A stretch of DNA of 64,000 bases, from positions 40,110 to 104,109 of the IMG/VR virus record IMGVR_UViG_3300043172_001415; one strand, 5' to 3'. The notes below the pieces were generated by a model. That model did not search any database, was not told where the DNA came from, and saw nothing but the letters and a program-made list of their open reading frames with translations. Below are positions 1 to 64,000 of the stretch, one piece after another (the stretch's first letter is position 1; every line of letters begins with the position of its first letter). This stretch comes from a virus. A program made the position numbers and the translations under genes.

Positions 1-492
1 ACAGAATATTTGTATGACAATGTTCCTATTAAAAAAGTTAAGAAACTATCTGAAAAAACTTATCGTGCAGATGGCATGACTGCTATGAATGATGCAGTTG
101 GATCTGCTATCGACAAATTAGGAAATCGACTTTCTAAAATGGAAGATCATGAAAGACCAAGTAATATTGTAGTTCTGATTATTACTGATGGACAAGAAAA
201 CTCTTCAAGAGAATATGAAACATCGAAAATCAAAGAAATGATTACTACTCAACAAAATATCTATTCATGGGAATTCATTTTCCTTGGTGCAAATATAGAT
301 GTTGATAAATATGCTGCTGATTATGGTTTTTCTAAGGGGAAATTCGCATCCTATAATCAGACATCAAAAGGTACTACTGCAGTATTTGATTCAATGTCAA
401 TGGCTTGTTCAACTGAAAGATCAAGAGGAATTGGTCAAGAACGTATGAATTATAGTTTGACTGATATTCAAGTAAGTAACGAAAACAGCTAA
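1..492 (+). CDS. VWA-domain protein, 5' end outside window
   Basis: The frame is open from base 1, so the gene begins before the window. The visible 163 residues look like the C-terminal half of a von Willebrand factor A domain: a DGMTAMNDAVG segment, a hydrophobic strand leading into TDGQENS (the usual metal-site TDG region) and a later FLGAN strand. VWA proteins of this kind accompany tellurite-type stress genes, and TerD, TerB-like and MoxR/VWA genes occur further along. The N-terminal MIDAS DxSxS motif is not in view, so metal binding cannot be judged. Confidence 0.7.
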   Translation, partial: TEYLYDNVPIKKVKKLSEKTYRADGMTAMNDAVGSAIDKLGNRLSKMEDHERPSNIVVLIITDGQENSSREYETSKIKEMITTQQNIYSWEFIFLGANIDVDKYAADYGFSKGKFASYNQTSKGTTAVFDSMSMACSTERSRGIGQERMNYSLTDIQVSNENS

Positions 493-506
493 TCACTTTA
501 GTTGTC

Positions 507-579
507 CCCGTGGTAGCTCAATCGGTTAGAGCATTAGTTTGTGGAACTAAGGATTCCGGTTCGATCCCGGACCATTGGA
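507..579 (+). tRNA. tRNA-His (GTG)
   Basis: Cloverleaf with D arm GCTC..GAGC, anticodon loop TTGTGGA on stem TTAGT/ACTAA, and T arm TCCGG/CCGGA with loop TTCGATC. The acceptor CCCGTGG/CCATTGG has one mismatch. The usual extra G at -1 is not evident (C at 506). No CCA is encoded. Confidence 0.85.
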
Positions 580-593
580 TTATAGAGGTTGAT

Positions 594-821
594 ATGAGCA
601 GAAGTTTTAAATATCACCCTTTTACTGCAGGATGGGACGATGATCATTGTTGTAAAAGAAGACTTAGTAAAAGTTATAGACGTAAAACTAAAGTAATGTT
701 ATCCCACGACGAAATGTTTATAGATCCTACAAGGAGATCATTAAGTGAATCCATGTGGAGTAGTCGTGGTTATTATATTCATGGATATCGAGATGATTAT
801 GATTTATGTATGAGGAAATAA
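594..821 (+). CDS. Hypothetical basic protein (75 aa)
   Basis: ATG 594 follows GAGGTTGAT and is chosen because upstream codons in this frame lie inside tRNA-His. The product is rich in Arg, Tyr, Asp and His, with no membrane segment or recognisable domain. The next gene starts one base after its stop. Confidence 0.6.
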   Translation: MSRSFKYHPFTAGWDDDHCCKRRLSKSYRRKTKVMLSHDEMFIDPTRRSLSESMWSSRGYYIHGYRDDYDLCMRK

Positions 822-822
822 T

Positions 823-1056
823 ATGTTATGGCCGTTTAGAAAAAAAAAGAAAAAACAAGATGAATCAAAAGAGCTTTTTTCAATAAGTTTAACTACTGAT
901 GATGTATTGAAAGTTCTTGTATGGAAACATAAACATAAATGCAATACTAAAATAGTAAGTAAAAGAAAGATCTGGATGAGACAAGAAAGAATAAATGATA
1001 AGAAAATAACTTTAGTTAAATGTGATGCTTGTGCACAAGTATATCACATAACATAG
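823..1056 (+). CDS. Small lysine-rich protein with C-terminal CxxC
   Basis: 77 residues, beginning MLWPF and then a run of lysines. The C-terminal KCDACAQVYHIT could supply half of a zinc site, with an earlier HKHKC as possible partner. The stop codon overlaps the first bases of tRNA-Ile at 1055, so the RNA is probably cut from the mRNA 3' end. Function unknown. Confidence 0.55.
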   Translation: MLWPFRKKKKKQDESKELFSISLTTDDVLKVLVWKHKHKCNTKIVSKRKIWMRQERINDKKITLVKCDACAQVYHIT

Positions 1057-1128
1057 GTGTGTAGCTCAGTTGGTTAGAGCGTTACTCTGATACGGTAAAT
1101 GTCGGTGGTTCAATTCCACCCATACCTA
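1055..1128 (+). tRNA. tRNA-Ile (GAT)
   Basis: Acceptor AGGTGTG/CATACCT pairs throughout with one G-U. Anticodon loop CTGATAC on stem TTACT/GGTAA; T arm GGTGG/CCACC with loop TTCAATT. No CCA is encoded. Confidence 0.9.
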
Positions 1129-1149
1129 CTTAAAATAAAGGATAATAGA

Positions 1150-1701
1150 ATGATAGAGATAATAGGTAATGATGTAAAATTTAAAGAAAATCTGAAAATA
1201 AACTTCTTAGGTGTTGCAGTCTTAAAACAAGATTTCGTATTTGAATATGAAACTGAAGGCTATAATGGAACAAAACATAAGTGCATTTCAGATTGTTTAA
1301 ATTCATGGGGAAAAATAATTTCACATAAGATTATAAAGTGTAAAGATTTACCATCTGATGACTCTTATAGAAGACTTTTAGAAAAACCCGTTTATCATTG
1401 TTATCTTTTACTCGACATTGGAAGTATACTAAATCAACCAATTATCTTTTGGTCTATGTCATATAAAAATGATAGATCAGTAAGAGAAATGGTAGAGCTT
1501 TGTAATAATACAGCTAAAGCAGTAATGAAGAAAAGAACAAAAAAGAAAACTACTGTAATGGCAAATGTAATTGCTGATTTCAAACTAAAGTATGGTAAAG
1601 AACAAATACCTATTAGAATGATTACTGCTGAACAAGCTATTAAAATGAATTTGCCTGGTATTAGTGAAAATAAACATCGCAATCAAAAACAATTTATTTA
1701 G
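1150..1701 (+). CDS. Hypothetical protein, tandem paralogue A
   Basis: 183 residues from ATG 1150; upstream codons fall in tRNA-Ile. It is paralogous to the next gene: both share NFLGVAVLKQDF-like and EKPVYHCYLL segments, PIIFWSMSYK and CNNTAKAVMKK, and both end in a basic tail. No known domain was recognised. Two adjacent diverged copies indicate local duplication. Confidence 0.7.
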   Translation: MIEIIGNDVKFKENLKINFLGVAVLKQDFVFEYETEGYNGTKHKCISDCLNSWGKIISHKIIKCKDLPSDDSYRRLLEKPVYHCYLLLDIGSILNQPIIFWSMSYKNDRSVREMVELCNNTAKAVMKKRTKKKTTVMANVIADFKLKYGKEQIPIRMITAEQAIKMNLPGISENKHRNQKQFI

Positions 1702-1708
1702 GTTTATT

Positions 1709-2404
1709 ATGACTTGGAATAAAAAAGAATACATGAGTAAAAAACAAATTAAAGAAAAGCTTTATGAAGATATTGAGATTGAAAGTAATGATATAAAGCA
1801 AAAAGAAGGCTTGAAAATCAACTATGTTGGTGTTGCAATTTTAAAACAAGATTTTTGTTATGAAATAAAATACACGAACAGTTTTCATCAACTAACGTGT
1901 ACTTATTACAACAAAAAAAATAATAAATATGATGAAATAGTTTCCGCTTTACCTTCAGACATGAGTATTGTTGAATGTCATACTAAAATTGATGCTTCTG
2001 AAATAAAGCCAATGAACAAATACAACAAATTTGCTAGGAATAGATGGTGTAATGCAGAATATAACAGTTTTGCCAATTTAAAAGAAAAACCAATTTATCA
2101 TTGTTATCTATTAATTGATATCGGTGGATTGTTTAAATCGCCAATTATTTTTTGGTCAATGAAATATAAAACTGAAGTATCGGTAAAAGAAATGATTTCA
2201 TTATGTAGCAATACAGCTAAAGCAATCATGTTGAAGAAAGGAACTGACAAGTCATCTAAGATGGCTGAAGTTATTGCAGAGTTTAAACTGAAGTATGGTA
2301 AAGATGAAATACCTATTCGGATTATAGATTATAATTTTGCAATTAATAAAAAATTGCCTGGATTTAATGGTATAAACCATGCAAATAAAAAATACTTTAG
2401 ATAA
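1709..2404 (+). CDS. Hypothetical protein, tandem paralogue B
   Basis: 231 residues from ATG 1709 (weak GGTTT upstream). It aligns with the preceding protein over most of its length (VGVAILKQDF, EKPIYHCYLLIDIGG, PIIFWSMKYK, CSNTAKAIM, YGKDEIPIRI) and has a longer N-terminus plus an extra central stretch. Function unknown. Confidence 0.7.
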   Translation: MTWNKKEYMSKKQIKEKLYEDIEIESNDIKQKEGLKINYVGVAILKQDFCYEIKYTNSFHQLTCTYYNKKNNKYDEIVSALPSDMSIVECHTKIDASEIKPMNKYNKFARNRWCNAEYNSFANLKEKPIYHCYLLIDIGGLFKSPIIFWSMKYKTEVSVKEMISLCSNTAKAIMLKKGTDKSSKMAEVIAEFKLKYGKDEIPIRIIDYNFAINKKLPGFNGINHANKKYFR

Positions 2405-2405
2405 T

Positions 2406-2535
2406 GCTATGGTGGTCTGAAGCAGGATTGGGTTACAGAAATGTAACATCTTTTTCTGGGAAGAATTAGAATGCTGTTGGAAAAGACGTGGCTAACGGGC
2501 CAGTCAAGATATGGGTTCAAGTCCCATTCATAGCT
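2406..2535 (+). tRNA. tRNA-like RNA with an abnormal or interrupted middle
   Basis: The ends are tRNA-like: acceptor GCTATGG/TCATAGC, T arm ATGGG/CCCAT with loop TTCAAGT. The interior is about 55 bases too long, and I cannot place a standard D or anticodon arm. It contains a GTTAC/GTAAC hairpin. It may be an intron-bearing tRNA, a class II tRNA with an insertion, or a decayed gene. Identity not assigned. Confidence 0.45.
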
Positions 2536-2542
2536 TACTTTA

Positions 2543-2615
2543 GGGCATGTAGCTCAGTGGTTAGAGCAGCACACTCATAATGTGACGGTCGTGGGTTCAA
2601 TCCCCTCCTTGCCCA
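2543..2615 (+). tRNA. tRNA-Met (CAT)
   Basis: Acceptor GGGCATG/CTTGCCC has one mismatch. D arm GCTC..GAGC, anticodon loop CTCATAA, T loop TTCAATC. It could be elongator tRNA-Met or a lysidine-type tRNA-Ile; the sequence alone does not decide. Confidence 0.85.
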
Positions 2616-2630
2616 TTAAAAAAGGATAAT

Positions 2631-2834
2631 ATGAAACGTAGTATTGAAATAGAACATCTTGATGGAACTAAAAAAGAATTGGAAATTGGTAAAGTAATAT
2701 CAATGAACAGCAAACAAGGTGGAAAACTTTATTTAGAAGAAATGAATGATGGTAAATGGAGACTTTTAGCTACAACAGATATAATTGAAGATTTTACTTT
2801 AGTTAAAGGTTTTAACATTGTTCGAGAAGATTAA
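2631..2834 (+). CDS. Hypothetical protein (67 aa)
   Basis: ATG 2631 follows AAAGGATAAT, a plausible ribosome-binding site. The small acidic protein has alternating short beta-like segments and no membrane segment or known domain. An ACTTTAGTT element lies in its 3' part. Confidence 0.6.
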   Translation: MKRSIEIEHLDGTKKELEIGKVISMNSKQGGKLYLEEMNDGKWRLLATTDIIEDFTLVKGFNIVRED

Positions 2835-2842
2835 TTGCTCAC

Positions 2843-2894
2843 GTACCAGTGGTACAAAGAGATAGCCGTTTATCGCTCGGCTTAAATAAGCGAT
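2843..2894 (+). promoter_or_regulatory. Putative H-type RNA pseudoknot in leader of gene 2925
   Basis: A hairpin GTACC-AGT-GGTAC (2843-2855) is followed by two interleaved stems: AGCCG (2864-2868) with CGGCT (2878-2882), and ATCGCT (2872-2877) with AGCGAT (2889-2894). Interleaved order defines an H-type pseudoknot; alternatively the stems are two exclusive hairpins. It sits 30 bases upstream of the next start codon. Function inferred only. Confidence 0.4.
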
Positions 2895-2924
2895 CAAATA
2901 ATTGAATTTATAGGAACCTCCTTT

Positions 2925-3125
2925 ATGAGTATTGAAAAGAAAATTGAATTTGCAGAAGAATTAGCTATACAATCCAGAATAGCTAAGTATAACAGTAAAA
3001 TGACATCAGAAATGAAAAAATTCGCTATTGAGATGATGCCTCTTAATAGCGAAGATTTTGATGAAAAATTAAAAGAATGGGAAGAAAAGAAAAGAGAAAT
3101 CCAGGAAAAATTCCCTATTTGTTAA
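2925..3125 (+). CDS. Hypothetical helical protein (66 aa)
   Basis: ATG 2925 is preceded by AGGAACCTCC. The product is predicted almost entirely helical (long Glu/Lys/Met runs) and could be a coiled-coil or small binding protein. tRNA-Val follows five bases after the stop. Confidence 0.6.
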   Translation: MSIEKKIEFAEELAIQSRIAKYNSKMTSEMKKFAIEMMPLNSEDFDEKLKEWEEKKREIQEKFPIC

Positions 3126-3129
3126 TTAT

Positions 3130-3202
3130 AGCCACGTAGCTCAGTTGGAAGAGCACCTGTGTTACATACAGACGGTCGTGGGTTCGAATCCCTCCGTGGC
3201 TA
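3130..3202 (+). tRNA. tRNA-Val (TAC)
   Basis: Perfect acceptor AGCCACG/CGTGGCT, D arm GCTC..GAGC, anticodon loop GTTACAT on stem CCTGT/ACAGA, T loop TTCGAAT. No CCA is encoded. Confidence 0.92.
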
Positions 3203-3259
3203 CTTCACATAATTATGCGCCAATTGTCATCGTAAAGAACACTATAAATACTTTAAATT

Positions 3260-3335
3260 GCCTCAGTAGCTCAGTTGTGGTAGAGCAGGAAACTGAAAAT
3301 TTTTGTGTCATCGGTTCGACTCCGATCTGTAGGCA
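3260..3335 (+). tRNA. tRNA-Phe (GAA), acceptor stem degenerate
   Basis: D arm GCTC..GAGC, anticodon loop CTGAAAA on stem GGAAA/TTTTT (two G-U), variable loop GTGTC, T arm ATCGG/CCGAT. The acceptor GCCTCAG/TGTAGGC has two or three poor pairs, so the gene may be decaying or edited. A Phe-type anticodon loop also occurs in the third Y-RNA-like unit at 24.2 kb. Confidence 0.7.
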
Positions 3336-3358
3336 TTTATTTATTTCAAGGATTCTAT

Positions 3359-3532
3359 ATGAAAAAACTTACAGAAGAAGAAATTACAAAACTTTCAAAA
3401 GAAGATACTGAAGGTTACATGGGATTTTATGTTCATAACAATGAGATATTTGGTCAATACCAATTTGAAGGTAAACTAAAGTATCAGTATATAAAGGATT
3501 TTGATGATGCCAAGTTTGAGAAGAATAACTGA
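3359..3532 (+). CDS. Hypothetical protein (57 aa)
   Basis: ATG 3359 follows CAAGGATTCTAT; codons further upstream lie in tRNA-Phe. The product starts MKKLTEEEITKL and is acidic with several aromatic residues. The next gene overlaps its 3' end. Function unknown. Confidence 0.6.
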   Translation: MKKLTEEEITKLSKEDTEGYMGFYVHNNEIFGQYQFEGKLKYQYIKDFDDAKFEKNN

Positions 3533-3773
3533 TGGTGCCGGTGATTCCGGTGCACGATCAGAAGCCATTCAATGGAATGAAGATGGTTCTTTTGATATGA
3601 TTGTAGATGGTAGGCCAGTCGTTGGCTGTTCGATGCTTGTAGGCTCTGGTACTGCAAGATCTTATTCACAACAAGATTATTGGATGACAACTAAAGTAAC
3701 CGAAATATTGGAAGTAACTGAAGATTATGTCAAATTTAAGACAGGCAATTCAATATATGAATGGGTAAAGTAA
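3507..3773 (+). CDS. Hypothetical protein (88 aa), overlapping start
   Basis: ATG 3507 is favoured over 3504 because AAGGATTT lies at normal spacing; it overlaps the previous gene by 26 bases in another frame. The product has a glycine-rich middle (VGCSMLVGSGTARS) and a C-terminal half that looks like a small beta-barrel. No family recognised. Confidence 0.6.
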   Translation: MPSLRRITDGAGDSGARSEAIQWNEDGSFDMIVDGRPVVGCSMLVGSGTARSYSQQDYWMTTKVTEILEVTEDYVKFKTGNSIYEWVK

Positions 3774-3790
3774 AAATGTGATTACAATCA

Positions 3791-3819
3791 CAGACAAATA
3801 ATTGATTTTTTGATATACT
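3791..3819 (+). promoter_or_regulatory. Promoter with AACTRAAGT-class -10
   Basis: -35 CAGACA (3791-3796), 17-base spacer, -10 TATACT (3814-3819) running into TCAGTT. The motif ACTTCAGTT overlaps the -10. It reads into the MBL-fold hydrolase gene. Confidence 0.55.
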
Positions 3820-3846
3820 TCAGTTTTTACAATTAAGGATAACATC

Positions 3847-4626
3847 ATGTATTTACAATTTTTAGGAACTGGATCAGCTTTTACATTAAAAAATTATCAA
3901 ACATCAGCTATTTTAAATCATAAAGGTAAAAATTTACTTATTGATTGTGGTGGTGATACAAGGTTCAGTGCTAATGAATGTGGTTATTCTTTTTCTGATA
4001 TTGATGCTGTCTACATTTCTCATTTACATGGTGATCATATGGGTGGTTTAGAATGGCTTGGTTTTACAACTTATTTTACTCCTGGTTGTAAAAGACCAAA
4101 ATTGTATATTGAGCAATCATTAATCTCAGATTTATGGAGTGCTTTAAGAGTTGGTATGGAAAGTTTACAAGGAAAAATTGCTACTCTTAAAACTTATTTT
4201 GATGTTATTCCTATTGAAGTAAATATTCCTTTTGTATGGAATGAGATATCATTTGATACAATACAGACTCAGCATATTGTCAGTAAATATAAGTTTGTAC
4301 CTAGTTTCGGGCTTATGTGGGACACTTTATGCGGTGATCGGGTATACTTTACTACTGATTGTCAATATGCCCCTGAGACAGCTCAAATGGCTTATTATGA
4401 AGAAGCAACTTTTATCTTTCATGATTGTGAAACTTTATATAAATCTGGTGTTCATGCTCATTATGATCAGCTAAAGCAATTGCCTGACCATATAAAAATT
4501 AAGATGTATTTAACTCATTATCAAGATAATATTGTTCTTGATTACGAAAACAGAAGTTTAGAAGCTGTTGAAGATGGTTTCATGGGTTTTGTTAGAAAAG
4601 GTACAAAAATACCATTTGATTTATAA
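3847..4626 (+). CDS. MBL-fold hydrolase, RNase Z-like
   Basis: Metallo-beta-lactamase fold protein of 259 residues, close to the size of short bacterial RNase Z/BN-type enzymes. It opens with FLGTGSAF, typical of the RNase Z branch. The zinc motif HLHGDH lies at residues 59-64, with later metal-site candidates TTDCQY, FHDCE and YLTHY. RNase Z trims tRNA 3' trailers. It lies inside a tRNA cluster whose genes lack CCA, so a tRNA-maturation role is a reasonable inference. Other MBL nucleases or phosphodiesterases are possible. ATG 3847 follows AAGGATAACATC. Confidence 0.7.
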   Translation: MYLQFLGTGSAFTLKNYQTSAILNHKGKNLLIDCGGDTRFSANECGYSFSDIDAVYISHLHGDHMGGLEWLGFTTYFTPGCKRPKLYIEQSLISDLWSALRVGMESLQGKIATLKTYFDVIPIEVNIPFVWNEISFDTIQTQHIVSKYKFVPSFGLMWDTLCGDRVYFTTDCQYAPETAQMAYYEEATFIFHDCETLYKSGVHAHYDQLKQLPDHIKIKMYLTHYQDNIVLDYENRSLEAVEDGFMGFVRKGTKIPFDL

Positions 4627-4648
4627 AAAATAAAAGAAAAAAAATGAT

Positions 4649-4721
4649 GGATGCATAGCTCAGTTGGTAGAGCAGCGCACTTTTAATGCGTGGGTCGAAG
4701 GTTCAAGTCCTTCTGTGTCTA
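4649..4721 (+). tRNA. tRNA-Lys (TTT)
   Basis: Acceptor GGATGCA/TGTGTCT pairs with three G-U wobbles. Anticodon loop CTTTTAA on stem GCGCA/TGCGT; T arm GAAGG/CCTTC with loop TTCAAGT. Confidence 0.9.
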
Positions 4722-4732
4722 TTTTTTTTATC

Positions 4733-4806
4733 GCTCCCATAGCTAAGTCTGGTTAAAGCAACTGTTTGCAACGCAGTGATCGTGAGTTCAAATCCCACTG
4801 GGGGCT
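4733..4806 (+). tRNA. tRNA-Cys (GCA)
   Basis: Acceptor GCTCCCA/TGGGGGC, anticodon loop TTGCAAC on stem ACTGT/GCAGT, T loop TTCAAAT. One mismatch in the T stem. Confidence 0.88.
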
Positions 4807-4815
4807 TAATAAGGA

Positions 4816-4844
4816 TTGATAAATTTTACTTTAGTTGTTATATT
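4816..4844 (+). promoter_or_regulatory. Promoter for integrase-like gene, AACTRAAGT in spacer
   Basis: TTGATA (4816-4821), 17 bases, TATATT (4839-4844). ACTTTAGTT fills much of the spacer, so a protein bound there would cover the promoter. Confidence 0.5.
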
Positions 4845-4872
4845 ATTACCACAATATTATAAAGGGTAATAT

Positions 4873-5697
4873 ATGACAATCGATACAATGTTAAAATCAT
4901 TAAAAACTAAAGTACATAATGAATATTTAAGTGATAGTACTAAAAGAACTTATTTTACACACATCAAGAAATTAATTCTTCATTTTCATGAAAAAGACAA
5001 AATCTCCAATCTGAATTCATTATCATCTGTAAAAGTAAATAATTATGTTAAGAATATGATTAATAGTGATTTGGCACCAAGTTCAAAACGTGCTATGTTA
5101 AGATCAATAATATTGTTATGTAAATTATTAAAAAATGATATTGTAATTAAAAGTTATACATTACCTGATGAGAAACATGATGAAATTCCTGAAATATACA
5201 CTAAAAAACAAATATTATCTTACTGTGATAAGATCCAGGATAAAAAACAGCAATTAATATTTCTCTTATTATTTTCTACCGGTTTAACCATGAGACAAGT
5301 TGTCAAATTGAAGGTTAAAGATGTAGATTTGTCAAAAAACAGAATAACTTTAAATGATAATAAAGATGGTTTTCATAATATTTATCCAATAGTATTAAAA
5401 AATGATATAAAAGCTCTTGTTAAAAAAAGAGATGGTGAAGATCCTTTATTCATGAGCCTACGAAATAAATCATATCATCCACGAACTATTCAACATCATT
5501 TTCAGAAAGCTCAGACAGATCATAATTTAAAATATTCTATTAACATTTATTCTATAAAAGCAAGCGCAATAGTTTATCTTATTAAAGAAGGATATTCTGA
5601 AGACTTTTTATATAAGAAATTTGGATTAACACAGAGTCCAGTTATTAAAAAGTTAATAAAAATATATACTAAACATAAGAATATAGATATTATATGA
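4873..5697 (+). CDS. Tyrosine recombinase-like protein, divergent catalytic site
   Basis: 274 residues. An N-terminal SAM-like core-binding region (residues about 1-100; STKRTYFTHIKKL) is followed by a catalytic-domain-like region. FSTGLTMRQVVKLKVKDVD matches the region around the first catalytic Arg. The usual HxLR..H box appears as YSIKASAIVYL, lacking the expected His and Arg, while a C-terminal Tyr (IKIYTKH) remains. It may be an inactive or highly diverged recombinase. ATG 4873 follows AAAGGGTAATAT. No attachment site was identified nearby. Confidence 0.6.
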   Translation: MTIDTMLKSLKTKVHNEYLSDSTKRTYFTHIKKLILHFHEKDKISNLNSLSSVKVNNYVKNMINSDLAPSSKRAMLRSIILLCKLLKNDIVIKSYTLPDEKHDEIPEIYTKKQILSYCDKIQDKKQQLIFLLLFSTGLTMRQVVKLKVKDVDLSKNRITLNDNKDGFHNIYPIVLKNDIKALVKKRDGEDPLFMSLRNKSYHPRTIQHHFQKAQTDHNLKYSINIYSIKASAIVYLIKEGYSEDFLYKKFGLTQSPVIKKLIKIYTKHKNIDII

Positions 5698-5725
5698 TTG
5701 ACAATATACTTTAGTTTTATATATT
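5698..5725 (+). promoter_or_regulatory. Promoter upstream of NAD salvage operon
   Basis: TTGACA (5698-5703), 16 bases, TATATT (5720-5725), with ACTTTAGTT inside the spacer. It overlaps the 3' end of the integrase-like gene and points at the NMN adenylyltransferase gene at 5780. Confidence 0.55.
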
Positions 5726-5779
5726 CAAAATATCATTTAAATGATAAAACCAATTTTTCTTCAAAAGACGGAGGTTATA

Positions 5780-6712
5780 ATGTTACAAAGTAGCGAAGAA
5801 AAAATAGTAAAAGATGGTGTCGGTGTTATAGTTGGTCGGTTTCAACCGATGACTGACGGACACAGAGATATCATTCAGTCTGTTATTAGCAGACACGAAA
5901 AAACAATCATTGTAGTTGGCGTTTCTGAAGTCAAATGTACACCAGATAATACTCTGGATTTTGAAATCAGAAGACGTGTAATACAAAAAGCCTTTCCAGG
6001 CGTTCAAATTGTTTATCAACATGATCACCCTTCAGATAAGGCATGGTCAAAGATTCTTGATAAATTAATAAGATCGAATGTACCACCATTATCTTCAAAG
6101 ACAATTCTCTATGGAAGTAGAGACAACTTTTCAGCTCGTTATTCGGGTAGTTTTAAAGTTGTTGAATTGCTCCAAGAACGTTATACATCAGCAACTGAAG
6201 TTCGTAAAAAAGCTTCATATAAAATTTCTGATCATGAACAATTTATAGATGGTGCTCTCTGGTGTGCTCAAAATCAATATCCTACTGCTTATTGTGCTGT
6301 TGATACTATTATCATTGATAAGAAATACAACAGAATGTTATTAGGCAGAAAAGAAAACCAAACTAAATTCAGATTTATTGGTGGATTTGTAGAACCTGAC
6401 ACTGATGCATACGAGGGTGATTTTTTAGAAATGAATGCTCGTAGAGAAGTAAAGGAAGAAACAGGTCTGGAAGTCGGTAATCTTAATTATGTTGGTAGTT
6501 ATCTTATTAAAGATTGGCGATATTCAAGAGAACGGCATAAAATATTCTCTGCATTATTTACTGCAGATTATGTATTTGGTGCTGCGAAACCTGAAGATGA
6601 CATTCACGAACTCGCTTGGTTTGATCTTGATAAAATAAAAGAAAAAGATGTTGTTGATGAGCATAAACCTTTATTAAGTGCATTTTTAAAAACACTTGAA
6701 GGAGGTGAATAA
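5780..6712 (+). CDS. nadM: Bifunctional NMN adenylyltransferase / Nudix hydrolase
   Basis: 310 residues. The N-terminal half is a nucleotidyltransferase: GRFQPMTDGH at residues 19-28 carries the HxGH-type motif (here TDGH), and YTSATEVRK fits the second nucleotide-binding motif. The C-terminal half is a Nudix hydrolase with GGFVEP and REVKEETG. The family makes NAD from nicotinamide mononucleotide and ATP; the Nudix part typically cleaves ADP-ribose or related nucleotides. ATG 5780 is chosen because GACGGAGG lies just upstream. Its TAA overlaps the ATG of nadV, so both are translated from one mRNA. Confidence 0.92.
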   Translation: MLQSSEEKIVKDGVGVIVGRFQPMTDGHRDIIQSVISRHEKTIIVVGVSEVKCTPDNTLDFEIRRRVIQKAFPGVQIVYQHDHPSDKAWSKILDKLIRSNVPPLSSKTILYGSRDNFSARYSGSFKVVELLQERYTSATEVRKKASYKISDHEQFIDGALWCAQNQYPTAYCAVDTIIIDKKYNRMLLGRKENQTKFRFIGGFVEPDTDAYEGDFLEMNARREVKEETGLEVGNLNYVGSYLIKDWRYSRERHKIFSALFTADYVFGAAKPEDDIHELAWFDLDKIKEKDVVDEHKPLLSAFLKTLEGGE

Positions 6713-8139
6713 TGGTTGCAATGAGAAAGTTTTACGATCCAGATTTCAATCCAATCTTGGCTTCAGACTCGTACAAAATGGTTCACCACGGAATGAAACT
6801 TCCTACTGAATTCAATTATTCATATAATGAATGTAGAAAAGGATCATCATTCCCTTTGGTTAAATTTTATGGCTTGCAAATTTTCATCAAACGATTCCTT
6901 GTGGGGAAAGTTGTTTTGCAAGAACATATTGATGAAGCAAAAGAGATATTGGAGAATCACTTTGAAACCGGTCTTGAACATGTAGATATTGAAAGATGGG
7001 ATTATATCTTGAAAAAACATGGTGGGGTTCTACCAATCAGAATCAAAGCAGTCCCTGAAGGAACTGTAATGCCAATCGGAAACATTTGTTTTGATGTTAT
7101 TAATACAGATCCTGAATGTGAATGGCTTGTTGGACACGTTGAATCTTTATTGACTCACGTTTGGTCAACAACAACTACCGCAACCCTAAGTTATATGGTC
7201 AAAGAAATGTGCAGAGGATCTCTTGAAGATACTTGTGATGATGATAAAATCGCTGCTATACTTCAGTTTATGCTACATGATTTTGGCTATAGAGGCGGTT
7301 CTAATCACTTTACTTCAAGTTGGAATGGTTCAGGACACCTAGTTAACTTTTGGGGTACAGACAATCTCAGTGCCATTAAAACGGCTAGAGATTATTATAA
7401 TACTAAAATGGTCAACGCATACTCAGTTCCTGCAACTGAACACAGCGTAATGACTTCTGAAGGTAGAGAAGGTGAGTCAAGACGTACAGGCAAAATTATT
7501 GATAAATTCGATAAAGGAATTTTATCTATTGTTTGTGATAGCTATGATTGGAAAAATTTTGTTGATAATATCATAGGTAAAATCTACAAACAAAAGATTC
7601 TCGAAAGAGATGGTAAAGTTGTTATACGTCCAGACTCGGATGATTATATGGTAGTCATTCCTTATATACTAAAGTCTTTAGAAAAAAACTTCGGTACTAC
7701 TTTAAACAAAAAGAAGTACAAAGTATTAAATTCTAAAGTTGGCATGATATGGGGTGATGGCTTGGATATAGATGACATTGCTAATATCCTCGAACTTGTG
7801 AAATCTCTTGGATTTTCTATTGAAAATATATGCTTTGGAATGGGCGGTGGTCTGATACAAAAGACTAATCGTGATACCATGAGAAATGCATTTAAGAGTT
7901 CTGCACAATGTAGAGATGGAATATGGCATGATATATTCAAAGATCCTTTGGATTCTACCAAAAAATCAAAGAAAGGTATTCAATATTTAATCAAAGATGA
8001 AGAAGGGAATTACAGTACTACAAATGTGACAACCCTGGAAGACCAGTTACAAACTGTATTTCTTAACGGTGAACTTATAAAAGAGTACACATTCAATGAG
8101 GTAATAGAGAATTCGCCAGAATATATAATGGCTGCTTAG
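6712..8139 (+). CDS. nadV: Nicotinamide phosphoribosyltransferase
   Basis: 475 residues, the usual length of bacterial and phage NadV/NAMPT. Recognisable segments are ASDSYKMVHHGM near the N-terminus, LMLHDFGYRGGS, YSVPATEHSVMTS and the phosphate-binding region VVIRPDSDDY. The enzyme joins nicotinamide to PRPP to give nicotinamide mononucleotide, the substrate of the preceding protein, so the pair rebuilds NAD from nicotinamide. AAGGAGGTGA lies within the upstream gene end. A strong terminator follows. Confidence 0.95.
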   Translation: MVAMRKFYDPDFNPILASDSYKMVHHGMKLPTEFNYSYNECRKGSSFPLVKFYGLQIFIKRFLVGKVVLQEHIDEAKEILENHFETGLEHVDIERWDYILKKHGGVLPIRIKAVPEGTVMPIGNICFDVINTDPECEWLVGHVESLLTHVWSTTTTATLSYMVKEMCRGSLEDTCDDDKIAAILQFMLHDFGYRGGSNHFTSSWNGSGHLVNFWGTDNLSAIKTARDYYNTKMVNAYSVPATEHSVMTSEGREGESRRTGKIIDKFDKGILSIVCDSYDWKNFVDNIIGKIYKQKILERDGKVVIRPDSDDYMVVIPYILKSLEKNFGTTLNKKKYKVLNSKVGMIWGDGLDIDDIANILELVKSLGFSIENICFGMGGGLIQKTNRDTMRNAFKSSAQCRDGIWHDIFKDPLDSTKKSKKGIQYLIKDEEGNYSTTNVTTLEDQLQTVFLNGELIKEYTFNEVIENSPEYIMAA

Positions 8140-8162
8140 AAATCCCACCTAAGCATCTTTAA

Positions 8163-8195
8163 AAGCACATAGCCTATGGTTATGTGCTTTTTTTG
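8163..8195 (+). terminator. Rho-independent terminator after nadV
   Basis: Stem AAGCACATA/TATGTGCTT with a nine-base loop, followed by seven T. Confidence 0.9.
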
Positions 8196-8235
8196 TTTGT
8201 TTTATAAATACAAACAAACAACTTTGGAGAATCTT

Positions 8236-8415
8236 ATGACTTATATTATCAAAGAAGGTCAAGAGTTTATTTTTAATGATTCAAATCTCACACTTATCAG
8301 AAGAACTCCCGTTCTGATCGAAGCATACGATCCTGATGGTAAAAGAATCAAAATCAAAAAAGAATCTGCCCCTCATTTATGGCAAACATTATTGATGGAA
8401 CAACCAATTTATTAA
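8236..8415 (+). CDS. Hypothetical protein (59 aa)
   Basis: ATG 8236 after TTGGAGAATCTT; upstream codons in this frame belong to the terminator. A small basic protein with a beta-rich pattern and no known domain. Confidence 0.6.
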   Translation: MTYIIKEGQEFIFNDSNLTLIRRTPVLIEAYDPDGKRIKIKKESAPHLWQTLLMEQPIY

Positions 8416-8487
8416 TTTTCTATATTTTTTATTAATTAACTTGATTATTACATAAAATTTATATATAATTATATAAATGGAGCGTTG

Positions 8488-8949
8488 ATGAGAAAGTTTG
8501 AAATAATTAAAAAATACATTAATGAAATTAGAGAAGATTTCAAAATGCCATGTAGATCAACTAAGGCATCTGCAGGATATGATATCTTTAATAATACGGG
8601 TGAAGAAATAGTATTAAATCCTGGAGAAATTAGTAAACCGGTTACTACATATCTCAAAGCATTATTCCCAGATAATGAAGTGCTTCAAATATATCCAAGA
8701 AGCTCACACGGATTCAAATACTCACTTAAGCTTGTTAATTCAGTAGCTATTATAGATGCTGATTATGCTTTAGCTGAAAATGAAGGTGAAATATTTTTAA
8801 AATTTCACAACCAATCTCCAAACAAGCGTTTGGAGATTGGTTCAGGCGAAGCAATGGCACAAGCAATCTTCACTACTTACCTGACTACAGACAATGATGA
8901 TAAGACTGTAGGAGGGTTGCGAACAGGTGGTATAGGAAGTACTACATAA
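8488..8949 (+). CDS. dut: dUTPase (trimeric type)
   Basis: 153 residues, the usual size for a trimeric dUTPase. All five motifs can be placed: SAGYDI, PRSSHG, AIIDADY, GEAMAQAIF and the glycine-rich C-terminal GGLRTGGIGSTT. The family hydrolyses dUTP to dUMP and pyrophosphate, lowering uracil incorporation and feeding dTMP synthesis. ATG 8488 is preceded by GGAGCGTTG. Motif 3 has Ala-Ile in place of the common Gly-Val, a mild divergence. Confidence 0.9.
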   Translation: MRKFEIIKKYINEIREDFKMPCRSTKASAGYDIFNNTGEEIVLNPGEISKPVTTYLKALFPDNEVLQIYPRSSHGFKYSLKLVNSVAIIDADYALAENEGEIFLKFHNQSPNKRLEIGSGEAMAQAIFTTYLTTDNDDKTVGGLRTGGIGSTT

Positions 8950-8957
8950 TCGCAAAT

Positions 8958-9031
8958 CGGGGTATAGCTCAGTCTGGTAGAGTACCTGCCTTGGGAGTAG
9001 GTGGCCGTAAGTTCAAATCTTGCTACCCCGA
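8958..9031 (+). tRNA. tRNA-Pro (TGG)
   Basis: Perfect acceptor CGGGGTA/TACCCCG; anticodon loop CTTGGGA on stem CCTGC/GTAGG; T loop TTCAAAT. Confidence 0.92.
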
Positions 9032-9045
9032 TTATTTTGTCTTTC

Positions 9046-9129
9046 GTCACAGTGCTGGAACTGGTAGACAACAGGAACTTAAAATTCCTGGCCTGTAAGG
9101 GCGTGTGGGTTCGAGTCCCATCTGTGGCA
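9046..9129 (+). tRNA. tRNA-Leu (TAA)
   Basis: Class II tRNA with a long variable arm: acceptor GTCACAG/CTGTGGC, anticodon loop CTTAAAA on stem AGGAA/TTCCT, T arm GTGGG/CCCAT. Confidence 0.9.
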
Positions 9130-9140
9130 TTTAAATATTT

Positions 9141-9222
9141 GGCTTCGTGGTGGAACGGTAGACACGCTACACTTAGGATGTAGTACCCCAGAGGTGTGAG
9201 AGTTCGAATCTCTCCGAGGCTA
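9141..9222 (+). tRNA. tRNA-Leu (TAG)
   Basis: Class II tRNA: acceptor GGCTTCG/CGAGGCT, anticodon loop CTTAGGA on stem CTACA/TGTAG, T arm GAGAG/CTCTC. Confidence 0.9.
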
Positions 9223-9239
9223 TTTAAACTAAAGTAATT

Positions 9240-9434
9240 ATGAATACACTTGAAACTATTAAAAAATTCAGAATAGCAAACATAATCTTTTGTATGGCAT
9301 TTACTGCTGCAGCTATTCATTATGTCACAATCGGTTTTGCAATTACTTCTATCATATATTATCTCGCTTCATGTATCATGTTCAATGCGATTCTTAAAAA
9401 AACAGAAAACATAAAAAATTGGAAAGAAGAATGA
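9240..9434 (+). CDS. Small two-TM membrane protein
   Basis: 64 residues with two hydrophobic segments (about 14-30 and 34-50) and a charged C-terminus. The N-terminal TLETIKKFRIAN resembles the protein at 19506, and the overall plan matches the one at 9797, so these form a small paralogous family. Its stop overlaps the start of the next gene (ATGA). Confidence 0.65.
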   Translation: MNTLETIKKFRIANIIFCMAFTAAAIHYVTIGFAITSIIYYLASCIMFNAILKKTENIKNWKEE

Positions 9435-9769
9435 AATACTTATTGATTATTTTAATGATTACTTTAGTTGGGTGTAGTGATAATGATGAACTAGATTATT
9501 ACATATGCAAAGATGATTCTAAACCATTAATGAAAGAATTTTCAATGCACTGTTTGGAAAACGTTAGCTCTATGCTTAAAACAACAATTGTCGCATTAGA
9601 TAAAACTGATAAAATTAATTCTAGAAATGGTTACTCCTATAATGAAAGGGTAAGATCTGCCCATGAATCGTCACTCAATACTTATGAAAAAATTGTTGCT
9701 CGATGTTCATATGCTGCAAAAAGAATGTTTTGTATGGAACCATTGAAAAATAAAGAAAAAGATGAATAA
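9431..9769 (+). CDS. Putative lipoprotein
   Basis: 112 residues from ATG 9431 (GGAAAGAAG upstream). The N-terminus MKYLLIILMITLVGCS is a short signal peptide with lipobox LVGC, so Cys would be lipidated at about residue 15 and the rest exported. The mature part contains further cysteines and no known domain. It might act at the host envelope. Confidence 0.7.
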   Translation: MKYLLIILMITLVGCSDNDELDYYICKDDSKPLMKEFSMHCLENVSSMLKTTIVALDKTDKINSRNGYSYNERVRSAHESSLNTYEKIVARCSYAAKRMFCMEPLKNKEKDE

Positions 9770-9796
9770 TATGCTTATTTTTATTAATATTGTGGT

Positions 9797-10000
9797 ATGG
9801 AATATAATTTAAAAAATGCAAAAATCTTAAAAACAATAGCAATAGTCTGTTGTATTTTCTCGACATCTATTGCTATAACAAATTCTCTTCATGGTAATTT
9901 GTTTTTCACAGTATTTGGTTATATATTAGCATGTTTAAATTTCAATGCATATCTTAAAAGAAAAGTTGATATTTTGATATTTACTCAGAATAATGAATAA
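9797..10000 (+). CDS. Small two-TM membrane protein
   Basis: 67 residues with two hydrophobic segments (about 14-30 and 35-52) and a Lys/Arg-rich end, similar in plan to the protein at 9240 (FNAYLKRK versus FNAILKK). Start codon context is weak. Confidence 0.55.
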   Translation: MEYNLKNAKILKTIAIVCCIFSTSIAITNSLHGNLFFTVFGYILACLNFNAYLKRKVDILIFTQNNE

Positions 10001-10006
10001 AATCTG

Positions 10007-10035
10007 TTGACAACTAAAGTACAATTAATTAAATT
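10007..10035 (+). promoter_or_regulatory. Promoter of gene 10064, AACTAAAGT in spacer
   Basis: TTGACA (10007-10012) followed at once by ACTAAAGT, with an A/T-rich -10 candidate TAAATT at 17 bases. The motif lies between the promoter elements. Confidence 0.45.
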
Positions 10036-10063
10036 GTTATTACAATAACATAAAGGATTTAAT

Positions 10064-10822
10064 ATGAGTGATCAAAAGAAAAATCAGCTTCATGCTGTTC
10101 TTGCGGTGGAAGGCTCTCTAAAAGGTGCTGAAGACAAGATCTTAGACGAAGCAAAGAAAGTTTTTAAAGATGGAAATCATTTCAACGGTTTTACAAAAAC
10201 TTATGAAAAGATGAATGAAGAAGATACAGAACAATTTCCATCTGAATCAAAACAATTAGTTACAAATGTTCCTGATAAATTGGAATATGTTGAACAATCT
10301 GTTATCGCAACTATTGATTGCATGTATCAGAAAGAATTTACAAATACCACAGCTAAAGCAGATTTGGTAATTAATGGTAATGTAATTGCAACTGATGTTC
10401 CTGCAACTGTACTTCTCAATCTTGAAAGTAAATTGAAGAAAATTAGAGAAGTTTATGCAGTTATTCCTACTCTTGATTCTGATAAAGTTTGGAAAGAAGA
10501 TGCAAACGGTACAAATGTTTTTATCACAGAAGCTGTAGAAACAATTAAATCTAAGAAAAAACAAAAGCCAATTACTTTAGTTGAAGCTACAGATCATCAT
10601 CCTGCACAGGCACAATTGATTAGTGAAGATGTTCAACAAGGTAAATGGAAACAGATTTATAAAAGTGGATGTTTATCAGCAAGACAGAAGCATAATCTTC
10701 TTAAAAAGATTGATGAATTAGCCAGAGCTGTTGTAAGTGCTCGTTGCAGTGCTAATCAAGAAGAAGTTAAAAATGTTGAAATTGGCAAAAAAATATTTGA
10801 ATATATTAATGGAACAAATTAA
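10064..10822 (+). CDS. Conserved protein, resembles DUF7873-type family
   Basis: 252 residues starting MSDQKKNQLHAVLAVEG. Segments such as EDTEQFPSESK, AKADLVINGNVI, DVPATVLLNLE, EATDHHPAQAQ and CLSARQKHNLL recall a conserved family of unknown function common in actinobacteria and some phages (from memory, DUF7873). No catalytic motif is evident. ATG 10064 follows AAAGGATTTAAT. Two permuted tRNA-like RNAs lie directly downstream in the same orientation, which may point to an RNA-linked role; this is inference from position. Confidence 0.6.
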   Translation: MSDQKKNQLHAVLAVEGSLKGAEDKILDEAKKVFKDGNHFNGFTKTYEKMNEEDTEQFPSESKQLVTNVPDKLEYVEQSVIATIDCMYQKEFTNTTAKADLVINGNVIATDVPATVLLNLESKLKKIREVYAVIPTLDSDKVWKEDANGTNVFITEAVETIKSKKKQKPITLVEATDHHPAQAQLISEDVQQGKWKQIYKSGCLSARQKHNLLKKIDELARAVVSARCSANQEEVKNVEIGKKIFEYINGTN

Positions 10823-10825
10823 AAT

Positions 10826-10998
10826 TGGTGCAAACTAAATCTGACGTGCTAGTGAGTCTTTAACGAGAATTGAGGTTCGAATCCTTACCTCGGCATTTAT
10901 TGAAAAATCAGGCCGAGGTGGTGCAATTGGCGACACCCACATATTGGCACACATTAAATTTAAACTAAAAAATTAGATTTTTGACACCACAGATTTAA
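10826..10998 (+). ncRNA. Permuted tRNA-like RNA A (divergent Y-RNA-like)
   Basis: A tRNA 3' part (T arm TGAGG/CCTTA, loop TTCGAAT, acceptor strand ending CCTCGGC) precedes its matching 5' part (GCCGAGG, then a D arm around GCAATTGGCGAC). The acceptor strands pair perfectly across a linker of about 15 bases. The flanks TGGTG (10826-10830) and CACCA (10985-10989) pair. TGCAA followed later by TGAC, and GATTTTTGACACC, are weak matches to the two motifs of the 24-kb array. Confidence 0.55.
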
Positions 10999-11007
10999 AA
11001 AACAACT

Positions 11008-11165
11008 AGTATATATTGATCAAGGTTTTGGAATTCTTATCCAGGTCGAGAGTTCAATTCTCTCCTGCCCCTCTAAAGATTTAATGAGTCTTTAGAGGGG
11101 TTGTAGCTCAGTCGTAGAGCGGGATTTTCAGATTAATTAAAAAATCTACACAAATCAATAATACT
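11008..11165 (+). ncRNA. Permuted tRNA-like RNA B
   Basis: T arm GAGAG/CTCTC (loop TTCAATT) and acceptor strand ending GCCCC come first, then GGGGTTG and a D arm with GCTC..GAGC. The acceptor helix continues into the linker as CCCCTCTAAAG/CTTTAGAGGGG, closing the end into a long hairpin. The outer flanks AGTAT..ATTGAT (11008-11020) and ATCAAT..ATACT (11154-11165) pair. The Ro-type motifs of the 24-kb array are not evident. A terminator follows. Confidence 0.5.
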
Positions 11166-11176
11166 TTACACTAATA

Positions 11177-11216
11177 GCTGAGTGTCGCAGGGTAGTGACA
11201 CTCAGCACTTTTTTTA
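11177..11216 (+). terminator. Rho-independent terminator
   Basis: Stem GCTGAGTGTC/GACACTCAGC followed by ACTTTTTTT. It ends the transcript carrying gene 10064 and the two tRNA-like RNAs. Confidence 0.9.
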
Positions 11217-11225
11217 TGGTGAAAT

Positions 11226-12068
11226 ATGGTAATTAACTTTGACTTTATATCAGACATACATTTAGACATGTATGTACAGATGCATACAGTGCATCATAAG
11301 CAAGAGTTTCATATCGAAAATCTTGTTAATAATATCCTTCCAGAAGAGCCACAAGACGTTTTATTGATTGCTGGGGACATTGGACATAGCAATAAACAAA
11401 ACGCCTACATGCTAAAGCTATTGGGCAAAATATATAAGAAAGTTATTGTTACCTTTGGTAATCATGATTATTATTTAGTTTCAAAAACACAACAGAACAA
11501 ATACTTTAGAAATTCGTTTAATCGTGTTCAAGAAATGAAAGCTAAGATTGATGATATTGAAAATGTATATGTTTCAGATGGTGAAATAATCGAGCATGAT
11601 GGAGTTAAATATTCCGGCACTGATATGTGGTATGATGGGAAATTAAGCAATTTTGAGCCAAATCTTACTGAAGATCAGATTAAAGAGAAATGGCTTTACT
11701 TCATGAATGATGCCAATTATATATACAATATGAAGAGTTATAAATTCATATTAGATGAAGAAATAGCAAAACTTGAAAAGAATATTGAAAATGTTGATGT
11801 GTTCTTAAGCCATGTAGGTCCGGTTTTACCTAAAAATATACCGGCCAAATATGATGATACAAATACCAGATTCTTCTTTTTTGATGGTATGAAGTATTTA
11901 ACAGCTAAAGCAGCACCGAAAATTTGGGTATTTGGACATACTCATGAACAATATGATTTTCGAATTGAAAAGACTGACATTATCTGCAATCCTTTAGGTT
12001 ATCCTTCAGAGAATGTAACAGGTCATAAAAAAATAAGAAACATTGAAATACACCATTGGGAAGATTGA
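11226..12068 (+). CDS. Calcineurin-like metallophosphoesterase
   Basis: 280 residues with the metallophosphoesterase metal ligands in order: DIHLD near the N-terminus, AGDIGHSN, FGNHDYY, LSHVGPV and FGHTH near the C-terminus. The fold binds two metals and cleaves phosphomonoesters or diesters; the substrate (nucleotide, RNA end or protein) cannot be told. ATG 11226 is preceded by GGTGAAAT. The 3' end overlaps the first seven bases of tRNA-Ser. Confidence 0.88.
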   Translation: MVINFDFISDIHLDMYVQMHTVHHKQEFHIENLVNNILPEEPQDVLLIAGDIGHSNKQNAYMLKLLGKIYKKVIVTFGNHDYYLVSKTQQNKYFRNSFNRVQEMKAKIDDIENVYVSDGEIIEHDGVKYSGTDMWYDGKLSNFEPNLTEDQIKEKWLYFMNDANYIYNMKSYKFILDEEIAKLEKNIENVDVFLSHVGPVLPKNIPAKYDDTNTRFFFFDGMKYLTAKAAPKIWVFGHTHEQYDFRIEKTDIICNPLGYPSENVTGHKKIRNIEIHHWED

Positions 12069-12143
12069 CAGAGTGGTAATGTGTCGCTTTGCTAAAGCGT
12101 TGCCTGGGTAACACCAGCACCGGTTCAAATCCGGTATCTTCCT
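12059..12143 (+). tRNA. tRNA-Ser (GCT)
   Basis: Class II tRNA with perfect acceptor GGAAGAT/ATCTTCC, anticodon loop TTGCTAA on CGCT/AGCG, a long variable arm and T arm ACCGG/CCGGT. It begins inside the metallophosphoesterase gene. Confidence 0.88.
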
Positions 12144-12159
12144 CTATTTGGAGATTAAT

Positions 12160-12369
12160 ATGATAATATTTTTCTTTATAGTAATAGCCGTTTTGTTAGC
12201 ATTTCAATATGCTGTATTTTGTCGCTTAAAAAAATATACTTCATTCAAATCAATTATGTACTTCATTCCAGGATTCTTTTATCTATACTGGATTCTCAAA
12301 GGCATTGGCTGGTTATTTATCCATGGATTCGAGCTGTTTTTAGAAATCTTATCGGAAATTGATCTATAG
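12160..12369 (+). CDS. Small membrane protein (69 aa)
   Basis: ATG 12160 with GGAG at 12150. A strongly hydrophobic N-terminal segment (residues about 2-20) and a second aromatic-rich hydrophobic region (IPGFFYLYWILKGIGWLFI) indicate two membrane segments. Function unknown. Confidence 0.6.
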   Translation: MIIFFFIVIAVLLAFQYAVFCRLKKYTSFKSIMYFIPGFFYLYWILKGIGWLFIHGFELFLEILSEIDL

Positions 12370-12381
12370 TTAATATTTTTA

Positions 12382-12410
12382 TTGACTTCAGTTAATATTT
12401 TTTATATACT
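12382..12410 (+). promoter_or_regulatory. Promoter with two AACTRAAGT-class sites
   Basis: TTGACT (12382-12387), 17 bases, TATACT (12405-12410). ACTTCAGTT overlaps the -35 and spacer, and ACTTTAGTT overlaps the -10, so two sites bracket one promoter for gene 12432. Confidence 0.6.
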
Positions 12411-12431
12411 TTAGTTAAAAGGGTATATAAT

Positions 12432-12671
12432 ATGGCTAAAGCTATACTTAAATTTGATTTATCAGATCCTGATGATCGTCTCGACCATATGAAAGCAGTT
12501 AAAGCAAATGATGCTTTTTTAGCGTTATGGAATATTTCTGACAAATATAGATCACTATTGAAACATGGTGATTTATCAGATGATAAATACGAAGTAGTTG
12601 AAAACCTGTATAAAGAATTTTTTGAAGAAATGGAATCTCAAGGTATAAATCTTGATGAATTGATAAGGTAA
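12432..12671 (+). CDS. Hypothetical helical protein (79 aa)
   Basis: An acidic, mostly helical small protein beginning MAKAILKFDLSDPDDRLDHM. It recalls small conserved phage proteins of unknown function. RBS AAAAGGG is close to the -10 region, so the leader is very short. Confidence 0.65.
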   Translation: MAKAILKFDLSDPDDRLDHMKAVKANDAFLALWNISDKYRSLLKHGDLSDDKYEVVENLYKEFFEEMESQGINLDELIR

Positions 12672-12674
12672 ATT

Positions 12675-12806
12675 ATGATAAAAACTTTAGTTGAAACTAG
12701 AATTAAAAAAATTGATGAAAGAGAAGTATTGATTGTTAAAAATACATTCTCTTTATTTGGCATTACTTATCGTATAACAGAACGATGTGATGGAATAATC
12801 CGTTGA
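12675..12806 (+). CDS. Hypothetical small protein (43 aa)
   Basis: ATG 12675 starts three bases after the previous stop, and the next gene begins seven bases after its TGA. Product MIKTLVETRIKKIDEREVLI...; compact, with alternating charged and hydrophobic residues. Supported by tight packing only. Confidence 0.45.
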   Translation: MIKTLVETRIKKIDEREVLIVKNTFSLFGITYRITERCDGIIR

Positions 12807-12813
12807 GGTAAAT

Positions 12814-13332
12814 ATGAGCTGGATAATGGTTGATGTTGAAGCGGATGGTCCGATACCTGGGGATTATTCTATGGTTAGTTTTGGGGCTGTATTAGTTGAT
12901 AAGAATCTTGATAATTTCTTCTATGGTGCTACTAAGCCAATATCAGAAAAATGGGTTCCTGAAGCTCTCGCTATATCTAATATAGACAGAGAACAACACG
13001 AACAGCATAACGATCCTAAAGGCGTAATGGAAGGCTTTAAAAAATGGATCAATGAAAACTCAGTTGGAAGACCAATGTTCATTGCTGATAATAATGGCTT
13101 TGATTATATGTTTATCCACTGGTATTTTATTCACTTCCTGGGAGAAGATCCTTTTGGTCACTCAAGTACAAATCTTGGATCTCTATGGAAAGGAATGATT
13201 AAAAATACAAAAAGAAATTTTAAACACTTGAGAAAAACAAAACACGATCATAATCCTGTAAATGATGCCAAAGGAAATGCTGAAGCATTATGGACTATGA
13301 AAACTAAATACAATTTGAATATAAATTTGTAG
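12814..13332 (+). CDS. DEDD-family 3'-5' exonuclease
   Basis: 172 residues. The N-terminal MVDVEADGPIPGDYSMVSFG supplies the first Asp-Glu pair, NGFDYMFIHWYF fits the central Asp motif, and HNPVNDAKGNAEAL fits the final Asp motif of RNase T/ExoX-type exonucleases. The family removes 3' nucleotides from DNA or RNA. RBS GAGGTAAAT. It could process phage tRNA ends or degrade DNA; the sequence does not decide. Confidence 0.75.
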   Translation: MSWIMVDVEADGPIPGDYSMVSFGAVLVDKNLDNFFYGATKPISEKWVPEALAISNIDREQHEQHNDPKGVMEGFKKWINENSVGRPMFIADNNGFDYMFIHWYFIHFLGEDPFGHSSTNLGSLWKGMIKNTKRNFKHLRKTKHDHNPVNDAKGNAEALWTMKTKYNLNINL

Positions 13333-13340
13333 GAGCACTG

Positions 13341-13667
13341 ATGAAAATACAACCTCACAGCGATACTTTATTACTTGAAAAATATGAATACATTCCATTA
13401 GAAACATCAAAAATTTATTTGCATACTGACGACAATGCTACTTCAGTTGATGCCTTTAATAAAGTTCTTGATTGTAATGAAGATAATGAAGAAGGTATCA
13501 AGCCAGGAGACATTGTTTTAGTTGACAAAAATACTGGATTCTTTTTCAATATTGATGGACATGAATATAGACTCGTTCTTTATAAACAGATATTAGCCAA
13601 AGTTACTAATATCGAGAAAGAGCAAGAGAAAAGAAGAATAAAATTAGAAGAAAAAGAAAGTGATTAA
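13341..13667 (+). CDS. GroES-like co-chaperonin (probable)
   Basis: 108 residues. MKIQPHSDTLLLEKYEYI resembles the GroES first strand, GIKPGDIVLVDK matches the conserved GD turn before the mobile part, and the YRLVLYKQILAKV segment fits the GroES ending, followed by an extra charged tail. Phages such as T4 (gp31) carry co-chaperonins that adapt host GroEL to capsid protein. The match is by eye and moderate. A 13341 ATG follows AGGAGCACTG. Confidence 0.5.
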   Translation: MKIQPHSDTLLLEKYEYIPLETSKIYLHTDDNATSVDAFNKVLDCNEDNEEGIKPGDIVLVDKNTGFFFNIDGHEYRLVLYKQILAKVTNIEKEQEKRRIKLEEKESD

Positions 13668-14253
13668 ATGTGGAAAATGTAATAAAATTCACGATGGTAA
13701 GTTTGCATCAGGAAGATTTTGTAGCATGGAATGTGCAAATTCAAGAAATGTTATTTCAAATAAAAAAGAATCCTATTGTATAAAATGCCATAAAAAAGTT
13801 TTTATACATAAATATTCATCTCATTCTTTTACTAAATGTAATGATTGTGTTGAAACAGTTATAAAAAAAATTAAACCTATAATAAAATGTGATTATTGTA
13901 ATAAAATAATTAATGGTAGACATTCATCAAAGAAAAAATATTGTAATACAAAATGTGTTTTATTGCATAGAAAAGAAAAAAATATTAAAGAAATAACCGA
14001 TGGTAAATGTAATAGTTCTAAAAGATTGAAAAATTATTTAATAGAAACATTAGGTCATAAATGTGAAATTTGTAAAAGAATTACTTGGAATGGAGTTAAA
14101 ATTCCTTTAATAATGGATCATGTCGATGGAAGAGCTAATAATAATATATTAAACAATTTAAGATTAGTTTGTGGAAATTGTGACATGTTATTACCAACAT
14201 ACAAATCAAAAAATAAAAATAGTGATCGCAGAAATAGGAAGAAATATAAATAA
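13660..14253 (+). CDS. HNH endonuclease with zinc-finger N-terminus
   Basis: 197 residues from GTG 13660, overlapping the previous gene by eight bases. The first ~100 residues carry three CxxC-type pairs (KCGKC, YCIKC, CDYCNK), typical of DNA-binding zinc knuckles. The C-terminal part is an HNH nuclease: CEICKR, MDHVDGRANNN and LVCGNCDM. Such proteins are usually phage homing endonucleases. A/T content is particularly high, in keeping with a mobile gene. Confidence 0.8.
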   Translation: MIKCGKCNKIHDGKFASGRFCSMECANSRNVISNKKESYCIKCHKKVFIHKYSSHSFTKCNDCVETVIKKIKPIIKCDYCNKIINGRHSSKKKYCNTKCVLLHRKEKNIKEITDGKCNSSKRLKNYLIETLGHKCEICKRITWNGVKIPLIMDHVDGRANNNILNNLRLVCGNCDMLLPTYKSKNKNSDRRNRKKYK

Positions 14254-14260
14254 TAATATA

Positions 14261-14341
14261 GGAGAATACCGGCAAGGTGTCAAATTAGTCTTGAAAACTA
14301 AGGATGGGTAAAACCATACAGTTCAATTCTGTTATTCTCCT
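14261..14341 (+). tRNA. tRNA-Ser (TGA)
   Basis: Class II tRNA: acceptor GGAGAAT/ATTCTCC perfect, anticodon loop CTTGAAA on stem TTAGT/ACTAA, variable arm, T loop TTCAATT. Confidence 0.88.
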
Positions 14342-14365
14342 TTTTTAATTTAAGTGGCGTGGATT

Positions 14366-14908
14366 ATGAAAAAGAAAGTACTAATCCTCAATGAATCTTA
14401 TATGCCTCTTAATATAACTACTCATAAAAAAGTTATCAAAATGTATGTCCAGGGTAAAATTGATATTCTGGAACAATACGATGACCAATGTTATAAAAAC
14501 GGTATTCCAAAAAATCCTGCAGTAGTTAGATTAAAACATACAATTCATATGGGGAAAACTCGAAAAATATATAAAGAGTTTACTCGAATTAATATTCTTG
14601 AAAGAGACAACTTTAGTTGTCAATATTGTAACAAGAATTTGTCATTAAAAACTATGCACTGGGATCATATTATTCCTCGTGATCGAGGTGGACCAACAAA
14701 CTTCACAAATATTGTTGCGTCTTGCTTAAAATGCAATCAGAATAAAGAGAACAAATCCCTTAAAGAATCAGGGCTTAAACTGAAGTGCAAGCCTTCAATT
14801 CCTTATGAATCTTCTTGTGTTTATACGATTATAATGAATCGAATTAATAGACATTTAGGCAACGAAATTGAAGAATCTTGGAAAAGTTATATTTACTGGA
14901 AAAAATAA
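14366..14908 (+). CDS. HNH endonuclease family protein
   Basis: 180 residues. The N-terminus VLILNESYMPLNIT and the block CQYCNK, MHWDHIIPRDRGGPTN and ASCLKCNQNKENKS are typical of a widespread bacterial and phage HNH family. The HNH residues and both CxxC zinc pairs are intact. ATG 14366 is used; GTG 14354 is an alternative. It may be a homing or DNA-processing nuclease. Confidence 0.8.
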   Translation: MKKKVLILNESYMPLNITTHKKVIKMYVQGKIDILEQYDDQCYKNGIPKNPAVVRLKHTIHMGKTRKIYKEFTRINILERDNFSCQYCNKNLSLKTMHWDHIIPRDRGGPTNFTNIVASCLKCNQNKENKSLKESGLKLKCKPSIPYESSCVYTIIMNRINRHLGNEIEESWKSYIYWKK

Positions 14909-14936
14909 TTGACAACTTCAGTTAATAAATTATATT
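14909..14936 (+). promoter_or_regulatory. Promoter, ACTTCAGTT in spacer
   Basis: TTGACA (14909-14914), 16 bases containing ACTTCAGTT, TATATT (14931-14936), upstream of gene 14965. Confidence 0.55.
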
Positions 14937-14964
14937 AACTGTATGTATTAGTTAATAAAATAGT

Positions 14965-15453
14965 ATGAAAACGGATAAAGATATAATTGCAGAATATTCT
15001 GATTTTTTCAGAGATATTAATAATAAACAGAAATCAAATATGAGATTTGGTTTCTGTTGTGATGTTGGATGGTATCCAATTGTTGAAGAAGCTCTTGAAA
15101 AAATTGATCAACTTGAACATGCAGATTTCATCGAAATAACTCAAGTAAAAGAAAAGTATGGATCTCTTCAGGTTTATTATAGAATCAGAGAAGAATTCAA
15201 ACTGAAGTATGCAAGTAATATTTTCAAACGTATTTATTACAACATCAAAGGTTTTGATATTGATGCTGAAACTACACGTTTTATTACTGAAGTAGATAGC
15301 ATAATTGCAAGTGCTCGATCTAGAGCAGTAGAAACATGTGAATTGTGTGGCAAGCATACTATGAATAAAAGGTTGTCTGATTACTGGGTGAAAACAGTTT
15401 GTAAAAGCTGCCATCAAGTATTCGAATCTTTTACATACAAATCAACTAACTAA
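14965..15453 (+). CDS. Hypothetical protein with C-terminal zinc motif
   Basis: 162 residues. The N-terminal two thirds contain GFCCDVGWYPIVEEALEKID and FIEITQVKEKYGSLQVYYR, features seen in a family of small phage and bacterial proteins of unknown function. The C-terminus has CELCGK and CKSCHQ, a likely zinc ribbon. No catalytic role can be given. Confidence 0.65.
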   Translation: MKTDKDIIAEYSDFFRDINNKQKSNMRFGFCCDVGWYPIVEEALEKIDQLEHADFIEITQVKEKYGSLQVYYRIREEFKLKYASNIFKRIYYNIKGFDIDAETTRFITEVDSIIASARSRAVETCELCGKHTMNKRLSDYWVKTVCKSCHQVFESFTYKSTN

Positions 15454-15485
15454 CAACAACACAACCAACCTAAGAGGTCAAACGA

Positions 15486-15692
15486 ATGGAAACTGCAATA
15501 ATTGGATACATAATAATTGGATTATTGCTTGTGGGTTTAATATTATCCTTCTCTTTATTAAAAGCATTATCTTCTACCATAGAAGAAATTAAATATTCAA
15601 CAATAGCATTATTGAATTCTAATAACGAAATAAAAGATGAATTTAAATCACAGGCAAATCCTTATAGTAATGAATTCGATACTATCGAATAA
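15486..15692 (+). CDS. Single-TM small protein
   Basis: 68 residues with an N-terminal membrane segment (about residues 4-25) and a cytoplasmic or periplasmic acidic helix. RBS AAGAGGTC. Directly upstream of the MoxR/VWA pair. Confidence 0.6.
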   Translation: METAIIGYIIIGLLLVGLILSFSLLKALSSTIEEIKYSTIALLNSNNEIKDEFKSQANPYSNEFDTIE

Positions 15693-15714
15693 AAGAAATT
15701 AAAAGGAAAAAAAT

Positions 15715-16866
15715 ATGCCCTCAGTAAAAGAACTACAAAAAATTATATCAGCAACTCCACCGGATCAACCTATCTTACTTGAAGGTATTCATGGGATTGG
15801 AAAATCAGAATCATTAAGAGATTATTTTGTTGCAAGAGGTTACAGAATGATCACATTATTTGTCGGCCAAATGGCAGATGCAGGTGATATGATTGGTTTG
15901 CCTGATAGAACTGAAGTAGATATTGAATTTAGAGATAAAGATGGAAAAATCTCTAAAGGAAAAACAAAGATAACAGAATTTTGTCCTCCTAAATGGTGGC
16001 CTCTGGATCTTGGTGAAAAAGTAATCATATTTCTTGATGAGATAAATCGTGGTAAACAGGAAATCATGCAATGTCTTATGGATATGATTTTAAATAGAAA
16101 ATTAAATGGTTTAGATCTACCTGAATCTACTCGTATCATTGGTGCAATGAATCCAACTGATGATGGTTATTATCAAGTAGATGAACTAGATCCTGCATTC
16201 CTGGATAGATGGAATATTTATCAATTCAAACCTTCTATTGAAGAATGGATGGATTGGGCAGTTAAGAAAAAAGTTCATCCAAATATTCTTGGATTTATTG
16301 CCAAACATTCGGATCATCTCGACCCACCAGAATCAAAAGCATGTGTTACCAACAAAATCTATCCAAGTAGAAGAAGTTGGGAAAAGGTTTCAAATATTGT
16401 AAATAACAATCCGAAAATTCAGCATCAATTATTAGGTACAATTTTACTTGGTATTATTGGTGAAAGATCAACATCTTCATTTCTTAAATATATGAAAGAA
16501 GTTGATAATGGATTGTCTGCAGGTGCGATTATAACTGGATGGTCTAAGAAGATTGAAAAAGCATTATCAAAAATGAATGTTCAAGAACATATTCACATGA
16601 ATGCACAGATAGCAATTTGGTTTGAAGAAAATAAAACTACTCTTACTGCATCAGATAGAATTGGTGTTAAATACGCTAACAATCTTGAACAATACCTTAA
16701 TTATATTCCGGCAGAATGTATGGCTCAATTTTTCGACATATGTGCACAAAATACTACTGAGGGTAAATTGTGGCCTGAAAAGCTTATGCGTTTAAATAAA
16801 TCAATAGCAGATAAATTTGTTGATGTTTTAAACGGTGATGATGAAGACGAGATGGATTGGGATTAA
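15715..16866 (+). CDS. MoxR-type AAA+ ATPase
   Basis: 383 residues. Walker A GIHGIGKS lies at residues 24-31, Walker B VIIFLDEIN at about 103-111, followed by MNPTDDGYYQVDELDPAFLDRW, the sensor/arginine region typical of MoxR ATPases. MoxR proteins act as chaperones together with VWA-domain partners; the adjacent downstream gene is such a protein. RBS AAAAGGAAAA before ATG 15715. Confidence 0.9.
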   Translation: MPSVKELQKIISATPPDQPILLEGIHGIGKSESLRDYFVARGYRMITLFVGQMADAGDMIGLPDRTEVDIEFRDKDGKISKGKTKITEFCPPKWWPLDLGEKVIIFLDEINRGKQEIMQCLMDMILNRKLNGLDLPESTRIIGAMNPTDDGYYQVDELDPAFLDRWNIYQFKPSIEEWMDWAVKKKVHPNILGFIAKHSDHLDPPESKACVTNKIYPSRRSWEKVSNIVNNNPKIQHQLLGTILLGIIGERSTSSFLKYMKEVDNGLSAGAIITGWSKKIEKALSKMNVQEHIHMNAQIAIWFEENKTTLTASDRIGVKYANNLEQYLNYIPAECMAQFFDICAQNTTEGKLWPEKLMRLNKSIADKFVDVLNGDDEDEMDWD

Positions 16867-16867
16867 T

Positions 16868-18223
16868 ATGGCAAACGAAAAAGCAGCAAAAGAAAAGATA
16901 GAACGAGTTTTAATTAACTGGTTCTATCAAGATCCTATGATGTTAGGTACTTGGTGTTTAGTTGATAAAGTGGCTGATAAAAACCAAAAAACAATGGGGA
17001 TTGATTCTCGGATTAATCCCCCTGTAATTAAGTATAATCCAAACTTTGTTAATGCTATACATTCGGAACAGCTTGAGGGAGTAATGGTCGCAGAAGGCTT
17101 TAAAATGCTTTTACGACACCCTACAACAAGATTGATGCATCCAAAACATATTTCCAGTTTATCATCAATGATTACCGTAAATCAAATGTTGGGATCTACA
17201 ACAGGATTTGATGATCTTGATGCAGCTTTTCCATTACCTGATGATTACGGTCTCGACCCTGACAAATTTTATGAAGAATATTTTCGTAAATTGATGGATC
17301 AAAAACAAGACGTTGAAGATAAGATTCAAGAAACTTGGAATTCAATGACTGAAGAAGATCAAAATGAAGCTATTCAAAATATGCTTGATAAAATGAAAGA
17401 AGATGGTCAAGGAGATGGTGAAGAAAAAGAAGATGGTGATGGTGAAGAAGAAGATGGAGACGGGCAAGGAAACGGTCAAGAACAAGAAGATGGTAAAGAT
17501 GGAGATGGTTATCAAGAATACGATGGTCCAACTGAAGCTTTAAAAGATCATTTTGATCCTAATGGAACCACTAATCAGGATTGGGGACAAAACAATTTAT
17601 TCGATGCCGACATTCAAAATATGGTGAATGAAAATAAAGGATCGATGAAACAATGGGGTTCCCATACTGGTGATTTCTTTGCTGATATTATTGCTGCAAA
17701 TGAACCTAAAATTTCTTGGAAAGAAATCGTAAGAAGATTTAATAATTCTGTTATGATAACGAAAACTGAAAGTTCTCGTATGAAAGTAAACAGAAGATAT
17801 GATCTCCTTATTCCTGGACGTAGAAGATTATATCAAACTAAAATTGCATTCTTTGTTGATATCAGTGGATCTATGACTGATAAAATGCTTCAAGAAGGAT
17901 TCTCTGTTATTAATTCTGTTTGTAAACATGCTGAAATAACATATGGAACTTTTGATACTGAAATAAAACAAGTAGAAACTAAGTTTAAAAAAGCAAAAAT
18001 GTTTAAAGTTCTTGGAAGAGGTGGAACTATTGTTGAGCCAGTTATTGAATGGGTTAATGAACATAAATATGATGGTGTTGTGATATTCTCTGATATGTAT
18101 TTTAGCGAACCACCAAAACCAAAGAATACTAAAGTATTATGGTTATGCACAGCAAAAGATCAACATCCTCCGGTAGATTGGGGATTTGTTGCGAAATTAG
18201 ATATGTACGAATCTCATTATTAG
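16868..18223 (+). CDS. VWA-like metallopeptidase-fold protein, MoxR partner
   Basis: 451 residues from ATG 16868, one base after the ATPase stop. The N-terminal part resembles the DUF2201 N-domain. A central insert (about residues 180-222) is an acidic Gly/Asp/Glu/Gln repeat. The C-terminal VWA-like domain carries DISGSM (MIDAS), then GTFDTEIKQ, GRGGTIVEP and VVIFSDMYF. MoxR plus DUF2201-type VWA pairs are thought to remodel or assemble protein complexes. The acidic linker may bind metal or act as a spacer. Confidence 0.88.
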   Translation: MANEKAAKEKIERVLINWFYQDPMMLGTWCLVDKVADKNQKTMGIDSRINPPVIKYNPNFVNAIHSEQLEGVMVAEGFKMLLRHPTTRLMHPKHISSLSSMITVNQMLGSTTGFDDLDAAFPLPDDYGLDPDKFYEEYFRKLMDQKQDVEDKIQETWNSMTEEDQNEAIQNMLDKMKEDGQGDGEEKEDGDGEEEDGDGQGNGQEQEDGKDGDGYQEYDGPTEALKDHFDPNGTTNQDWGQNNLFDADIQNMVNENKGSMKQWGSHTGDFFADIIAANEPKISWKEIVRRFNNSVMITKTESSRMKVNRRYDLLIPGRRRLYQTKIAFFVDISGSMTDKMLQEGFSVINSVCKHAEITYGTFDTEIKQVETKFKKAKMFKVLGRGGTIVEPVIEWVNEHKYDGVVIFSDMYFSEPPKPKNTKVLWLCTAKDQHPPVDWGFVAKLDMYESHY

Positions 18224-18231
18224 GAGTAAAT

Positions 18232-18414
18232 ATGAAAGTTCAAGAAATTGAAGAAGCAAAAAGAGCAATTAATCAACGCATTAAAGATGTTCAACAATTA
18301 CCTTATGACAAAAATCTTAAAGGATTTGCTGTAAAGGCAGAAAAAGTTAAAAGAGAAGCTTATGTAAGTGGTTTACTTACTTCAGTTGGTATTTTAGACC
18401 AAGTTCAAAAGTGA
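18232..18414 (+). CDS. Hypothetical helical protein (60 aa)
   Basis: ATG 18232 after TTAGGAGTAAAT, eight bases after the VWA gene. Lys/Glu-rich and predicted helical. Probably the last gene of the MoxR/VWA operon. Confidence 0.6.
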   Translation: MKVQEIEEAKRAINQRIKDVQQLPYDKNLKGFAVKAEKVKREAYVSGLLTSVGILDQVQK

Positions 18415-18442
18415 TATAAATACTTATGACTCGGAGGTAAAT

Positions 18443-18610
18443 ATGGATAATTTCAAAACATACATGTTTATCCAGGCTCAAGAGATTGAAAAACATAAAT
18501 GGATTGAAAGTGAAAAAGCTGGATTTGATCTAGGTACTTCCGCAGTATCAAATTGGATTAAATTACACGCTGAAAAATTCAGAGAGACCTGGAAACTAAG
18601 TCATAATTAA
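18443..18610 (+). CDS. Hypothetical protein (55 aa)
   Basis: ATG 18443 with strong RBS CGGAGGTAAAT. The product MDNFKTYMFIQAQEI... contains the helical segment SEKAGFDLGTSAVSNWIKLHA, which looks like small conserved phage/bacterial proteins seen near DNA-repair genes. A terminator follows. Confidence 0.6.
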   Translation: MDNFKTYMFIQAQEIEKHKWIESEKAGFDLGTSAVSNWIKLHAEKFRETWKLSHN

Positions 18611-18624
18611 CAAATCTAATTAAA

Positions 18625-18655
18625 AAACTACTAATCATTGATTGGTAGTTTTTAT
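18625..18655 (+). terminator. Rho-independent terminator
   Basis: Stem ACTACTAATC/GATTGGTAGT with loop ATT and T-rich tail. Confidence 0.85.
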
Positions 18656-18680
18656 TTTAACGAAGAAGGATAATATCTTT

Positions 18681-18854
18681 ATGGATACTACAGTTTTAAA
18701 TAATGCCGAAAGAACAAAATGTGAAATATGGACTCGTGTTATGGGGTATCATCGTCCAATAAATGAATATAATATTGGAAAAAAAGCAGAATATAATGAA
18801 AGAAAAGAATTTGTTCAAGATAAGATAGTGAATATAAGAGAATTCGGTACTTAA
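18681..18854 (+). CDS. NrdD-like small domain protein
   Basis: 57 residues containing RTKCEIWTRVMGYHRPINEY followed by NIGKKAEYNERKEF. This matches the short stand-alone proteins annotated as the C-terminal region of anaerobic ribonucleotide reductase (NrdD). It lacks the glycyl-radical RVCGYLG context and the catalytic barrel, so it is unlikely to be an enzyme on its own. Confidence 0.7.
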   Translation: MDTTVLNNAERTKCEIWTRVMGYHRPINEYNIGKKAEYNERKEFVQDKIVNIREFGT

Positions 18855-18905
18855 TTCATAAACTAAAGTAGATAACTCCTATAAATACTCATAAAGGAGG
18901 CTACC

Positions 18906-19439
18906 ATGAAAGTTTTATGTGTAAGTTATGAGGTCACACCAACTGTTAAACAAGTCACTTGTAAAAGTGACTATGATCAAGTTCAAAGTTATTTGTATAA
19001 AAAAACCAATAAAGAAGTTTTACTTCCAAATTGGGACAGTCTTGATATCATGCATAAAGGCAATATTGTAGTATTTCTTGAAAAATGGGAATGTGAAATT
19101 GATCTTTATATTAATAAGAAAAAAATAACTCGTAAATATACAGCATTGCCTGGGTTTATATCTGATAAAGGTTCAGTACCAGAAAAATTAAGATCTATGG
19201 TTGACAACGATGATCCTGATTTCTTAATGGGTTTTTATATTCATGATATGAATTATGCTTGTCATTATATGTCAAGATCTGATTCAGATTCATTACTCAG
19301 AGAAATGGGTAAATATCATGGAGCTGGATGGTATAAGAGAAATAAGGTTTATTGGGCAGTTAAAATTGCCGGTAGAAGTGCATATAAGAAAGAAAGAATG
19401 AAAATAGAAAAAGAAAAACGATACTCCGATTATAAATAA
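18906..19439 (+). CDS. DUF1353-like protein
   Basis: 177 residues. The central LPGFISDKGSVPEKLRSM and GFYIHDMNYACHY, followed by a helical C-terminus, match the pattern of DUF1353 phage proteins (GF.SDGASVP...HD..Y), which resemble a small hydrolase-like fold of unproven activity. The family is phage-linked. RBS AAAGGAGGCTACC before ATG 18906. Confidence 0.7.
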   Translation: MKVLCVSYEVTPTVKQVTCKSDYDQVQSYLYKKTNKEVLLPNWDSLDIMHKGNIVVFLEKWECEIDLYINKKKITRKYTALPGFISDKGSVPEKLRSMVDNDDPDFLMGFYIHDMNYACHYMSRSDSDSLLREMGKYHGAGWYKRNKVYWAVKIAGRSAYKKERMKIEKEKRYSDYK

Positions 19440-19505
19440 AAATATTTATTGACAATAAATTTTAAGTTAGTACATTATCAATATATTAACTTAAAAGGAA
19501 TGAAT

Positions 19506-19715
19506 ATGAAAACGTTGGAAACTATAAAGAATTTTGCAATATGCAATACTTGGATTATTTATATGGCAGTATTGTCAGCATTTATATTTAAAGGCTCTAT
19601 TTTTAGTGTTGGATATTGGTTTTTAGTTGGTGGAACGTTTGCACTTAATCTATATAAAGATAAAGTGCGTGACAAACTGAAAAAACTTGAAGCGGAAATA
19701 GAGAGTAATATTTGA
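19506..19715 (+). CDS. Small two-TM membrane protein
   Basis: 69 residues from ATG 19506; the nearer ATG at 19500 abuts the AAAAGGA site too closely. The start MKTLETIKNFAICN closely resembles the protein at 9240. Two membrane segments, then a charged helix. Its TGA overlaps the TTG start of the next gene. Confidence 0.65.
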   Translation: MKTLETIKNFAICNTWIIYMAVLSAFIFKGSIFSVGYWFLVGGTFALNLYKDKVRDKLKKLEAEIESNI

Positions 19716-20053
19716 CACTTCGAAAACTAAAGTGGTTGACCATTGGTTTGATCACTTTAGTTGTACTTTTAACCGTTTCGTATAAATATTTCTTGACAGT
19801 ATCGCATGTAGATGTTATTATTACAGAAAAAAGTGACAAATTACAAAAATATCTTATATATACTGTAAGAGTTAAAAATGAAAAAGAAGTAGAAACATTT
19901 GAAATAACAGATGATAAATACTTTTTTAATTTTAATTCTTCAGATAAATATGGAATATTGAGAAAAGAAAAGAAATACCGTTTAAAAGTCCAAGGAATAA
20001 GATTATCTTATTTATCTTGGTATAGAAATATTGTACGTATTGATGATTTTTAA
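19712..20053 (+). CDS. DUF1523-like membrane-anchored protein
   Basis: 113 residues, probably from TTG 19712. One N-terminal membrane segment (about 9-26) leads into a beta-rich domain with NSSDKYGILRKEKKYRLKV and SYLSWYRNIV, which match the DUF1523 ending (FNSSD.YG...G..Y......FLSWY.NIV). Function unknown. tRNA-Arg begins at the next base. Confidence 0.65.
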   Translation: MTLRKLKWLTIGLITLVVLLTVSYKYFLTVSHVDVIITEKSDKLQKYLIYTVRVKNEKEVETFEITDDKYFFNFNSSDKYGILRKEKKYRLKVQGIRLSYLSWYRNIVRIDDF

Positions 20054-20128
20054 GGGCGTATAGCTCAGTTGGATTAGAGTTGTGGTTTACGAAATCATAG
20101 GTCGTAGGTTCGAGTCCTACTACGCTCA
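20054..20128 (+). tRNA. tRNA-Arg (ACG)
   Basis: Acceptor GGGCGTA/TACGCTC, anticodon loop TTACGAA, T arm GTAGG/CCTAC. Confidence 0.9.
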
Positions 20129-20153
20129 TTAAATTATACATACATACATATTC

Positions 20154-20228
20154 GGGCGTTTAGCTCAGCTGGATTAGAGCACCGCTTTTCTAAAGCGATG
20201 GTCGGGGGTTCAAGTCCCTCAACGCCTA
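20154..20228 (+). tRNA. tRNA-Arg (TCT)
   Basis: Acceptor GGGCGTT/AACGCCT, anticodon loop TTTCTAA on stem CCGCT/AGCGA, T loop TTCAAGT. Confidence 0.9.
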
Positions 20229-20236
20229 CTGAAACT

Positions 20237-20591
20237 GGGGATGCACTGGTTTCGACATGGAAGTGGAAGATTAAACTGCAAGTAGAGGATTTCTGGTTGG
20301 CCTCTTAAAAAAACCGGAAAAACAACAAATGCAAACACAAACGCATACAAACTAGCTGCTTAATCGCACTAGACCCTTTTATTCTAGTCCTGGATGGATG
20401 ATTGGGTATATATGACAGGATCGATTTTAAAGCGTATTGAGGGCTTTTTAATTTAAACAACACTTCAGTTAAGCTTCACAAGAATCCGGCCTTTTTGGGG
20501 GTCTGTGAGGACGAAAAACAAAGCAAAGGAAAACTTGTACCAGTTTATTTTAAAGTTTTTGTGGACAGGAGTTCAATTCTCCTCATCTCCA
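20237..20591 (+). ncRNA. ssrA: tmRNA, one-piece
   Basis: Starts GGGGATG, then the hallmark CACTGGTTTCGACATG. It ends GGAG-TTCAATT-CTCC-TCATCTCC-A, so the tRNA-like domain pairs end to end (GGGGATG/CATCTCC). The tag frame at 20331-20363 reads A N T N A Y K L A A then TAA, ending in the LAA degron used by proteobacterial tmRNAs. It would rescue stalled ribosomes during infection. An AACTRAAGT-class site lies inside (near 20462). Confidence 0.95.
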
Positions 20592-20664
20592 TTTATAAAA
20601 AAGGATTATATGTAATTGACATATGATCAAAAAGGTAACTAAAGTATTATGGCAATCAAAAAAG

Positions 20665-20697
20665 GAGTTCTTATGTAATTATTTAACATGAGAACTC
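20665..20697 (+). promoter_or_regulatory. Hairpin overlapping a minimal ORF before gene 20699
   Basis: GAGTTCT-TATG pairs with CATG-AGAACTC immediately upstream of ATG 20699. The 5' arm carries GGAG and ATG-TAA, a start directly followed by a stop. This could gate translation of the following pair of genes; inferred. Confidence 0.4.
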
Positions 20698-20698
20698 A

Positions 20699-20923
20699 AT
20701 GAAAAACATAAAAAGATTAAAAAAAGCATTCGGTGTTGACGAATATGATCAACCATGTTTACCACCGAAATTTTCAAATATTAAAATATCTCGTATATTC
20801 CATGGTGAAGAAATGGGTTGTTCATACTGTTTTCCTCACGGACACGAAACAGTTAATTCAAAATATCACAAAAATCGTAATAACTGGAAATATCACAGAA
20901 AGACTCAATGGAGATCTGTATGA
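20699..20923 (+). CDS. Hypothetical protein, tandem paralogue A
   Basis: 74 residues. It shares GVDEY..P..P.K.SN.KI.RI..GE and a C-terminal K.RKTQWR signature with the next gene, indicating a duplication. CSYCFPHGH could bind a metal. Its 3' end overlaps the next start (ATGA). Confidence 0.6.
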   Translation: MKNIKRLKKAFGVDEYDQPCLPPKFSNIKISRIFHGEEMGCSYCFPHGHETVNSKYHKNRNNWKYHRKTQWRSV

Positions 20924-21117
20924 GATATAACAGAGAGCTTTGCAGAAAATATGGTGTAGATGAATATGGGTTTCCAATGATTCCAGTTAAATATTCAAAT
21001 ATGAAAATTGCTCGAATAATGAGTGGTGAATGCCCCTGGGATTTTCCTTATCATAGCTGCAGAAATTATGATAATAAAAAATCTTGGAAAAAGTACCGGA
21101 AAACTCAATGGAGATAA
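20920..21117 (+). CDS. Hypothetical protein, tandem paralogue B
   Basis: 65 residues from ATG 20920; paralogue of the preceding protein (KYGVDEYGFPMIPVKYSN, KKYRKTQWR). Function unknown. Confidence 0.6.
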   Translation: MRYNRELCRKYGVDEYGFPMIPVKYSNMKIARIMSGECPWDFPYHSCRNYDNKKSWKKYRKTQWR

Positions 21118-21118
21118 G

Positions 21119-21751
21119 TTATCTTATTTTCCAATTAATCGTTATAAAGTTGTCAAGTAAGTTTTTACTTCTTCTGGCAACTTCTTTTTCTGAATCTTCT
21201 TCGATCATGATATTATAAAGTTTATGATACAGTCCGTCTTGTTCCATTGACTTTAGTTTAAGGTCCGGTGGTAAAACAATACTATCTACCCCTGGTAACT
21301 TGAAGAAAGTATCATCTTCCTCTCTTACAATCGCCCCTAGATTATCTTTAATCTTCTGCAGAGTGGCAGTTTTATTATCAATATGGTTTCGGATATATAT
21401 CTCAAGAATTTCTTTGAGAAAATATTTTTTATATATTACAAATTTATCATATATTATTATTTGAATTTGACTATCAGTTAAATTCGATTTTTGTGTTACT
21501 ATTAAATTTGTAAGCAATTCATTTATAGAACATAACATTTCTGTATTACGTTCTGTATTTTCTTCTTGTTTTTTTAAGGATTTTTCTAAAGGAGTAGTAA
21601 TCCATCCTTTATTTCTTATGAATAAATAAATTATCCATAATAAAAAGAAAAAAGAAATAAAAATTATAATAAACCATATAAAATTCTGTCCGTATAAATT
21701 TATAAATTGTGCTATTAATTCTTTAAAATCTACTTTAGTTAAAGTATTCAT
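21119..21751 (-). CDS. Membrane-anchored hypothetical protein
   Basis: 210 residues on the minus strand, alone among plus-strand genes. One strong membrane segment near residues 20-45 (FIWFIIIFISFFFLLWIIYLF) is followed by a long helical region and a soluble C-terminus. RBS GAGAGGCAGA precedes ATG 21751. Convergent with gene 20920. No family recognised. Confidence 0.65.
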   Translation of the reverse strand: MNTLTKVDFKELIAQFINLYGQNFIWFIIIFISFFFLLWIIYLFIRNKGWITTPLEKSLKKQEENTERNTEMLCSINELLTNLIVTQKSNLTDSQIQIIIYDKFVIYKKYFLKEILEIYIRNHIDNKTATLQKIKDNLGAIVREEDDTFFKLPGVDSIVLPPDLKLKSMEQDGLYHKLYNIMIEEDSEKEVARRSKNLLDNFITINWKIR

Positions 21752-21846
21752 TCTGCCTCTCAGGTCTCATCCTTATATTATATTTATAAATTTATTGACA
21801 ACGTTAAATAAATAACTTAGTATATAATCTCTATTAAGGATTAGCC

Positions 21847-22017
21847 ATGTATTCAAAAGATTTCGCGTTACAAAATAACTACAATGTTGTGGTTCATTAT
21901 TATAAAATTATTAATAAGGATAAAATCTATATTCATGAAATGATGCATATAGATCATTATGATAATAAGTTTAAATTTATTGAAAATATTAATGTAATTA
22001 CACTCCAATTTATATAA
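21847..22017 (+). CDS. Hypothetical protein (56 aa)
   Basis: ATG 21847 after AAGGATTAGCC; product MYSKDFALQNNYNVVVHYYK..., rich in Tyr, His, Asn and Ile. A TTGACA at 21795 may begin its promoter. No recognised domain. Confidence 0.5.
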   Translation: MYSKDFALQNNYNVVVHYYKIINKDKIYIHEMMHIDHYDNKFKFIENINVITLQFI

Positions 22018-22041
22018 AATGAAATTAGTTACTTAAAAGTA

Positions 22042-22070
22042 TTGACGGTTAATATAAAAGTTGCTATACT
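22042..22070 (+). promoter_or_regulatory. rsr promoter
   Basis: TTGACG (22042-22047), 17 bases, TATACT (22065-22070), about 50 bases before ATG 22124 with AAAAGGAGC as RBS. A CCGAATGTGTCGG hairpin lies in the leader. This promoter lacks the AACTRAAGT element, unlike many others here. Confidence 0.6.
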
Positions 22071-22123
22071 TATATTAACAAACCGAATGTGTCGGTTTAA
22101 AACTAATTAAAAGGAGCTGTGCG

Positions 22124-29029: not shown

Positions 29030-29309
29030 TTATATATCCGATAGAACGAAATGGGTTATTATTAACGATCTTTATGATAGATGGTGTAAAGATGACGAAT
29101 TAAAAGATAAAGAAAAGAATGATTTGTTAAAAGAATTAAAAATAATAACTCGAATGTATGAAAAAACTTTAGTTTATAAATTGAAATCTAGATTGGCTTT
29201 AATTAAGAAAATAAAGAAGATAAAATACATTAATTTAAATACTGGTAAGAAAAAAGATGAGAGAAAAAAAAGATTTAGTGGCAATGGGGAAATTAAAAAA
29301 TCAAAATAA
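29022..29309 (+). CDS. Hypothetical lysine-rich protein (95 aa)
   Basis: Overlaps the previous gene by eight bases. The C-terminal half is strongly basic (KKIKKIKYINLNTGKKKDER), suggesting nucleic-acid or membrane-surface binding. Confidence 0.55.
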   Translation: MLDYISDRTKWVIINDLYDRWCKDDELKDKEKNDLLKELKIITRMYEKTLVYKLKSRLALIKKIKKIKYINLNTGKKKDERKKRFSGNGEIKKSK

Positions 29310-29475
29310 ACACACATTGGGGATGTATTTAAATGCCTGTACTAAATTATTTGGAAGCACTTCATCATCAGCAGAATACGTTAAATATGTAATAGATTCA
29401 GCTCCTAAAGGCCAAAATACTGAAGTTGATATTAATAAGTCTAGAGTACTTGAGTTTTTATTTAAAAAAACATAA
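29257..29475 (+). CDS. Hypothetical protein (72 aa)
   Basis: Starts within the end of the preceding gene at ATG 29257; ATG 29284 with GGCA upstream is an alternative. Contains CTKLFGSTSSSAEYVKYVIDS. No known family. Confidence 0.5.
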   Translation: MREKKDLVAMGKLKNQNKHTLGMYLNACTKLFGSTSSSAEYVKYVIDSAPKGQNTEVDINKSRVLEFLFKKT

Positions 29476-29539
29476 AAAAATAAGTACAATTATTAATTTT
29501 TATGTTATATTATAACTACCAAAACGAAAGGAATGTATT

Positions 29540-29950
29540 ATGAATATGAAAAACAAATTAATTTTTGATGGCTCCGAACTTCGATTACTAGAAAAATCGA
29601 TCGAAGAATTTTGTGACGATAAAGATATGGAGCAGAGACATTTATCAACTCAAATGACAATTTTAGAAAAAACCAAAGATTTACTCGACGACCCTACATT
29701 TAATGGCCATGTTAAGACAGACGAAGGTATTGAAGCAATCGTTCCAATTGAACAATTCAAACAACAACCTGAAATGCTTGAGGCACTGATTAAAGATTTT
29801 AAATCAAAAAAGAAATCCAAGTTTTATTATAAAGAACTTGCTCTTAATACAATTAAAAAATTACATGAAATAAATACTTTTCTTGAAAAATTCGATGCTC
29901 TCGAAGTAACTAAAGTAAAAGAAGAAGTAGCAAATTTAACTAACTCATAA
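29540..29950 (+). CDS. Hypothetical helical protein (136 aa)
   Basis: ATG 29540 after GAAAGGAATGTATT. Acidic and largely helical (EDKDMEQRHLSTQMTILEKT), with a stretch KSKKKSKFYYKELAL. No known domain. Confidence 0.6.
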   Translation: MNMKNKLIFDGSELRLLEKSIEEFCDDKDMEQRHLSTQMTILEKTKDLLDDPTFNGHVKTDEGIEAIVPIEQFKQQPEMLEALIKDFKSKKKSKFYYKELALNTIKKLHEINTFLEKFDALEVTKVKEEVANLTNS

Positions 29951-29955
29951 TCCCA

Positions 29956-30014
29956 AAAGTCCTGCAGATAACGATTAACACCCACGTCCCCACCCTAATC
30001 GCTGCAGGACTGTC
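29956..30014 (+). promoter_or_regulatory. Nested hairpin with C-rich loop
   Basis: AGTCCTGCAG pairs perfectly with CTGCAGGACT, and inside it CGATTA pairs with TAATCG. The remaining loop is pyrimidine/C-rich (CACCCACGTCCCCACCC). No T-run follows. It precedes the start codon of the nuclease-like gene 30029 by about 15 bases. Confidence 0.5.
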
Positions 30015-30028
30015 TATTCAGGACAAAA

Positions 30029-30559
30029 ATGAAATATATCTTTTTAATTATCATACTTATCAGCAACACATTCTCTCTTATACCATACAAATCATATGAA
30101 TGGAAAATGTTTTATGAATCTACTTATGGACGTACTATACGAGATGTAGTTTTAATAGACCGAAGTATCGAACCTATTACATTATCAACTGATTATAAAC
30201 ATATATTAGCCGGTAAATGGATATGTTTTTTTAGTGGTGATACTATAACCGAACCGAAAAATATTTCAGTTATCACTTTAGTTTCTACAAGAGAAGCTTG
30301 GAGATCTGGTGGTAATAGATGGAATACTAAAAAGAAAAATAAATTTTCAAATTATCTTGACTATGAAAAACATTTAATTGTTATTAAAAAAAAATTAGCA
30401 TATGAAAGAAAGAGTAGAGAGCCTACATTATGGCTTCCCGAAATTAATAAATGTGGATACTTAAACGAATGGACATCAATTAAAAGTTGGTGGGGTTTAA
30501 GTATGGATCGTTATGAAAAAAAGAAAATAAAAAAACTAAAAAGAATACATTGTAAATAA
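30029..30559 (+). CDS. Secreted nuclease-like protein, catalytic motif lost
   Basis: 176 residues with an N-terminal signal-like hydrophobic stretch (residues 3-16). It is clearly paralogous to the next gene: GKWICFFSGDTIT, REAWRSGGNRWNTKKKNKFSNYL and CGYLNEWTSIKSWW. Where the paralogue has DIDHLVPL, this protein has VITLVST, so the catalytic Asp and His are gone. It may be an inactive regulator or decoy, or a gene in decay. Confidence 0.7.
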   Translation: MKYIFLIIILISNTFSLIPYKSYEWKMFYESTYGRTIRDVVLIDRSIEPITLSTDYKHILAGKWICFFSGDTITEPKNISVITLVSTREAWRSGGNRWNTKKKNKFSNYLDYEKHLIVIKKKLAYERKSREPTLWLPEINKCGYLNEWTSIKSWWGLSMDRYEKKKIKKLKRIHCK

Positions 30560-30570
30560 GAAGTAAATAT

Positions 30571-31116
30571 ATGAAAAATATTAAATATATAATACCATTA
30601 CTATTATTATTCCAAATAGCATTCAGCAACGGTTATAACCGTGGAGAATTCGGTGGTTGGAAAGATATGGACAAAGATAAAATCAATACCAGACACGAAG
30701 TTTTGCTAGAAGAAAATTTATCAACTAAAGTTACCATGTCTGAAGATGGAAGAAAAGTTGTTACAGGCTTATGGATTTGTTTCTATTCTGGGGATACTAT
30801 ATACAACGCTTCTGAACTTGACATTGACCATTTGGTCCCATTAAAAGAAGCATATGTATCGGGTGCTTATGAATGGAATAAAAAAAAGAAACAAAAATAT
30901 TCTAACTATTTAAAAAATCCTAATCATTTGATTGCGGTTAAAGCATCAGAGAATAGAAAAAAGGGTGCCAGAGATCCTTGTAAATATATGCCACCTAAAA
31001 ATCAGTGTGATTATTTAAACATGTGGATTGATGTTAAAGAAGAATGGAATCTTTTATTTGATGATAGAGAATTCAAATGCATATTAGATTTTAGAAAGGA
31101 TAACTGTATAAAATGA
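30571..31116 (+). CDS. Secreted HNH-type nuclease (DUF1524-like)
   Basis: 181 residues with a signal peptide (NIKYIIPLLLLFQIAFSNG). LDIDHLVPLKEAYVSGAYEW, NPNHLIAV and ENRKKGARDP form the His-Asn-His type site of secreted bacterial nucleases. It could degrade host or competitor DNA at the envelope, or act in DNA entry. RBS AAGAAGTAAAT. Its ATGA overlaps the next gene. Confidence 0.78.
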   Translation: MKNIKYIIPLLLLFQIAFSNGYNRGEFGGWKDMDKDKINTRHEVLLEENLSTKVTMSEDGRKVVTGLWICFYSGDTIYNASELDIDHLVPLKEAYVSGAYEWNKKKKQKYSNYLKNPNHLIAVKASENRKKGARDPCKYMPPKNQCDYLNMWIDVKEEWNLLFDDREFKCILDFRKDNCIK

Positions 31117-32048
31117 AAGAATTAAAAACAGAACAAGATGTAATAAACTATGATAACGAAAAGAAAATAGCAACTAATAATTGTATTTTCAAAACACTTA
31201 CTGGATCACGATTATACGGTACTTTTTGTGACGAATCAGATCATGATTATAAAGGTATTGCAATACCTCCCAAAGAATATATCCTGGGGTTCAAAGACTA
31301 TCAACAATTCGAAGATCGAGATACTGACAACGTAATTTATTCATTACAAAAAGCTTTAAAGTTAATGCTTAATAACAATCCTAATATGTTGGATATATTA
31401 TTTGCACCTCCTGAATTTTGGACTTATTGTGATTCTATCTGGATGGAAATCTATGACAACCGATATCAATTCATATCAAAAAGAATCAAAAATACTTATA
31501 CTTGTTATGCTCAAGCTCAATTGCATCGATTGAAGAGACACAAGTCTTGGCTCGATAAGAACGTTGTAAAGCCTGTACGTAAAGATGAATTTGAAATTCA
31601 CGGAAAAGCAATATTATCAATTCCAGAAAAATATTTAAATCCTGGTATACATGATCAAGTAAAGGCAGAGAAGCTTTATCAGAAGCAATTACAAGAATAC
31701 AATGATTATGTCTCTCACATGAAAAATCGTAATGTAGACCGTCTTAAACAGGAATTAAAAGTAGGTTATGATACTAAACATGCAATGCATGTTATCAGGC
31801 TGCTAAAGCAATCTAAAGAAATATTTGAAACCGGTGAAGTTATTGTTGATCGTACTGGAATTGATGCTGATCAATTGAAAGATATTAGATTTGGAAAATG
31901 GAAATATGAGGATTTACTTCAGTTGGCAAATGATCTTCAAGCTGATATTGAAGTTCTTTATGAAAAATCAGATTTTCCAGAAGAACCCGATAGAGATAAT
32001 ATTGAAAAAATAATGATTGATATGATTGAGGAATATTATGGCAGGTGA
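31113..32048 (+). CDS. Predicted nucleotidyltransferase (MNT/COG3541-like)
   Basis: 311 residues. KTLTGSRLYGTFCDESDHDYKGI at residues ~20-45 gives the GS..YG and SDxDxxG motifs of polymerase-beta-type minimal nucleotidyltransferases. The C-terminal half is helical with KHAMHVIRLLKQSKEIF. Family members add nucleotides to RNA, proteins or small molecules; large phages often carry one. Start overlaps the upstream stop. Confidence 0.75.
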   Translation: MKELKTEQDVINYDNEKKIATNNCIFKTLTGSRLYGTFCDESDHDYKGIAIPPKEYILGFKDYQQFEDRDTDNVIYSLQKALKLMLNNNPNMLDILFAPPEFWTYCDSIWMEIYDNRYQFISKRIKNTYTCYAQAQLHRLKRHKSWLDKNVVKPVRKDEFEIHGKAILSIPEKYLNPGIHDQVKAEKLYQKQLQEYNDYVSHMKNRNVDRLKQELKVGYDTKHAMHVIRLLKQSKEIFETGEVIVDRTGIDADQLKDIRFGKWKYEDLLQLANDLQADIEVLYEKSDFPEEPDRDNIEKIMIDMIEEYYGR

Positions 32049-32253
32049 TGCAAGAACCATACAGAATGAATGCTATAGTTGTGAACATAGACGCACCTGT
32101 CCAGGTGATTGTCACTCATCATGTGCTGTTCCAGATCCAAATATGAAAGGTGAAGGATATGGTATACAAAATGGATGGTTTTTCTATCCTATCAACTTCG
32201 ATCCAACTTGGAAAATAAAATGGTGTAATAATTATAAAAATAAAGAGGCGTAA
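32038..32253 (+). CDS. Conserved phage zinc-motif protein (71 aa)
   Basis: ATG 32038 after TTGAGGAATATT. ECYSCEHRRTCPGDCHSSC gives four or more metal-ligand cysteines, followed by GIQNGWFFYPINFDPTWK and CNNY. This pattern occurs in a small family found in many phages; function unproven. Confidence 0.72.
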   Translation: MAGDARTIQNECYSCEHRRTCPGDCHSSCAVPDPNMKGEGYGIQNGWFFYPINFDPTWKIKWCNNYKNKEA

Positions 32254-32266
32254 GCCTCTTATTTTT
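32243..32266. terminator. Bidirectional terminator
   Basis: AAGAGGC-GTAA-GCCTCTT followed by ATTTTTT; A-rich on the left side, serving the convergent genes on both strands. Confidence 0.8.
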
Positions 32267-32663
32267 TGAATATGTCGAAGATATCTGTCATGATACCATC
32301 TGATCGTTTCCATAACTTTATATCATCTTCGCTTTCTTTTACCAGAATATCGAGATAATAACAAAACTCATCATTAGTATGGAAAGGATAATGATAAGTA
32401 ACATATGATTGACAGAATTCGACGTTATAAGAAGATTCATTTAGTTTTTTGTAATCATTGAGGAACTGGATACTTTCAGATAAAAACTTAGTATGAATAT
32501 TAACAAAATACGATTTTTGACGATTAATATCTATATAAATTTCAGACATCTCATGGAGATTATAATAAAAGTTAAACAGCAACTCAGGATGCTTACGTAC
32601 AGACATTTCTGGATGTAATAAATCAGATGCAACCAAAGTAGTTAATTCTTGTTTGTTAATCAT
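32259..32663 (-). CDS. Hypothetical protein (134 aa)
   Basis: Minus strand, RBS GGAGGCAT directly before ATG 32663. Rich in Tyr, His and Asn with predicted helices; no known family. Convergent with gene 32038. Confidence 0.6.
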   Translation of the reverse strand: MINKQELTTLVASDLLHPEMSVRKHPELLFNFYYNLHEMSEIYIDINRQKSYFVNIHTKFLSESIQFLNDYKKLNESSYNVEFCQSYVTYHYPFHTNDEFCYYLDILVKESEDDIKLWKRSDGIMTDIFDIFKK

Positions 32664-32820
32664 ATGCCTCCAAGCAAATAAGTAATAGCTTTATGGTAAT
32701 TTAAATAACTTTTAACTTTATGTGTACATTATTTTACAATAACAGCATATAATTCCCAAATAATTAAAATTACAGACCAATTTGTTATATTATGTTATAT
32801 TTCAAATAATTAAAGCAACA

Positions 32821-32836
32821 CCGTAAACTAAAGTTT
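32821..32836. promoter_or_regulatory. Palindrome GTAAAC-TAAA-GTTTAC
   Basis: Perfect 6-bp arms around TAAA, containing AACTAAAGT, located 18 bases before ATG 32854. Candidate operator. The rest of 32664-32853 is A/T-rich with no gene seen. Confidence 0.45.
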
Positions 32837-32853
32837 ACAATTAAAGGATAATA

Positions 32854-33132
32854 ATGGCAAATAAAATTTACACTCAAGAAATTTCTTCACTTGATGAAAA
32901 TGGAAAAGAAAAAAAATGCCCATATAAAAAAAAATGTAAGGGTAAATTAATTATAGTAGGATCTGAGGCTTGTGAATCTTGTGAAGATTTTCAATTGTCT
33001 TCAGTTAAGGACGAGGAAACCCATTCAACGTCATTATCTGCTTGTGCTATAACACCTATGACACAAACAGTTATTTGCTCAGAAGTGCCTCATTTTGCAT
33101 CTATGCTAACACATATAGTAGGTGCAAGTTAA
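32854..33132 (+). CDS. Hypothetical cysteine-containing protein (92 aa)
   Basis: Contains KCPYKKKCKGK and SEACESCEDF, a possible zinc site, then a Ser/Thr-rich tail. RBS AAAGGATAAT. Its stop overlaps the next ATG. Confidence 0.6.
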   Translation: MANKIYTQEISSLDENGKEKKCPYKKKCKGKLIIVGSEACESCEDFQLSSVKDEETHSTSLSACAITPMTQTVICSEVPHFASMLTHIVGAS

Positions 33133-33419
33133 TGGAGTCTGCATTTAAAAAGCATTTACCTGCATTCGATAACAATCCTGTTCAGCATTTATTGATTGAA
33201 AATTATAAAAAGCATGGCTCGGTTGGTGATATGATAGCTAGAACAAAATTGAATACTACAACATTAAATCGTCTCATGAATGGAATACATTTGCCTTCAA
33301 TGGAAGTTTTTACAAAGATTTGTGTAGGATTGGAACTTAAATCCGATGAAGTGTTAGATTTAATTCACAAGTTATCTAAATATCTCAAAGAAAAGAAGAG
33401 AAAATCCCTAATAAAATAG
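33132..33419 (+). CDS. HTH regulator-like protein
   Basis: 95 residues. GSVGDMIARTKLNTTTLNRLMNGIHLPSMEVFTKICVGLEL is a Cro/CI-type helix-turn-helix, with a basic C-terminal tail (KEKKRKSLIK). It resembles the regulator at 62319 (RIIHGDHLPTMGSFCNIL). Start overlaps the previous gene. Confidence 0.72.
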   Translation: MESAFKKHLPAFDNNPVQHLLIENYKKHGSVGDMIARTKLNTTTLNRLMNGIHLPSMEVFTKICVGLELKSDEVLDLIHKLSKYLKEKKRKSLIK

Positions 33420-33437
33420 TTATATGAGACACTTCGA

Positions 33438-33486
33438 AGTAGTTCCTGGGCATCTAAATAGAACGATAATAAGGAACTACTTTTTT
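33438..33486 (+). terminator. Rho-independent terminator
   Basis: AGTAGTTCCT pairs with AGGAACTACT; long A/T-rich loop; followed by a T-run. Confidence 0.8.
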
Positions 33487-33600
33487 ACTTTAGTTGCAAG
33501 TGTGTCGTTTTATGTAAAGTTGTTATGTTTTATTTAAAGTGTTACATATTTTTTCTATATTTATTTTATATCTGCAAGATTAATTTGAGAGGTGCATAAG

Positions 33601-33909
33601 ATGTCTATATTTTCAGAGAATTTAAAGTTTTTAAGAAATTGTAAAGAATTAACCCAAACTCAGTTGTCAAAATCAAGTGGGGTATCACAAGCAGCTATCT
33701 CCCAACTTGAAACCGGTGAGAGAATTGCAACAAAATCAATGATTTTCAAATTATGTAAAGTTTTTGAATGTAATGCAAAAGAGTTAACAGGTTCCGATCA
33801 TGGATTGAATCGAGAACAGGATATGATAATTGAAAAAGTAAAAAAAGCTAATTCACATGAACTTGAAGAAATCAATTTAATTATTGATTATGTAATGCAA
33901 AGAAAGTAG
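33601..33909 (+). CDS. XRE-family HTH transcriptional regulator
   Basis: 102 residues from ATG 33601 (GAGGTGCATAAG upstream). FSENLKFLRNCKELTQTQLSKSSGVSQAAISQLETGERIA is a textbook Cro/CI HTH at residues ~4-45; a helical C-terminus may dimerise. A candidate binder of operator-like repeats. Confidence 0.85.
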   Translation: MSIFSENLKFLRNCKELTQTQLSKSSGVSQAAISQLETGERIATKSMIFKLCKVFECNAKELTGSDHGLNREQDMIIEKVKKANSHELEEINLIIDYVMQRK

Positions 33910-33990
33910 GATTAATACTTTTTATATATTTTCCTTGTTTTTTATTTATTATTATGATATAATCATTAATAAATATTAACTTGGATATAT

Positions 33991-34452
33991 ATGAGAAATA
34001 TAGTTATCGTTGATGTTGATGGCACAGTTGCAGATATACAACATCGAGTACATTTTATCGAGAGAAAAAGAAAAGATTACAGAACCTTTTTTAAATTATG
34101 CACTCTTGATACCCCTATTCCAGAAATTATACAATTAGTCGAGATGCTTTCTAAAAGCTATGAGATTGTATTTTGTACTGGTAGAAGCAAAGAGATCTAT
34201 GATGAAACTAAAGTTTGGCTAAAACAACACATCAATATTTCTGATTTTAAGCTGCTTATGAAGGAAGAAAATGATAGACGGTGTGATACTATCGCAAAGC
34301 CTGAATTACTCGTCAAGGCAGGAATTAAACCGGAAGATATAGCACTTATCCTGGAAGATCGAAACAAAGTTGTTAATAAATGGATAGAAATGAAATTGCC
34401 GGTTATCCAGGTTCTTGAAGGTGAAATCAATCCAATAAGAGGTGAGTTTTGA
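33991..34452 (+). CDS. HAD-family phosphatase, PNK 3'-phosphatase-like
   Basis: 153 residues. VDVDGTVADIQHR (HAD motif I, Asp nucleophile), VFCTGRSKEIY (motif II) and ALILEDRNKVVNKW (motif IV). The layout is like the phosphatase half of phage polynucleotide kinase, which removes 3' phosphates or cyclic phosphates from broken RNA. Without the kinase domain the substrate is uncertain. Confidence 0.78.
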   Translation: MRNIVIVDVDGTVADIQHRVHFIERKRKDYRTFFKLCTLDTPIPEIIQLVEMLSKSYEIVFCTGRSKEIYDETKVWLKQHINISDFKLLMKEENDRRCDTIAKPELLVKAGIKPEDIALILEDRNKVVNKWIEMKLPVIQVLEGEINPIRGEF

Positions 34453-34673
34453 AAACCTTTATCGTACAAGATTCTTTTAATATAACAGGTCGAGGAAGAG
34501 CTTGCTGCGGTGAACACTTCCCTGACTTTAAAGATTATATTGGTAAAGAAATGAAGTTTGAAGGAAAAGTTGAAGGTATATTTCTTATCATAGAAGCTGA
34601 ACAATTCAGTCCTGGTATTATTCCTTCAGATAAAGAACCACATATAGGTTTCATTGCTGAAGAAGTTGAATAA
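34449..34673 (+). CDS. Hypothetical protein (74 aa)
   Basis: Probable TTG start overlapping the previous TGA. MKTFIVQDSFNITGRGRACC... looks like a small beta-barrel. No family recognised. Confidence 0.55.
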   Translation: MKTFIVQDSFNITGRGRACCGEHFPDFKDYIGKEMKFEGKVEGIFLIIEAEQFSPGIIPSDKEPHIGFIAEEVE

Positions 34674-34675
34674 CT

Positions 34676-34885
34676 TTAGTCCTGGTTATATTTTTCATTC
34701 CATTTTAAATTTCTGCTTTTAGTTGCTCTTATGGCATCTATTATTATTAAACATAATACAATGGTCCCTACTGCAGCAATAGTTCCTGGAACATAGAGCT
34801 TAACAATAAAAATGGTATGTAGGCATGACATTAATAAACATAGTGAAAAAATTATTGTGCAGATATAATATATTATATAACTCAT
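34676..34885 (-). CDS. Two-TM small protein
   Basis: 69 residues with two hydrophobic segments. Last gene of a long minus-strand run; its start overlaps the previous stop (ATGA). Confidence 0.6.
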   Translation of the reverse strand: MSYIIYYICTIIFSLCLLMSCLHTIFIVKLYVPGTIAAVGTIVLCLIIIDAIRATKSRNLKWNEKYNQD

Positions 34886-35283
34886 TTTATACAGTCCTCT
34901 ATTGGAATCATTAAATCCTCGACATTGAACATCAAATTATTATTAAGATTAGTAATAGTAATGTCATTTTCATCTAAAAAATCATGGAATATATTCTTGA
35001 ACTCTGTGATTATAGCTGTATTATATTCATCTTTCTTTTTTTCATATAACCATTCCGGTATGAAAAAAGTTTGTTCTGCAGTGTCCAGGCCAGTGATTAA
35101 TTTCTTTGGGTGCCAAAGCTCAATACCATTAATTTCAAACAAATAACTCTTATCAGTTTTGTTAACTAATTTGTCGTAATGAATTTGTACTTCAGTTAAT
35201 TCTGGTTCTTCTTGAATATCGGAATCTAATTGTACTTCATCATCTTCTAAATCATCAAATAACATATTCAAAATATCATTCAT
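34882..35283 (-). CDS. Hypothetical acidic protein (133 aa)
   Basis: ATG 35283 has a strong RBS (ACGGAGGTAATT on the minus strand). The N-terminus MNDILNMLFDDLEDDEVQLDSD is highly acidic; the C-terminal half has short helices. Possibly a DNA mimic or interaction tail; function unknown. Confidence 0.6.
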   Translation of the reverse strand: MNDILNMLFDDLEDDEVQLDSDIQEEPELTEVQIHYDKLVNKTDKSYLFEINGIELWHPKKLITGLDTAEQTFFIPEWLYEKKKDEYNTAIITEFKNIFHDFLDENDITITNLNNNLMFNVEDLMIPIEDCIK

Positions 35284-35434
35284 AATTACCTCCGTTAAAA
35301 TATATATGTTCGCATGGTTCACATAGAATAGGATCTATTGGAAGACCATTACATCCACAATCACTACCATTACAACAATATTCCAGTTCTGGTCCATCAT
35401 ATTCTTCGCCACAATTAAAACACTTTAGTTTCAT
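35276..35434 (-). CDS. Cysteine-rich zinc-ribbon-like protein (52 aa)
   Basis: Minus strand, ATG 35434, stop overlapping the next start. Product begins MKLKCFNCGEEYDG, then CCNGSDCGCNG and CEPCEH: eight cysteines in CxxC-like pairs. Similar style to the other cysteine-rich proteins of this operon. Confidence 0.6.
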   Translation of the reverse strand: MKLKCFNCGEEYDGPELEYCCNGSDCGCNGLPIDPILCEPCEHIYFNGGNYE

Positions 35435-35449
35435 AAGCCGAAGGGTTCT

Positions 35450-35560
35450 TTAGTATATATTGGGGTCATAAGCAATCATGTAACATGCACAAAAAGTGAG
35501 TGCGTTTATAATCATGAAAAATAAAAGAGTTTGTATAGCGTGTTTAGTTCGTCTATTCAT
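35450..35560 (-). CDS. Single-TM microprotein (36 aa)
   Basis: MNRRTKHAIQTLLFFMIINA then LTFCACYMIAYDPNIY: basic start and one membrane segment. Its ATG overlaps the previous stop (TAATG), which supports real translation. Confidence 0.5.
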   Translation of the reverse strand: MNRRTKHAIQTLLFFMIINALTFCACYMIAYDPNIY

Positions 35561-35655
35561 TAAAACATATAATTATAAACAAATATTCCAGTTACGAATG
35601 CTACAATATGTGCAATAGGATGTTCTTTAATTATTCTAAAATATGTATTAATCAT
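35560..35655 (-). CDS. Single-TM microprotein (31 aa)
   Basis: MINTYFRIIKEHPIAHIVAF then VTGIFVYNYMF; one membrane segment. AAAGGTTTAT precedes the ATG on the minus strand. Coupled to the next microprotein by TAATG. Confidence 0.45.
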   Translation of the reverse strand: MINTYFRIIKEHPIAHIVAFVTGIFVYNYMF

Positions 35656-35715
35656 TATAAACCTTTTAATAATATGTATTAGTAAATATAATACATATTA
35701 TTAAGGATCTATAAA

Positions 35716-36102
35716 TTATTTTTTACATTTTAGACATTTAGCAGTTTCACGACGAGCACGGATTGCTATTTTGATTTCTTTACCACAATCAATACATTTC
35801 GCTACTTTTGTTGTTTTAGTAGCTTCTTTAGTTACTATGTCTGCAATAGGCTTAGTTGGTGTGTTTGCGATAGGCTTAGTTGGTTCACCTAATTTTTCAA
35901 CTAAAGTATCATATAAAGATTTTATATTGTCTGCAGACATAACTACAGTTCTCATAGAACTACCTAAACCTTTACAATGATCACATTTATCACCGAATGG
36001 ATCAATCCCATCAGTGCAGATGGGACAATCAATTTTAACTACTTCAGATACGGTTATATCAGCTACATTTTCATCGGTCAATTTGTTGGGCATTATTTTC
36101 AT
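35716..36102 (-). CDS. Zinc-finger protein with repeat linker (128 aa)
   Basis: Minus strand, RBS GAGGATCTG. CPICTDGIDPFGDKCDHCKG near residue 25 and CIDCGKEIK...CLKCKK at the end are two four-Cys zinc sites joined by a KPIA-type repeat linker. The first resembles DnaJ-type zinc knuckles. Directly downstream of ligA. Confidence 0.65.
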   Translation of the reverse strand: MKIMPNKLTDENVADITVSEVVKIDCPICTDGIDPFGDKCDHCKGLGSSMRTVVMSADNIKSLYDTLVEKLGEPTKPIANTPTKPIADIVTKEATKTTKVAKCIDCGKEIKIAIRARRETAKCLKCKK

Positions 36103-36109
36103 CAGATCC

Positions 36110-38324
<2,215 letters not shown>

Positions 38325-38325
<1 letters not shown>

Positions 38326-38858
38326 TATCTTTTTGACTCACAAAAATGACATTTGTCATATGTACCTGGAAATATTATTTTGTTTTGTTCTCTGTCGTAT
38401 GGTTGACATTTTTCACACCACCATCCAGTATCACCAATACAGTCACTACAACCACATCCATCTACATGATCTTCAATAGTTCTTTCTTCACCGAGACCAT
38501 ATTGTTTTTTAATCTTTTCACCATCTTTATATTTTTCGAATTTGTAAGTAGAAGCTAATCTACCACATTCAGTAGTCGTACAATAAGTTCCCATTCCATC
38601 ATGATCTGGTCTACCTTCAACTACTATCATGCAGTATTCACAAAATCCTTTTACAGGAGGTGGATCAAATCTGTGTAATGCTAATTCTATTTGATCACGG
38701 GTATAGAATTTACCATTTATTTGTAATGATTCATATTTTGTAAGCATATGAGCAAAGCATTCAAAAAATCCATTCGTAAAACTTACTCTATCATAGTTCT
38801 TATGTTTTAAACGATCATGTGCTTTATTAGCAGCTTCTATAAGATTTGTACTATTCAT
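38325..38858 (-). CDS. Cysteine-rich protein (177 aa)
   Basis: Middle INGKFYTRDQIELALHRFDPP is shared with the 74-residue protein downstream. The C-terminal half has at least five cysteine pairs (CEYC, CTTTEC, CGCSDC, CEKC, CHFC), likely several zinc ribbons. Function unknown. Confidence 0.6.
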
Positions 38859-38867
38859 AATTTCCTT

Positions 38868-39056
38868 TTAATAAGAGCATTCATAACAACCATGACGACC
38901 AGATACATTTTGTTGTTTGTCTACTTTATAATCTTTAATTGTTTTTATGCCACATAACGTAGTATCAGATCCCAATTTTTTGTGATGCCATCTACCATCA
39001 ACTCCTAAACACACAGGAACGAATTCATTGTCAGGTTCTTCATCTATTAAACTCAT
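38868..39056 (-). CDS. Small His/Cys protein (62 aa)
   Basis: VDGRWHHKKLGSDTTLCGIK and a C-terminal HGCYECSY could form a metal site. Similar short proteins occur in actinobacterial and phage genomes. Start overlaps the previous gene. Confidence 0.55.
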   Translation of the reverse strand: MSLIDEEPDNEFVPVCLGVDGRWHHKKLGSDTTLCGIKTIKDYKVDKQQNVSGRHGCYECSY

Positions 39057-39241
39057 ATTATTCCATGTTTTTTAACCCATTTCTCAAATTGTTTAAAATG
39101 ACGATCCTTAAATATACATTCATTACAATCTACGTCTCGACAACAAGCTTCATTACAAAATGTTTGTTGTAATTCTTTTAAAGACATTGAAACCATTGGT
39201 TTTCGTGTCGGTATTTTTAGATGTTTCTTTCTATTCACCAT
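39053..39241 (-). CDS. Small cysteine-cluster protein (62 aa)
   Basis: Contains FCNEACCRDVDCNECIFK, six cysteines in 18 residues, then a basic helix. Overlaps both neighbours. Confidence 0.55.
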   Translation of the reverse strand: MVNRKKHLKIPTRKPMVSMSLKELQQTFCNEACCRDVDCNECIFKDRHFKQFEKWVKKHGII

Positions 39242-39971
39242 GCATCCATTTGTTATAAACTTTTACAACACTTCTATAATCTGTAGTCACAGAATTTAAT
39301 TCTTCTGGATATTGTTTTAAGACCATGTGTATTTGATCCATATAACGATAACGTATAGTCCATATTAATTTTCTATTAGATAATAACAAATGACACATTC
39401 TTTCTAAAGTCATAAGATATGAATTTGTATATGTATCTAATAAACATACAACATTATTTTTTTGAATAGCCGAACTTTCAGTATCACAATTTTTTAATTT
39501 GTCAATCATATCATGTTTATGTACTTCTAATAACATTTTACGATCAAGTAATTCTTGTTCAAGTTTACTTAATAGAAATAAGCTTCTTTCATATGACATT
39601 CGTTTTAATGGATTTGATTTTAAATATAAAGCTAAAGCAATCCCGAATATGAATATTATACTGCCTGTTATTAAATAATTAAATGATGGTTCTTTATATT
39701 GATTTTGTATGACAACAATATCATCTTTCACATCTTTAATTAACTCATGAGTAAGTTTATCATTTTGTTTCTGTTCAGTTTTTGTAATAACTAAAGTATT
39801 ATTAATTTCAGTTAATTTATTATAAATGTTTGCTGTTACTTTAGTTTTTTCTGGACATGGTTTATTTATGTCACATTCACGAGTAATAAATGAAAAAACA
39901 CATATACCTAATGTACAAGATACGAGAAATATTATTGCCATAATTGCCGGATCTTTAAGTATTTGTTTCAT
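39231..39971 (-). CDS. Membrane protein with two TM segments (246 aa)
   Basis: A first membrane segment near residues 9-28 and a second near 100-120 (FNYLITGSIIFIFGIALALYL) enclose a helical loop that probably lies outside the membrane. The C-terminal ~120 residues are helical. First gene of the minus-strand run ending at 34676. No known family. Confidence 0.6.
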   Translation of the reverse strand: MKQILKDPAIMAIIFLVSCTLGICVFSFITRECDINKPCPEKTKVTANIYNKLTEINNTLVITKTEQKQNDKLTHELIKDVKDDIVVIQNQYKEPSFNYLITGSIIFIFGIALALYLKSNPLKRMSYERSLFLLSKLEQELLDRKMLLEVHKHDMIDKLKNCDTESSAIQKNNVVCLLDTYTNSYLMTLERMCHLLLSNRKLIWTIRYRYMDQIHMVLKQYPEELNSVTTDYRSVVKVYNKWMHGE

Positions 39972-40193
39972 AAATTAGTCCTTAGTTAAAGTATTATCAC
40001 CTATTCATTAAACGTAATATTAATATAATATTATAACAAATAAAAGGGTTTATATATGAATAATATATCAATTATCGATACTTGTAAAGATTTTATAACA
40101 AAAAAACTTTGAATGTTTAATTAACAAACACCCTTGAATAATATTGATTTATTTAATATACTATTAATATTATTAATTTAACTGAGAAACAAA

Positions 40194-40757
40194 ATGAATG
40201 GAAATAAAACAACACTAATATTTGGATCATTAATTGCTGTAGTGATTCTGGTTATTATTATCACAAGTATACCAACACGCAGAGCTGTAGTACATGTACC
40301 TGTTCAGCCGGTAACTGTACAGCAAGATTATTATGATCAAGGTCATATGAATGCTCAAGGAGTATATCAACAAGACTTTTATAGTAATCGTGGCTATTAC
40401 AGTCCACTTGGCGTGTTTATATTTGTAGGTAGTGTAGGATATAATTCAAGTTATCATACTGGTACAAGAGATCGTTATCCTACTCAAGATTCTTATCAAA
40501 AGAAACATCCAAATAAAAAAATTGTTAAAAAAACAAAGACAGTTACTAAAAAAACAACTACTAAAAAATCTGTTAAACCAACAGCTAAAAAACGAATTGA
40601 TTTAAAAAAGAAACCTGCAGCTAAAGCAAAATCAAATCGTATTAATCTTAAGAAAAAATCTAATAAAAGATTAAATCTTAAGAAGAAATCACCAAGTAGA
40701 ATGAATATCAGAAAATCATCTCCGAGTAGAAGTAAAAGTAAATCTAGAAGAAGATAA
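40194..40757 (+). CDS. Membrane-anchored protein with long basic tail
   Basis: 187 residues: a membrane segment at about 8-25, a Tyr/Gln/Gly-rich middle and a strongly basic last ~80 residues with repeats (NRINLKKKS, NKRLNLKKKS, PSRMNIRKSS, PSRSKSKSRRR). The tail could bind nucleic acid or envelope polyanions. The 222 bases upstream (39972-40193) are A/T-rich and look like a divergent promoter region. Confidence 0.65.
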   Translation: MNGNKTTLIFGSLIAVVILVIIITSIPTRRAVVHVPVQPVTVQQDYYDQGHMNAQGVYQQDFYSNRGYYSPLGVFIFVGSVGYNSSYHTGTRDRYPTQDSYQKKHPNKKIVKKTKTVTKKTTTKKSVKPTAKKRIDLKKKPAAKAKSNRINLKKKSNKRLNLKKKSPSRMNIRKSSPSRSKSKSRRR

Positions 40758-40763
40758 TATGGG

Positions 40764-40790
40764 TGAGAGTCGAAAGGCTCTCATTTTTTT
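40764..40790 (+). terminator. Rho-independent terminator
   Basis: TGAGAGTC-GAAA-GGCTCTCA followed by seven T. Confidence 0.85.
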
Positions 40791-41012
40791 ATGAAAACAA
40801 GAATATTAGAATTAAAATACCATAAGTATAGTGAATTCATTCCACAAACAAAACTTCTTTGGTGGTGGATGAATTGTTCTAAAATAAATAGTTTTAGTTT
40901 GTATGAAACAACAAAATTTTATACACATGAAGAAGCAGTGGAATATATTAATAATAGATTCCCTGCTTCTAAATATCATTATCCTATAGATATTACTAAA
41001 GAAAGAGCTTAA
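40791..41012 (+). CDS. MKTRI-family small protein 1
   Basis: 73 residues, MKTRILELKYHKYSEFIPQT..., with WWWMN and a C-terminal AVEYINNRFPASKYHYP. It shares its plan with proteins at 41983, 42227, 44050 and 44460 (basic MK.RI start, Y.PQ, tryptophan-rich middle, helix, K..YH). The 3' end overlaps the convergent gene at 41009. Confidence 0.6.
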   Translation: MKTRILELKYHKYSEFIPQTKLLWWWMNCSKINSFSLYETTKFYTHEEAVEYINNRFPASKYHYPIDITKERA

Positions 41013-41896
41013 TGCTCTTTCATCCATTGTTGTACATGCCATAACTGACCACAGCCACCGCCAATATCATCTTGTCCAGCCGGATCAAATACTCTTACAT
41101 TATAACCATCATTCAAAAAGTTCTGACTTACTTTAGTTAATAAATCCATATTCTTTTCACCTGCATCTTTCATAGTCTCATCTGCAGAACATATTACTGA
41201 GAATGTAAATCTGAATGCCAGGGGAGAAAAAAGATCTTTCAAAGATATAAAATCAGTGATATCTGAATTATGTTCGTGAACACAATAATTAATATAAACC
41301 GGTCTATTCGTTTTCATATGCCAAGTTAATCCAAGATCTCGAATCTCTCTCAGATTATATTTGTTCTTATATGGTATCAACATATTCCGTCTATAATCAC
41401 TGGATTCGTGGATTGAAAACTGAAGTCCAATTCTACTAAATGTTTGTGACATACCAATAAAATGACCATAATTCTCTTCATCTTTTTTTGGTGCAATTGT
41501 TGATACCAATAATTCAGCATTAACATAACAACTATTTAATCTCTCAAGCGCACTACTAAACTCATCATAATTTAAAAATGGTTCGCCCATAGACATAAAC
41601 ATTATTTGAAATCTTCTTCCATTACGACTTATATCTTTAATATCCATATCCGCTAAAATAATTTCAACTTGCTCAACAATTTCAAGCCTATTAAGATTAC
41701 GAATAAATTTCTTGCCGGTCCCACAAAATGTACATCCTACAGGACAGCCACTTTGGACCGATATGCATATCACTGTACGCTCATAAAAATCTTCATATTT
41801 ATATAGTACCGCTTCAGCTATTGCGTCACCAAAATCAAATACATACTTCCAGACATTCCCTTCTGAACTATCATACCGTTTAAATGTTGTTTTCAT
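41009..41896 (-). CDS. Radical SAM RNA methyltransferase, RlmN-like
   Basis: 295 residues. SGCPVGCTFCGTG is the CX3CX2C iron-sulfur motif; FMSMGEPFLNYDEF is the GEP motif; DIGGGCGQLWH near the C-terminus supplies the methyl-carrying Cys typical of RlmN/Cfr. RlmN methylates adenosine in 23S rRNA and some tRNAs. It is shorter than cellular RlmN (about 380) and lacks the N-terminal accessory domain, so substrate choice may differ. RBS ACGGAGTTAAT on the minus strand. Confidence 0.88.
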   Translation of the reverse strand: MKTTFKRYDSSEGNVWKYVFDFGDAIAEAVLYKYEDFYERTVICISVQSGCPVGCTFCGTGKKFIRNLNRLEIVEQVEIILADMDIKDISRNGRRFQIMFMSMGEPFLNYDEFSSALERLNSCYVNAELLVSTIAPKKDEENYGHFIGMSQTFSRIGLQFSIHESSDYRRNMLIPYKNKYNLREIRDLGLTWHMKTNRPVYINYCVHEHNSDITDFISLKDLFSPLAFRFTFSVICSADETMKDAGEKNMDLLTKVSQNFLNDGYNVRVFDPAGQDDIGGGCGQLWHVQQWMKEH

Positions 41897-41936
41897 ATTA
41901 ACTCCGTTTAATTATATTAAGAGTATATAAAAATTA

Positions 41937-41965
41937 TTGACACCTGTGTATAAAAATTATATACT
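41937..41965 (+). promoter_or_regulatory. Promoter with ACTTTAGTT at -10
   Basis: TTGACA (41937-41942), 17 bases, TATACT (41960-41965) continuing TTAGTT. Only about 17 bases separate it from the start codon at 41983, giving a very short leader. Confidence 0.65.
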
Positions 41966-41982
41966 TTAGTTATGGAGTTAAT

Positions 41983-42237
41983 ATGAAAACAAGAATAAAA
42001 GAATCAATTGTTAAAGGTAAAAGTAGTTTCTACCCTCAGTATGCAGATTTAAGTGGATGGGTTTGTTTTACAAAAACGGATCAAATTATGTCATCATCAC
42101 CTACATTCCCACAGATGCAACCTATTAAAAGAAATATATCCTTCCAATCAATAAAAGATGCTAGAACATTCATACAAGAAAAAATTGATAGTATTCCTGT
42201 TGTAAAATATCATGATGAGACAGACCATGAAGTATAG
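41983..42237 (+). CDS. MKTRI-family small protein 2
   Basis: 84 residues: MKTRIKESIVKGKSSFYPQY, central W, KDARTFIQEKIDSIPVVKYHDE. Overlaps the next paralogue's start. Confidence 0.65.
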   Translation: MKTRIKESIVKGKSSFYPQYADLSGWVCFTKTDQIMSSSPTFPQMQPIKRNISFQSIKDARTFIQEKIDSIPVVKYHDETDHEV

Positions 42238-42526
42238 AATTAAAGAAGTTAAGAAGAACGGTAAGAGTAAGTTTTACCCACAACATTTATTCCGATTGTT
42301 TTGGATATTTCCAATGTGGTGGACGTATGATAGACATACACATCCTGAATGTAGTGATGAAATATATTTCTACGATATTGATGAAGCACGTAGATTTTTA
42401 GGCCGACACAGCCAAGTAACTACAATCAAATATCATGATTACATATATGATGAACATCCAGGTAAGAAAATTCAACAATTAACAGAAGAGTTTTTCTTTG
42501 AAAAAGACGGATTGGATAAAAACTGA
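42227..42526 (+). CDS. MKTRI-family small protein 3
   Basis: 99 residues from ATG 42227: MKYRIKEVKKNGKSKFYPQH, tryptophan-rich segment LFWIFPMWW, DEARRFLGR, TIKYHDY. Adjacent duplicate of the preceding gene. Confidence 0.65.
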   Translation: MKYRIKEVKKNGKSKFYPQHLFRLFWIFPMWWTYDRHTHPECSDEIYFYDIDEARRFLGRHSQVTTIKYHDYIYDEHPGKKIQQLTEEFFFEKDGLDKN

Positions 42527-42725
42527 AGTACAAGTACCTCCTGAAAAACATCCCTATGTATTAGCTATACATAAAGGAACACAGAAAATACTGTGTTATA
42601 ATGACCATCATAAATGTTGGGATGATGAAGAAGGAGATGATTATTTCTGTGATACTAAAGATGTAGAATGGTGGATGCCATTACCTGATTACCCAGAAAT
42701 TTTTCTCAAGAGGATGATAAAATGA
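42498..42725 (+). CDS. DUF551-like protein
   Basis: 75 residues, probably TTG 42498. DWIKTEVQVPPEKHPYVLAI at the start and DVEWWMPLPDYPE at the end match the DUF551 pattern (WI.....P.....VL, then W.PLP). A second DUF551-like gene is at 63060. Overlaps both neighbours. Confidence 0.7.
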   Translation: MKKTDWIKTEVQVPPEKHPYVLAIHKGTQKILCYNDHHKCWDDEEGDDYFCDTKDVEWWMPLPDYPEIFLKRMIK

Positions 42726-43825
42726 AATTAAAACCACATAAAGTATTTGCTGAATACATAGAACCAAAAACAATGAATCAATTTTATGATGCAATGAAAT
42801 GTGATTTTGTTGTACGTGGCGCATTGATGCCTGATGCACATTTGGGCTATTCTATACCCATAGGAGCCGTTGTAGCCACTGATGGACATATTGTCCCTGC
42901 ATGGGTTGGTTATGATATTGGCTGCGGTGTAGGTGCCTTAAAAACCACTTTTAAAAAGAGCGATATTGTAGATCAAACTGAAAAGATTTTTAATGGTATC
43001 TATAGAGCAATTCCTACCGGAATGAATCGTAATGATCATTCAAGTACATGGAAAGAAGCTGAAGCAATTGAATGTACAAAAACATGTCGAGAAAATTTTG
43101 ATATTAATGGATTAAAACAATTGGGTTCCCTGGGAAGTGGAAATCATTTTATCGAAATAGGATATGATGAGAATGATGATATCTGGATTATTATTCATTC
43201 AGGATCTAGAAATCTTGGTCATAAAACTGCTACACATTATATGAAACTTGCTTCAAATTCTAATAAAGCAAGAGAAGGAAATTATTCTTTAGAAGTTACT
43301 TCAGTTGAAGGTGAAAATTATATAATGGATCTTAATTTCTGTCTTGAGTTTGCTCTTCGTAATAGAGAGATAATGCTTGAAAGAGTTGTAAGAGAGATTA
43401 AACATTATTGTGAAGGTGGTGCAAATTTCAGATCATTGATTAATAGAAATCATAATCATGCAACATTTAAAGATGGTTTGTGGATTCATAGAAAAGGTGC
43501 AACACATGCTGAAGCAGGTATGGAAGGTGTGATACCTGGGAATATGAGAGATGGGTCTTTTATTGTTGAAGGTAAAGGAAATCCAGATTCTCTTTATTCA
43601 TCTTCCCATGGTGCCGGTAGAATTCTTAGCAGAAGACAAGCAAAAGAAAATATATCATTAGATGATTTTAAAGAATCTATGGTAGGTATTAAAGCAAAAG
43701 TTATTCAAGGAACAATTGATGAATCACCATTTGCATATAAAGATATTTTCCATGTAATGAAAGAACAGGAAGAATTGGTTGAAGTAAAACATCGAGTTAT
43801 TCCATTAATAAACATAAAGGCTTAA
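42722..43825 (+). CDS. rtcB: RtcB RNA ligase
   Basis: 367 residues, slightly shorter than cellular RtcB (about 400-480). Motifs present: PDAHLGYSIPIGAV, GYDIGCGVGALKT (metal Cys), GSLGSGNHFIEIG, HSGSRNLGHK, NHNHATF, WIHRKGATHA and SHGAGRILSR near the C-terminal guanylated His region. RtcB joins RNA 2',3'-cyclic phosphate ends to 5'-OH ends using GTP and Mn2+. In Salmonella, rtcB neighbours rsr and the Y RNAs; here they share a genome but lie 19 kb apart. Start overlaps the upstream stop (ATGA). Confidence 0.95.
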   Translation: MKLKPHKVFAEYIEPKTMNQFYDAMKCDFVVRGALMPDAHLGYSIPIGAVVATDGHIVPAWVGYDIGCGVGALKTTFKKSDIVDQTEKIFNGIYRAIPTGMNRNDHSSTWKEAEAIECTKTCRENFDINGLKQLGSLGSGNHFIEIGYDENDDIWIIIHSGSRNLGHKTATHYMKLASNSNKAREGNYSLEVTSVEGENYIMDLNFCLEFALRNREIMLERVVREIKHYCEGGANFRSLINRNHNHATFKDGLWIHRKGATHAEAGMEGVIPGNMRDGSFIVEGKGNPDSLYSSSHGAGRILSRRQAKENISLDDFKESMVGIKAKVIQGTIDESPFAYKDIFHVMKEQEELVEVKHRVIPLINIKA

Positions 43826-43826
43826 A

Positions 43827-43952
43827 ATGGCAAAGATGAAAAAACGTTGGGCTTGGATCTCATTAGAAATAGGAAATTTTCGATTGAAATTCAATTGGGT
43901 TTTCCTGGTAACTTGTTTAATAGTGTTCAGAGTAATCTGGTACTTTATATAA
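43827..43952 (+). CDS. Basic single-TM protein (41 aa)
   Basis: MAKMKKRWAWISLEIGNFRL then KFNWVFLVTCLIVFRVIWYFI: basic start and a hydrophobic C-terminal segment. Begins one base after the rtcB stop; no clear RBS. Confidence 0.45.
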   Translation: MAKMKKRWAWISLEIGNFRLKFNWVFLVTCLIVFRVIWYFI

Positions 43953-43963
43953 ATATAATTAAT

Positions 43964-44036
43964 AGGTGTGTAGCTCAATTGGCAGAGCACTGGATTCCAA
44001 ATCCAACGGTTACGGGTTCGATGCCTGTCACACCTG
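43964..44036 (+). tRNA. tRNA-Trp (CCA), copy 1
   Basis: Perfect acceptor AGGTGTG/CACACCT, anticodon loop TTCCAAA on CTGGA/TCCAA, T loop TTCGATG. Confidence 0.9.
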
Positions 44037-44049
44037 CTTAGGAGTTAAA

Positions 44050-44364
44050 ATGAAATATAGAATAATTGTAAAAGTAAATGACGATGGAGAAGTATATTAT
44101 CGTTCTGAAATGAAAAGCTTTATATGTTGGTACGATGTTCCCGTGTCATTTAATTCATTTGTAGATAACCGTAATATTAAAAGTGTCACAAATAATATAC
44201 TAAATGACTTTAAGGTAAGACGCAAGAGATTTTTGATAGAAGGCCAACAACCAATTGAAATAAATATTGTTCCTATGAGATTTGACAAAAGACCTAAGGT
44301 AGATCTTGACAAAGATAGAAAAATAGAGAACGTAGACTTTGCCCCAATCACAATAGAATATTAA
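44050..44364 (+). CDS. MKTRI-family small protein 4
   Basis: 104 residues from ATG 44050 (AGGAGTTAAA). MKYRIIVKVNDDGEVYYRSE, then SFICWYDVPVS and a basic middle. Flanked by two tRNA-Trp genes. Confidence 0.62.
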   Translation: MKYRIIVKVNDDGEVYYRSEMKSFICWYDVPVSFNSFVDNRNIKSVTNNILNDFKVRRKRFLIEGQQPIEINIVPMRFDKRPKVDLDKDRKIENVDFAPITIEY

Positions 44365-44370
44365 TATTAT

Positions 44371-44445
44371 AGACGTGTAGTTCAAACGGTAGAACACTGA
44401 TCTCCAAAATCAGCGCTAGTGAGGGTTCGATTCCTTCCACGTCTG
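44371..44445 (+). tRNA. tRNA-Trp (CCA), copy 2
   Basis: Acceptor AGACGTG/CACGTCT perfect, anticodon loop CTCCAAA on CTGAT/ATCAG, T arm GAGGG/CCTTC. Distinct sequence from copy 1; the variable region is slightly long. Confidence 0.85.
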
Positions 44446-44459
44446 CTTAAGGATTTAAA

Positions 44460-44744
44460 ATGAAATATAGAATTATTATTAAATTAGATGCCATGGCAAA
44501 TAAACAGTATATACCTCAATATAAAACTTTTTTATTTTGGCATATTTATAAAGATTCTTATGATGATACAAAATCATGTTATAGTTTAGATTATTGTGAA
44601 AGATTTTTAATTGGTAAATATCAAGAATATTTGAAACGCAAACACTTCAAAAAACAAGTTATTGAAGTTTTTATAGAAGAAGTAGCAACTAAAGTAACGG
44701 AACCGGAAGAACCTACTTTGACTGCAGTACATTTAAAATGTTAA
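44460..44744 (+). CDS. MKTRI-family small protein 5
   Basis: 94 residues: MKYRIIIKLDAMANKQYIPQY, FLFWHIY, CERFLIGKYQEYLKR. RBS AAGGATTTAAA, the same short intergenic layout as copy 4. Confidence 0.62.
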   Translation: MKYRIIIKLDAMANKQYIPQYKTFLFWHIYKDSYDDTKSCYSLDYCERFLIGKYQEYLKRKHFKKQVIEVFIEEVATKVTEPEEPTLTAVHLKC

Positions 44745-44748
44745 AAAC

Positions 44749-44770
44749 ATGTTATATGTCGTTATAACAT
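44749..44770. terminator. Hairpin between convergent genes
   Basis: ATGTTATA-N6-TATAACAT, perfect arms, A-rich on both sides; probably a weak bidirectional terminator. Confidence 0.5.
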
Positions 44771-45148
44771 TAAAGGATCTGCAAGATTATCTTCAATGAT
44801 AACTTGTTTAATAATCATATAATAGACATTCCTGGCTAAAGCACCTAAATCGATAAAGTCCGGCCTCATTTCATTGAGGTCTCGAACTTCAGGTATGGCA
44901 CAGAATATATCTTCATTTACAATATTCCTTAATTTCTCACAAGTAAATTTTATTGGTTCTTTAGGATTTTTAAAGTGTACAAAATATAAGAAATCCATAT
45001 AAGCAATTAAAGCTTCATTATTTTCAAGTATAGCATTTGGGTTTTGAACAGCTATATAATAAGCTAAAGCACCTTTAAAATCACTTGGCATAAGAAAGAA
45101 TTGAATATTCTTATACTGCTCTGAAACCATTTGATTTGTAAGTTTCAT
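44762..45148 (-). CDS. Hypothetical protein (128 aa)
   Basis: Helical soluble protein (LNEMRPDFIDLGALARNVYYM). Coupled to the following minus-strand gene at 45149. No known domain. Confidence 0.6.
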   Translation of the reverse strand: MKLTNQMVSEQYKNIQFFLMPSDFKGALAYYIAVQNPNAILENNEALIAYMDFLYFVHFKNPKEPIKFTCEKLRNIVNEDIFCAIPEVRDLNEMRPDFIDLGALARNVYYMIIKQVIIEDNLADPLML

Positions 45149-45334
45149 TTAAACAGCTAAAGCGAGATCTATCATTTTAAATGATTTATTTATTTCTGTT
45201 AGCCATTTATTTTTTAGAGCTGAATTATAAGCTCCTCTAAATAAGTTGTGGAATTCTGCGAGAGATTCACATACATTTGCAGCATTCAATACATTTTGTT
45301 TATCGTTATAAAATCCAGAGGGTTTTCTTTTCAT
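45149..45334 (-). CDS. Hypothetical protein (61 aa)
   Basis: ATG 45334 with TTGGAGAAAACT upstream on the minus strand. Small helical protein; function unknown. Confidence 0.58.
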   Translation of the reverse strand: MKRKPSGFYNDKQNVLNAANVCESLAEFHNLFRGAYNSALKNKWLTEINKSFKMIDLALAV

Positions 45335-45401
45335 AGTTTTCTCCAACTAAAGTAAGTTATACTTAAGTATATAAAAAATATTAACTAAAGTCAATTAAAT
45401 A

Positions 45402-45430
45402 ATGACAAGTACATAAAAATTAGTTACTTT
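45402..45430 (+). promoter_or_regulatory. Promoter with ACTTTAGTT at -10
   Basis: ATGACA (45402-45407), 17 bases, TACTTT (45425-45430) within ACTTTAGTT; gene 45451 follows AAAGGAG. Two further AACTAAAGT copies upstream (45346, 45383) lie toward the divergent gene. Confidence 0.6.
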
Positions 45431-45450
45431 AGTTAATAAAGGAGTAAATT

Positions 45451-45666
45451 ATGGAAAAGGTAGTTGGATTTATAATTACAATGGTAATTGTTGCAGGAAT
45501 GTTATTATTGTTTGCATTTCCTACAATGTGGACATGGAATAGTGTTATGCCTGAAGTTTTCGGTTTACCAGTTTTGAAATATTGGCAGATGGTATCTCTA
45601 CAAGTATTAGTTGCATTGATGCTTCCTAATGCAACAACTAAAATTACTGATGCAATAAACAAGTGA
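45451..45666 (+). CDS. Two-TM small protein (71 aa)
   Basis: Hydrophobic residues 5-25 and 40-60. RBS AAAGGAGTAAATT. Its stop overlaps the next ATG. Confidence 0.6.
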   Translation: MEKVVGFIITMVIVAGMLLLFAFPTMWTWNSVMPEVFGLPVLKYWQMVSLQVLVALMLPNATTKITDAINK

Positions 45667-46025
45667 TGGGAATTGAAGTAAAGGATGAGCTTTTGAATTT
45701 GGTTGATTATATTGTTGCTCAGGAGAAGAATCAAGTTGTGTTGGATCATACTTTATTGAGAAATGAAGTTATGAGTATTTTAATTGATCTGAAGAGTCAG
45801 GAAGAAACGGACAAATATGTTAAAAGCAAAACCATTCCTGGTATTGATTATGAGCTTGAAGAGTTGTTAACTGAAGTAATGTCAGAATATGCATCTTCTA
45901 TTAATTCTGTAAATTGTTCCAAATGTATTTCTGAAGATGATTTTCCGGTAGTGGTTCGGGTGATGTCAGAAAGAATACATTCGAGAGCTGTACAGCATGA
46001 ATCTTTTAATCGGAGTAAGAAATGA
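45666..46025 (+). CDS. Hypothetical protein (119 aa)
   Basis: ATG 45666 overlaps the previous TGA. Helical with CSKC in the C-terminal third. Coupled to the next gene by ATGA. Confidence 0.58.
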   Translation: MGIEVKDELLNLVDYIVAQEKNQVVLDHTLLRNEVMSILIDLKSQEETDKYVKSKTIPGIDYELEELLTEVMSEYASSINSVNCSKCISEDDFPVVVRVMSERIHSRAVQHESFNRSKK

Positions 46026-46225
46026 TAAAAACAGAATATAATGATTTTAAAGCTGTAATAGAATTACGAAAACTTTACATGGACATAATTGCAGAAACGC
46101 ATATGTCTATGGATTGTGGAAGTTCTACTAATCTGGGAAGTTGTCTCAAAAAGATCCACGAGTGTGAAAAATATCTTGAAGAAGTTGATATGAAAATACA
46201 TTCTTATCATGTCAAATTGACTTGA
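46022..46225 (+). CDS. Hypothetical helical protein (67 aa)
   Basis: Short helical protein with three internal cysteines; last of a three-gene overlapping set. No known domain. Confidence 0.55.
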   Translation: MIKTEYNDFKAVIELRKLYMDIIAETHMSMDCGSSTNLGSCLKKIHECEKYLEEVDMKIHSYHVKLT

Positions 46226-46250
46226 CAAATTAATAAAAATGGATTACTTT
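46222..46250 (+). promoter_or_regulatory. Promoter with ACTTTAGTT at -10
   Basis: TTGACA (46222-46227), 17 bases, TACTTT (46245-46250) in ACTTTAGTT, upstream of the small gene 46274. Confidence 0.6.
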
Positions 46251-46273
46251 AGTTTTTTAATGTAGAGAATATT

Positions 46274-46360
46274 ATGTTAGGTGATTGTTATACATGTAGA
46301 CACAATGGCACTTCAGTTTGTGCCTCTTGTCGTTGTCATATAAATTATGAGGAAAACTAA
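46274..46360 (+). CDS. Zinc-knuckle microprotein (28 aa)
   Basis: MLGDCYTCRHNGTSVCASCR then CHINYEEN: two CxxC pairs plus an extra Cys and His. Overlaps the next gene. Start context AGAGAATATT. Plausible but short. Confidence 0.5.
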   Translation: MLGDCYTCRHNGTSVCASCRCHINYEEN

Positions 46361-46727
46361 AGTGGATATAGAACATATAAATCATATGATCAAATTTTTA
46401 GGTGAAGAAATAAGTTCTTTTAAACATATTAAAAATCCTGAAACTCATATTCATACTGCTGCTATCTGTGAGGCAAGATCATTATTTACAGAGTTGAAAG
46501 GTAAATATTATGCAACGAAACCTGAAGAACCAGAAGATATAAAATTGTTGGATGTTACTTCAGTTGATTCAAAAGATGATGGAGTTTCTTCTCAAAATGT
46601 AGTTACAACCATCGTAACTACAAATAATAGAATATTTCGCAAAGACTCTGGTTATGATTGGTATCAGATTGTTTCACCACTCGATGAAATAGATGAAGAT
46701 TTAATGAGAGCTACAAATTTATTATGA
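46347..46727 (+). CDS. Hypothetical protein (126 aa)
   Basis: Start ATG 46347 within the end of the microprotein gene, with GAGG at the start itself. N-terminal helix, Asp/Ser-rich linker, then a short C-terminal domain. The first codons contain AACTAAAGT. Confidence 0.55.
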   Translation: MRKTKVDIEHINHMIKFLGEEISSFKHIKNPETHIHTAAICEARSLFTELKGKYYATKPEEPEDIKLLDVTSVDSKDDGVSSQNVVTTIVTTNNRIFRKDSGYDWYQIVSPLDEIDEDLMRATNLL

Positions 46728-46870
46728 TTGAAAAGATGACATTAGAAGATTACATATTTAATGAAGAAGCATCAAGTTTCGAAGAATTTGAATTAAAGAT
46801 GTTATTTACTGAACGGAAAGAATATCCAATAGAAAATGTTGAAATGATTTGTATTCCATTGACAAACTAA
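46724..46870 (+). CDS. Hypothetical acidic protein (48 aa)
   Basis: MIEKMTLEDYIFNEEASSFE...; ATG overlaps the previous TGA. Its last codons form part of the promoter at 46859. Confidence 0.5.
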   Translation: MIEKMTLEDYIFNEEASSFEEFELKMLFTERKEYPIENVEMICIPLTN

Positions 46871-46887
46871 AGTACTTTAGTTATATT
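46859..46887 (+). promoter_or_regulatory. Promoter with perfect 18-bp palindrome in spacer
   Basis: TTGACA (46859-46864), spacer AACTAAAGTACTTTAGT, TATATT (46882-46887). AACTAAAGT and ACTTTAGTT meet head to head as a perfect inverted repeat (46865-46882) exactly between -35 and -10: an operator-like layout. Confidence 0.7.
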
Positions 46888-46915
46888 ATTACTTAGATAT
46901 AACATTTGGTATACT

Positions 46916-47203
46916 ATGATTGGTAAGATTGGTAAGAAAGATCAAGCAGAGATTCAACGATTATTTAAAAAATGTGTCAGATATACTAAACAATCTGAAT
47001 TAGAAATAATGAGTTGGCAGTTAGCCAATGAGATTCTTAAATATGATATTGTTGATATGGTAGATTTAGCTGAATCCGAAGTTGAGAAATATTATTTGAT
47101 ATTTAATTGTCAAAACCTTGTTGATAATGAAATCAGATTACGTGAAGATAAAAAAGACATTCGTGCCTGTATGCATAAGTTAAAAGGTATGTTGAATTTA
47201 TAA
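46916..47203 (+). CDS. Hypothetical helical protein (95 aa)
   Basis: First gene after the palindromic promoter; helical with conserved-looking tryptophan and cysteines. No known domain. Confidence 0.55.
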   Translation: MIGKIGKKDQAEIQRLFKKCVRYTKQSELEIMSWQLANEILKYDIVDMVDLAESEVEKYYLIFNCQNLVDNEIRLREDKKDIRACMHKLKGMLNL

Positions 47204-47207
47204 TCCT

Positions 47208-47267
47208 GACGAGGTTCTTGGTCCGGCAAGATATCTGCAGATGGGAGTTCGAATCTCTCCCTCGTCT
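47208..47267 (+). tRNA. Minimal tRNA-like RNA (60 nt)
   Basis: Acceptor GACGAGG/CCTCGTC perfect and T arm GGGAG/CTCTC with loop TTCGAAT. Only about 28 bases lie between, folding as TCTTG-GTCCGG-CAAGA and ATCT-GC-AGAT. One full arm is missing and no normal anticodon loop exists. It may be a deleted tRNA gene, a tRNA mimic or an mRNA-end processing signal. Confidence 0.5.
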
Positions 47268-47286
47268 TTTTAAACTAAAGTGAATT

Positions 47287-47694
47287 ATGATTATTAGTGA
47301 ATTAGTATGGGAACAGAAAGATTATCAAGAATATTTACGTAGTAGATATTTGACTTCTATTCAAATGAAAAATATATATGATGTTGCTAAGAAGTTTGAA
47401 GATCGTTTAATGGCAGCAAAAACTATTGAAGAGTTTAATTCTATTCATGAAGAACTTGATAAAGTTGAAGATAAAAGAGATTTATCATATATAATAGAAT
47501 ATGATGAAGAGATAGCAAAGTTTGCTTTAGCTGGTGGTCAGAAGGCAGTATTTGAAGCTAAAGCAAATAACGTTCCTATTACATACTTATCTGGATGTGA
47601 CATAATAAAAGAGTATCCTGATGGTACAACTAAAGTTATCCGTGAAAATGTCATAAACAAGCCGGTAAGTGAAAAGCGATTTTTTAAATTATGA
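47287..47694 (+). CDS. Hypothetical protein (135 aa)
   Basis: Helical N-terminal two thirds, beta-like end (VPITYLSGCDIIKEYPDGTTKV). Weak RBS. Overlaps the next gene by ATGA. Confidence 0.55.
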   Translation: MIISELVWEQKDYQEYLRSRYLTSIQMKNIYDVAKKFEDRLMAAKTIEEFNSIHEELDKVEDKRDLSYIIEYDEEIAKFALAGGQKAVFEAKANNVPITYLSGCDIIKEYPDGTTKVIRENVINKPVSEKRFFKL

Positions 47695-47909
47695 ATAGAA
47701 AGAAAAAGAAATTAATAGCAAAATTGTTAATTGCAACTATTGGATCAAATATTGAGTTACCTGCTTTTGGTGAATGTAATTTGACATTAGAAGAAGAAAC
47801 AGAAATACTTGATGAGATAGCTATTATTTGTACTAAAATGGTTGGTGAACATCCAATAAATTTTGGTGATACAACACAAATTGTAGACTATGTTAAAGAA
47901 CTAAAGTGA
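47691..47909 (+). CDS. Hypothetical protein (72 aa)
   Basis: Basic N-terminus then an acidic helical remainder. Coupled upstream; no domain recognised. Confidence 0.5.
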   Translation: MNRKKKKLIAKLLIATIGSNIELPAFGECNLTLEEETEILDEIAIICTKMVGEHPINFGDTTQIVDYVKELK

Positions 47910-47918
47910 AGGGTTAAA

Positions 47919-48110
47919 ATGTTAATTAAAATAATGTTTGTATGTGTATTATTAATAATAGCAGCATCTGTTTGTGTTACTATTATAATATATGATACTT
48001 TTGGATTTGGAACGATATTTATATTGATAATTATAAATCTTATATTGGTCAATATATATTTTATTACAGATTTAATATTATCTTATAAAAAATTTAAAAG
48101 AGTGATGTAA
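47919..48110 (+). CDS. Two-TM small protein (63 aa)
   Basis: Two long hydrophobic segments almost filling the protein, basic C-terminus (YKKFKRVM). Stop overlaps the next ATG. Confidence 0.55.
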   Translation: MLIKIMFVCVLLIIAASVCVTIIIYDTFGFGTIFILIIINLILVNIYFITDLILSYKKFKRVM

Positions 48111-48331
48111 TGGATACTATACATATAGAAATAAAAGGAATGGGAACAACTTTTGATTATGAGATTCATATCATTGAGAAAGCTTTAAAAGAAAATGGTT
48201 TGAATGTTTCAATTGAGAATCCCCATCCACATCCAGAGAAGTATACTCAAGAAGATTTAGATAAATTAAAAAAATATAGTGGAAGCCGTAAAGCAGTAAT
48301 AACATGTAAACATGTACCGTGGGGTGGTTAA
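48110..48331 (+). CDS. Hypothetical protein (73 aa)
   Basis: MDTIHIEIKGMGTTFDYEIH..., an alpha/beta small protein with His/Pro-rich middle. Its stop overlaps the stop of the convergent minus-strand gene. Confidence 0.55.
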   Translation: MDTIHIEIKGMGTTFDYEIHIIEKALKENGLNVSIENPHPHPEKYTQEDLDKLKKYSGSRKAVITCKHVPWGG

Positions 48332-48558
48332 GGTTTCTCATTAAAATTATCATTAATAAAATCAAGTAAATGTTGGATTCTGCATTCGCACATATATCCG
48401 GTATCATGTTCACAGATTTCACCATGACTCATAATAGATCCTTTTGCTTCATCCATATCCCAACAAGTAGGACTATTTAAAAAGATGGCAATTGCTTTGG
48501 TTTTATTTGATTTCAAATGACCTAATTTCAATCTTCCAATAATATATTCATTAATCAT
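48328..48558 (-). CDS. Hypothetical protein (76 aa)
   Basis: Contains HGEICEHDTGYMCECRIQH, a possible metal site. Coupled to the gene at 48555 (ATGA). Confidence 0.55.
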   Translation of the reverse strand: MINEYIIGRLKLGHLKSNKTKAIAIFLNSPTCWDMDEAKGSIMSHGEICEHDTGYMCECRIQHLLDFINDNFNEKP

Positions 48559-48965
48559 GTGTTGTATCTCATAAAGGGCTTAAAGTTATCATGGTATTGT
48601 GGCCTCCCACATAGGAACAAGACACAATCCTTGTACAGGTCATTATGATAGCACTCTATCGTAAAAGAGGTTATAGCGCAGCCCCCAGGTCCAAATGGAT
48701 TAGTTCCACTGAAGGTTTGAGGCCAAGCATAATATTCAAGATAATTTCCTAAATCTCCACTATCATGTTTCTTATTAAATATATCAACAGCTTTTGTTCT
48801 CTGCTCAACTAAAGTGTTTTTGATTTCATTTAACGTTACTAAGACTGTTGATATACAAACTTTTGCCTGTACTGATTTTTCTTCAATTATACATTCATCA
48901 ATCATTCTTGCTTGTAAGCTTTCGTACCATTTTATTTTTTTATTAATCAACTTCCCATCCTTCAT
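48555..48965 (-). CDS. Hypothetical protein (136 aa)
   Basis: Helical N-terminus and Tyr/Pro/Gly-rich C-terminus. Overlaps the upstream minus-strand gene by 23 bases. Confidence 0.55.
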   Translation of the reverse strand: MKDGKLINKKIKWYESLQARMIDECIIEEKSVQAKVCISTVLVTLNEIKNTLVEQRTKAVDIFNKKHDSGDLGNYLEYYAWPQTFSGTNPFGPGGCAITSFTIECYHNDLYKDCVLFLCGRPQYHDNFKPFMRYNT

Positions 48966-49299
48966 ATTTGTCAGCTCTATTACTTCTGCTTATACTCTCA
49001 CAAAAAGTTTCCAAATCCTGTAGATCATTATAAGAATAATGAGTTGGCATAATATCATATCTTCTTATTTCAATATAATGTATATTATTATAACAAATTT
49101 TCACATTGCTTATAGTTGCACCAACTGATTCATTCACAATTTTCAAATTAAGTTTGGTATAATGAGATCCAGGATTATTAACCTCTCTCAATCCTTGACA
49201 TATCTCATAAAATATATCTTCTGTGTGAATTGTCGGCAAAACTAAAGTAGTGAGCTTCTTAACCATCAGTTTTTGTTTTATATAATTAATAGGATTCAT
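48943..49299 (-). CDS. Hypothetical protein (118 aa)
   Basis: First gene of a three-gene minus-strand set. No known domain. An AACTRAAGT element lies in the coding region near its start. Confidence 0.55.
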   Translation of the reverse strand: MNPINYIKQKLMVKKLTTLVLPTIHTEDIFYEICQGLREVNNPGSHYTKLNLKIVNESVGATISNVKICYNNIHYIEIRRYDIMPTHYSYNDLQDLETFCESISRSNRADKYEGWEVD

Positions 49300-49322
49300 A
49301 TAGAAAGTATATACAAAATGTG

Positions 49323-49351
49323 TAGACGTGTCAATAATTTCTATTTACTTT
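49323..49351 (+). promoter_or_regulatory. Promoter with ACTTTAGTT at -10
   Basis: TAGACG (49323-49328, weak), 17 bases, TACTTT (49346-49351) in ACTTTAGTT; gene 49366 follows AAAAGGAG. Confidence 0.5.
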
Positions 49352-49365
49352 AGTTATTAAAAGGA

Positions 49366-49779
49366 GTGAATATGTTTTTTAAAAAATTAAAAGAAAAAAT
49401 AATTAACAATAAAGGAACCATTAGTATAAATGGTAAAAGTTATCATGGCAATTCATTATCTATGAAGAATGGAACTGTTATCATTGATGGTAAGAAAGTA
49501 GATTCCGACGATAAAAATATTAATATTGTTATTGAAAAATCGATATTAACTCTTACTGTTGATTATTGTGAATCAATTGAAGTTCGTGGTGATGTTGGAA
49601 AGTTATCTACAACGAGTGGTGATGTTGAAGTTATGGGTGATGTCCATGGTAACATATCAACAACGAGCGGTGATATTGAATGTGGTGATGTCGATGGAGA
49701 TATTAAAACAACAAGTGGTAATGTTAAAGCTAAAAATATTAAAGGTGCAGTAAGCACTTTAAGTGGAAATATCAGATGA
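49366..49779 (+). CDS. Beta-solenoid protein, DUF4097-like
   Basis: 137 residues. From residue ~70 a repeat of about 17 residues is seen (VRGDVGKLSTTSGDVEVMG, VHGNISTTSGDIECG, VDGDIKTTSGNVKAKN, IKGAVSTLSGNIR), as in the beta-helical DUF4097/adhesin-like fold. Repeats of T-S-G-D/N suggest a regular solenoid. Possibly a surface or scaffold protein. Confidence 0.75.
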   Translation: MNMFFKKLKEKIINNKGTISINGKSYHGNSLSMKNGTVIIDGKKVDSDDKNINIVIEKSILTLTVDYCESIEVRGDVGKLSTTSGDVEVMGDVHGNISTTSGDIECGDVDGDIKTTSGNVKAKNIKGAVSTLSGNIR

Positions 49780-49829
49780 CAAACTTAGTTAATTGATTTA
49801 CTTTAGTTGAAAAACTAAAGTGAGATAAC

Positions 49830-50018
49830 ATGGAAAATTCCGTAATAAATGAGTTATTAAAAGAAGAGGACGAAAAAGCTGTTAGAAGTGTAATGGCTAT
49901 TCTTAAAAAGCACCATGAAAGTATAAGTCCTATACCTTTTTCATCGTTGTCAGAAGAATATGAAGATATTAAAACTGATATACGAGCATATTTAACGGAG
50001 CCATATAATGAACAGTAA
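49830..50018 (+). CDS. Hypothetical protein (62 aa)
   Basis: Acidic, helical. The upstream 30 bases hold ACTTTAGTT and AACTAAAGT facing each other seven bases apart, another operator-like pair. Overlaps the next gene. Confidence 0.55.
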   Translation: MENSVINELLKEEDEKAVRSVMAILKKHHESISPIPFSSLSEEYEDIKTDIRAYLTEPYNEQ

Positions 50019-50349
50019 AATATCAAAATCAGATTTTAATGATCCTGTAGATTTAGAGTTATCTCCTGAGATCAAATTTAGTGCTATGGAATCCGAACGT
50101 AATTACTGGAAGCTTCGCCATAAATTATTAGAAAAATACAGTACACCAAAACAAGATGTACAACTTTTGATTGATTCTCTGTTAAGAGATTCTAAAAAAA
50201 TATGTGATATGGAAGATGGTTTTAAATATATTGTTATGAATTTCGTTAACAAAAAAGATACTATGATACGATTTACTATGTTCAATCAAATAAAACGACT
50301 TGTTGGAGATTATAAATTTGACAAATGGTGTGAATTATATAAAAACTAG
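50008..50349 (+). CDS. Hypothetical protein (113 aa)
   Basis: Helical, starts within the end of gene 49830 with GGAG upstream. No known domain. Confidence 0.55.
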   Translation: MNSKISKSDFNDPVDLELSPEIKFSAMESERNYWKLRHKLLEKYSTPKQDVQLLIDSLLRDSKKICDMEDGFKYIVMNFVNKKDTMIRFTMFNQIKRLVGDYKFDKWCELYKN

Positions 50350-50416
50350 ATGACAACTAAAGTATTATTACTTATTATAATACAGCCAGGGTAATTATCT
50401 TGTGCATTTATTGTTG

Positions 50417-50444
50417 AGCCGGATCGAGAGATCTGGCTTTTTTT
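50417..50444 (+). terminator. Rho-independent terminator
   Basis: AGCCGGATC-GAGA-GATCTGGCT followed by seven T. Confidence 0.88.
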
Positions 50445-50445
50445 A

Positions 50446-50474
50446 TGGACATGTAAATATTTTATATGTACTTT
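50446..50474 (+). promoter_or_regulatory. Promoter with ACTTTAGTT at -10
   Basis: TGGACA (50446-50451), 17 bases, TACTTT (50469-50474). The leader to ATG 50507 contains AACCGGAGTATATA, almost the same as before gene 62804. Confidence 0.6.
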
Positions 50475-50506
50475 AGTTAATATCAGTTATTAACCGGAGT
50501 ATATAA

Positions 50507-50665
50507 ATGGAAAATGAAAGAGATCAAGAAGTATGGAATAAATGTTATAGCATGGCACATGAAGGTATTGGTAGAAGTTCCGATGGTGTCATAAAAAATT
50601 TCAGCCAGAGAGTGAATGATTTCACTAAAGAACTTTACCTGGAAGAAATGGATAAACAAAAGTGA
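50507..50665 (+). CDS. Hypothetical protein (52 aa)
   Basis: MENERDQEVWNKCYSMAHEG..., strong RBS ACCGGAG. Helical, acidic. Its TGA overlaps the GTG start of the next gene. Confidence 0.6.
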   Translation: MENERDQEVWNKCYSMAHEGIGRSSDGVIKNFSQRVNDFTKELYLEEMDKQK

Positions 50666-50901
50666 TAGAATTTATTGATACACATCTTTTTAAAATATGG
50701 ATTGCCGGTGTTGTAATTGGAATAATTGGCTATGGAATTCTTGGAAGAATAAATGCTATAGAGGTAGAAGATGAAGGTCCGTTTATTATGATATGTATAT
50801 TAATATGGCCTGTTGTATTATTTTTTGCAACGGTCTTTCTTATTCTTGCTTCATTTGTATTATTCCTTAAATGGATATCATCGTTATTAACCGGACAATG
50901 A
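50662..50901 (+). CDS. Two-TM small protein (79 aa)
   Basis: GTG start overlapping the previous stop. Membrane segments at about 8-27 and 40-70. Confidence 0.58.
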   Translation: MIEFIDTHLFKIWIAGVVIGIIGYGILGRINAIEVEDEGPFIMICILIWPVVLFFATVFLILASFVLFLKWISSLLTGQ

Positions 50902-51273
50902 ATGCCAACTAAAGTGAAACATCTTAATACTTTAGTTAGACCGAAACTTAGTAAAGAATGTACAGACTTCATCGAAACATATTATAAAACTATTTCTTGT
51001 GTAGTGCGTAAAGAATTAGAATGTGAAAGTAACATGCATATAGCTAATTTTGGTGATACTTTATTAATGATACAAGAAGAAATGCTGTGTGATGGCAAAT
51101 TAATTGATGATGGAAATAAACATAACTTTAAAATAGTTGGTGATATCAGCAATGAAATTGCTTTCTTGAAAGGAGAAATGTTTATAATTGGATATAATCA
51201 AATTGCTATCTTTAATGAAAGAAGACGTAAATTGATCGATATTGAAGGATGGGCTGTTGACAATCGAAAATGA
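50902..51273 (+). CDS. Hypothetical protein (123 aa)
   Basis: Starts at the base after the preceding TGA. Soluble alpha/beta protein; no domain recognised. Two AACTRAAGT-class sites lie in the first 40 bases. Confidence 0.55.
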   Translation: MPTKVKHLNTLVRPKLSKECTDFIETYYKTISCVVRKELECESNMHIANFGDTLLMIQEEMLCDGKLIDDGNKHNFKIVGDISNEIAFLKGEMFIIGYNQIAIFNERRRKLIDIEGWAVDNRK

Positions 51274-51328
51274 ATAATGTATATTATTATTGAGGTCAAT
51301 TACAGTAGACTTCTCCTTAATGTTAAGA

Positions 51329-51361
51329 GAAATCAGTCCCGCAAAGGCTGATTTCTTTTTA
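51329..51361 (+). terminator. Rho-independent terminator
   Basis: GAAATCAG/CTGATTTC followed by TTTTT. Confidence 0.82.
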
Positions 51362-51380
51362 TTTAGATCCATTTTTTTTA

Positions 51381-51409
51381 TTGACAACAATATACATTTG
51401 AATTACTTT
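51381..51409 (+). promoter_or_regulatory. Promoter of PspA/flotillin operon, ACTTTAGTT at -10
   Basis: TTGACA (51381-51386), 17 bases, TACTTT (51404-51409) in ACTTTAGTT, then AAAGGATCAATAA before ATG 51440. Confidence 0.68.
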
Positions 51410-51439
51410 AGTTAATACTTTTAATTAAAGGATCAATAA

Positions 51440-52099
51440 ATGAAAGAAAGTATATCATCAAAAGTTACCAGAATTATTAGTGGTAGCACACACAAATTAA
51501 TAAACATTGTAGAAAGTTCTATGCCTGAAGTTATGATGGAGCAATCCATAAAAGAAATTCAGGATGCAATGAGTGAGATCAAATCTGAACTTGGTAAAAT
51601 TGAAGCAGCTCTTTATCTAGGATCAAAGAGAAAAATAGAAGCTGAAAATAAAATCAACGACTATAATGAACTTATCAAAATTGCTGTTGATGAAGGTAAA
51701 GATGAACATGCAGAATCTGTAATTTCTCAACAAATTGATATTGAAACTCAATTACCTATCATCGAATCGTCTTTAAAAGAAAACAATAACAAGAAAATTG
51801 AACTTGAAAATTTCATCCTTGCTCTTGAAAGTAAAATTAGAGAAATGAAAGATGAGTTAACACTGTTAAAAGAAACTAAAGTATTAGTTGATTCACAAAC
51901 AGATAAAGAACATAATATTGAAGATAATATTTCAAAAGCTGAAGCAGCATTTGAAAGAGTTGTTACAAATATTGTTGGCAAAGATCTTACAAAATCAAGT
52001 ACTGATATGAAAGCAGATCGTGAAATCGAGGAACTTAAAGAGATAAGAAGAAAAAATAAAATTGAAGTTCGTTTACAAAAATTTAAACAGAATCTGTAA
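51440..52099 (+). CDS. PspA/IM30-family protein
   Basis: 219 residues, almost entirely coiled coil, the normal length and composition for PspA/IM30. The N-terminal amphipathic helix (ISSKVTRIISGSTHKLINIVE) is followed by long Glu/Lys helices. PspA proteins bind and remodel stressed inner membrane. Stop overlaps the next ATG; the following genes encode YqiJ- and flotillin-like proteins, a known partnership. Confidence 0.85.
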   Translation: MKESISSKVTRIISGSTHKLINIVESSMPEVMMEQSIKEIQDAMSEIKSELGKIEAALYLGSKRKIEAENKINDYNELIKIAVDEGKDEHAESVISQQIDIETQLPIIESSLKENNNKKIELENFILALESKIREMKDELTLLKETKVLVDSQTDKEHNIEDNISKAEAAFERVVTNIVGKDLTKSSTDMKADREIEELKEIRRKNKIEVRLQKFKQNL

Positions 52100-52764
52100 T
52101 GATTGATTTAATTTTAGCAAACGAGAATCTTCCATTTACTGTAGCAATTGGAATAATGATTACTATATCATTTATGGAAGGTTTTGGTTTATTAATTGGT
52201 GTCGGATTTTCTAATCTTTTGGATTCAATATTACCAGATTTTGATATTGATACTGATGTGCCAGATAATTTTGATACACCGGATTTCTTTTCAAGAATAT
52301 TAACTTGGTTCTGTATTGGTAAAGTACCAATACTAATTTTGTTAATACTCGCATTAACAACTTTTGGTTTGTCTGGATATTTAATACAGATAATATCAAA
52401 ATCCATATTACTTCAGTTTTTTCCTTCATTCATTGCAAGTATCCTGGCTATAGTAATTTCTGTACCGATAATAAAAACATGTGCAAACATGTTAAATAAA
52501 ATTATTCCTGATGATGAATCTCAATCAATATCAGAAGATTCGTTTATCGGTGAAGTTGCTATTATAACTTTAGGTACAGCAAAGTTGAATTATCCGGCTT
52601 CGGCAAAATTTCAAGATCATCATGGCACTACTCATCATATAATGGTTGAGCCTGATGAAGAGAATGTTGAGTTTAAGCAAGGAACTGAAGTAATTTTAAC
52701 AGAAAAAAACAATCATATATTCAAAGCAATAAAAAACAATAATCAATTATTAAAAAAACAATAG
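52099..52764 (+). CDS. YqiJ-like membrane protein (OB-fold tail)
   Basis: 221 residues. About three to four membrane segments in the first 140 residues with an acidic loop (DFDIDTDVPDNFDTPDF), followed by a soluble domain with SFIGEVAIITLGTAKLNYPA that fits the OB-like C-domain of YqiJ/NfeD-type proteins. Such proteins pair with flotillins. Directly follows PspA. Confidence 0.78.
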   Translation: MIDLILANENLPFTVAIGIMITISFMEGFGLLIGVGFSNLLDSILPDFDIDTDVPDNFDTPDFFSRILTWFCIGKVPILILLILALTTFGLSGYLIQIISKSILLQFFPSFIASILAIVISVPIIKTCANMLNKIIPDDESQSISEDSFIGEVAIITLGTAKLNYPASAKFQDHHGTTHHIMVEPDEENVEFKQGTEVILTEKNNHIFKAIKNNNQLLKKQ

Positions 52765-52773
52765 GGAGATATC

Positions 52774-54519
52774 ATGGATATCAGTTTAATATTATTCATA
52801 GCAATACCAGTGGTCGCATTACTTACAATGGGAATCGTATTTTCAAAATTATATACCAGATCAACTAAAGAAAGATCTTTTGTAAGAACTGGTTTAGGTG
52901 GTCAAAAAGTTATCATGAATGGTGGTGCGTTAGTACTTCCTGTTCTTCATGACATCATTATGGTAAACATGAACACTATCAGATTAGTCGTTAATAGAAA
53001 ATGTAAGGACTCATTAATTACAAGTGATAGAATGAGAGTAGACGTTACTGCAGAATTTTATGTTCGTGTAAAACCAACAAATGAATCGATTGCAGATGCT
53101 GCACAAACTCTTGGTAGTAAAACATTGGTCATCAATGAATTGAAAGATTTGGTTGAGGGTAAATTTGTTGATGCACTTCGTTCTGTAGCTGCTGAAATGT
53201 CAATGGAACATTTACATGAAAAAAGAACGGATTTTGTTCAAAAAGTTCAACGAGCAGTAACAGAAGATTTATTGAAGAATGGTATGGAACTTGAATCTGT
53301 TTCACTTACTTCATTGGATCAAACTAATAAAGAATTCTTTAATCCGAACAATGCATTTGATGCTGAAGGCTTATTGAAACTTACTCAAGAAATTGAATCT
53401 CGTAACAAATCAAGAAATGACATTGAACAGTCAACTAAAATTGCAATTCAAAAGAAAAATCTTGAAGCTGAAAAAGAATCTCTGTCTATCAAGAAAGATA
53501 ATGAATATGCACGTCTTGAACAGCAAAGAGAAATCTCTATCAAAACTCAAGAGGAATCTACCAGTACTGCTAAACAACGAGCTGAGAAAAGACAAGAAGC
53601 TGAAGAAGCAGAGATCAAAGCTCAACAAAGTATTGATTTAGCTCAACTCTCTACAAACCAAGCAATTCAAGAAGAAACTATTCAGAATCAAAAAGCTATC
53701 AAAGAGCAAAGCATTAAATCTGAACAGGCTATTCAATCTGCAGAGATTACAAAGAATCAAGCTATTCAATCTGCAGAGATTAATAAGAACAAAACCCTTG
53801 AGATCGCTTCTCAAGATAAAGCTATTGCTATCAGTGAGAAGTCAAAAGAAGAGTCTGAAGCTAAAGCAGAAGCTGAAGATGCAAGAGCTTTAGCTGTTAA
53901 AGCGGAAGAGAACGTTACTACTGTTAAAGAAACTGAAGTAGCTAATCGTAACAAAGAAATCGAAATCATTAAAGCAAAAGAAGAAGCTGAAAAAGATGCG
54001 GTATCTATTACTATTGCTGCTGATGCTGAAAAGAAAGCTTCTAAAGACAAAGCGGACTCAATTGAAATCATTGCTGAGGCTAATAAGAACGCTGATATGA
54101 TGAAAGCTGAAACAAAAGAAAAAGAATACTCTGTTGATGCTGCCGGTAAGAAAGAAATGGTTGATGCCGAAAATTCTCTGTCTCCTGAGATAATCGAAAT
54201 GAAAATCAAAATGAAAACTATTGAGAATCTTCCAAAAATCATTGAGCAAAGTGTTAAACCAATAGAAGCAATCGAATCAATTAAAATCGTTCAATATGAA
54301 GGTTTGAACGGTATAGGCTCTTCTACAGGAACTTCAGTTGAAGGTGCTCCACAGTCTACTAATATGGCTGATAGCATGGCAGAAGCTGCTCTTAAGTATA
54401 AAGCACAAGCGCCAATGATCAATAATCTATTGAACGAGCTTGGTATGAATGCTGATTCTCTTAATGGTTTAACAGAATGTATTACTCCAAAAAAAGATGT
54501 ACCAGAATCTGATGCATAA
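52774..54519 (+). CDS. Flotillin-like protein (YqiK family)
   Basis: 581 residues. An N-terminal membrane segment (about 3-22) is followed by an SPFH/band-7 domain (SFVRTGLGGQKVIMNGGALVLP, DVTAEFYVRVKP) and a very long Ala/Glu/Lys coiled coil (about 210-480) with repeats such as AIQSAEITKNQ / AIQSAEINKNK. Flotillins form membrane scaffolds that respond to envelope stress. RBS GGGAGATATC. A terminator follows, closing the three-gene operon. Confidence 0.9.
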   Translation: MDISLILFIAIPVVALLTMGIVFSKLYTRSTKERSFVRTGLGGQKVIMNGGALVLPVLHDIIMVNMNTIRLVVNRKCKDSLITSDRMRVDVTAEFYVRVKPTNESIADAAQTLGSKTLVINELKDLVEGKFVDALRSVAAEMSMEHLHEKRTDFVQKVQRAVTEDLLKNGMELESVSLTSLDQTNKEFFNPNNAFDAEGLLKLTQEIESRNKSRNDIEQSTKIAIQKKNLEAEKESLSIKKDNEYARLEQQREISIKTQEESTSTAKQRAEKRQEAEEAEIKAQQSIDLAQLSTNQAIQEETIQNQKAIKEQSIKSEQAIQSAEITKNQAIQSAEINKNKTLEIASQDKAIAISEKSKEESEAKAEAEDARALAVKAEENVTTVKETEVANRNKEIEIIKAKEEAEKDAVSITIAADAEKKASKDKADSIEIIAEANKNADMMKAETKEKEYSVDAAGKKEMVDAENSLSPEIIEMKIKMKTIENLPKIIEQSVKPIEAIESIKIVQYEGLNGIGSSTGTSVEGAPQSTNMADSMAEAALKYKAQAPMINNLLNELGMNADSLNGLTECITPKKDVPESDA

Positions 54520-54525
54520 ATTATA

Positions 54526-54554
54526 TTGACAAGTTAATAACTTGTATTTACTTT
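54526..54554 (+). promoter_or_regulatory. Promoter overlapping a terminator
   Basis: TTGACA (54526-54531), 17 bases, TACTTT (54549-54554) in ACTTTAG; the hairpin at 54559 begins within the expected start of transcription, so transcripts may be attenuated at once. Confidence 0.5.
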
Positions 54555-54558
54555 AGTA

Positions 54559-54587
54559 GGGGGCTTAATAATAAGCCCCCTTTTTTT
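54559..54587 (+). terminator. Rho-independent terminator
   Basis: GGGGGCTTA/TAAGCCCCC followed by seven T. Confidence 0.92.
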
Positions 54588-54599
54588 ATAGGAGTAAAA

Positions 54600-55040
54600 A
54601 TGGAAATGCAAATGGAAATTATAATAGCAGTAGTATTGGTTACTTTAATAGTTGCTTTTGTTATAATTTATAACCGCAAGAGAAAAGAGAAAGAGGAAAA
54701 GAAACTGGCTATGGAAGAACTGAGAAGAACAGCTAGTCCTACAAATACATATTATCATCGTAATGAAGAAAATGATTTGGTTAGAAACATTCGTAGGCAA
54801 AACACATTGAGACAAGTCGAAGATATGGTAGATGATACTTTAGTTGTGTTGGATCATGTAAGTGATGTGATAGATGAAACTATAGCAAACATTAATGTAC
54901 ATGCTGATGAATCACCATCTTATGATGATGCGAGTGGCTGTGTGAGTGATAGTTATTCAGATTCTTCAAGCTATGACTCAGGCTCATCATGTGACTCAGG
55001 ATCTAGCTGTGACAGTGGTGATTGTGGGGGGTTTGATTAA
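54600..55040 (+). CDS. Membrane-anchored protein with Ser/Asp/Cys-rich tail
   Basis: 146 residues: a membrane segment at about 5-24, a basic then helical middle, and a low-complexity end (SSYDSGSSCDSGSSCDSGDC) terminating GGFD. Such tails occur next to flotillin-type genes in bacteria. Stop overlaps the next ATG. Confidence 0.65.
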   Translation: MEMQMEIIIAVVLVTLIVAFVIIYNRKRKEKEEKKLAMEELRRTASPTNTYYHRNEENDLVRNIRRQNTLRQVEDMVDDTLVVLDHVSDVIDETIANINVHADESPSYDDASGCVSDSYSDSSSYDSGSSCDSGSSCDSGDCGGFD

Positions 55041-55201
55041 TGCCCAGGGAAAAACAAAAAGAAAGATTGAGAATATGTGATTTTTGTAAAAAAGAATTTA
55101 ATTATACTAAATATGGTTTGTCAAATGGTACACTTAATTTTTGTTGTTTCAAATGTCATGATGAATATGAAGATGCAAAAGAAAAAGTTGACGAAACGTA
55201 A
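55040..55201 (+). CDS. Zinc-finger small protein (53 aa)
   Basis: MPREKQKERLRICDFCKKEF then a second CCFKCH pair: a four-cysteine site as in MYM/HNH-like knuckles. Coupled by TAATG to the previous gene. Confidence 0.6.
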   Translation: MPREKQKERLRICDFCKKEFNYTKYGLSNGTLNFCCFKCHDEYEDAKEKVDET

Positions 55202-55260
55202 ATAAAAGTTTATATTAATACTGCACAAGCTTTTCCACTTAGTTTGTGTTCCTGCTATAT

Positions 55261-55290
55261 AAGAGAGTTCCACAGCTCTCTTCTTTTTTT
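55261..55290 (+). terminator. Rho-independent terminator
   Basis: AAGAGAG-N8-CTCTCTT followed by CTTTTTTT. Confidence 0.85.
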
Positions 55291-55378
55291 ATTGACAAAT
55301 CTGCTTACATTTAATAAGTTATTAATATGGTTATGTTAATAACTTATATCATCTATGGGATGATTGAAAAGGATAATT

Positions 55379-55858
55379 ATGAATGATATAGATAGAGCAA
55401 TAATCATATCCGTTACAGGTCATGCAGGACAAATGGATAAAAGTGGAAGACCTTATATATTTCATCCAATGCATGTAATGCATAAATTAAAAGAAAAAAA
55501 TTTTGATGAAAGATTTTTAATCGTTGCTGTCTTACATGATGTGGTTGAAGATACTAAGGGTAAAAAGAATGAAATTACTATAGAAGATTTGTCATATGAC
55601 TTTAGTTATGAAATTGTAGCTGCAGTCAGTGCGTTAACTCATGATAAAGAAAAACATTCTTATGAAGAATATGTTGAAATAGTTGCACAGAATGATATTG
55701 CCAGGGAAGTTAAGATAGAAGATCTTCGTCACAATTTGGATGTGTCAAGACGTGTATTTGGTGATTGGTCAATAGATTCTCAAGAATCGTTTTCTAGACG
55801 ATTAATCAAATATATGAAAGCATATGATAGATTAGTTGGAGGACAACTTAATAAATGA
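55379..55858 (+). CDS. HD-domain protein, (p)ppGpp hydrolase-like
   Basis: 159 residues from ATG 55379 (AAGGATAATT). GHAGQMDKSGRPYIFHPMHV, AVLHDVVEDTK (HD motif) and IEDLRHNLD match the hydrolase domain of RelA/SpoT and the stand-alone small alarmone hydrolases. No synthetase domain is present. It may clear (p)ppGpp, or a related nucleotide, in the infected cell. Confidence 0.82.
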   Translation: MNDIDRAIIISVTGHAGQMDKSGRPYIFHPMHVMHKLKEKNFDERFLIVAVLHDVVEDTKGKKNEITIEDLSYDFSYEIVAAVSALTHDKEKHSYEEYVEIVAQNDIAREVKIEDLRHNLDVSRRVFGDWSIDSQESFSRRLIKYMKAYDRLVGGQLNK

Positions 55859-56127
55859 TTATAGATGGCATACAAATATCGTTACAGGGTAATCCCTTTA
55901 AATCTTTCTTTTCATTAAAGGTAGATGATAAAATGCAATTTCCTGCAGGAATCGTTTATGTTAAAATTGCTCAAGGTAAAGTTACTTTAGTTGTTGAATT
56001 TCATGATGGATTTCATTTTTTCAATGATGTATTTATGGTTGAGCTTAAAGCAAAAATACGGAAGGCTCATGAAGATTTTTTCAATTTTACAGATTTATTA
56101 AAAACGAAGCATAATAAACATGCTTAG
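55855..56127 (+). CDS. Hypothetical protein (90 aa)
   Basis: Starts with an ATGA overlap. Beta-rich N-terminal half, helical C-terminus; overlaps the next gene by eight bases. Unknown function. Confidence 0.55.
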   Translation: MIIDGIQISLQGNPFKSFFSLKVDDKMQFPAGIVYVKIAQGKVTLVVEFHDGFHFFNDVFMVELKAKIRKAHEDFFNFTDLLKTKHNKHA

Positions 56128-56377
56128 ACTTGGTGATGTAATACGTTGTAAAAATCCTTATATTGGTGAACCGTGTTACATTATTATAGAAATAAGAGAA
56201 CAATATAAGGAATATCGTTGTGCATCTACAAGCAGCAAGCATAATCCTGAATGTAGTTTTTCCAACAGATCAGATATCGGTTTTGATATTGTAGATCAAT
56301 CATATGATTTAATATTCTCCCTGGGGAATTTGGTATCAATGATAGACAATGATCATAAACTGTTTAAATTAGACTAA
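56120..56377 (+). CDS. Hypothetical protein (85 aa)
   Basis: MLRLGDVIRCKNPYIGEPCY looks like a small SH3/OB-like beta-barrel. No known family. Confidence 0.55.
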   Translation: MLRLGDVIRCKNPYIGEPCYIIIEIREQYKEYRCASTSSKHNPECSFSNRSDIGFDIVDQSYDLIFSLGNLVSMIDNDHKLFKLD

Positions 56378-56389
56378 AGTGAGATAACG

Positions 56390-56542
56390 ATGGTAGTATT
56401 GATATGGACATTAATATTCATAAATATAAACCTCGCAGCAATGCTTTTTGATTTGCCGAAAACCAGTGTTATGTTCTTTATGGGCGGTGCTGTCATATCA
56501 TCAATAATAGATAAATTTGTAGTATGGTATAAGAATGGGTGA
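56390..56542 (+). CDS. Two-TM small protein (50 aa)
   Basis: MVVLIWTLIFININLAAMLF... then MFFMGGAVISSIIDKF; two membrane segments. Overlaps the next start. GAGATAACG upstream. Confidence 0.5.
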   Translation: MVVLIWTLIFININLAAMLFDLPKTSVMFFMGGAVISSIIDKFVVWYKNG

Positions 56543-56720
56543 TGGTTTAAAAAGAATTACTATCATAGAGGAAAAATTACTATCAATTGTACAACAATCT
56601 ATTAACTTGGAATCAGAGGAAAAGCCAATAGATCATAATAAATTAAGAAATGCTATTATTGGTATTCAAGTAGATACTCATGAACTTAAATTAAGATATT
56701 TTTTAGAAGGTATTTCATGA
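56535..56720 (+). CDS. Hypothetical helical protein (61 aa)
   Basis: Overlaps both neighbours (ATGA with the next). Helical; no domain recognised. Confidence 0.52.
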   Translation: MGDGLKRITIIEEKLLSIVQQSINLESEEKPIDHNKLRNAIIGIQVDTHELKLRYFLEGIS

Positions 56721-57205
56721 AAAATGAACTAATTGAATTAGATGTATTTTATGTTACTAAAGATCCTACCATTTATATTAATGGTCACAGAATCTGTGGA
56801 CTTAATCCGGTTGGACAAAAAGCTACTATTTCAACTAAAGTACGTAAGAAAGATTTGATAAAAGCATTGAACTTGACAGTTAATGATATAGATCCATGGA
56901 TAGACGTGCGTAAGGGCCTCCCTGAAGTACCTAAGCCAATGTATGGTAAGAGTGTTTTGGCTATTGAGTATGATCCTTGCTGGGTATCTCATATGGGAAA
57001 TAAACCGGATGTACACGAAGATAGCTATATGCGTAAAACAGGTTTTGATATGACATCTGCTGAAGGTCCCGAAGGTAGATGTAGGATAGATAGAATAGAT
57101 CCTGTAATACTTTGGAAATATATGCCACCGGCACCCACACCAAAAGAAATTCATGAACTATTAGGAATAAAAGATGAACCTGGAAAAGATTACAGAAATA
57201 GTTAA
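56717..57205 (+). CDS. Hypothetical protein (162 aa)
   Basis: ELDVFYVTKDPTIYINGHRI at the start; the C-terminal half contains ILWKYMPPAPTPKEIHELL, where WKYMPPAP recalls the DUF551 W.PLP ending. Overlaps the next gene by 32 bases. Function unknown. Confidence 0.55.
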   Translation: MKNELIELDVFYVTKDPTIYINGHRICGLNPVGQKATISTKVRKKDLIKALNLTVNDIDPWIDVRKGLPEVPKPMYGKSVLAIEYDPCWVSHMGNKPDVHEDSYMRKTGFDMTSAEGPEGRCRIDRIDPVILWKYMPPAPTPKEIHELLGIKDEPGKDYRNS

Positions 57206-57470
57206 CTCTTCTGATTCTGATAAAGAAAAACATTATCAAATTATCGTTGCTTTAGCTGAAGATCCAAATTCATTATTAGCAATAATTGAAGTTGTTCATT
57301 TAGAACGGTTGATGAAAAGAGATATGATTAGTGAGATGAATTTACATTTATCAAAAGCTGATTGTATCCTCGAAAATCCGAAACTCGATACTAAGAAAAA
57401 TATGTTGACGGAGATCTCCGGCTTCTACTTAAAATATGCAGATAAAATAAAACATTGCTTCAAATCATAA
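57174..57470 (+). CDS. Hypothetical helical protein (98 aa)
   Basis: Starts inside the previous gene at ATG 57174. Entirely helical. A terminator follows. Confidence 0.52.
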   Translation: MNLEKITEIVNSSDSDKEKHYQIIVALAEDPNSLLAIIEVVHLERLMKRDMISEMNLHLSKADCILENPKLDTKKNMLTEISGFYLKYADKIKHCFKS

Positions 57471-57472
57471 AA

Positions 57473-57506
57473 AAAAACAGATCCTTAGCCAAAAGATCTG
57501 TTTTTT
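57473..57506 (+). terminator. Rho-independent terminator
   Basis: AAAAAACAGATC/GATCTGTTTTTT. The 225 bases between here and gene 57732 contain an AACTAAAGT copy, a promoter and no gene that I can support. Confidence 0.88.
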
Positions 57507-57664
57507 CAAAAGGCAATCATAATGAACAAAAATGATTGTACAACTAAAGTAACAATATCCATTTAGTCTGTCAACAAGTTCTTATTGTTGAGTTTAAAAA
57601 CACATATTCATTACAGTTATTATTAATAAAATTTAATAATAATTAATATTTTTTATTAATTGTA

Positions 57665-57694
57665 TTGACAAGTAATATTAATTGTTATTATATT
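57665..57694 (+). promoter_or_regulatory. Promoter of gene 57732
   Basis: TTGACA (57665-57670), 17-18 bases, TTATAT/TATATT (57688-57694), RBS AAGGAG. Confidence 0.6.
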
Positions 57695-57731
57695 CTATAC
57701 ATGACAATAACGGAATTAATAAGGAGTACAT

Positions 57732-58691
57732 ATGTCAGATAATAACGGAATTAAATTCATGGGTTCAACAAAAAAAGATTTGTGGGATGCATACAAAGAG
57801 CAAAAAGCAAAATTGGAAGCTATTCAAGGTGGACCAATCACTACAACAGCTAAAGCAACAGAAGCTAAAATCAAAGGTTCTATTGCAAGTGCAAACTCAA
57901 TGGACATTAGTGCTATTGATGGTGTTCTTAGTACTTTAGTTGGTCAAATTACTGATCTTAAAAGTCAATATGAAGATATCATTACTGCTATCGAAGCTAA
58001 AAAAGCTGAGCTTAAAGATGTTCATGGTATTGAAGTAAGTGCAAATGATCTTGCTGCTTTAGCTGCAGTTAAAGAAAAACTGGTTACTGATGCTGACGAA
58101 AAAGCAAAAGACATCAGAGATCGTGCTGACACTTATTACAATGAAATTATTGAGAATTCATCAGACAAGAAAAATGATCTTGAAGTTTCTCGTAGACGTG
58201 AACTTGAAGTTTATTCATATGAGACAGACAGAAAACGTTCAATGTCAAATGATGCTGTTGATGATGCACTTCGTACAAAACTCAAATCTCTTGATACTCG
58301 TGAAACGGAACTCAATGGTCGTGAAGATGATCTTGAGCAACGTGAAGCAGAAGTTGAAGTTCTCAATAATAAGATCACAGAGCTTGAAAACTCGACTGCA
58401 GAAAAAGTTGCTAAATCATATGTTGACGGTGAAGATAAAGCAAAAAGATCTGCACAGTATGCTTCTAGTATGGCAAAAATGGGTGCTGAATCTAAAGCTG
58501 AGATCCAGGAAGGAAGAATTAATTCTTTAGAGGAAAAAATAACAGATCTTATTGCTCAACTTGACAAATCAAATTCAATCATCGAAAATCAAGTAAATCA
58601 AATTTCTGATATGGCTAAGAGTGCTCTTAATGCACAAGCTGACGCAGCAACTATCAAAAAAGTTGCGGAAGTAGCTGCAGGTAGCAAATAA
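57732..58691 (+). CDS. Coiled-coil protein (319 aa)
   Basis: Long helical protein; heptad-rich stretches at about 70-170 and 190-300 (LKSLDTRETELNGREDDLEQ, ITELENSTAEKV). Codon use looks optimised relative to neighbours, and it has its own promoter and terminator, suggesting high expression. No known family; possibly structural or scaffold. Confidence 0.65.
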   Translation: MSDNNGIKFMGSTKKDLWDAYKEQKAKLEAIQGGPITTTAKATEAKIKGSIASANSMDISAIDGVLSTLVGQITDLKSQYEDIITAIEAKKAELKDVHGIEVSANDLAALAAVKEKLVTDADEKAKDIRDRADTYYNEIIENSSDKKNDLEVSRRRELEVYSYETDRKRSMSNDAVDDALRTKLKSLDTRETELNGREDDLEQREAEVEVLNNKITELENSTAEKVAKSYVDGEDKAKRSAQYASSMAKMGAESKAEIQEGRINSLEEKITDLIAQLDKSNSIIENQVNQISDMAKSALNAQADAATIKKVAEVAAGSK

Positions 58692-58709
58692 CAAATAATA
58701 ATTGTTGAC

Positions 58710-58739
58710 CAAACAAAATAATTAATTTATTTTGTTTGA
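58710..58739. other. Perfect A/T hairpin
   Basis: CAAACAAAATAA/TTATTTTGTTTG with a short TTAAT-type loop, between the coiled-coil gene and its terminator. Confidence 0.5.
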
Positions 58740-58765
58740 GCATCGTTTGATGCATTTCCAAGAAT

Positions 58766-58803
58766 AAGAGAGAGTTGGGTACACTATGTCCAACTCTCTT
58801 TTT
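58766..58803. terminator. Terminator between convergent genes
   Basis: AGAGAGTTGG-N10-CCAACTCTCT followed by TTTTT; serves gene 57732 and, less clearly, the CoA operon on the other strand. Confidence 0.82.
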
Positions 58804-58805
58804 AT

Positions 58806-60002
58806 TTAAAGTAAACCATTTACTTCTTGGTAATAGGCATCATAATTTTCAGTATTAATAATTGAACTAATTACTTCAGTTGTGACTCTTTCCAATTCTG
58901 GTTCAAGATCATCTAAAGTATTTTCGAACACAAAAGTTTTACCTTGATTATGTTTTGTTATATCAGAATAAATCTTATTGTATTTATCTTCAAAACTCAA
59001 TTGATTATCAAGACGTTCTTTAATTTGATCTTCATCCAAGCCACGATTTAGTAAACGCTTTAACTGAAGTTCTTTGGTTGTATTAATAAGTATTACAAAA
59101 TTATTACAGATCAAATTCCAATCTGCTTCAGCCAATAATGCACTGTTGAAAAGAATGATTCCTTTCTTGCCAAACAGTTCTTTCTTGATTCTTGTGAGCA
59201 TTGGTTTAAGCATTATAGAATTAAATGTTTCCATATCATTTTTATCAGCAAAAATAATTTTACCTATTTCTGCACGGTCAATATAATCGTCATTGCATTG
59301 ATGAACCAATCCAAAAGTACTTATCAGCATTTTTCTTACATTTACATAAGCAGGTTGTTTTAAATCTTTCAATACTTCGTGAGCAATCTTATCAAGATCC
59401 AGATGATGAACTTCATAACCTTTTGATTCGATCTTTTCAATTAATTTTTTAGTAACAAATGATTTGCCGGAACCCATCTCACCAGTTACACCAATTATAT
59501 ATTGCTTTAGCAGTTCTTTTTCAAGATTATATTTAACATTGAGAGGAACCATCTTATGAATGAAGCCCCCACTTTTTAAAAGAGATTTTACAGATCCAGA
59601 AGATACATGTTCATATTTTTGATTTGACATTAACAAAACGGTTTCTATATCAAGATCCTGGGATTCACCACACAAAGCCATTCTTTTTTCATAATCAAAA
59701 TCGGCAGCATTTCGAACTCCTCTTACGATTACATTTGCTTTTTGTTCATATGCAAAATCAATTAATAAACCTTCATATGTTTTAACTGTATTTGTATATG
59801 GATATTGATTTACATGTCCAATAGTAGCTAAAGCATCAATTGTCATTTCAATTCTTTTTTCTGTTGGAAACAAATATGTTTTCTCAGTATTATTACCAAT
59901 GGCAATTATAACTTCATCAAACATAGTTAATGCTCTTTTGATTATATCAATATGTCCAAATGTTATTGGATCTGCAGAGAATGCGAATACTGCTTTGCTC
60001 AT
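58806..60002 (-). CDS. coaDE: Fused phosphopantetheine adenylyltransferase / dephospho-CoA kinase
   Basis: 398 residues. N-terminal CoaD: SADPITFGHIDIIKRA (TxGH motif), RGVRNAADFDYEKRM and VSSGSVKSLL. C-terminal CoaE: IIGVTGEMGSGKSFVTKK (P-loop near residue 170), then LDLDKIAHEVL. Together they convert 4'-phosphopantetheine plus ATP to dephospho-CoA and then CoA. In bacteria these are normally separate proteins; a CoaD-CoaE fusion is known in animals (COASY). It is the last gene of the CoA operon; its ATG overlaps the upstream stop. Confidence 0.92.
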   Translation of the reverse strand: MSKAVFAFSADPITFGHIDIIKRALTMFDEVIIAIGNNTEKTYLFPTEKRIEMTIDALATIGHVNQYPYTNTVKTYEGLLIDFAYEQKANVIVRGVRNAADFDYEKRMALCGESQDLDIETVLLMSNQKYEHVSSGSVKSLLKSGGFIHKMVPLNVKYNLEKELLKQYIIGVTGEMGSGKSFVTKKLIEKIESKGYEVHHLDLDKIAHEVLKDLKQPAYVNVRKMLISTFGLVHQCNDDYIDRAEIGKIIFADKNDMETFNSIMLKPMLTRIKKELFGKKGIILFNSALLAEADWNLICNNFVILINTTKELQLKRLLNRGLDEDQIKERLDNQLSFEDKYNKIYSDITKHNQGKTFVFENTLDDLEPELERVTTEVISSIINTENYDAYYQEVNGLL

Positions 60003-60562
60003 TATATTTCCTCTTTTAAAGTTACCAGTTTGTTTATTATTTCAACGATCCTTCTAGGTTTTCGTAATTTACCAACTCCGGTTTCACCACAAGCTAACAA
60101 TCCTTCATCAGGTTCAATAATATGCCAAACATTTTTTTCAGAAAATTTACCCCCAAGTTTTTTTAAATTGCCTTTGGTTGTTTTATGGTCATACATTAGA
60201 GTATTCATTGCAGGAGCAAGTATTTTAAACTTTCCTCGAAAAGCTAAAGCGGTTGCAGTCAATACATTATCACAAATTCCATTTGCAAGTTTTGCAATTG
60301 TATTGGCAGTAGCAGGAGCAATTAATAACATTTCTCCCCACTCAGCCAGATCAATATGTTCAACCTGACCAGTTACTTCAGTTGAAAATTTTGAAACAAC
60401 TTCTCTACCGGAAATAATTGATAAACTCATTTCAGTTATAAAGTTTTTAGCATCTTCAGTCATTATTACTTTAACATCATGGCCGGTAGCATTTAATCCA
60501 GATATGATATCACATGCTTTATATGCACTGATAGATCCGGTGATTCCTAATAATATATTCAT
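60002..60562 (-). CDS. coaC: Phosphopantothenoylcysteine decarboxylase
   Basis: 186 residues. LGITGSISAYKACDIISGL, VEHIDLAEWGEMLLIAPATANT (active His and PASANT-like motif) and LAPAMNTLMYDH are the signatures of the flavin-dependent decarboxylase. It yields 4'-phosphopantetheine for the next enzyme. In most bacteria it is fused to CoaB; here they are separate, adjacent genes. Confidence 0.93.
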   Translation of the reverse strand: MNILLGITGSISAYKACDIISGLNATGHDVKVIMTEDAKNFITEMSLSIISGREVVSKFSTEVTGQVEHIDLAEWGEMLLIAPATANTIAKLANGICDNVLTATALAFRGKFKILAPAMNTLMYDHKTTKGNLKKLGGKFSEKNVWHIIEPDEGLLACGETGVGKLRKPRRIVEIINKLVTLKEEI

Positions 60563-61221
60563 TAGCTAATCTTCTCCAATAATTTTTTAGATAGATTACA
60601 ACGTTTAACATTTAAATGTCCATTATCATCACAAATATATGCTCTTTCTCTTGCCCATTCTAAACAGTTTGCAACAATAATATCAGCATTACTTGCTTTG
60701 CGAGATTCCTGGGCTACCGATATTAACTCTTTATCTTTCATATCAACTTGTAACTTGAACTTAACTAAAGTACCTTCAAAACCCCATTCAGAACGAATTT
60801 TATCTATTATCTTTTCTGTAGGAATCATTTTGATATAAAGTTCATCATGATCAGAACTTACTTTAGTTGCTGAAGAAACACATTCTAATTCCAATTCACC
60901 AGACGACATATCAGGTTTAAATATCCCATCAGGTTTATAATCTGATACTGCAGCACTATGAATAATCACATCATATTTTTTCATAGTAATAAATTTTTTC
61001 ATTGACTCAAACAAATCATCATATGTTTTGTAATGAGGAAGGACCATTACATTGTTCATTAATTTGATATCTGTATTCGATGTTAATAAATCAACATAAT
61101 GACCATTTGCACCAAAGTATTCTGCCATATCAGCCCCTGTACGGCCTTTAAAGACGTTGGTGATACATCTTACTTGGTCAATCATTGTTTTGGTGCTACC
61201 GGCTGTTATAAGTACTTTCAT
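60562..61221 (-). CDS. coaB: Phosphopantothenate-cysteine ligase
   Basis: 219 residues from ATG 61221 (TAAGGATTAAT on the minus strand). ITAGSTKTMIDQVRCITNVF, GADMAEYFGANGHYVDLLTS, HSAAVSDY and KFKLQVD match CoaB. It joins 4'-phosphopantothenate to cysteine. First gene of a three-gene set covering the last four steps to CoA, linked by one-base overlaps. Confidence 0.92.
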   Translation of the reverse strand: MKVLITAGSTKTMIDQVRCITNVFKGRTGADMAEYFGANGHYVDLLTSNTDIKLMNNVMVLPHYKTYDDLFESMKKFITMKKYDVIIHSAAVSDYKPDGIFKPDMSSGELELECVSSATKVSSDHDELYIKMIPTEKIIDKIRSEWGFEGTLVKFKLQVDMKDKELISVAQESRKASNADIIVANCLEWARERAYICDDNGHLNVKRCNLSKKLLEKIS

Positions 61222-61272
61222 ATTAATCCTTAATAAATTTTCATTGTTATAATATAACATATCATTTATGTA

Positions 61273-61301
61273 TTGACATTAAAAATGATATAAATTACTT
61301 T
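61273..61301 (+). promoter_or_regulatory. Promoter of structured RNA, ACTTTAGTT at -10
   Basis: TTGACA (61273-61278), 17 bases, TACTTT (61296-61301). Transcription would begin about 61308, at the 5' edge of the predicted RNA fold. Confidence 0.62.
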
Positions 61302-61314
61302 AGTTTTTATTGAT

Positions 61315-61475
61315 AGATGAGTTGCACTGTGAAGTGAGTCTGTATTATAATGTGAAACAGCGTAATTACCTCTGATATAATCCACATTATCGGAATGGTA
61401 GCTTCGGTTATAATAGGATTAAAATGTACGTGGATAAGGCAAGTAGGATAATAACCTATCGACTCATTTATTTTT
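61315..61475 (+). ncRNA. Structured leader or small RNA upstream of gene 61488
   Basis: Outer strands AGATGAGT and ACTCATTT pair (61315-61322 with 61462-61469). Inside are CACT-GTGA-AGTG, TAATGTG/CACATTA and TAGG-N7-CCTA; TATTATAA can instead pair with TTATAATA, giving an alternative fold. A T-run follows the outer helix just before the RBS AAAGGG. It could be a riboswitch/attenuator or a separate small RNA. Confidence 0.5.
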
Positions 61476-61487
61476 TAAAGGGAAAAA

Positions 61488-61964
61488 ATGAAAATAATAC
61501 CAAAGTATCCAAATCACTGTATAGATTTAAACACAAAAATTGTTTATCGAGTTAATACAGTTGTTCCATATGACAAATTTGGAAGATTATCAATAAGATA
61601 TAAAAGTAAAGTTTATAGTCATTCTCTAAGAGAATTGATTACTATGGTTGGACCAATAAAAAAATTAAAATTATCAAAAAAAGAAAAAATGGAACGTGTT
61701 TATGAAATGCATATGGAAGGAAAATCTACTGCTGATATTATTGAAGATCTTGGAATTGCACAAGCAACGATTTCAAGATATTTAATCACTCAATTTTTTA
61801 TAAACCATCCAGAACATGATAATACTAAAATCACTATGCGTGAAATTCAACGCATTACTTTAAGAAAAAAAGTTAAAGAATTGCAATATAAAAAAATGTC
61901 TTTGCCTGATATTGCAAAAAAATTAAATATTCATTATCGAACTGCCTGGAATCATAGTAGATGA
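61488..61964 (+). CDS. HTH DNA-binding protein (158 aa)
   Basis: Two helix-turn-helix segments: MHMEGKSTADIIEDLGIAQATISRYL (residues ~70-95) and KKMSLPDIAKKLNIHYRTAW (C-terminal). The N-terminal part (YPNHCIDLNTKIVYRVNT) resembles start regions of phage HNH/NUMOD proteins. Probably a regulator or remnant of a homing protein. Overlaps the next gene (ATGA). Confidence 0.7.
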   Translation: MKIIPKYPNHCIDLNTKIVYRVNTVVPYDKFGRLSIRYKSKVYSHSLRELITMVGPIKKLKLSKKEKMERVYEMHMEGKSTADIIEDLGIAQATISRYLITQFFINHPEHDNTKITMREIQRITLRKKVKELQYKKMSLPDIAKKLNIHYRTAWNHSR

Positions 61965-62332
61965 AAAATAATGTACATGCACAAATAGAATATCTCAAAG
62001 ACGATGGAACGAAAATTCATAGTGATATTTGTCCTCCCGAATGTGATCTTTTAAAATTAACAAAAAAGAGGAGAGAATTTTTACATGCATGTCTTGATGA
62101 ATGGTTAGATGAATCAAAAGGTACAGGTGCGTTTTGGATTCATCAAGAAAATTATCTTAAAGAAAGATTTCAATATGGATACATGGATGAATTAATAAAA
62201 AGATCCTTTGATTATGCTAATAATAAATATTCTGATATTGAAGCAGAGCCTGATCGTGAAATATGTACATATCTAGAACAAATAAGATATTTGAAAAAAT
62301 TTATAGGATTAATATTTAATGCCCAAAGTTAA
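61961..62332 (+). CDS. Hypothetical protein (123 aa)
   Basis: Helical, with a Trp-rich middle (LDEWLDESKGTGAFWIHQENY). Overlaps both neighbours; probably one operon with the two HTH genes. Confidence 0.58.
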   Translation: MKNNVHAQIEYLKDDGTKIHSDICPPECDLLKLTKKRREFLHACLDEWLDESKGTGAFWIHQENYLKERFQYGYMDELIKRSFDYANNKYSDIEAEPDREICTYLEQIRYLKKFIGLIFNAQS

Positions 62333-62744
62333 AAAAGTCAAAAGAATTCGTTCCGATAACCCGTTTCAAAAAATAGTTAGGCTTTATATGAAAAGACATG
62401 ACTTAAGTACAAAAGAAATGTCTTTTAAATTAAATACCTATCCTTCTTCAGTGTCGAGGATAATCCATGGAGATCATTTGCCAACGATGGGTAGTTTTTG
62501 TAATATATTGTATAAACTAAAGTTGAGTCCTGCTGAATTGTTTTATTTTATGGAAGACATGTCTGAGTATTATCAACAACAAAATGGATTATCTGACAAG
62601 CCATTCAGGTGTAGAAATCAATCAAGATGGATTGATGCGACATATCCAAAGCCTATAAATCATTCGATTGATATTAAGCCAAATAAAATTTCCGAAGGCA
62701 GTTTTAAAAAAGATGCCTGGAAAAATTTACTACCGTCACCATAA
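62319..62744 (+). CDS. HTH regulator (Cro/CI-type, 141 aa)
   Basis: FQKIVRLYMKRHDLSTKEMSFKLNTYPSSVSRIIHGDHLPTMGSF is a Cro/CI HTH at residues ~12-60, resembling the regulator at 33132. The C-terminal 60 residues are basic and unrelated to known domains. Confidence 0.75.
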   Translation: MPKVKKVKRIRSDNPFQKIVRLYMKRHDLSTKEMSFKLNTYPSSVSRIIHGDHLPTMGSFCNILYKLKLSPAELFYFMEDMSEYYQQQNGLSDKPFRCRNQSRWIDATYPKPINHSIDIKPNKISEGSFKKDAWKNLLPSP

Positions 62745-62747
62745 TCA

Positions 62748-62776
62748 TTGACTAGTTAATAAAAAATATGTACTTT
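62748..62776 (+). promoter_or_regulatory. Promoter with ACTTTAGTT at -10
   Basis: TTGACT (62748-62753), 17 bases, TACTTT (62771-62776), followed by AACCGGAGTATAT and ATG 62804. Confidence 0.65.
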
Positions 62777-62803
62777 AGTTATTAAACAATAACCGGAGTA
62801 TAT

Positions 62804-63073
62804 ATGCCTCCTAGTAGCAGAGATAAAATAATAAATACAGGTGAAATTAAAACAACCTTTGATCATCAAATCGGTGGCGATCATTATACTAAACAAGCTA
62901 TTCAACCTATCCAATATATTTATGCAAACAAACTGGACTATTTCCAAGGAAATGTTGTTAAGTATGTTACCAGATATAAGCTTAAAAATGGAATGGAAGA
63001 TCTTAAGAAGGCTCTTCATTATCTTGAAATGATAATTCAACAAGAAAATGGTAAGTGGAATGAATTCAAATAA
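62804..63073 (+). CDS. DUF3310 protein (phage nucleotide-kinase-like family)
   Basis: 89 residues. IGGDHYTKQAIQPIQYI, NKLDYFQGNVVKYVTRYKLK and NGMEDLKKALHYLEMII match DUF3310, a small family very common in phages. Function unproven. Confidence 0.88.
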   Translation: MPPSSRDKIINTGEIKTTFDHQIGGDHYTKQAIQPIQYIYANKLDYFQGNVVKYVTRYKLKNGMEDLKKALHYLEMIIQQENGKWNEFK

Positions 63074-63263
63074 TTCAGATTGGATTGATGTAAAAGATAG
63101 ATTGCCGGAAGATGGTGAACCCGTTTTAATTAAATATCAACGAAATACTGTAAAGATGTGTACTTTTGGTTGGTACAACAAAGAACACAATCGCTGGGGT
63201 AGAAACGGGAAGTTTTGGATAGATGACAGTCTTATTGTAGCCTGGATGAATATACCAGAATAA
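63060..63263 (+). CDS. DUF551-like protein
   Basis: 67 residues from ATG 63060, overlapping the previous gene. SDWIDVKDRLPEDGEPVLIK and IVAWMNIPE fit the DUF551 pattern; second copy in this window (see 42498). Confidence 0.75.
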   Translation: MNSNNSDWIDVKDRLPEDGEPVLIKYQRNTVKMCTFGWYNKEHNRWGRNGKFWIDDSLIVAWMNIPE

Positions 63264-63326
63264 TATTATTGACAAGCCATTAAATAATATTTAAATGATG
63301 TGTAAGTACTTCAGTCTTAGATAATT

Positions 63327-63728
63327 ATGAAAACCTTTACTAAAGAATATATAACCGAATGTTATACTAAAACAGCAGAAATTGATAAAGCTGCAATAAG
63401 AGTTGCATCATTAAAAAGATATGGTTCGGAAGAGTTGTCATCTTATGATTCAGCCACTTCAGTTGATTATGAAAACGATTATTTAGAAGTAGTATTCTAT
63501 GAAGATACAACTTGTAGTTGTTGTAGAGGTGAAGAGGTTTATACTTCAGTTCAATTTGAAGAATTGAATATGTCGAATGAAGATATTCTTGTTGTTGTAA
63601 ACATGAAAAAAGAACTTGCTGCTAAAGCAGATAGAGAACATAAAGACGTTGAAGCTAAAGCTAAAAAAGAAGAACTAGAAAAAGAAGAAAAAGATGAATT
63701 TGAACGTTTAAAAAAGAAGTTCACATGA
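63327..63728 (+). CDS. Hypothetical coiled-coil protein (133 aa)
   Basis: The first ~90 residues are alpha/beta with DTTCSCCRGEE; the end is a highly charged helix (EAKAKKEELEKEEKDEFERL). Overlaps the next gene by ATGA. Confidence 0.58.
   Translation: MKTFTKEYITECYTKTAEIDKAAIRVASLKRYGSEELSSYDSATSVDYENDYLEVVFYEDTTCSCCRGEEVYTSVQFEELNMSNEDILVVVNMKKELAAKADREHKDVEAKAKKEELEKEEKDEFERLKKKFT

Positions 63729-64000: not shown

Follow-up and report, generated by a model that had tools for sequence, protein, structure and literature searches.

On the minus strand of a phage genome, three adjoining genes in the order coaB, coaC and coaDE are predicted to carry coenzyme A (CoA) synthesis from 4'-phosphopantothenate to its end product. 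They lie in a window of 64,000 nucleotides, the whole stretch that was analysed, which corresponds to positions 40,110 to 104,109 of the IMG/VR virus record IMGVR_UViG_3300043172_001415 (104,109 bases). Purine-rich stretches precede the starts, and at both junctions stop and start codons overlap (Table 1). Judged from its reading frames, the locus is an intact-looking operon whose three genes serve the final four steps in making CoA. The longest coaB frame begins at the first ATG (60562-61260, 232 aa); the likelier start is the ATG at 61221, which is preceded by AAGGA and where the earlier note on this DNA, made from the sequence alone, had also ended the locus. Promoter-like sites at the operon were no more frequent than in shuffled sequence, no terminator-like site was found there, and no Rfam family matched within 57400-64000. 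An HD_4 domain protein (PF13328) is encoded 3 kb from the operon (55364-55858); by eye, a protein encoded near coaC in a 735-kb phage (L006:1842-2360) resembles it.

Table 1. Features of the CoA operon and of the NAD-salvage genes, in window coordinates.
Feature	Coordinates	Strand	Size and basis
coaB, phosphopantothenate-cysteine ligase	60562..61221	minus	219 aa, counted from the ATG that follows AAGGA; PF04127
coaB/coaC junction	60560..60564	minus	TAATG, stop and start overlap by 1 base
coaC, phosphopantothenoylcysteine decarboxylase	60002..60562	minus	186 aa; PF02441
coaC/coaDE junction	60000..60004	minus	TAATG, 1-base overlap
coaDE fusion (CoaD phosphopantetheine adenylyltransferase + CoaE dephospho-CoA kinase)	58806..60002	minus	398 aa
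CoaD domain of coaDE	59511..60002	minus	~residues 1-164; TIGR01510, alignment to 1vlh
CoaE domain of coaDE	58806..59507	minus	~residues 166-398; PF01121, alignment, AlphaFold model, Foldseek
NMN adenylyltransferase-like + Nudix domains	5741..6712	plus	PF01467 (CTP_transf_like, 23.5 bits) and PF00293
NAMPT, nicotinamide phosphoribosyltransferase	6712..8139	plus	PF04095 140.1 bits, PF18127 83.3 bits

The CoaD half of the fusion matches the full TIGR01510 domain over residues 4-163 (149 bits, cut-off 103.3) and, aligned to 1vlh, keeps TFGH, RGVRN and SSGS, which agree with the nucleotidyltransferase motifs (T/S)xGH, RG and SS. Its matches among solved structures at E<=0.001 are phosphopantetheine adenylyltransferases (bacterial PPATs), with 1vlh the best, and no eukaryotic CoA synthase is among them, the comparison having covered family models and solved structures. 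The CoaE half scores 82.7 bits against TIGR00152 (cut-off 65.55) and 75.8 bits against PF01121 (cut-off 27, approximately residues 168-348), and retains the Walker A motif GVTGEMGSGKS, D204, R320 and Q334. In a 29-sequence CoaE alignment (A10), T11, G12, G17, K18 and D42 are invariant and G69, R158 and Q172 nearly so, and the window CoaE keeps all of them. This half is the most diverged of the parts; over its length, it is 33% identical to its counterparts in the two further fusions described below. Its solved-structure matches are dephospho-CoA kinases (DPCKs), and an AlphaFold model was built from A10 (pLDDT 88.6). In a Foldseek comparison of this model with the PDB, each of ranks 1-19 is a dephospho-CoA kinase, TT1252 from T. 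thermophilus or the DPCK half of the mouse CoA synthase; on this model the half is predicted to have the DPCK fold. Another alignment, A9, was left out of the folding because single CoaE proteins landed on the CoaD half, and a model of the whole fusion from the single sequence was unusable (pLDDT 33).

The two upstream genes are more loosely tied to whole-protein models. CoaC scores 121.4 bits against PF02441 (cut-off 22.7) and lies under the stricter NCBIfam whole-protein cut-offs (TIGR02113, 166.9 vs 261.4; TIGR00521, 185 vs 219.7); in alignments it keeps HIDL, PAMN and ACGE (H69, P117-N120, A157-G159), presumably the catalytic histidine, the PxMN motif and the ACG clamp, and it matches the solved CoaBC structure 6tgv. 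CoaB scores 98.6 bits against PF04127 (cut-off 22) and 127.5 against NF005231 (cut-off 265), and its best solved-structure match is 2gk4, which we take to be streptococcal in source. Both appear to be diverged members of their families, falling below NCBIfam whole-protein cut-offs. Family membership gives a firm basis for the reaction assigned to each enzyme, and the enzymes are presumably active. The earlier note had described CoaB and CoaC as split, CoaD and CoaE as fused, and the set as spanning phosphopantothenate to CoA in a phage; frames and Pfam and NCBIfam families bear this out, and the loss of catalytic residues that would speak against it was not seen in alignments, the CoaD, CoaE and CoaC motifs all being kept.

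A phage-type DUF3310 gene adjoins the operon, a T4-like UvsX is encoded on the same virus record, and the window holds 16 tRNAs, one tmRNA, an NAD-dependent DNA ligase and RtcB; this contig, a fragment, gave no terminase match. Both members of the gene pair for phage NAD reconstitution, NAMPT and an NMN adenylyltransferase-like (NMNAT-like) gene, are present (5741-8139), approximately 51 kb from the operon. We also observed an Apyc1-like anti-Pycsar gene (3847-4626; PF23023, 104.9 bits), genes for a TROVE (Ro60) protein and for two proteins with TerD domains (22124-23806 and 25152-27047), and a membrane-related cluster in which PspA-like, YqiJ-like and flotillin genes follow one another (51440-54519).

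When virus contigs were searched with alignments of CoaB, CoaC and CoaE, 10, 13 and 30 loci emerged. Among 25 records, the window's own included, 6 have a CoaE above its cut-off and 6 a CoaD, while DFP (CoaB) exceeds it in 23, Flavoprotein (CoaC) does so in 22, and CoaB and CoaC occur together in 20; these are not background rates, since most records were picked for holding CoaB or CoaC. Wherever both occur in phage records, CoaB and CoaC are separate genes. In the contigs of the CoaE scan, CoaD exceeded its cut-off in 12 of 29 and DFP in one of 29. Complete sets occur elsewhere: LR756501 (735 kb) holds all four enzymes, and G001 (204 kb) holds all four steps, its CoaD being slightly below cut-off. 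A third, probable case is divided between two records, G002 and G034, one of which has CoaB and CoaC while its counterpart has CoaE and CoaD. The spacing between the NAPRT and NMNAT-like genes is identical in the two (L009 and L125; 80,210 bases), which suggests that a single phage was recorded twice, in overlapping records from separate samples; this phage would then probably have all four enzymes. Many matches in the 'phages' collection were short and unannotated or looked bacterial, and only LR756501 and LR756500 were counted from it as phage evidence. In the 735-kb phage, CoaC (L006:5956-7065) carries an M23-peptidase-like domain at its C-terminus (37.1 bits against Pfam M23). G005, G006, G008, G009, G016 and G019 have CoaC frames of 353-406 aa that look like the same M23-like fusion, mostly as judged by eye or by frame length.

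What these phages do not appear to carry is the entry to the pathway. Neither pantothenate kinase III (PF03309) nor type I (TIGR00554) was found in any of 30 viral records, and the 735-kb record likewise lacks both types; the other records include fragments, where absence is unproven. The description of the window's pathway as nearly complete is apt, the missing part, as searched with the type I and III models, being the first step. That step is feedback-inhibited in bacteria and eukaryotes (PMC6650551).

The fusion recurs in other phages. Two further virus contigs encode it in the same order, G023 (194,595 bases; 409 aa, 39% identity over 375 residues) and G052 (303,564 bases; 377 aa), with catalytic motifs kept among the fused homologues at 38-41% identity. 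The fusion cannot be put down to a sequencing slip: in the window the frame runs from CoaD into CoaE with neither a stop nor a frameshift between them, and the same fused frame exists in these two contigs at that level of identity. A phylogeny of the fusion, which the earlier note had proposed, places the CoaE halves of the three same-order fusions in one clade (support 100/99), and in the CoaD tree the corresponding halves group with the CoaD head of L055 (93/86). Fusions in the reverse order, CoaE first, occur in G039 (345 kb) and G048 (55 kb); they form a separate clade in both trees and appear to be independent of the window type.

In eight contigs, coaD and coaE are overlapping neighbours, four with coaD first (LR756501, L115, L132 and L134) and four with coaE first (L122, L128, L140 and G001), and the pair is fused or overlapping in 13 contigs altogether. 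In the CoaE tree, L132 is closely related to LR756501. Overlapping neighbours of this kind are the probable source of the fusion, which would have arisen within phages, and the trees point to CoaD and CoaE having been joined at least twice, in opposite orders. The overlapping pair of L115 is sister to the window fusion in the CoaE tree (98/83); as the CoaD tree does not back this relationship, we do not claim descent from it. No fusion was seen at 12 bacterial loci, all of which match only up to residue 166, nor did any of 7 CoaE-matching frames longer than 330 aa carry the CoaD motif searched for, among approximately 150 listed rows from 391 matching Bacteroidota genomes (395 searched); these searches covered 12 loci and part of one phylum, and fusions may exist in other bacteria.

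Other CoaD proteins have extensions of a different kind. We do not claim as CoaE fusions L046, a CoaD with a P-loop protein (hhalign probability 4.4), or L055, a CoaD with an unrecognised half (hhalign probability 2.2). The latter (L055:934-1992, on a 536-kb contig) has a CoaD head and a long C-terminal half without recognisable P-loop, and may represent a fusion whose kinase half has decayed. In L043:814-2001 and L044:811-1971, CoaD bears a C-terminal extension of approximately 220 aa that looks HD-like by eye; a Pfam search did not bear this out for L043.

CoA genes in phages keep company with genes of NAD salvage. Of 46 contigs that carry CoA genes, 25 have a nicotinamide/nicotinate phosphoribosyltransferase (PF04095; one match, in G028, is weak at 25.5 bits). 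The enzyme is encoded in all five fusion contigs, namely the window's own record (G000), G023, G039, G048 and G052, where it was identified by a local HMM approximately 19 kb away. For the linkage test, G034 was dropped owing to its overlap with G002, leaving 24 of the 25 contigs, and the CoA positions omit the majority of CoaD-like matches that scored under the family cut-off. Ten of these 24 have the phosphoribosyltransferase no more than 10 kb from a CoA gene, against 3.7 expected under uniform placement (p ~0.001), as do 7 of the 18 contigs of at least 100 kb, against 1.8 expected; at a 5-kb threshold the signal was weaker (5/24 vs 2.1, p 0.047). The control sets, an RtcB query with 3 loci and a 16-base pattern with 4 small contigs, were too small for an estimate of background co-occurrence. 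We regard the linkage as supportive and not specific, since phage metabolic genes may cluster anyway.

On balance we think it probable that the operon makes CoA from 4'-phosphopantothenate, serving as a module that resupplies the cofactor without passing through the feedback-controlled first step. CoaB would join cysteine to host 4'-phosphopantothenate and CoaC would then decarboxylate the product, after which CoaD would adenylylate 4'-phosphopantetheine and the fused CoaE would phosphorylate dephospho-CoA to CoA. The overlapping stops and starts may couple translation of the three genes, and dephospho-CoA may be channelled between the fused domains. By entering below pantothenate kinase, the phage would sidestep a step inhibited by CoA itself, and could keep up its CoA supply in the late stages of a large-phage infection, once the host has stopped renewing its enzymes. 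The operon would then be one arm of a broader cofactor-resupply strategy, beside the phage's NAMPT and NMNAT-like genes.

The same enzymes could instead answer an attack, the operon rebuilding CoA that an unknown bacterial defence destroys, by analogy with the published reconstitution of NAD by phages (PMC12774641, available to us in part). If CoA were cleaved to 4'-phosphopantetheine and 3',5'-ADP, CoaD and CoaE alone would reverse the damage, and this is the pair that is fused or overlapping in 13 contigs and, as the CoaE-scan counts indicate, commonly present without CoaB. The co-occurrence and linkage of NAMPT/NAPRT genes with CoA genes and the Apyc1-like gene of the window phage are also consistent with such a role. 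However, phages that hold just CoaB and CoaC would be ill-suited to a simple regeneration cycle, and the literature searched, in the parts accessible, yielded no CoA-depleting defence. We consider this role unlikely for the operon at hand, and give still less weight to its general form, in which large phages carry a CoA reconstitution pathway, with fused CoaDE as its streamlined core, that undoes an undiscovered CoA-destroying defence. The earlier proposal that CoA is limited during infection or targeted by defence gains circumstantial support from the co-occurrence and linkage of CoA genes with NAD-salvage genes.

Large phages hold many host-derived genes, and the operon might be a passenger in a roomy genome, of little or no use or with a non-catalytic role; the CoaD head of L055, with its C-terminal half devoid of a P-loop, would fit such decay. 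Conservation of catalytic motifs between such diverged fused homologues, the recurrence of the same steps in unlike phages and the origin of the fusion in two orders all argue against this reading, which we find improbable. The enzymes might also protect phage RNA, with CoaD adding 4'-phosphopantetheine to transcripts or dephospho-CoA initiating them. Such capping has no need of CoaE: it would be superfluous, since CoA, which it makes from dephospho-CoA, is unable to start a transcript. The conversion of pppA-RNA to CoA-RNA by E. coli PPAT in vitro, reported in the accessible portion of PMC10761072, speaks for this idea, and we nevertheless give it very little credence. As the contig is a fragment lacking a terminase match, misassembly or host contamination could be suspected. 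We reject both as barely credible in view of the phage-type neighbours, DUF3310 beside the operon and the T4-like UvsX on the same contig, and of the homologous fusions in two other virus contigs, of which G052 does have a terminase match. Cofactor resupply past the pantothenate kinase step is the reading we retain.

Individual CoA genes have been reported in viruses before. In snow viromes, coaE and coaD are among the abundant viral auxiliary genes, their purpose being stated as not known (PMC11097641); phage X1 has coaE and NAD genes (PMC13384950), and PhiMa05 a PPAT (CoaD) gene (PMC8093824). As far as the available parts of these three papers go, what they describe is individual phage-borne CoA genes, accompanied in two of the papers by NAD genes, and neither a fusion nor a four-step operon. 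We found no report of a phage CoaD-CoaE fusion or four-enzyme phage set in the literature searched, which was seen in part and mostly excluded subscription journals and preprints. A system close in content is LR756501, which has the four enzymes, overlapping coaD-coaE neighbours and a coaC adjoining coaB; in contrast to the window phage, its CoaD and CoaE are unfused, its CoaC bears the M23-like C-terminal domain and its genes lie at two separate loci. The split of CoaB and CoaC, which had been taken as unusual, turned out not to be so, given the separate genes of phage records and the streptococcal split models of NCBIfam (TIGR02113, TIGR02114 and NF005231). The window genes share this separation and differ in being phage-borne, in forming an operon with fused CoaDE and in scoring below the model cut-offs.

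Every cell makes CoA, and to our knowledge CoA has not been recognised as a phage battleground. That very large phages have repeatedly captured the last CoA steps, repeatedly joined the final two enzymes and kept company with NAD-salvage genes suggests that CoA is a cofactor phages must secure, and turns bacterial attack on CoA during infection into a testable question. The fusion had been called animal-like, which fits its domain order: eukaryotic CoA synthase (COASY) also places PPAT first and DPCK second, in one chain and for the same two reactions. The resemblance does not extend to the CoaD half, which is of the bacterial family and has no long N-terminal extension. Bacterial PPATs are what the CoaD half matches among solved structures, and the CoaE half belongs to the P-loop CoaE family, so the phage fusion is convergent with the animal one and presumably of independent origin. 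An archaeal protein described in the accessible text of PMC6650551 likewise carries out both steps in a single chain, a PPAT with a GTP-dependent DPCK (arCOG04076), the latter being unrelated to CoaE, whereas the DPCK half of the phage protein is a PF01121 kinase with a P-loop. The phage fusions, in both orders, thus join the published eukaryotic and archaeal PPAT-DPCK fusions (PMC6650551) of the same two steps.
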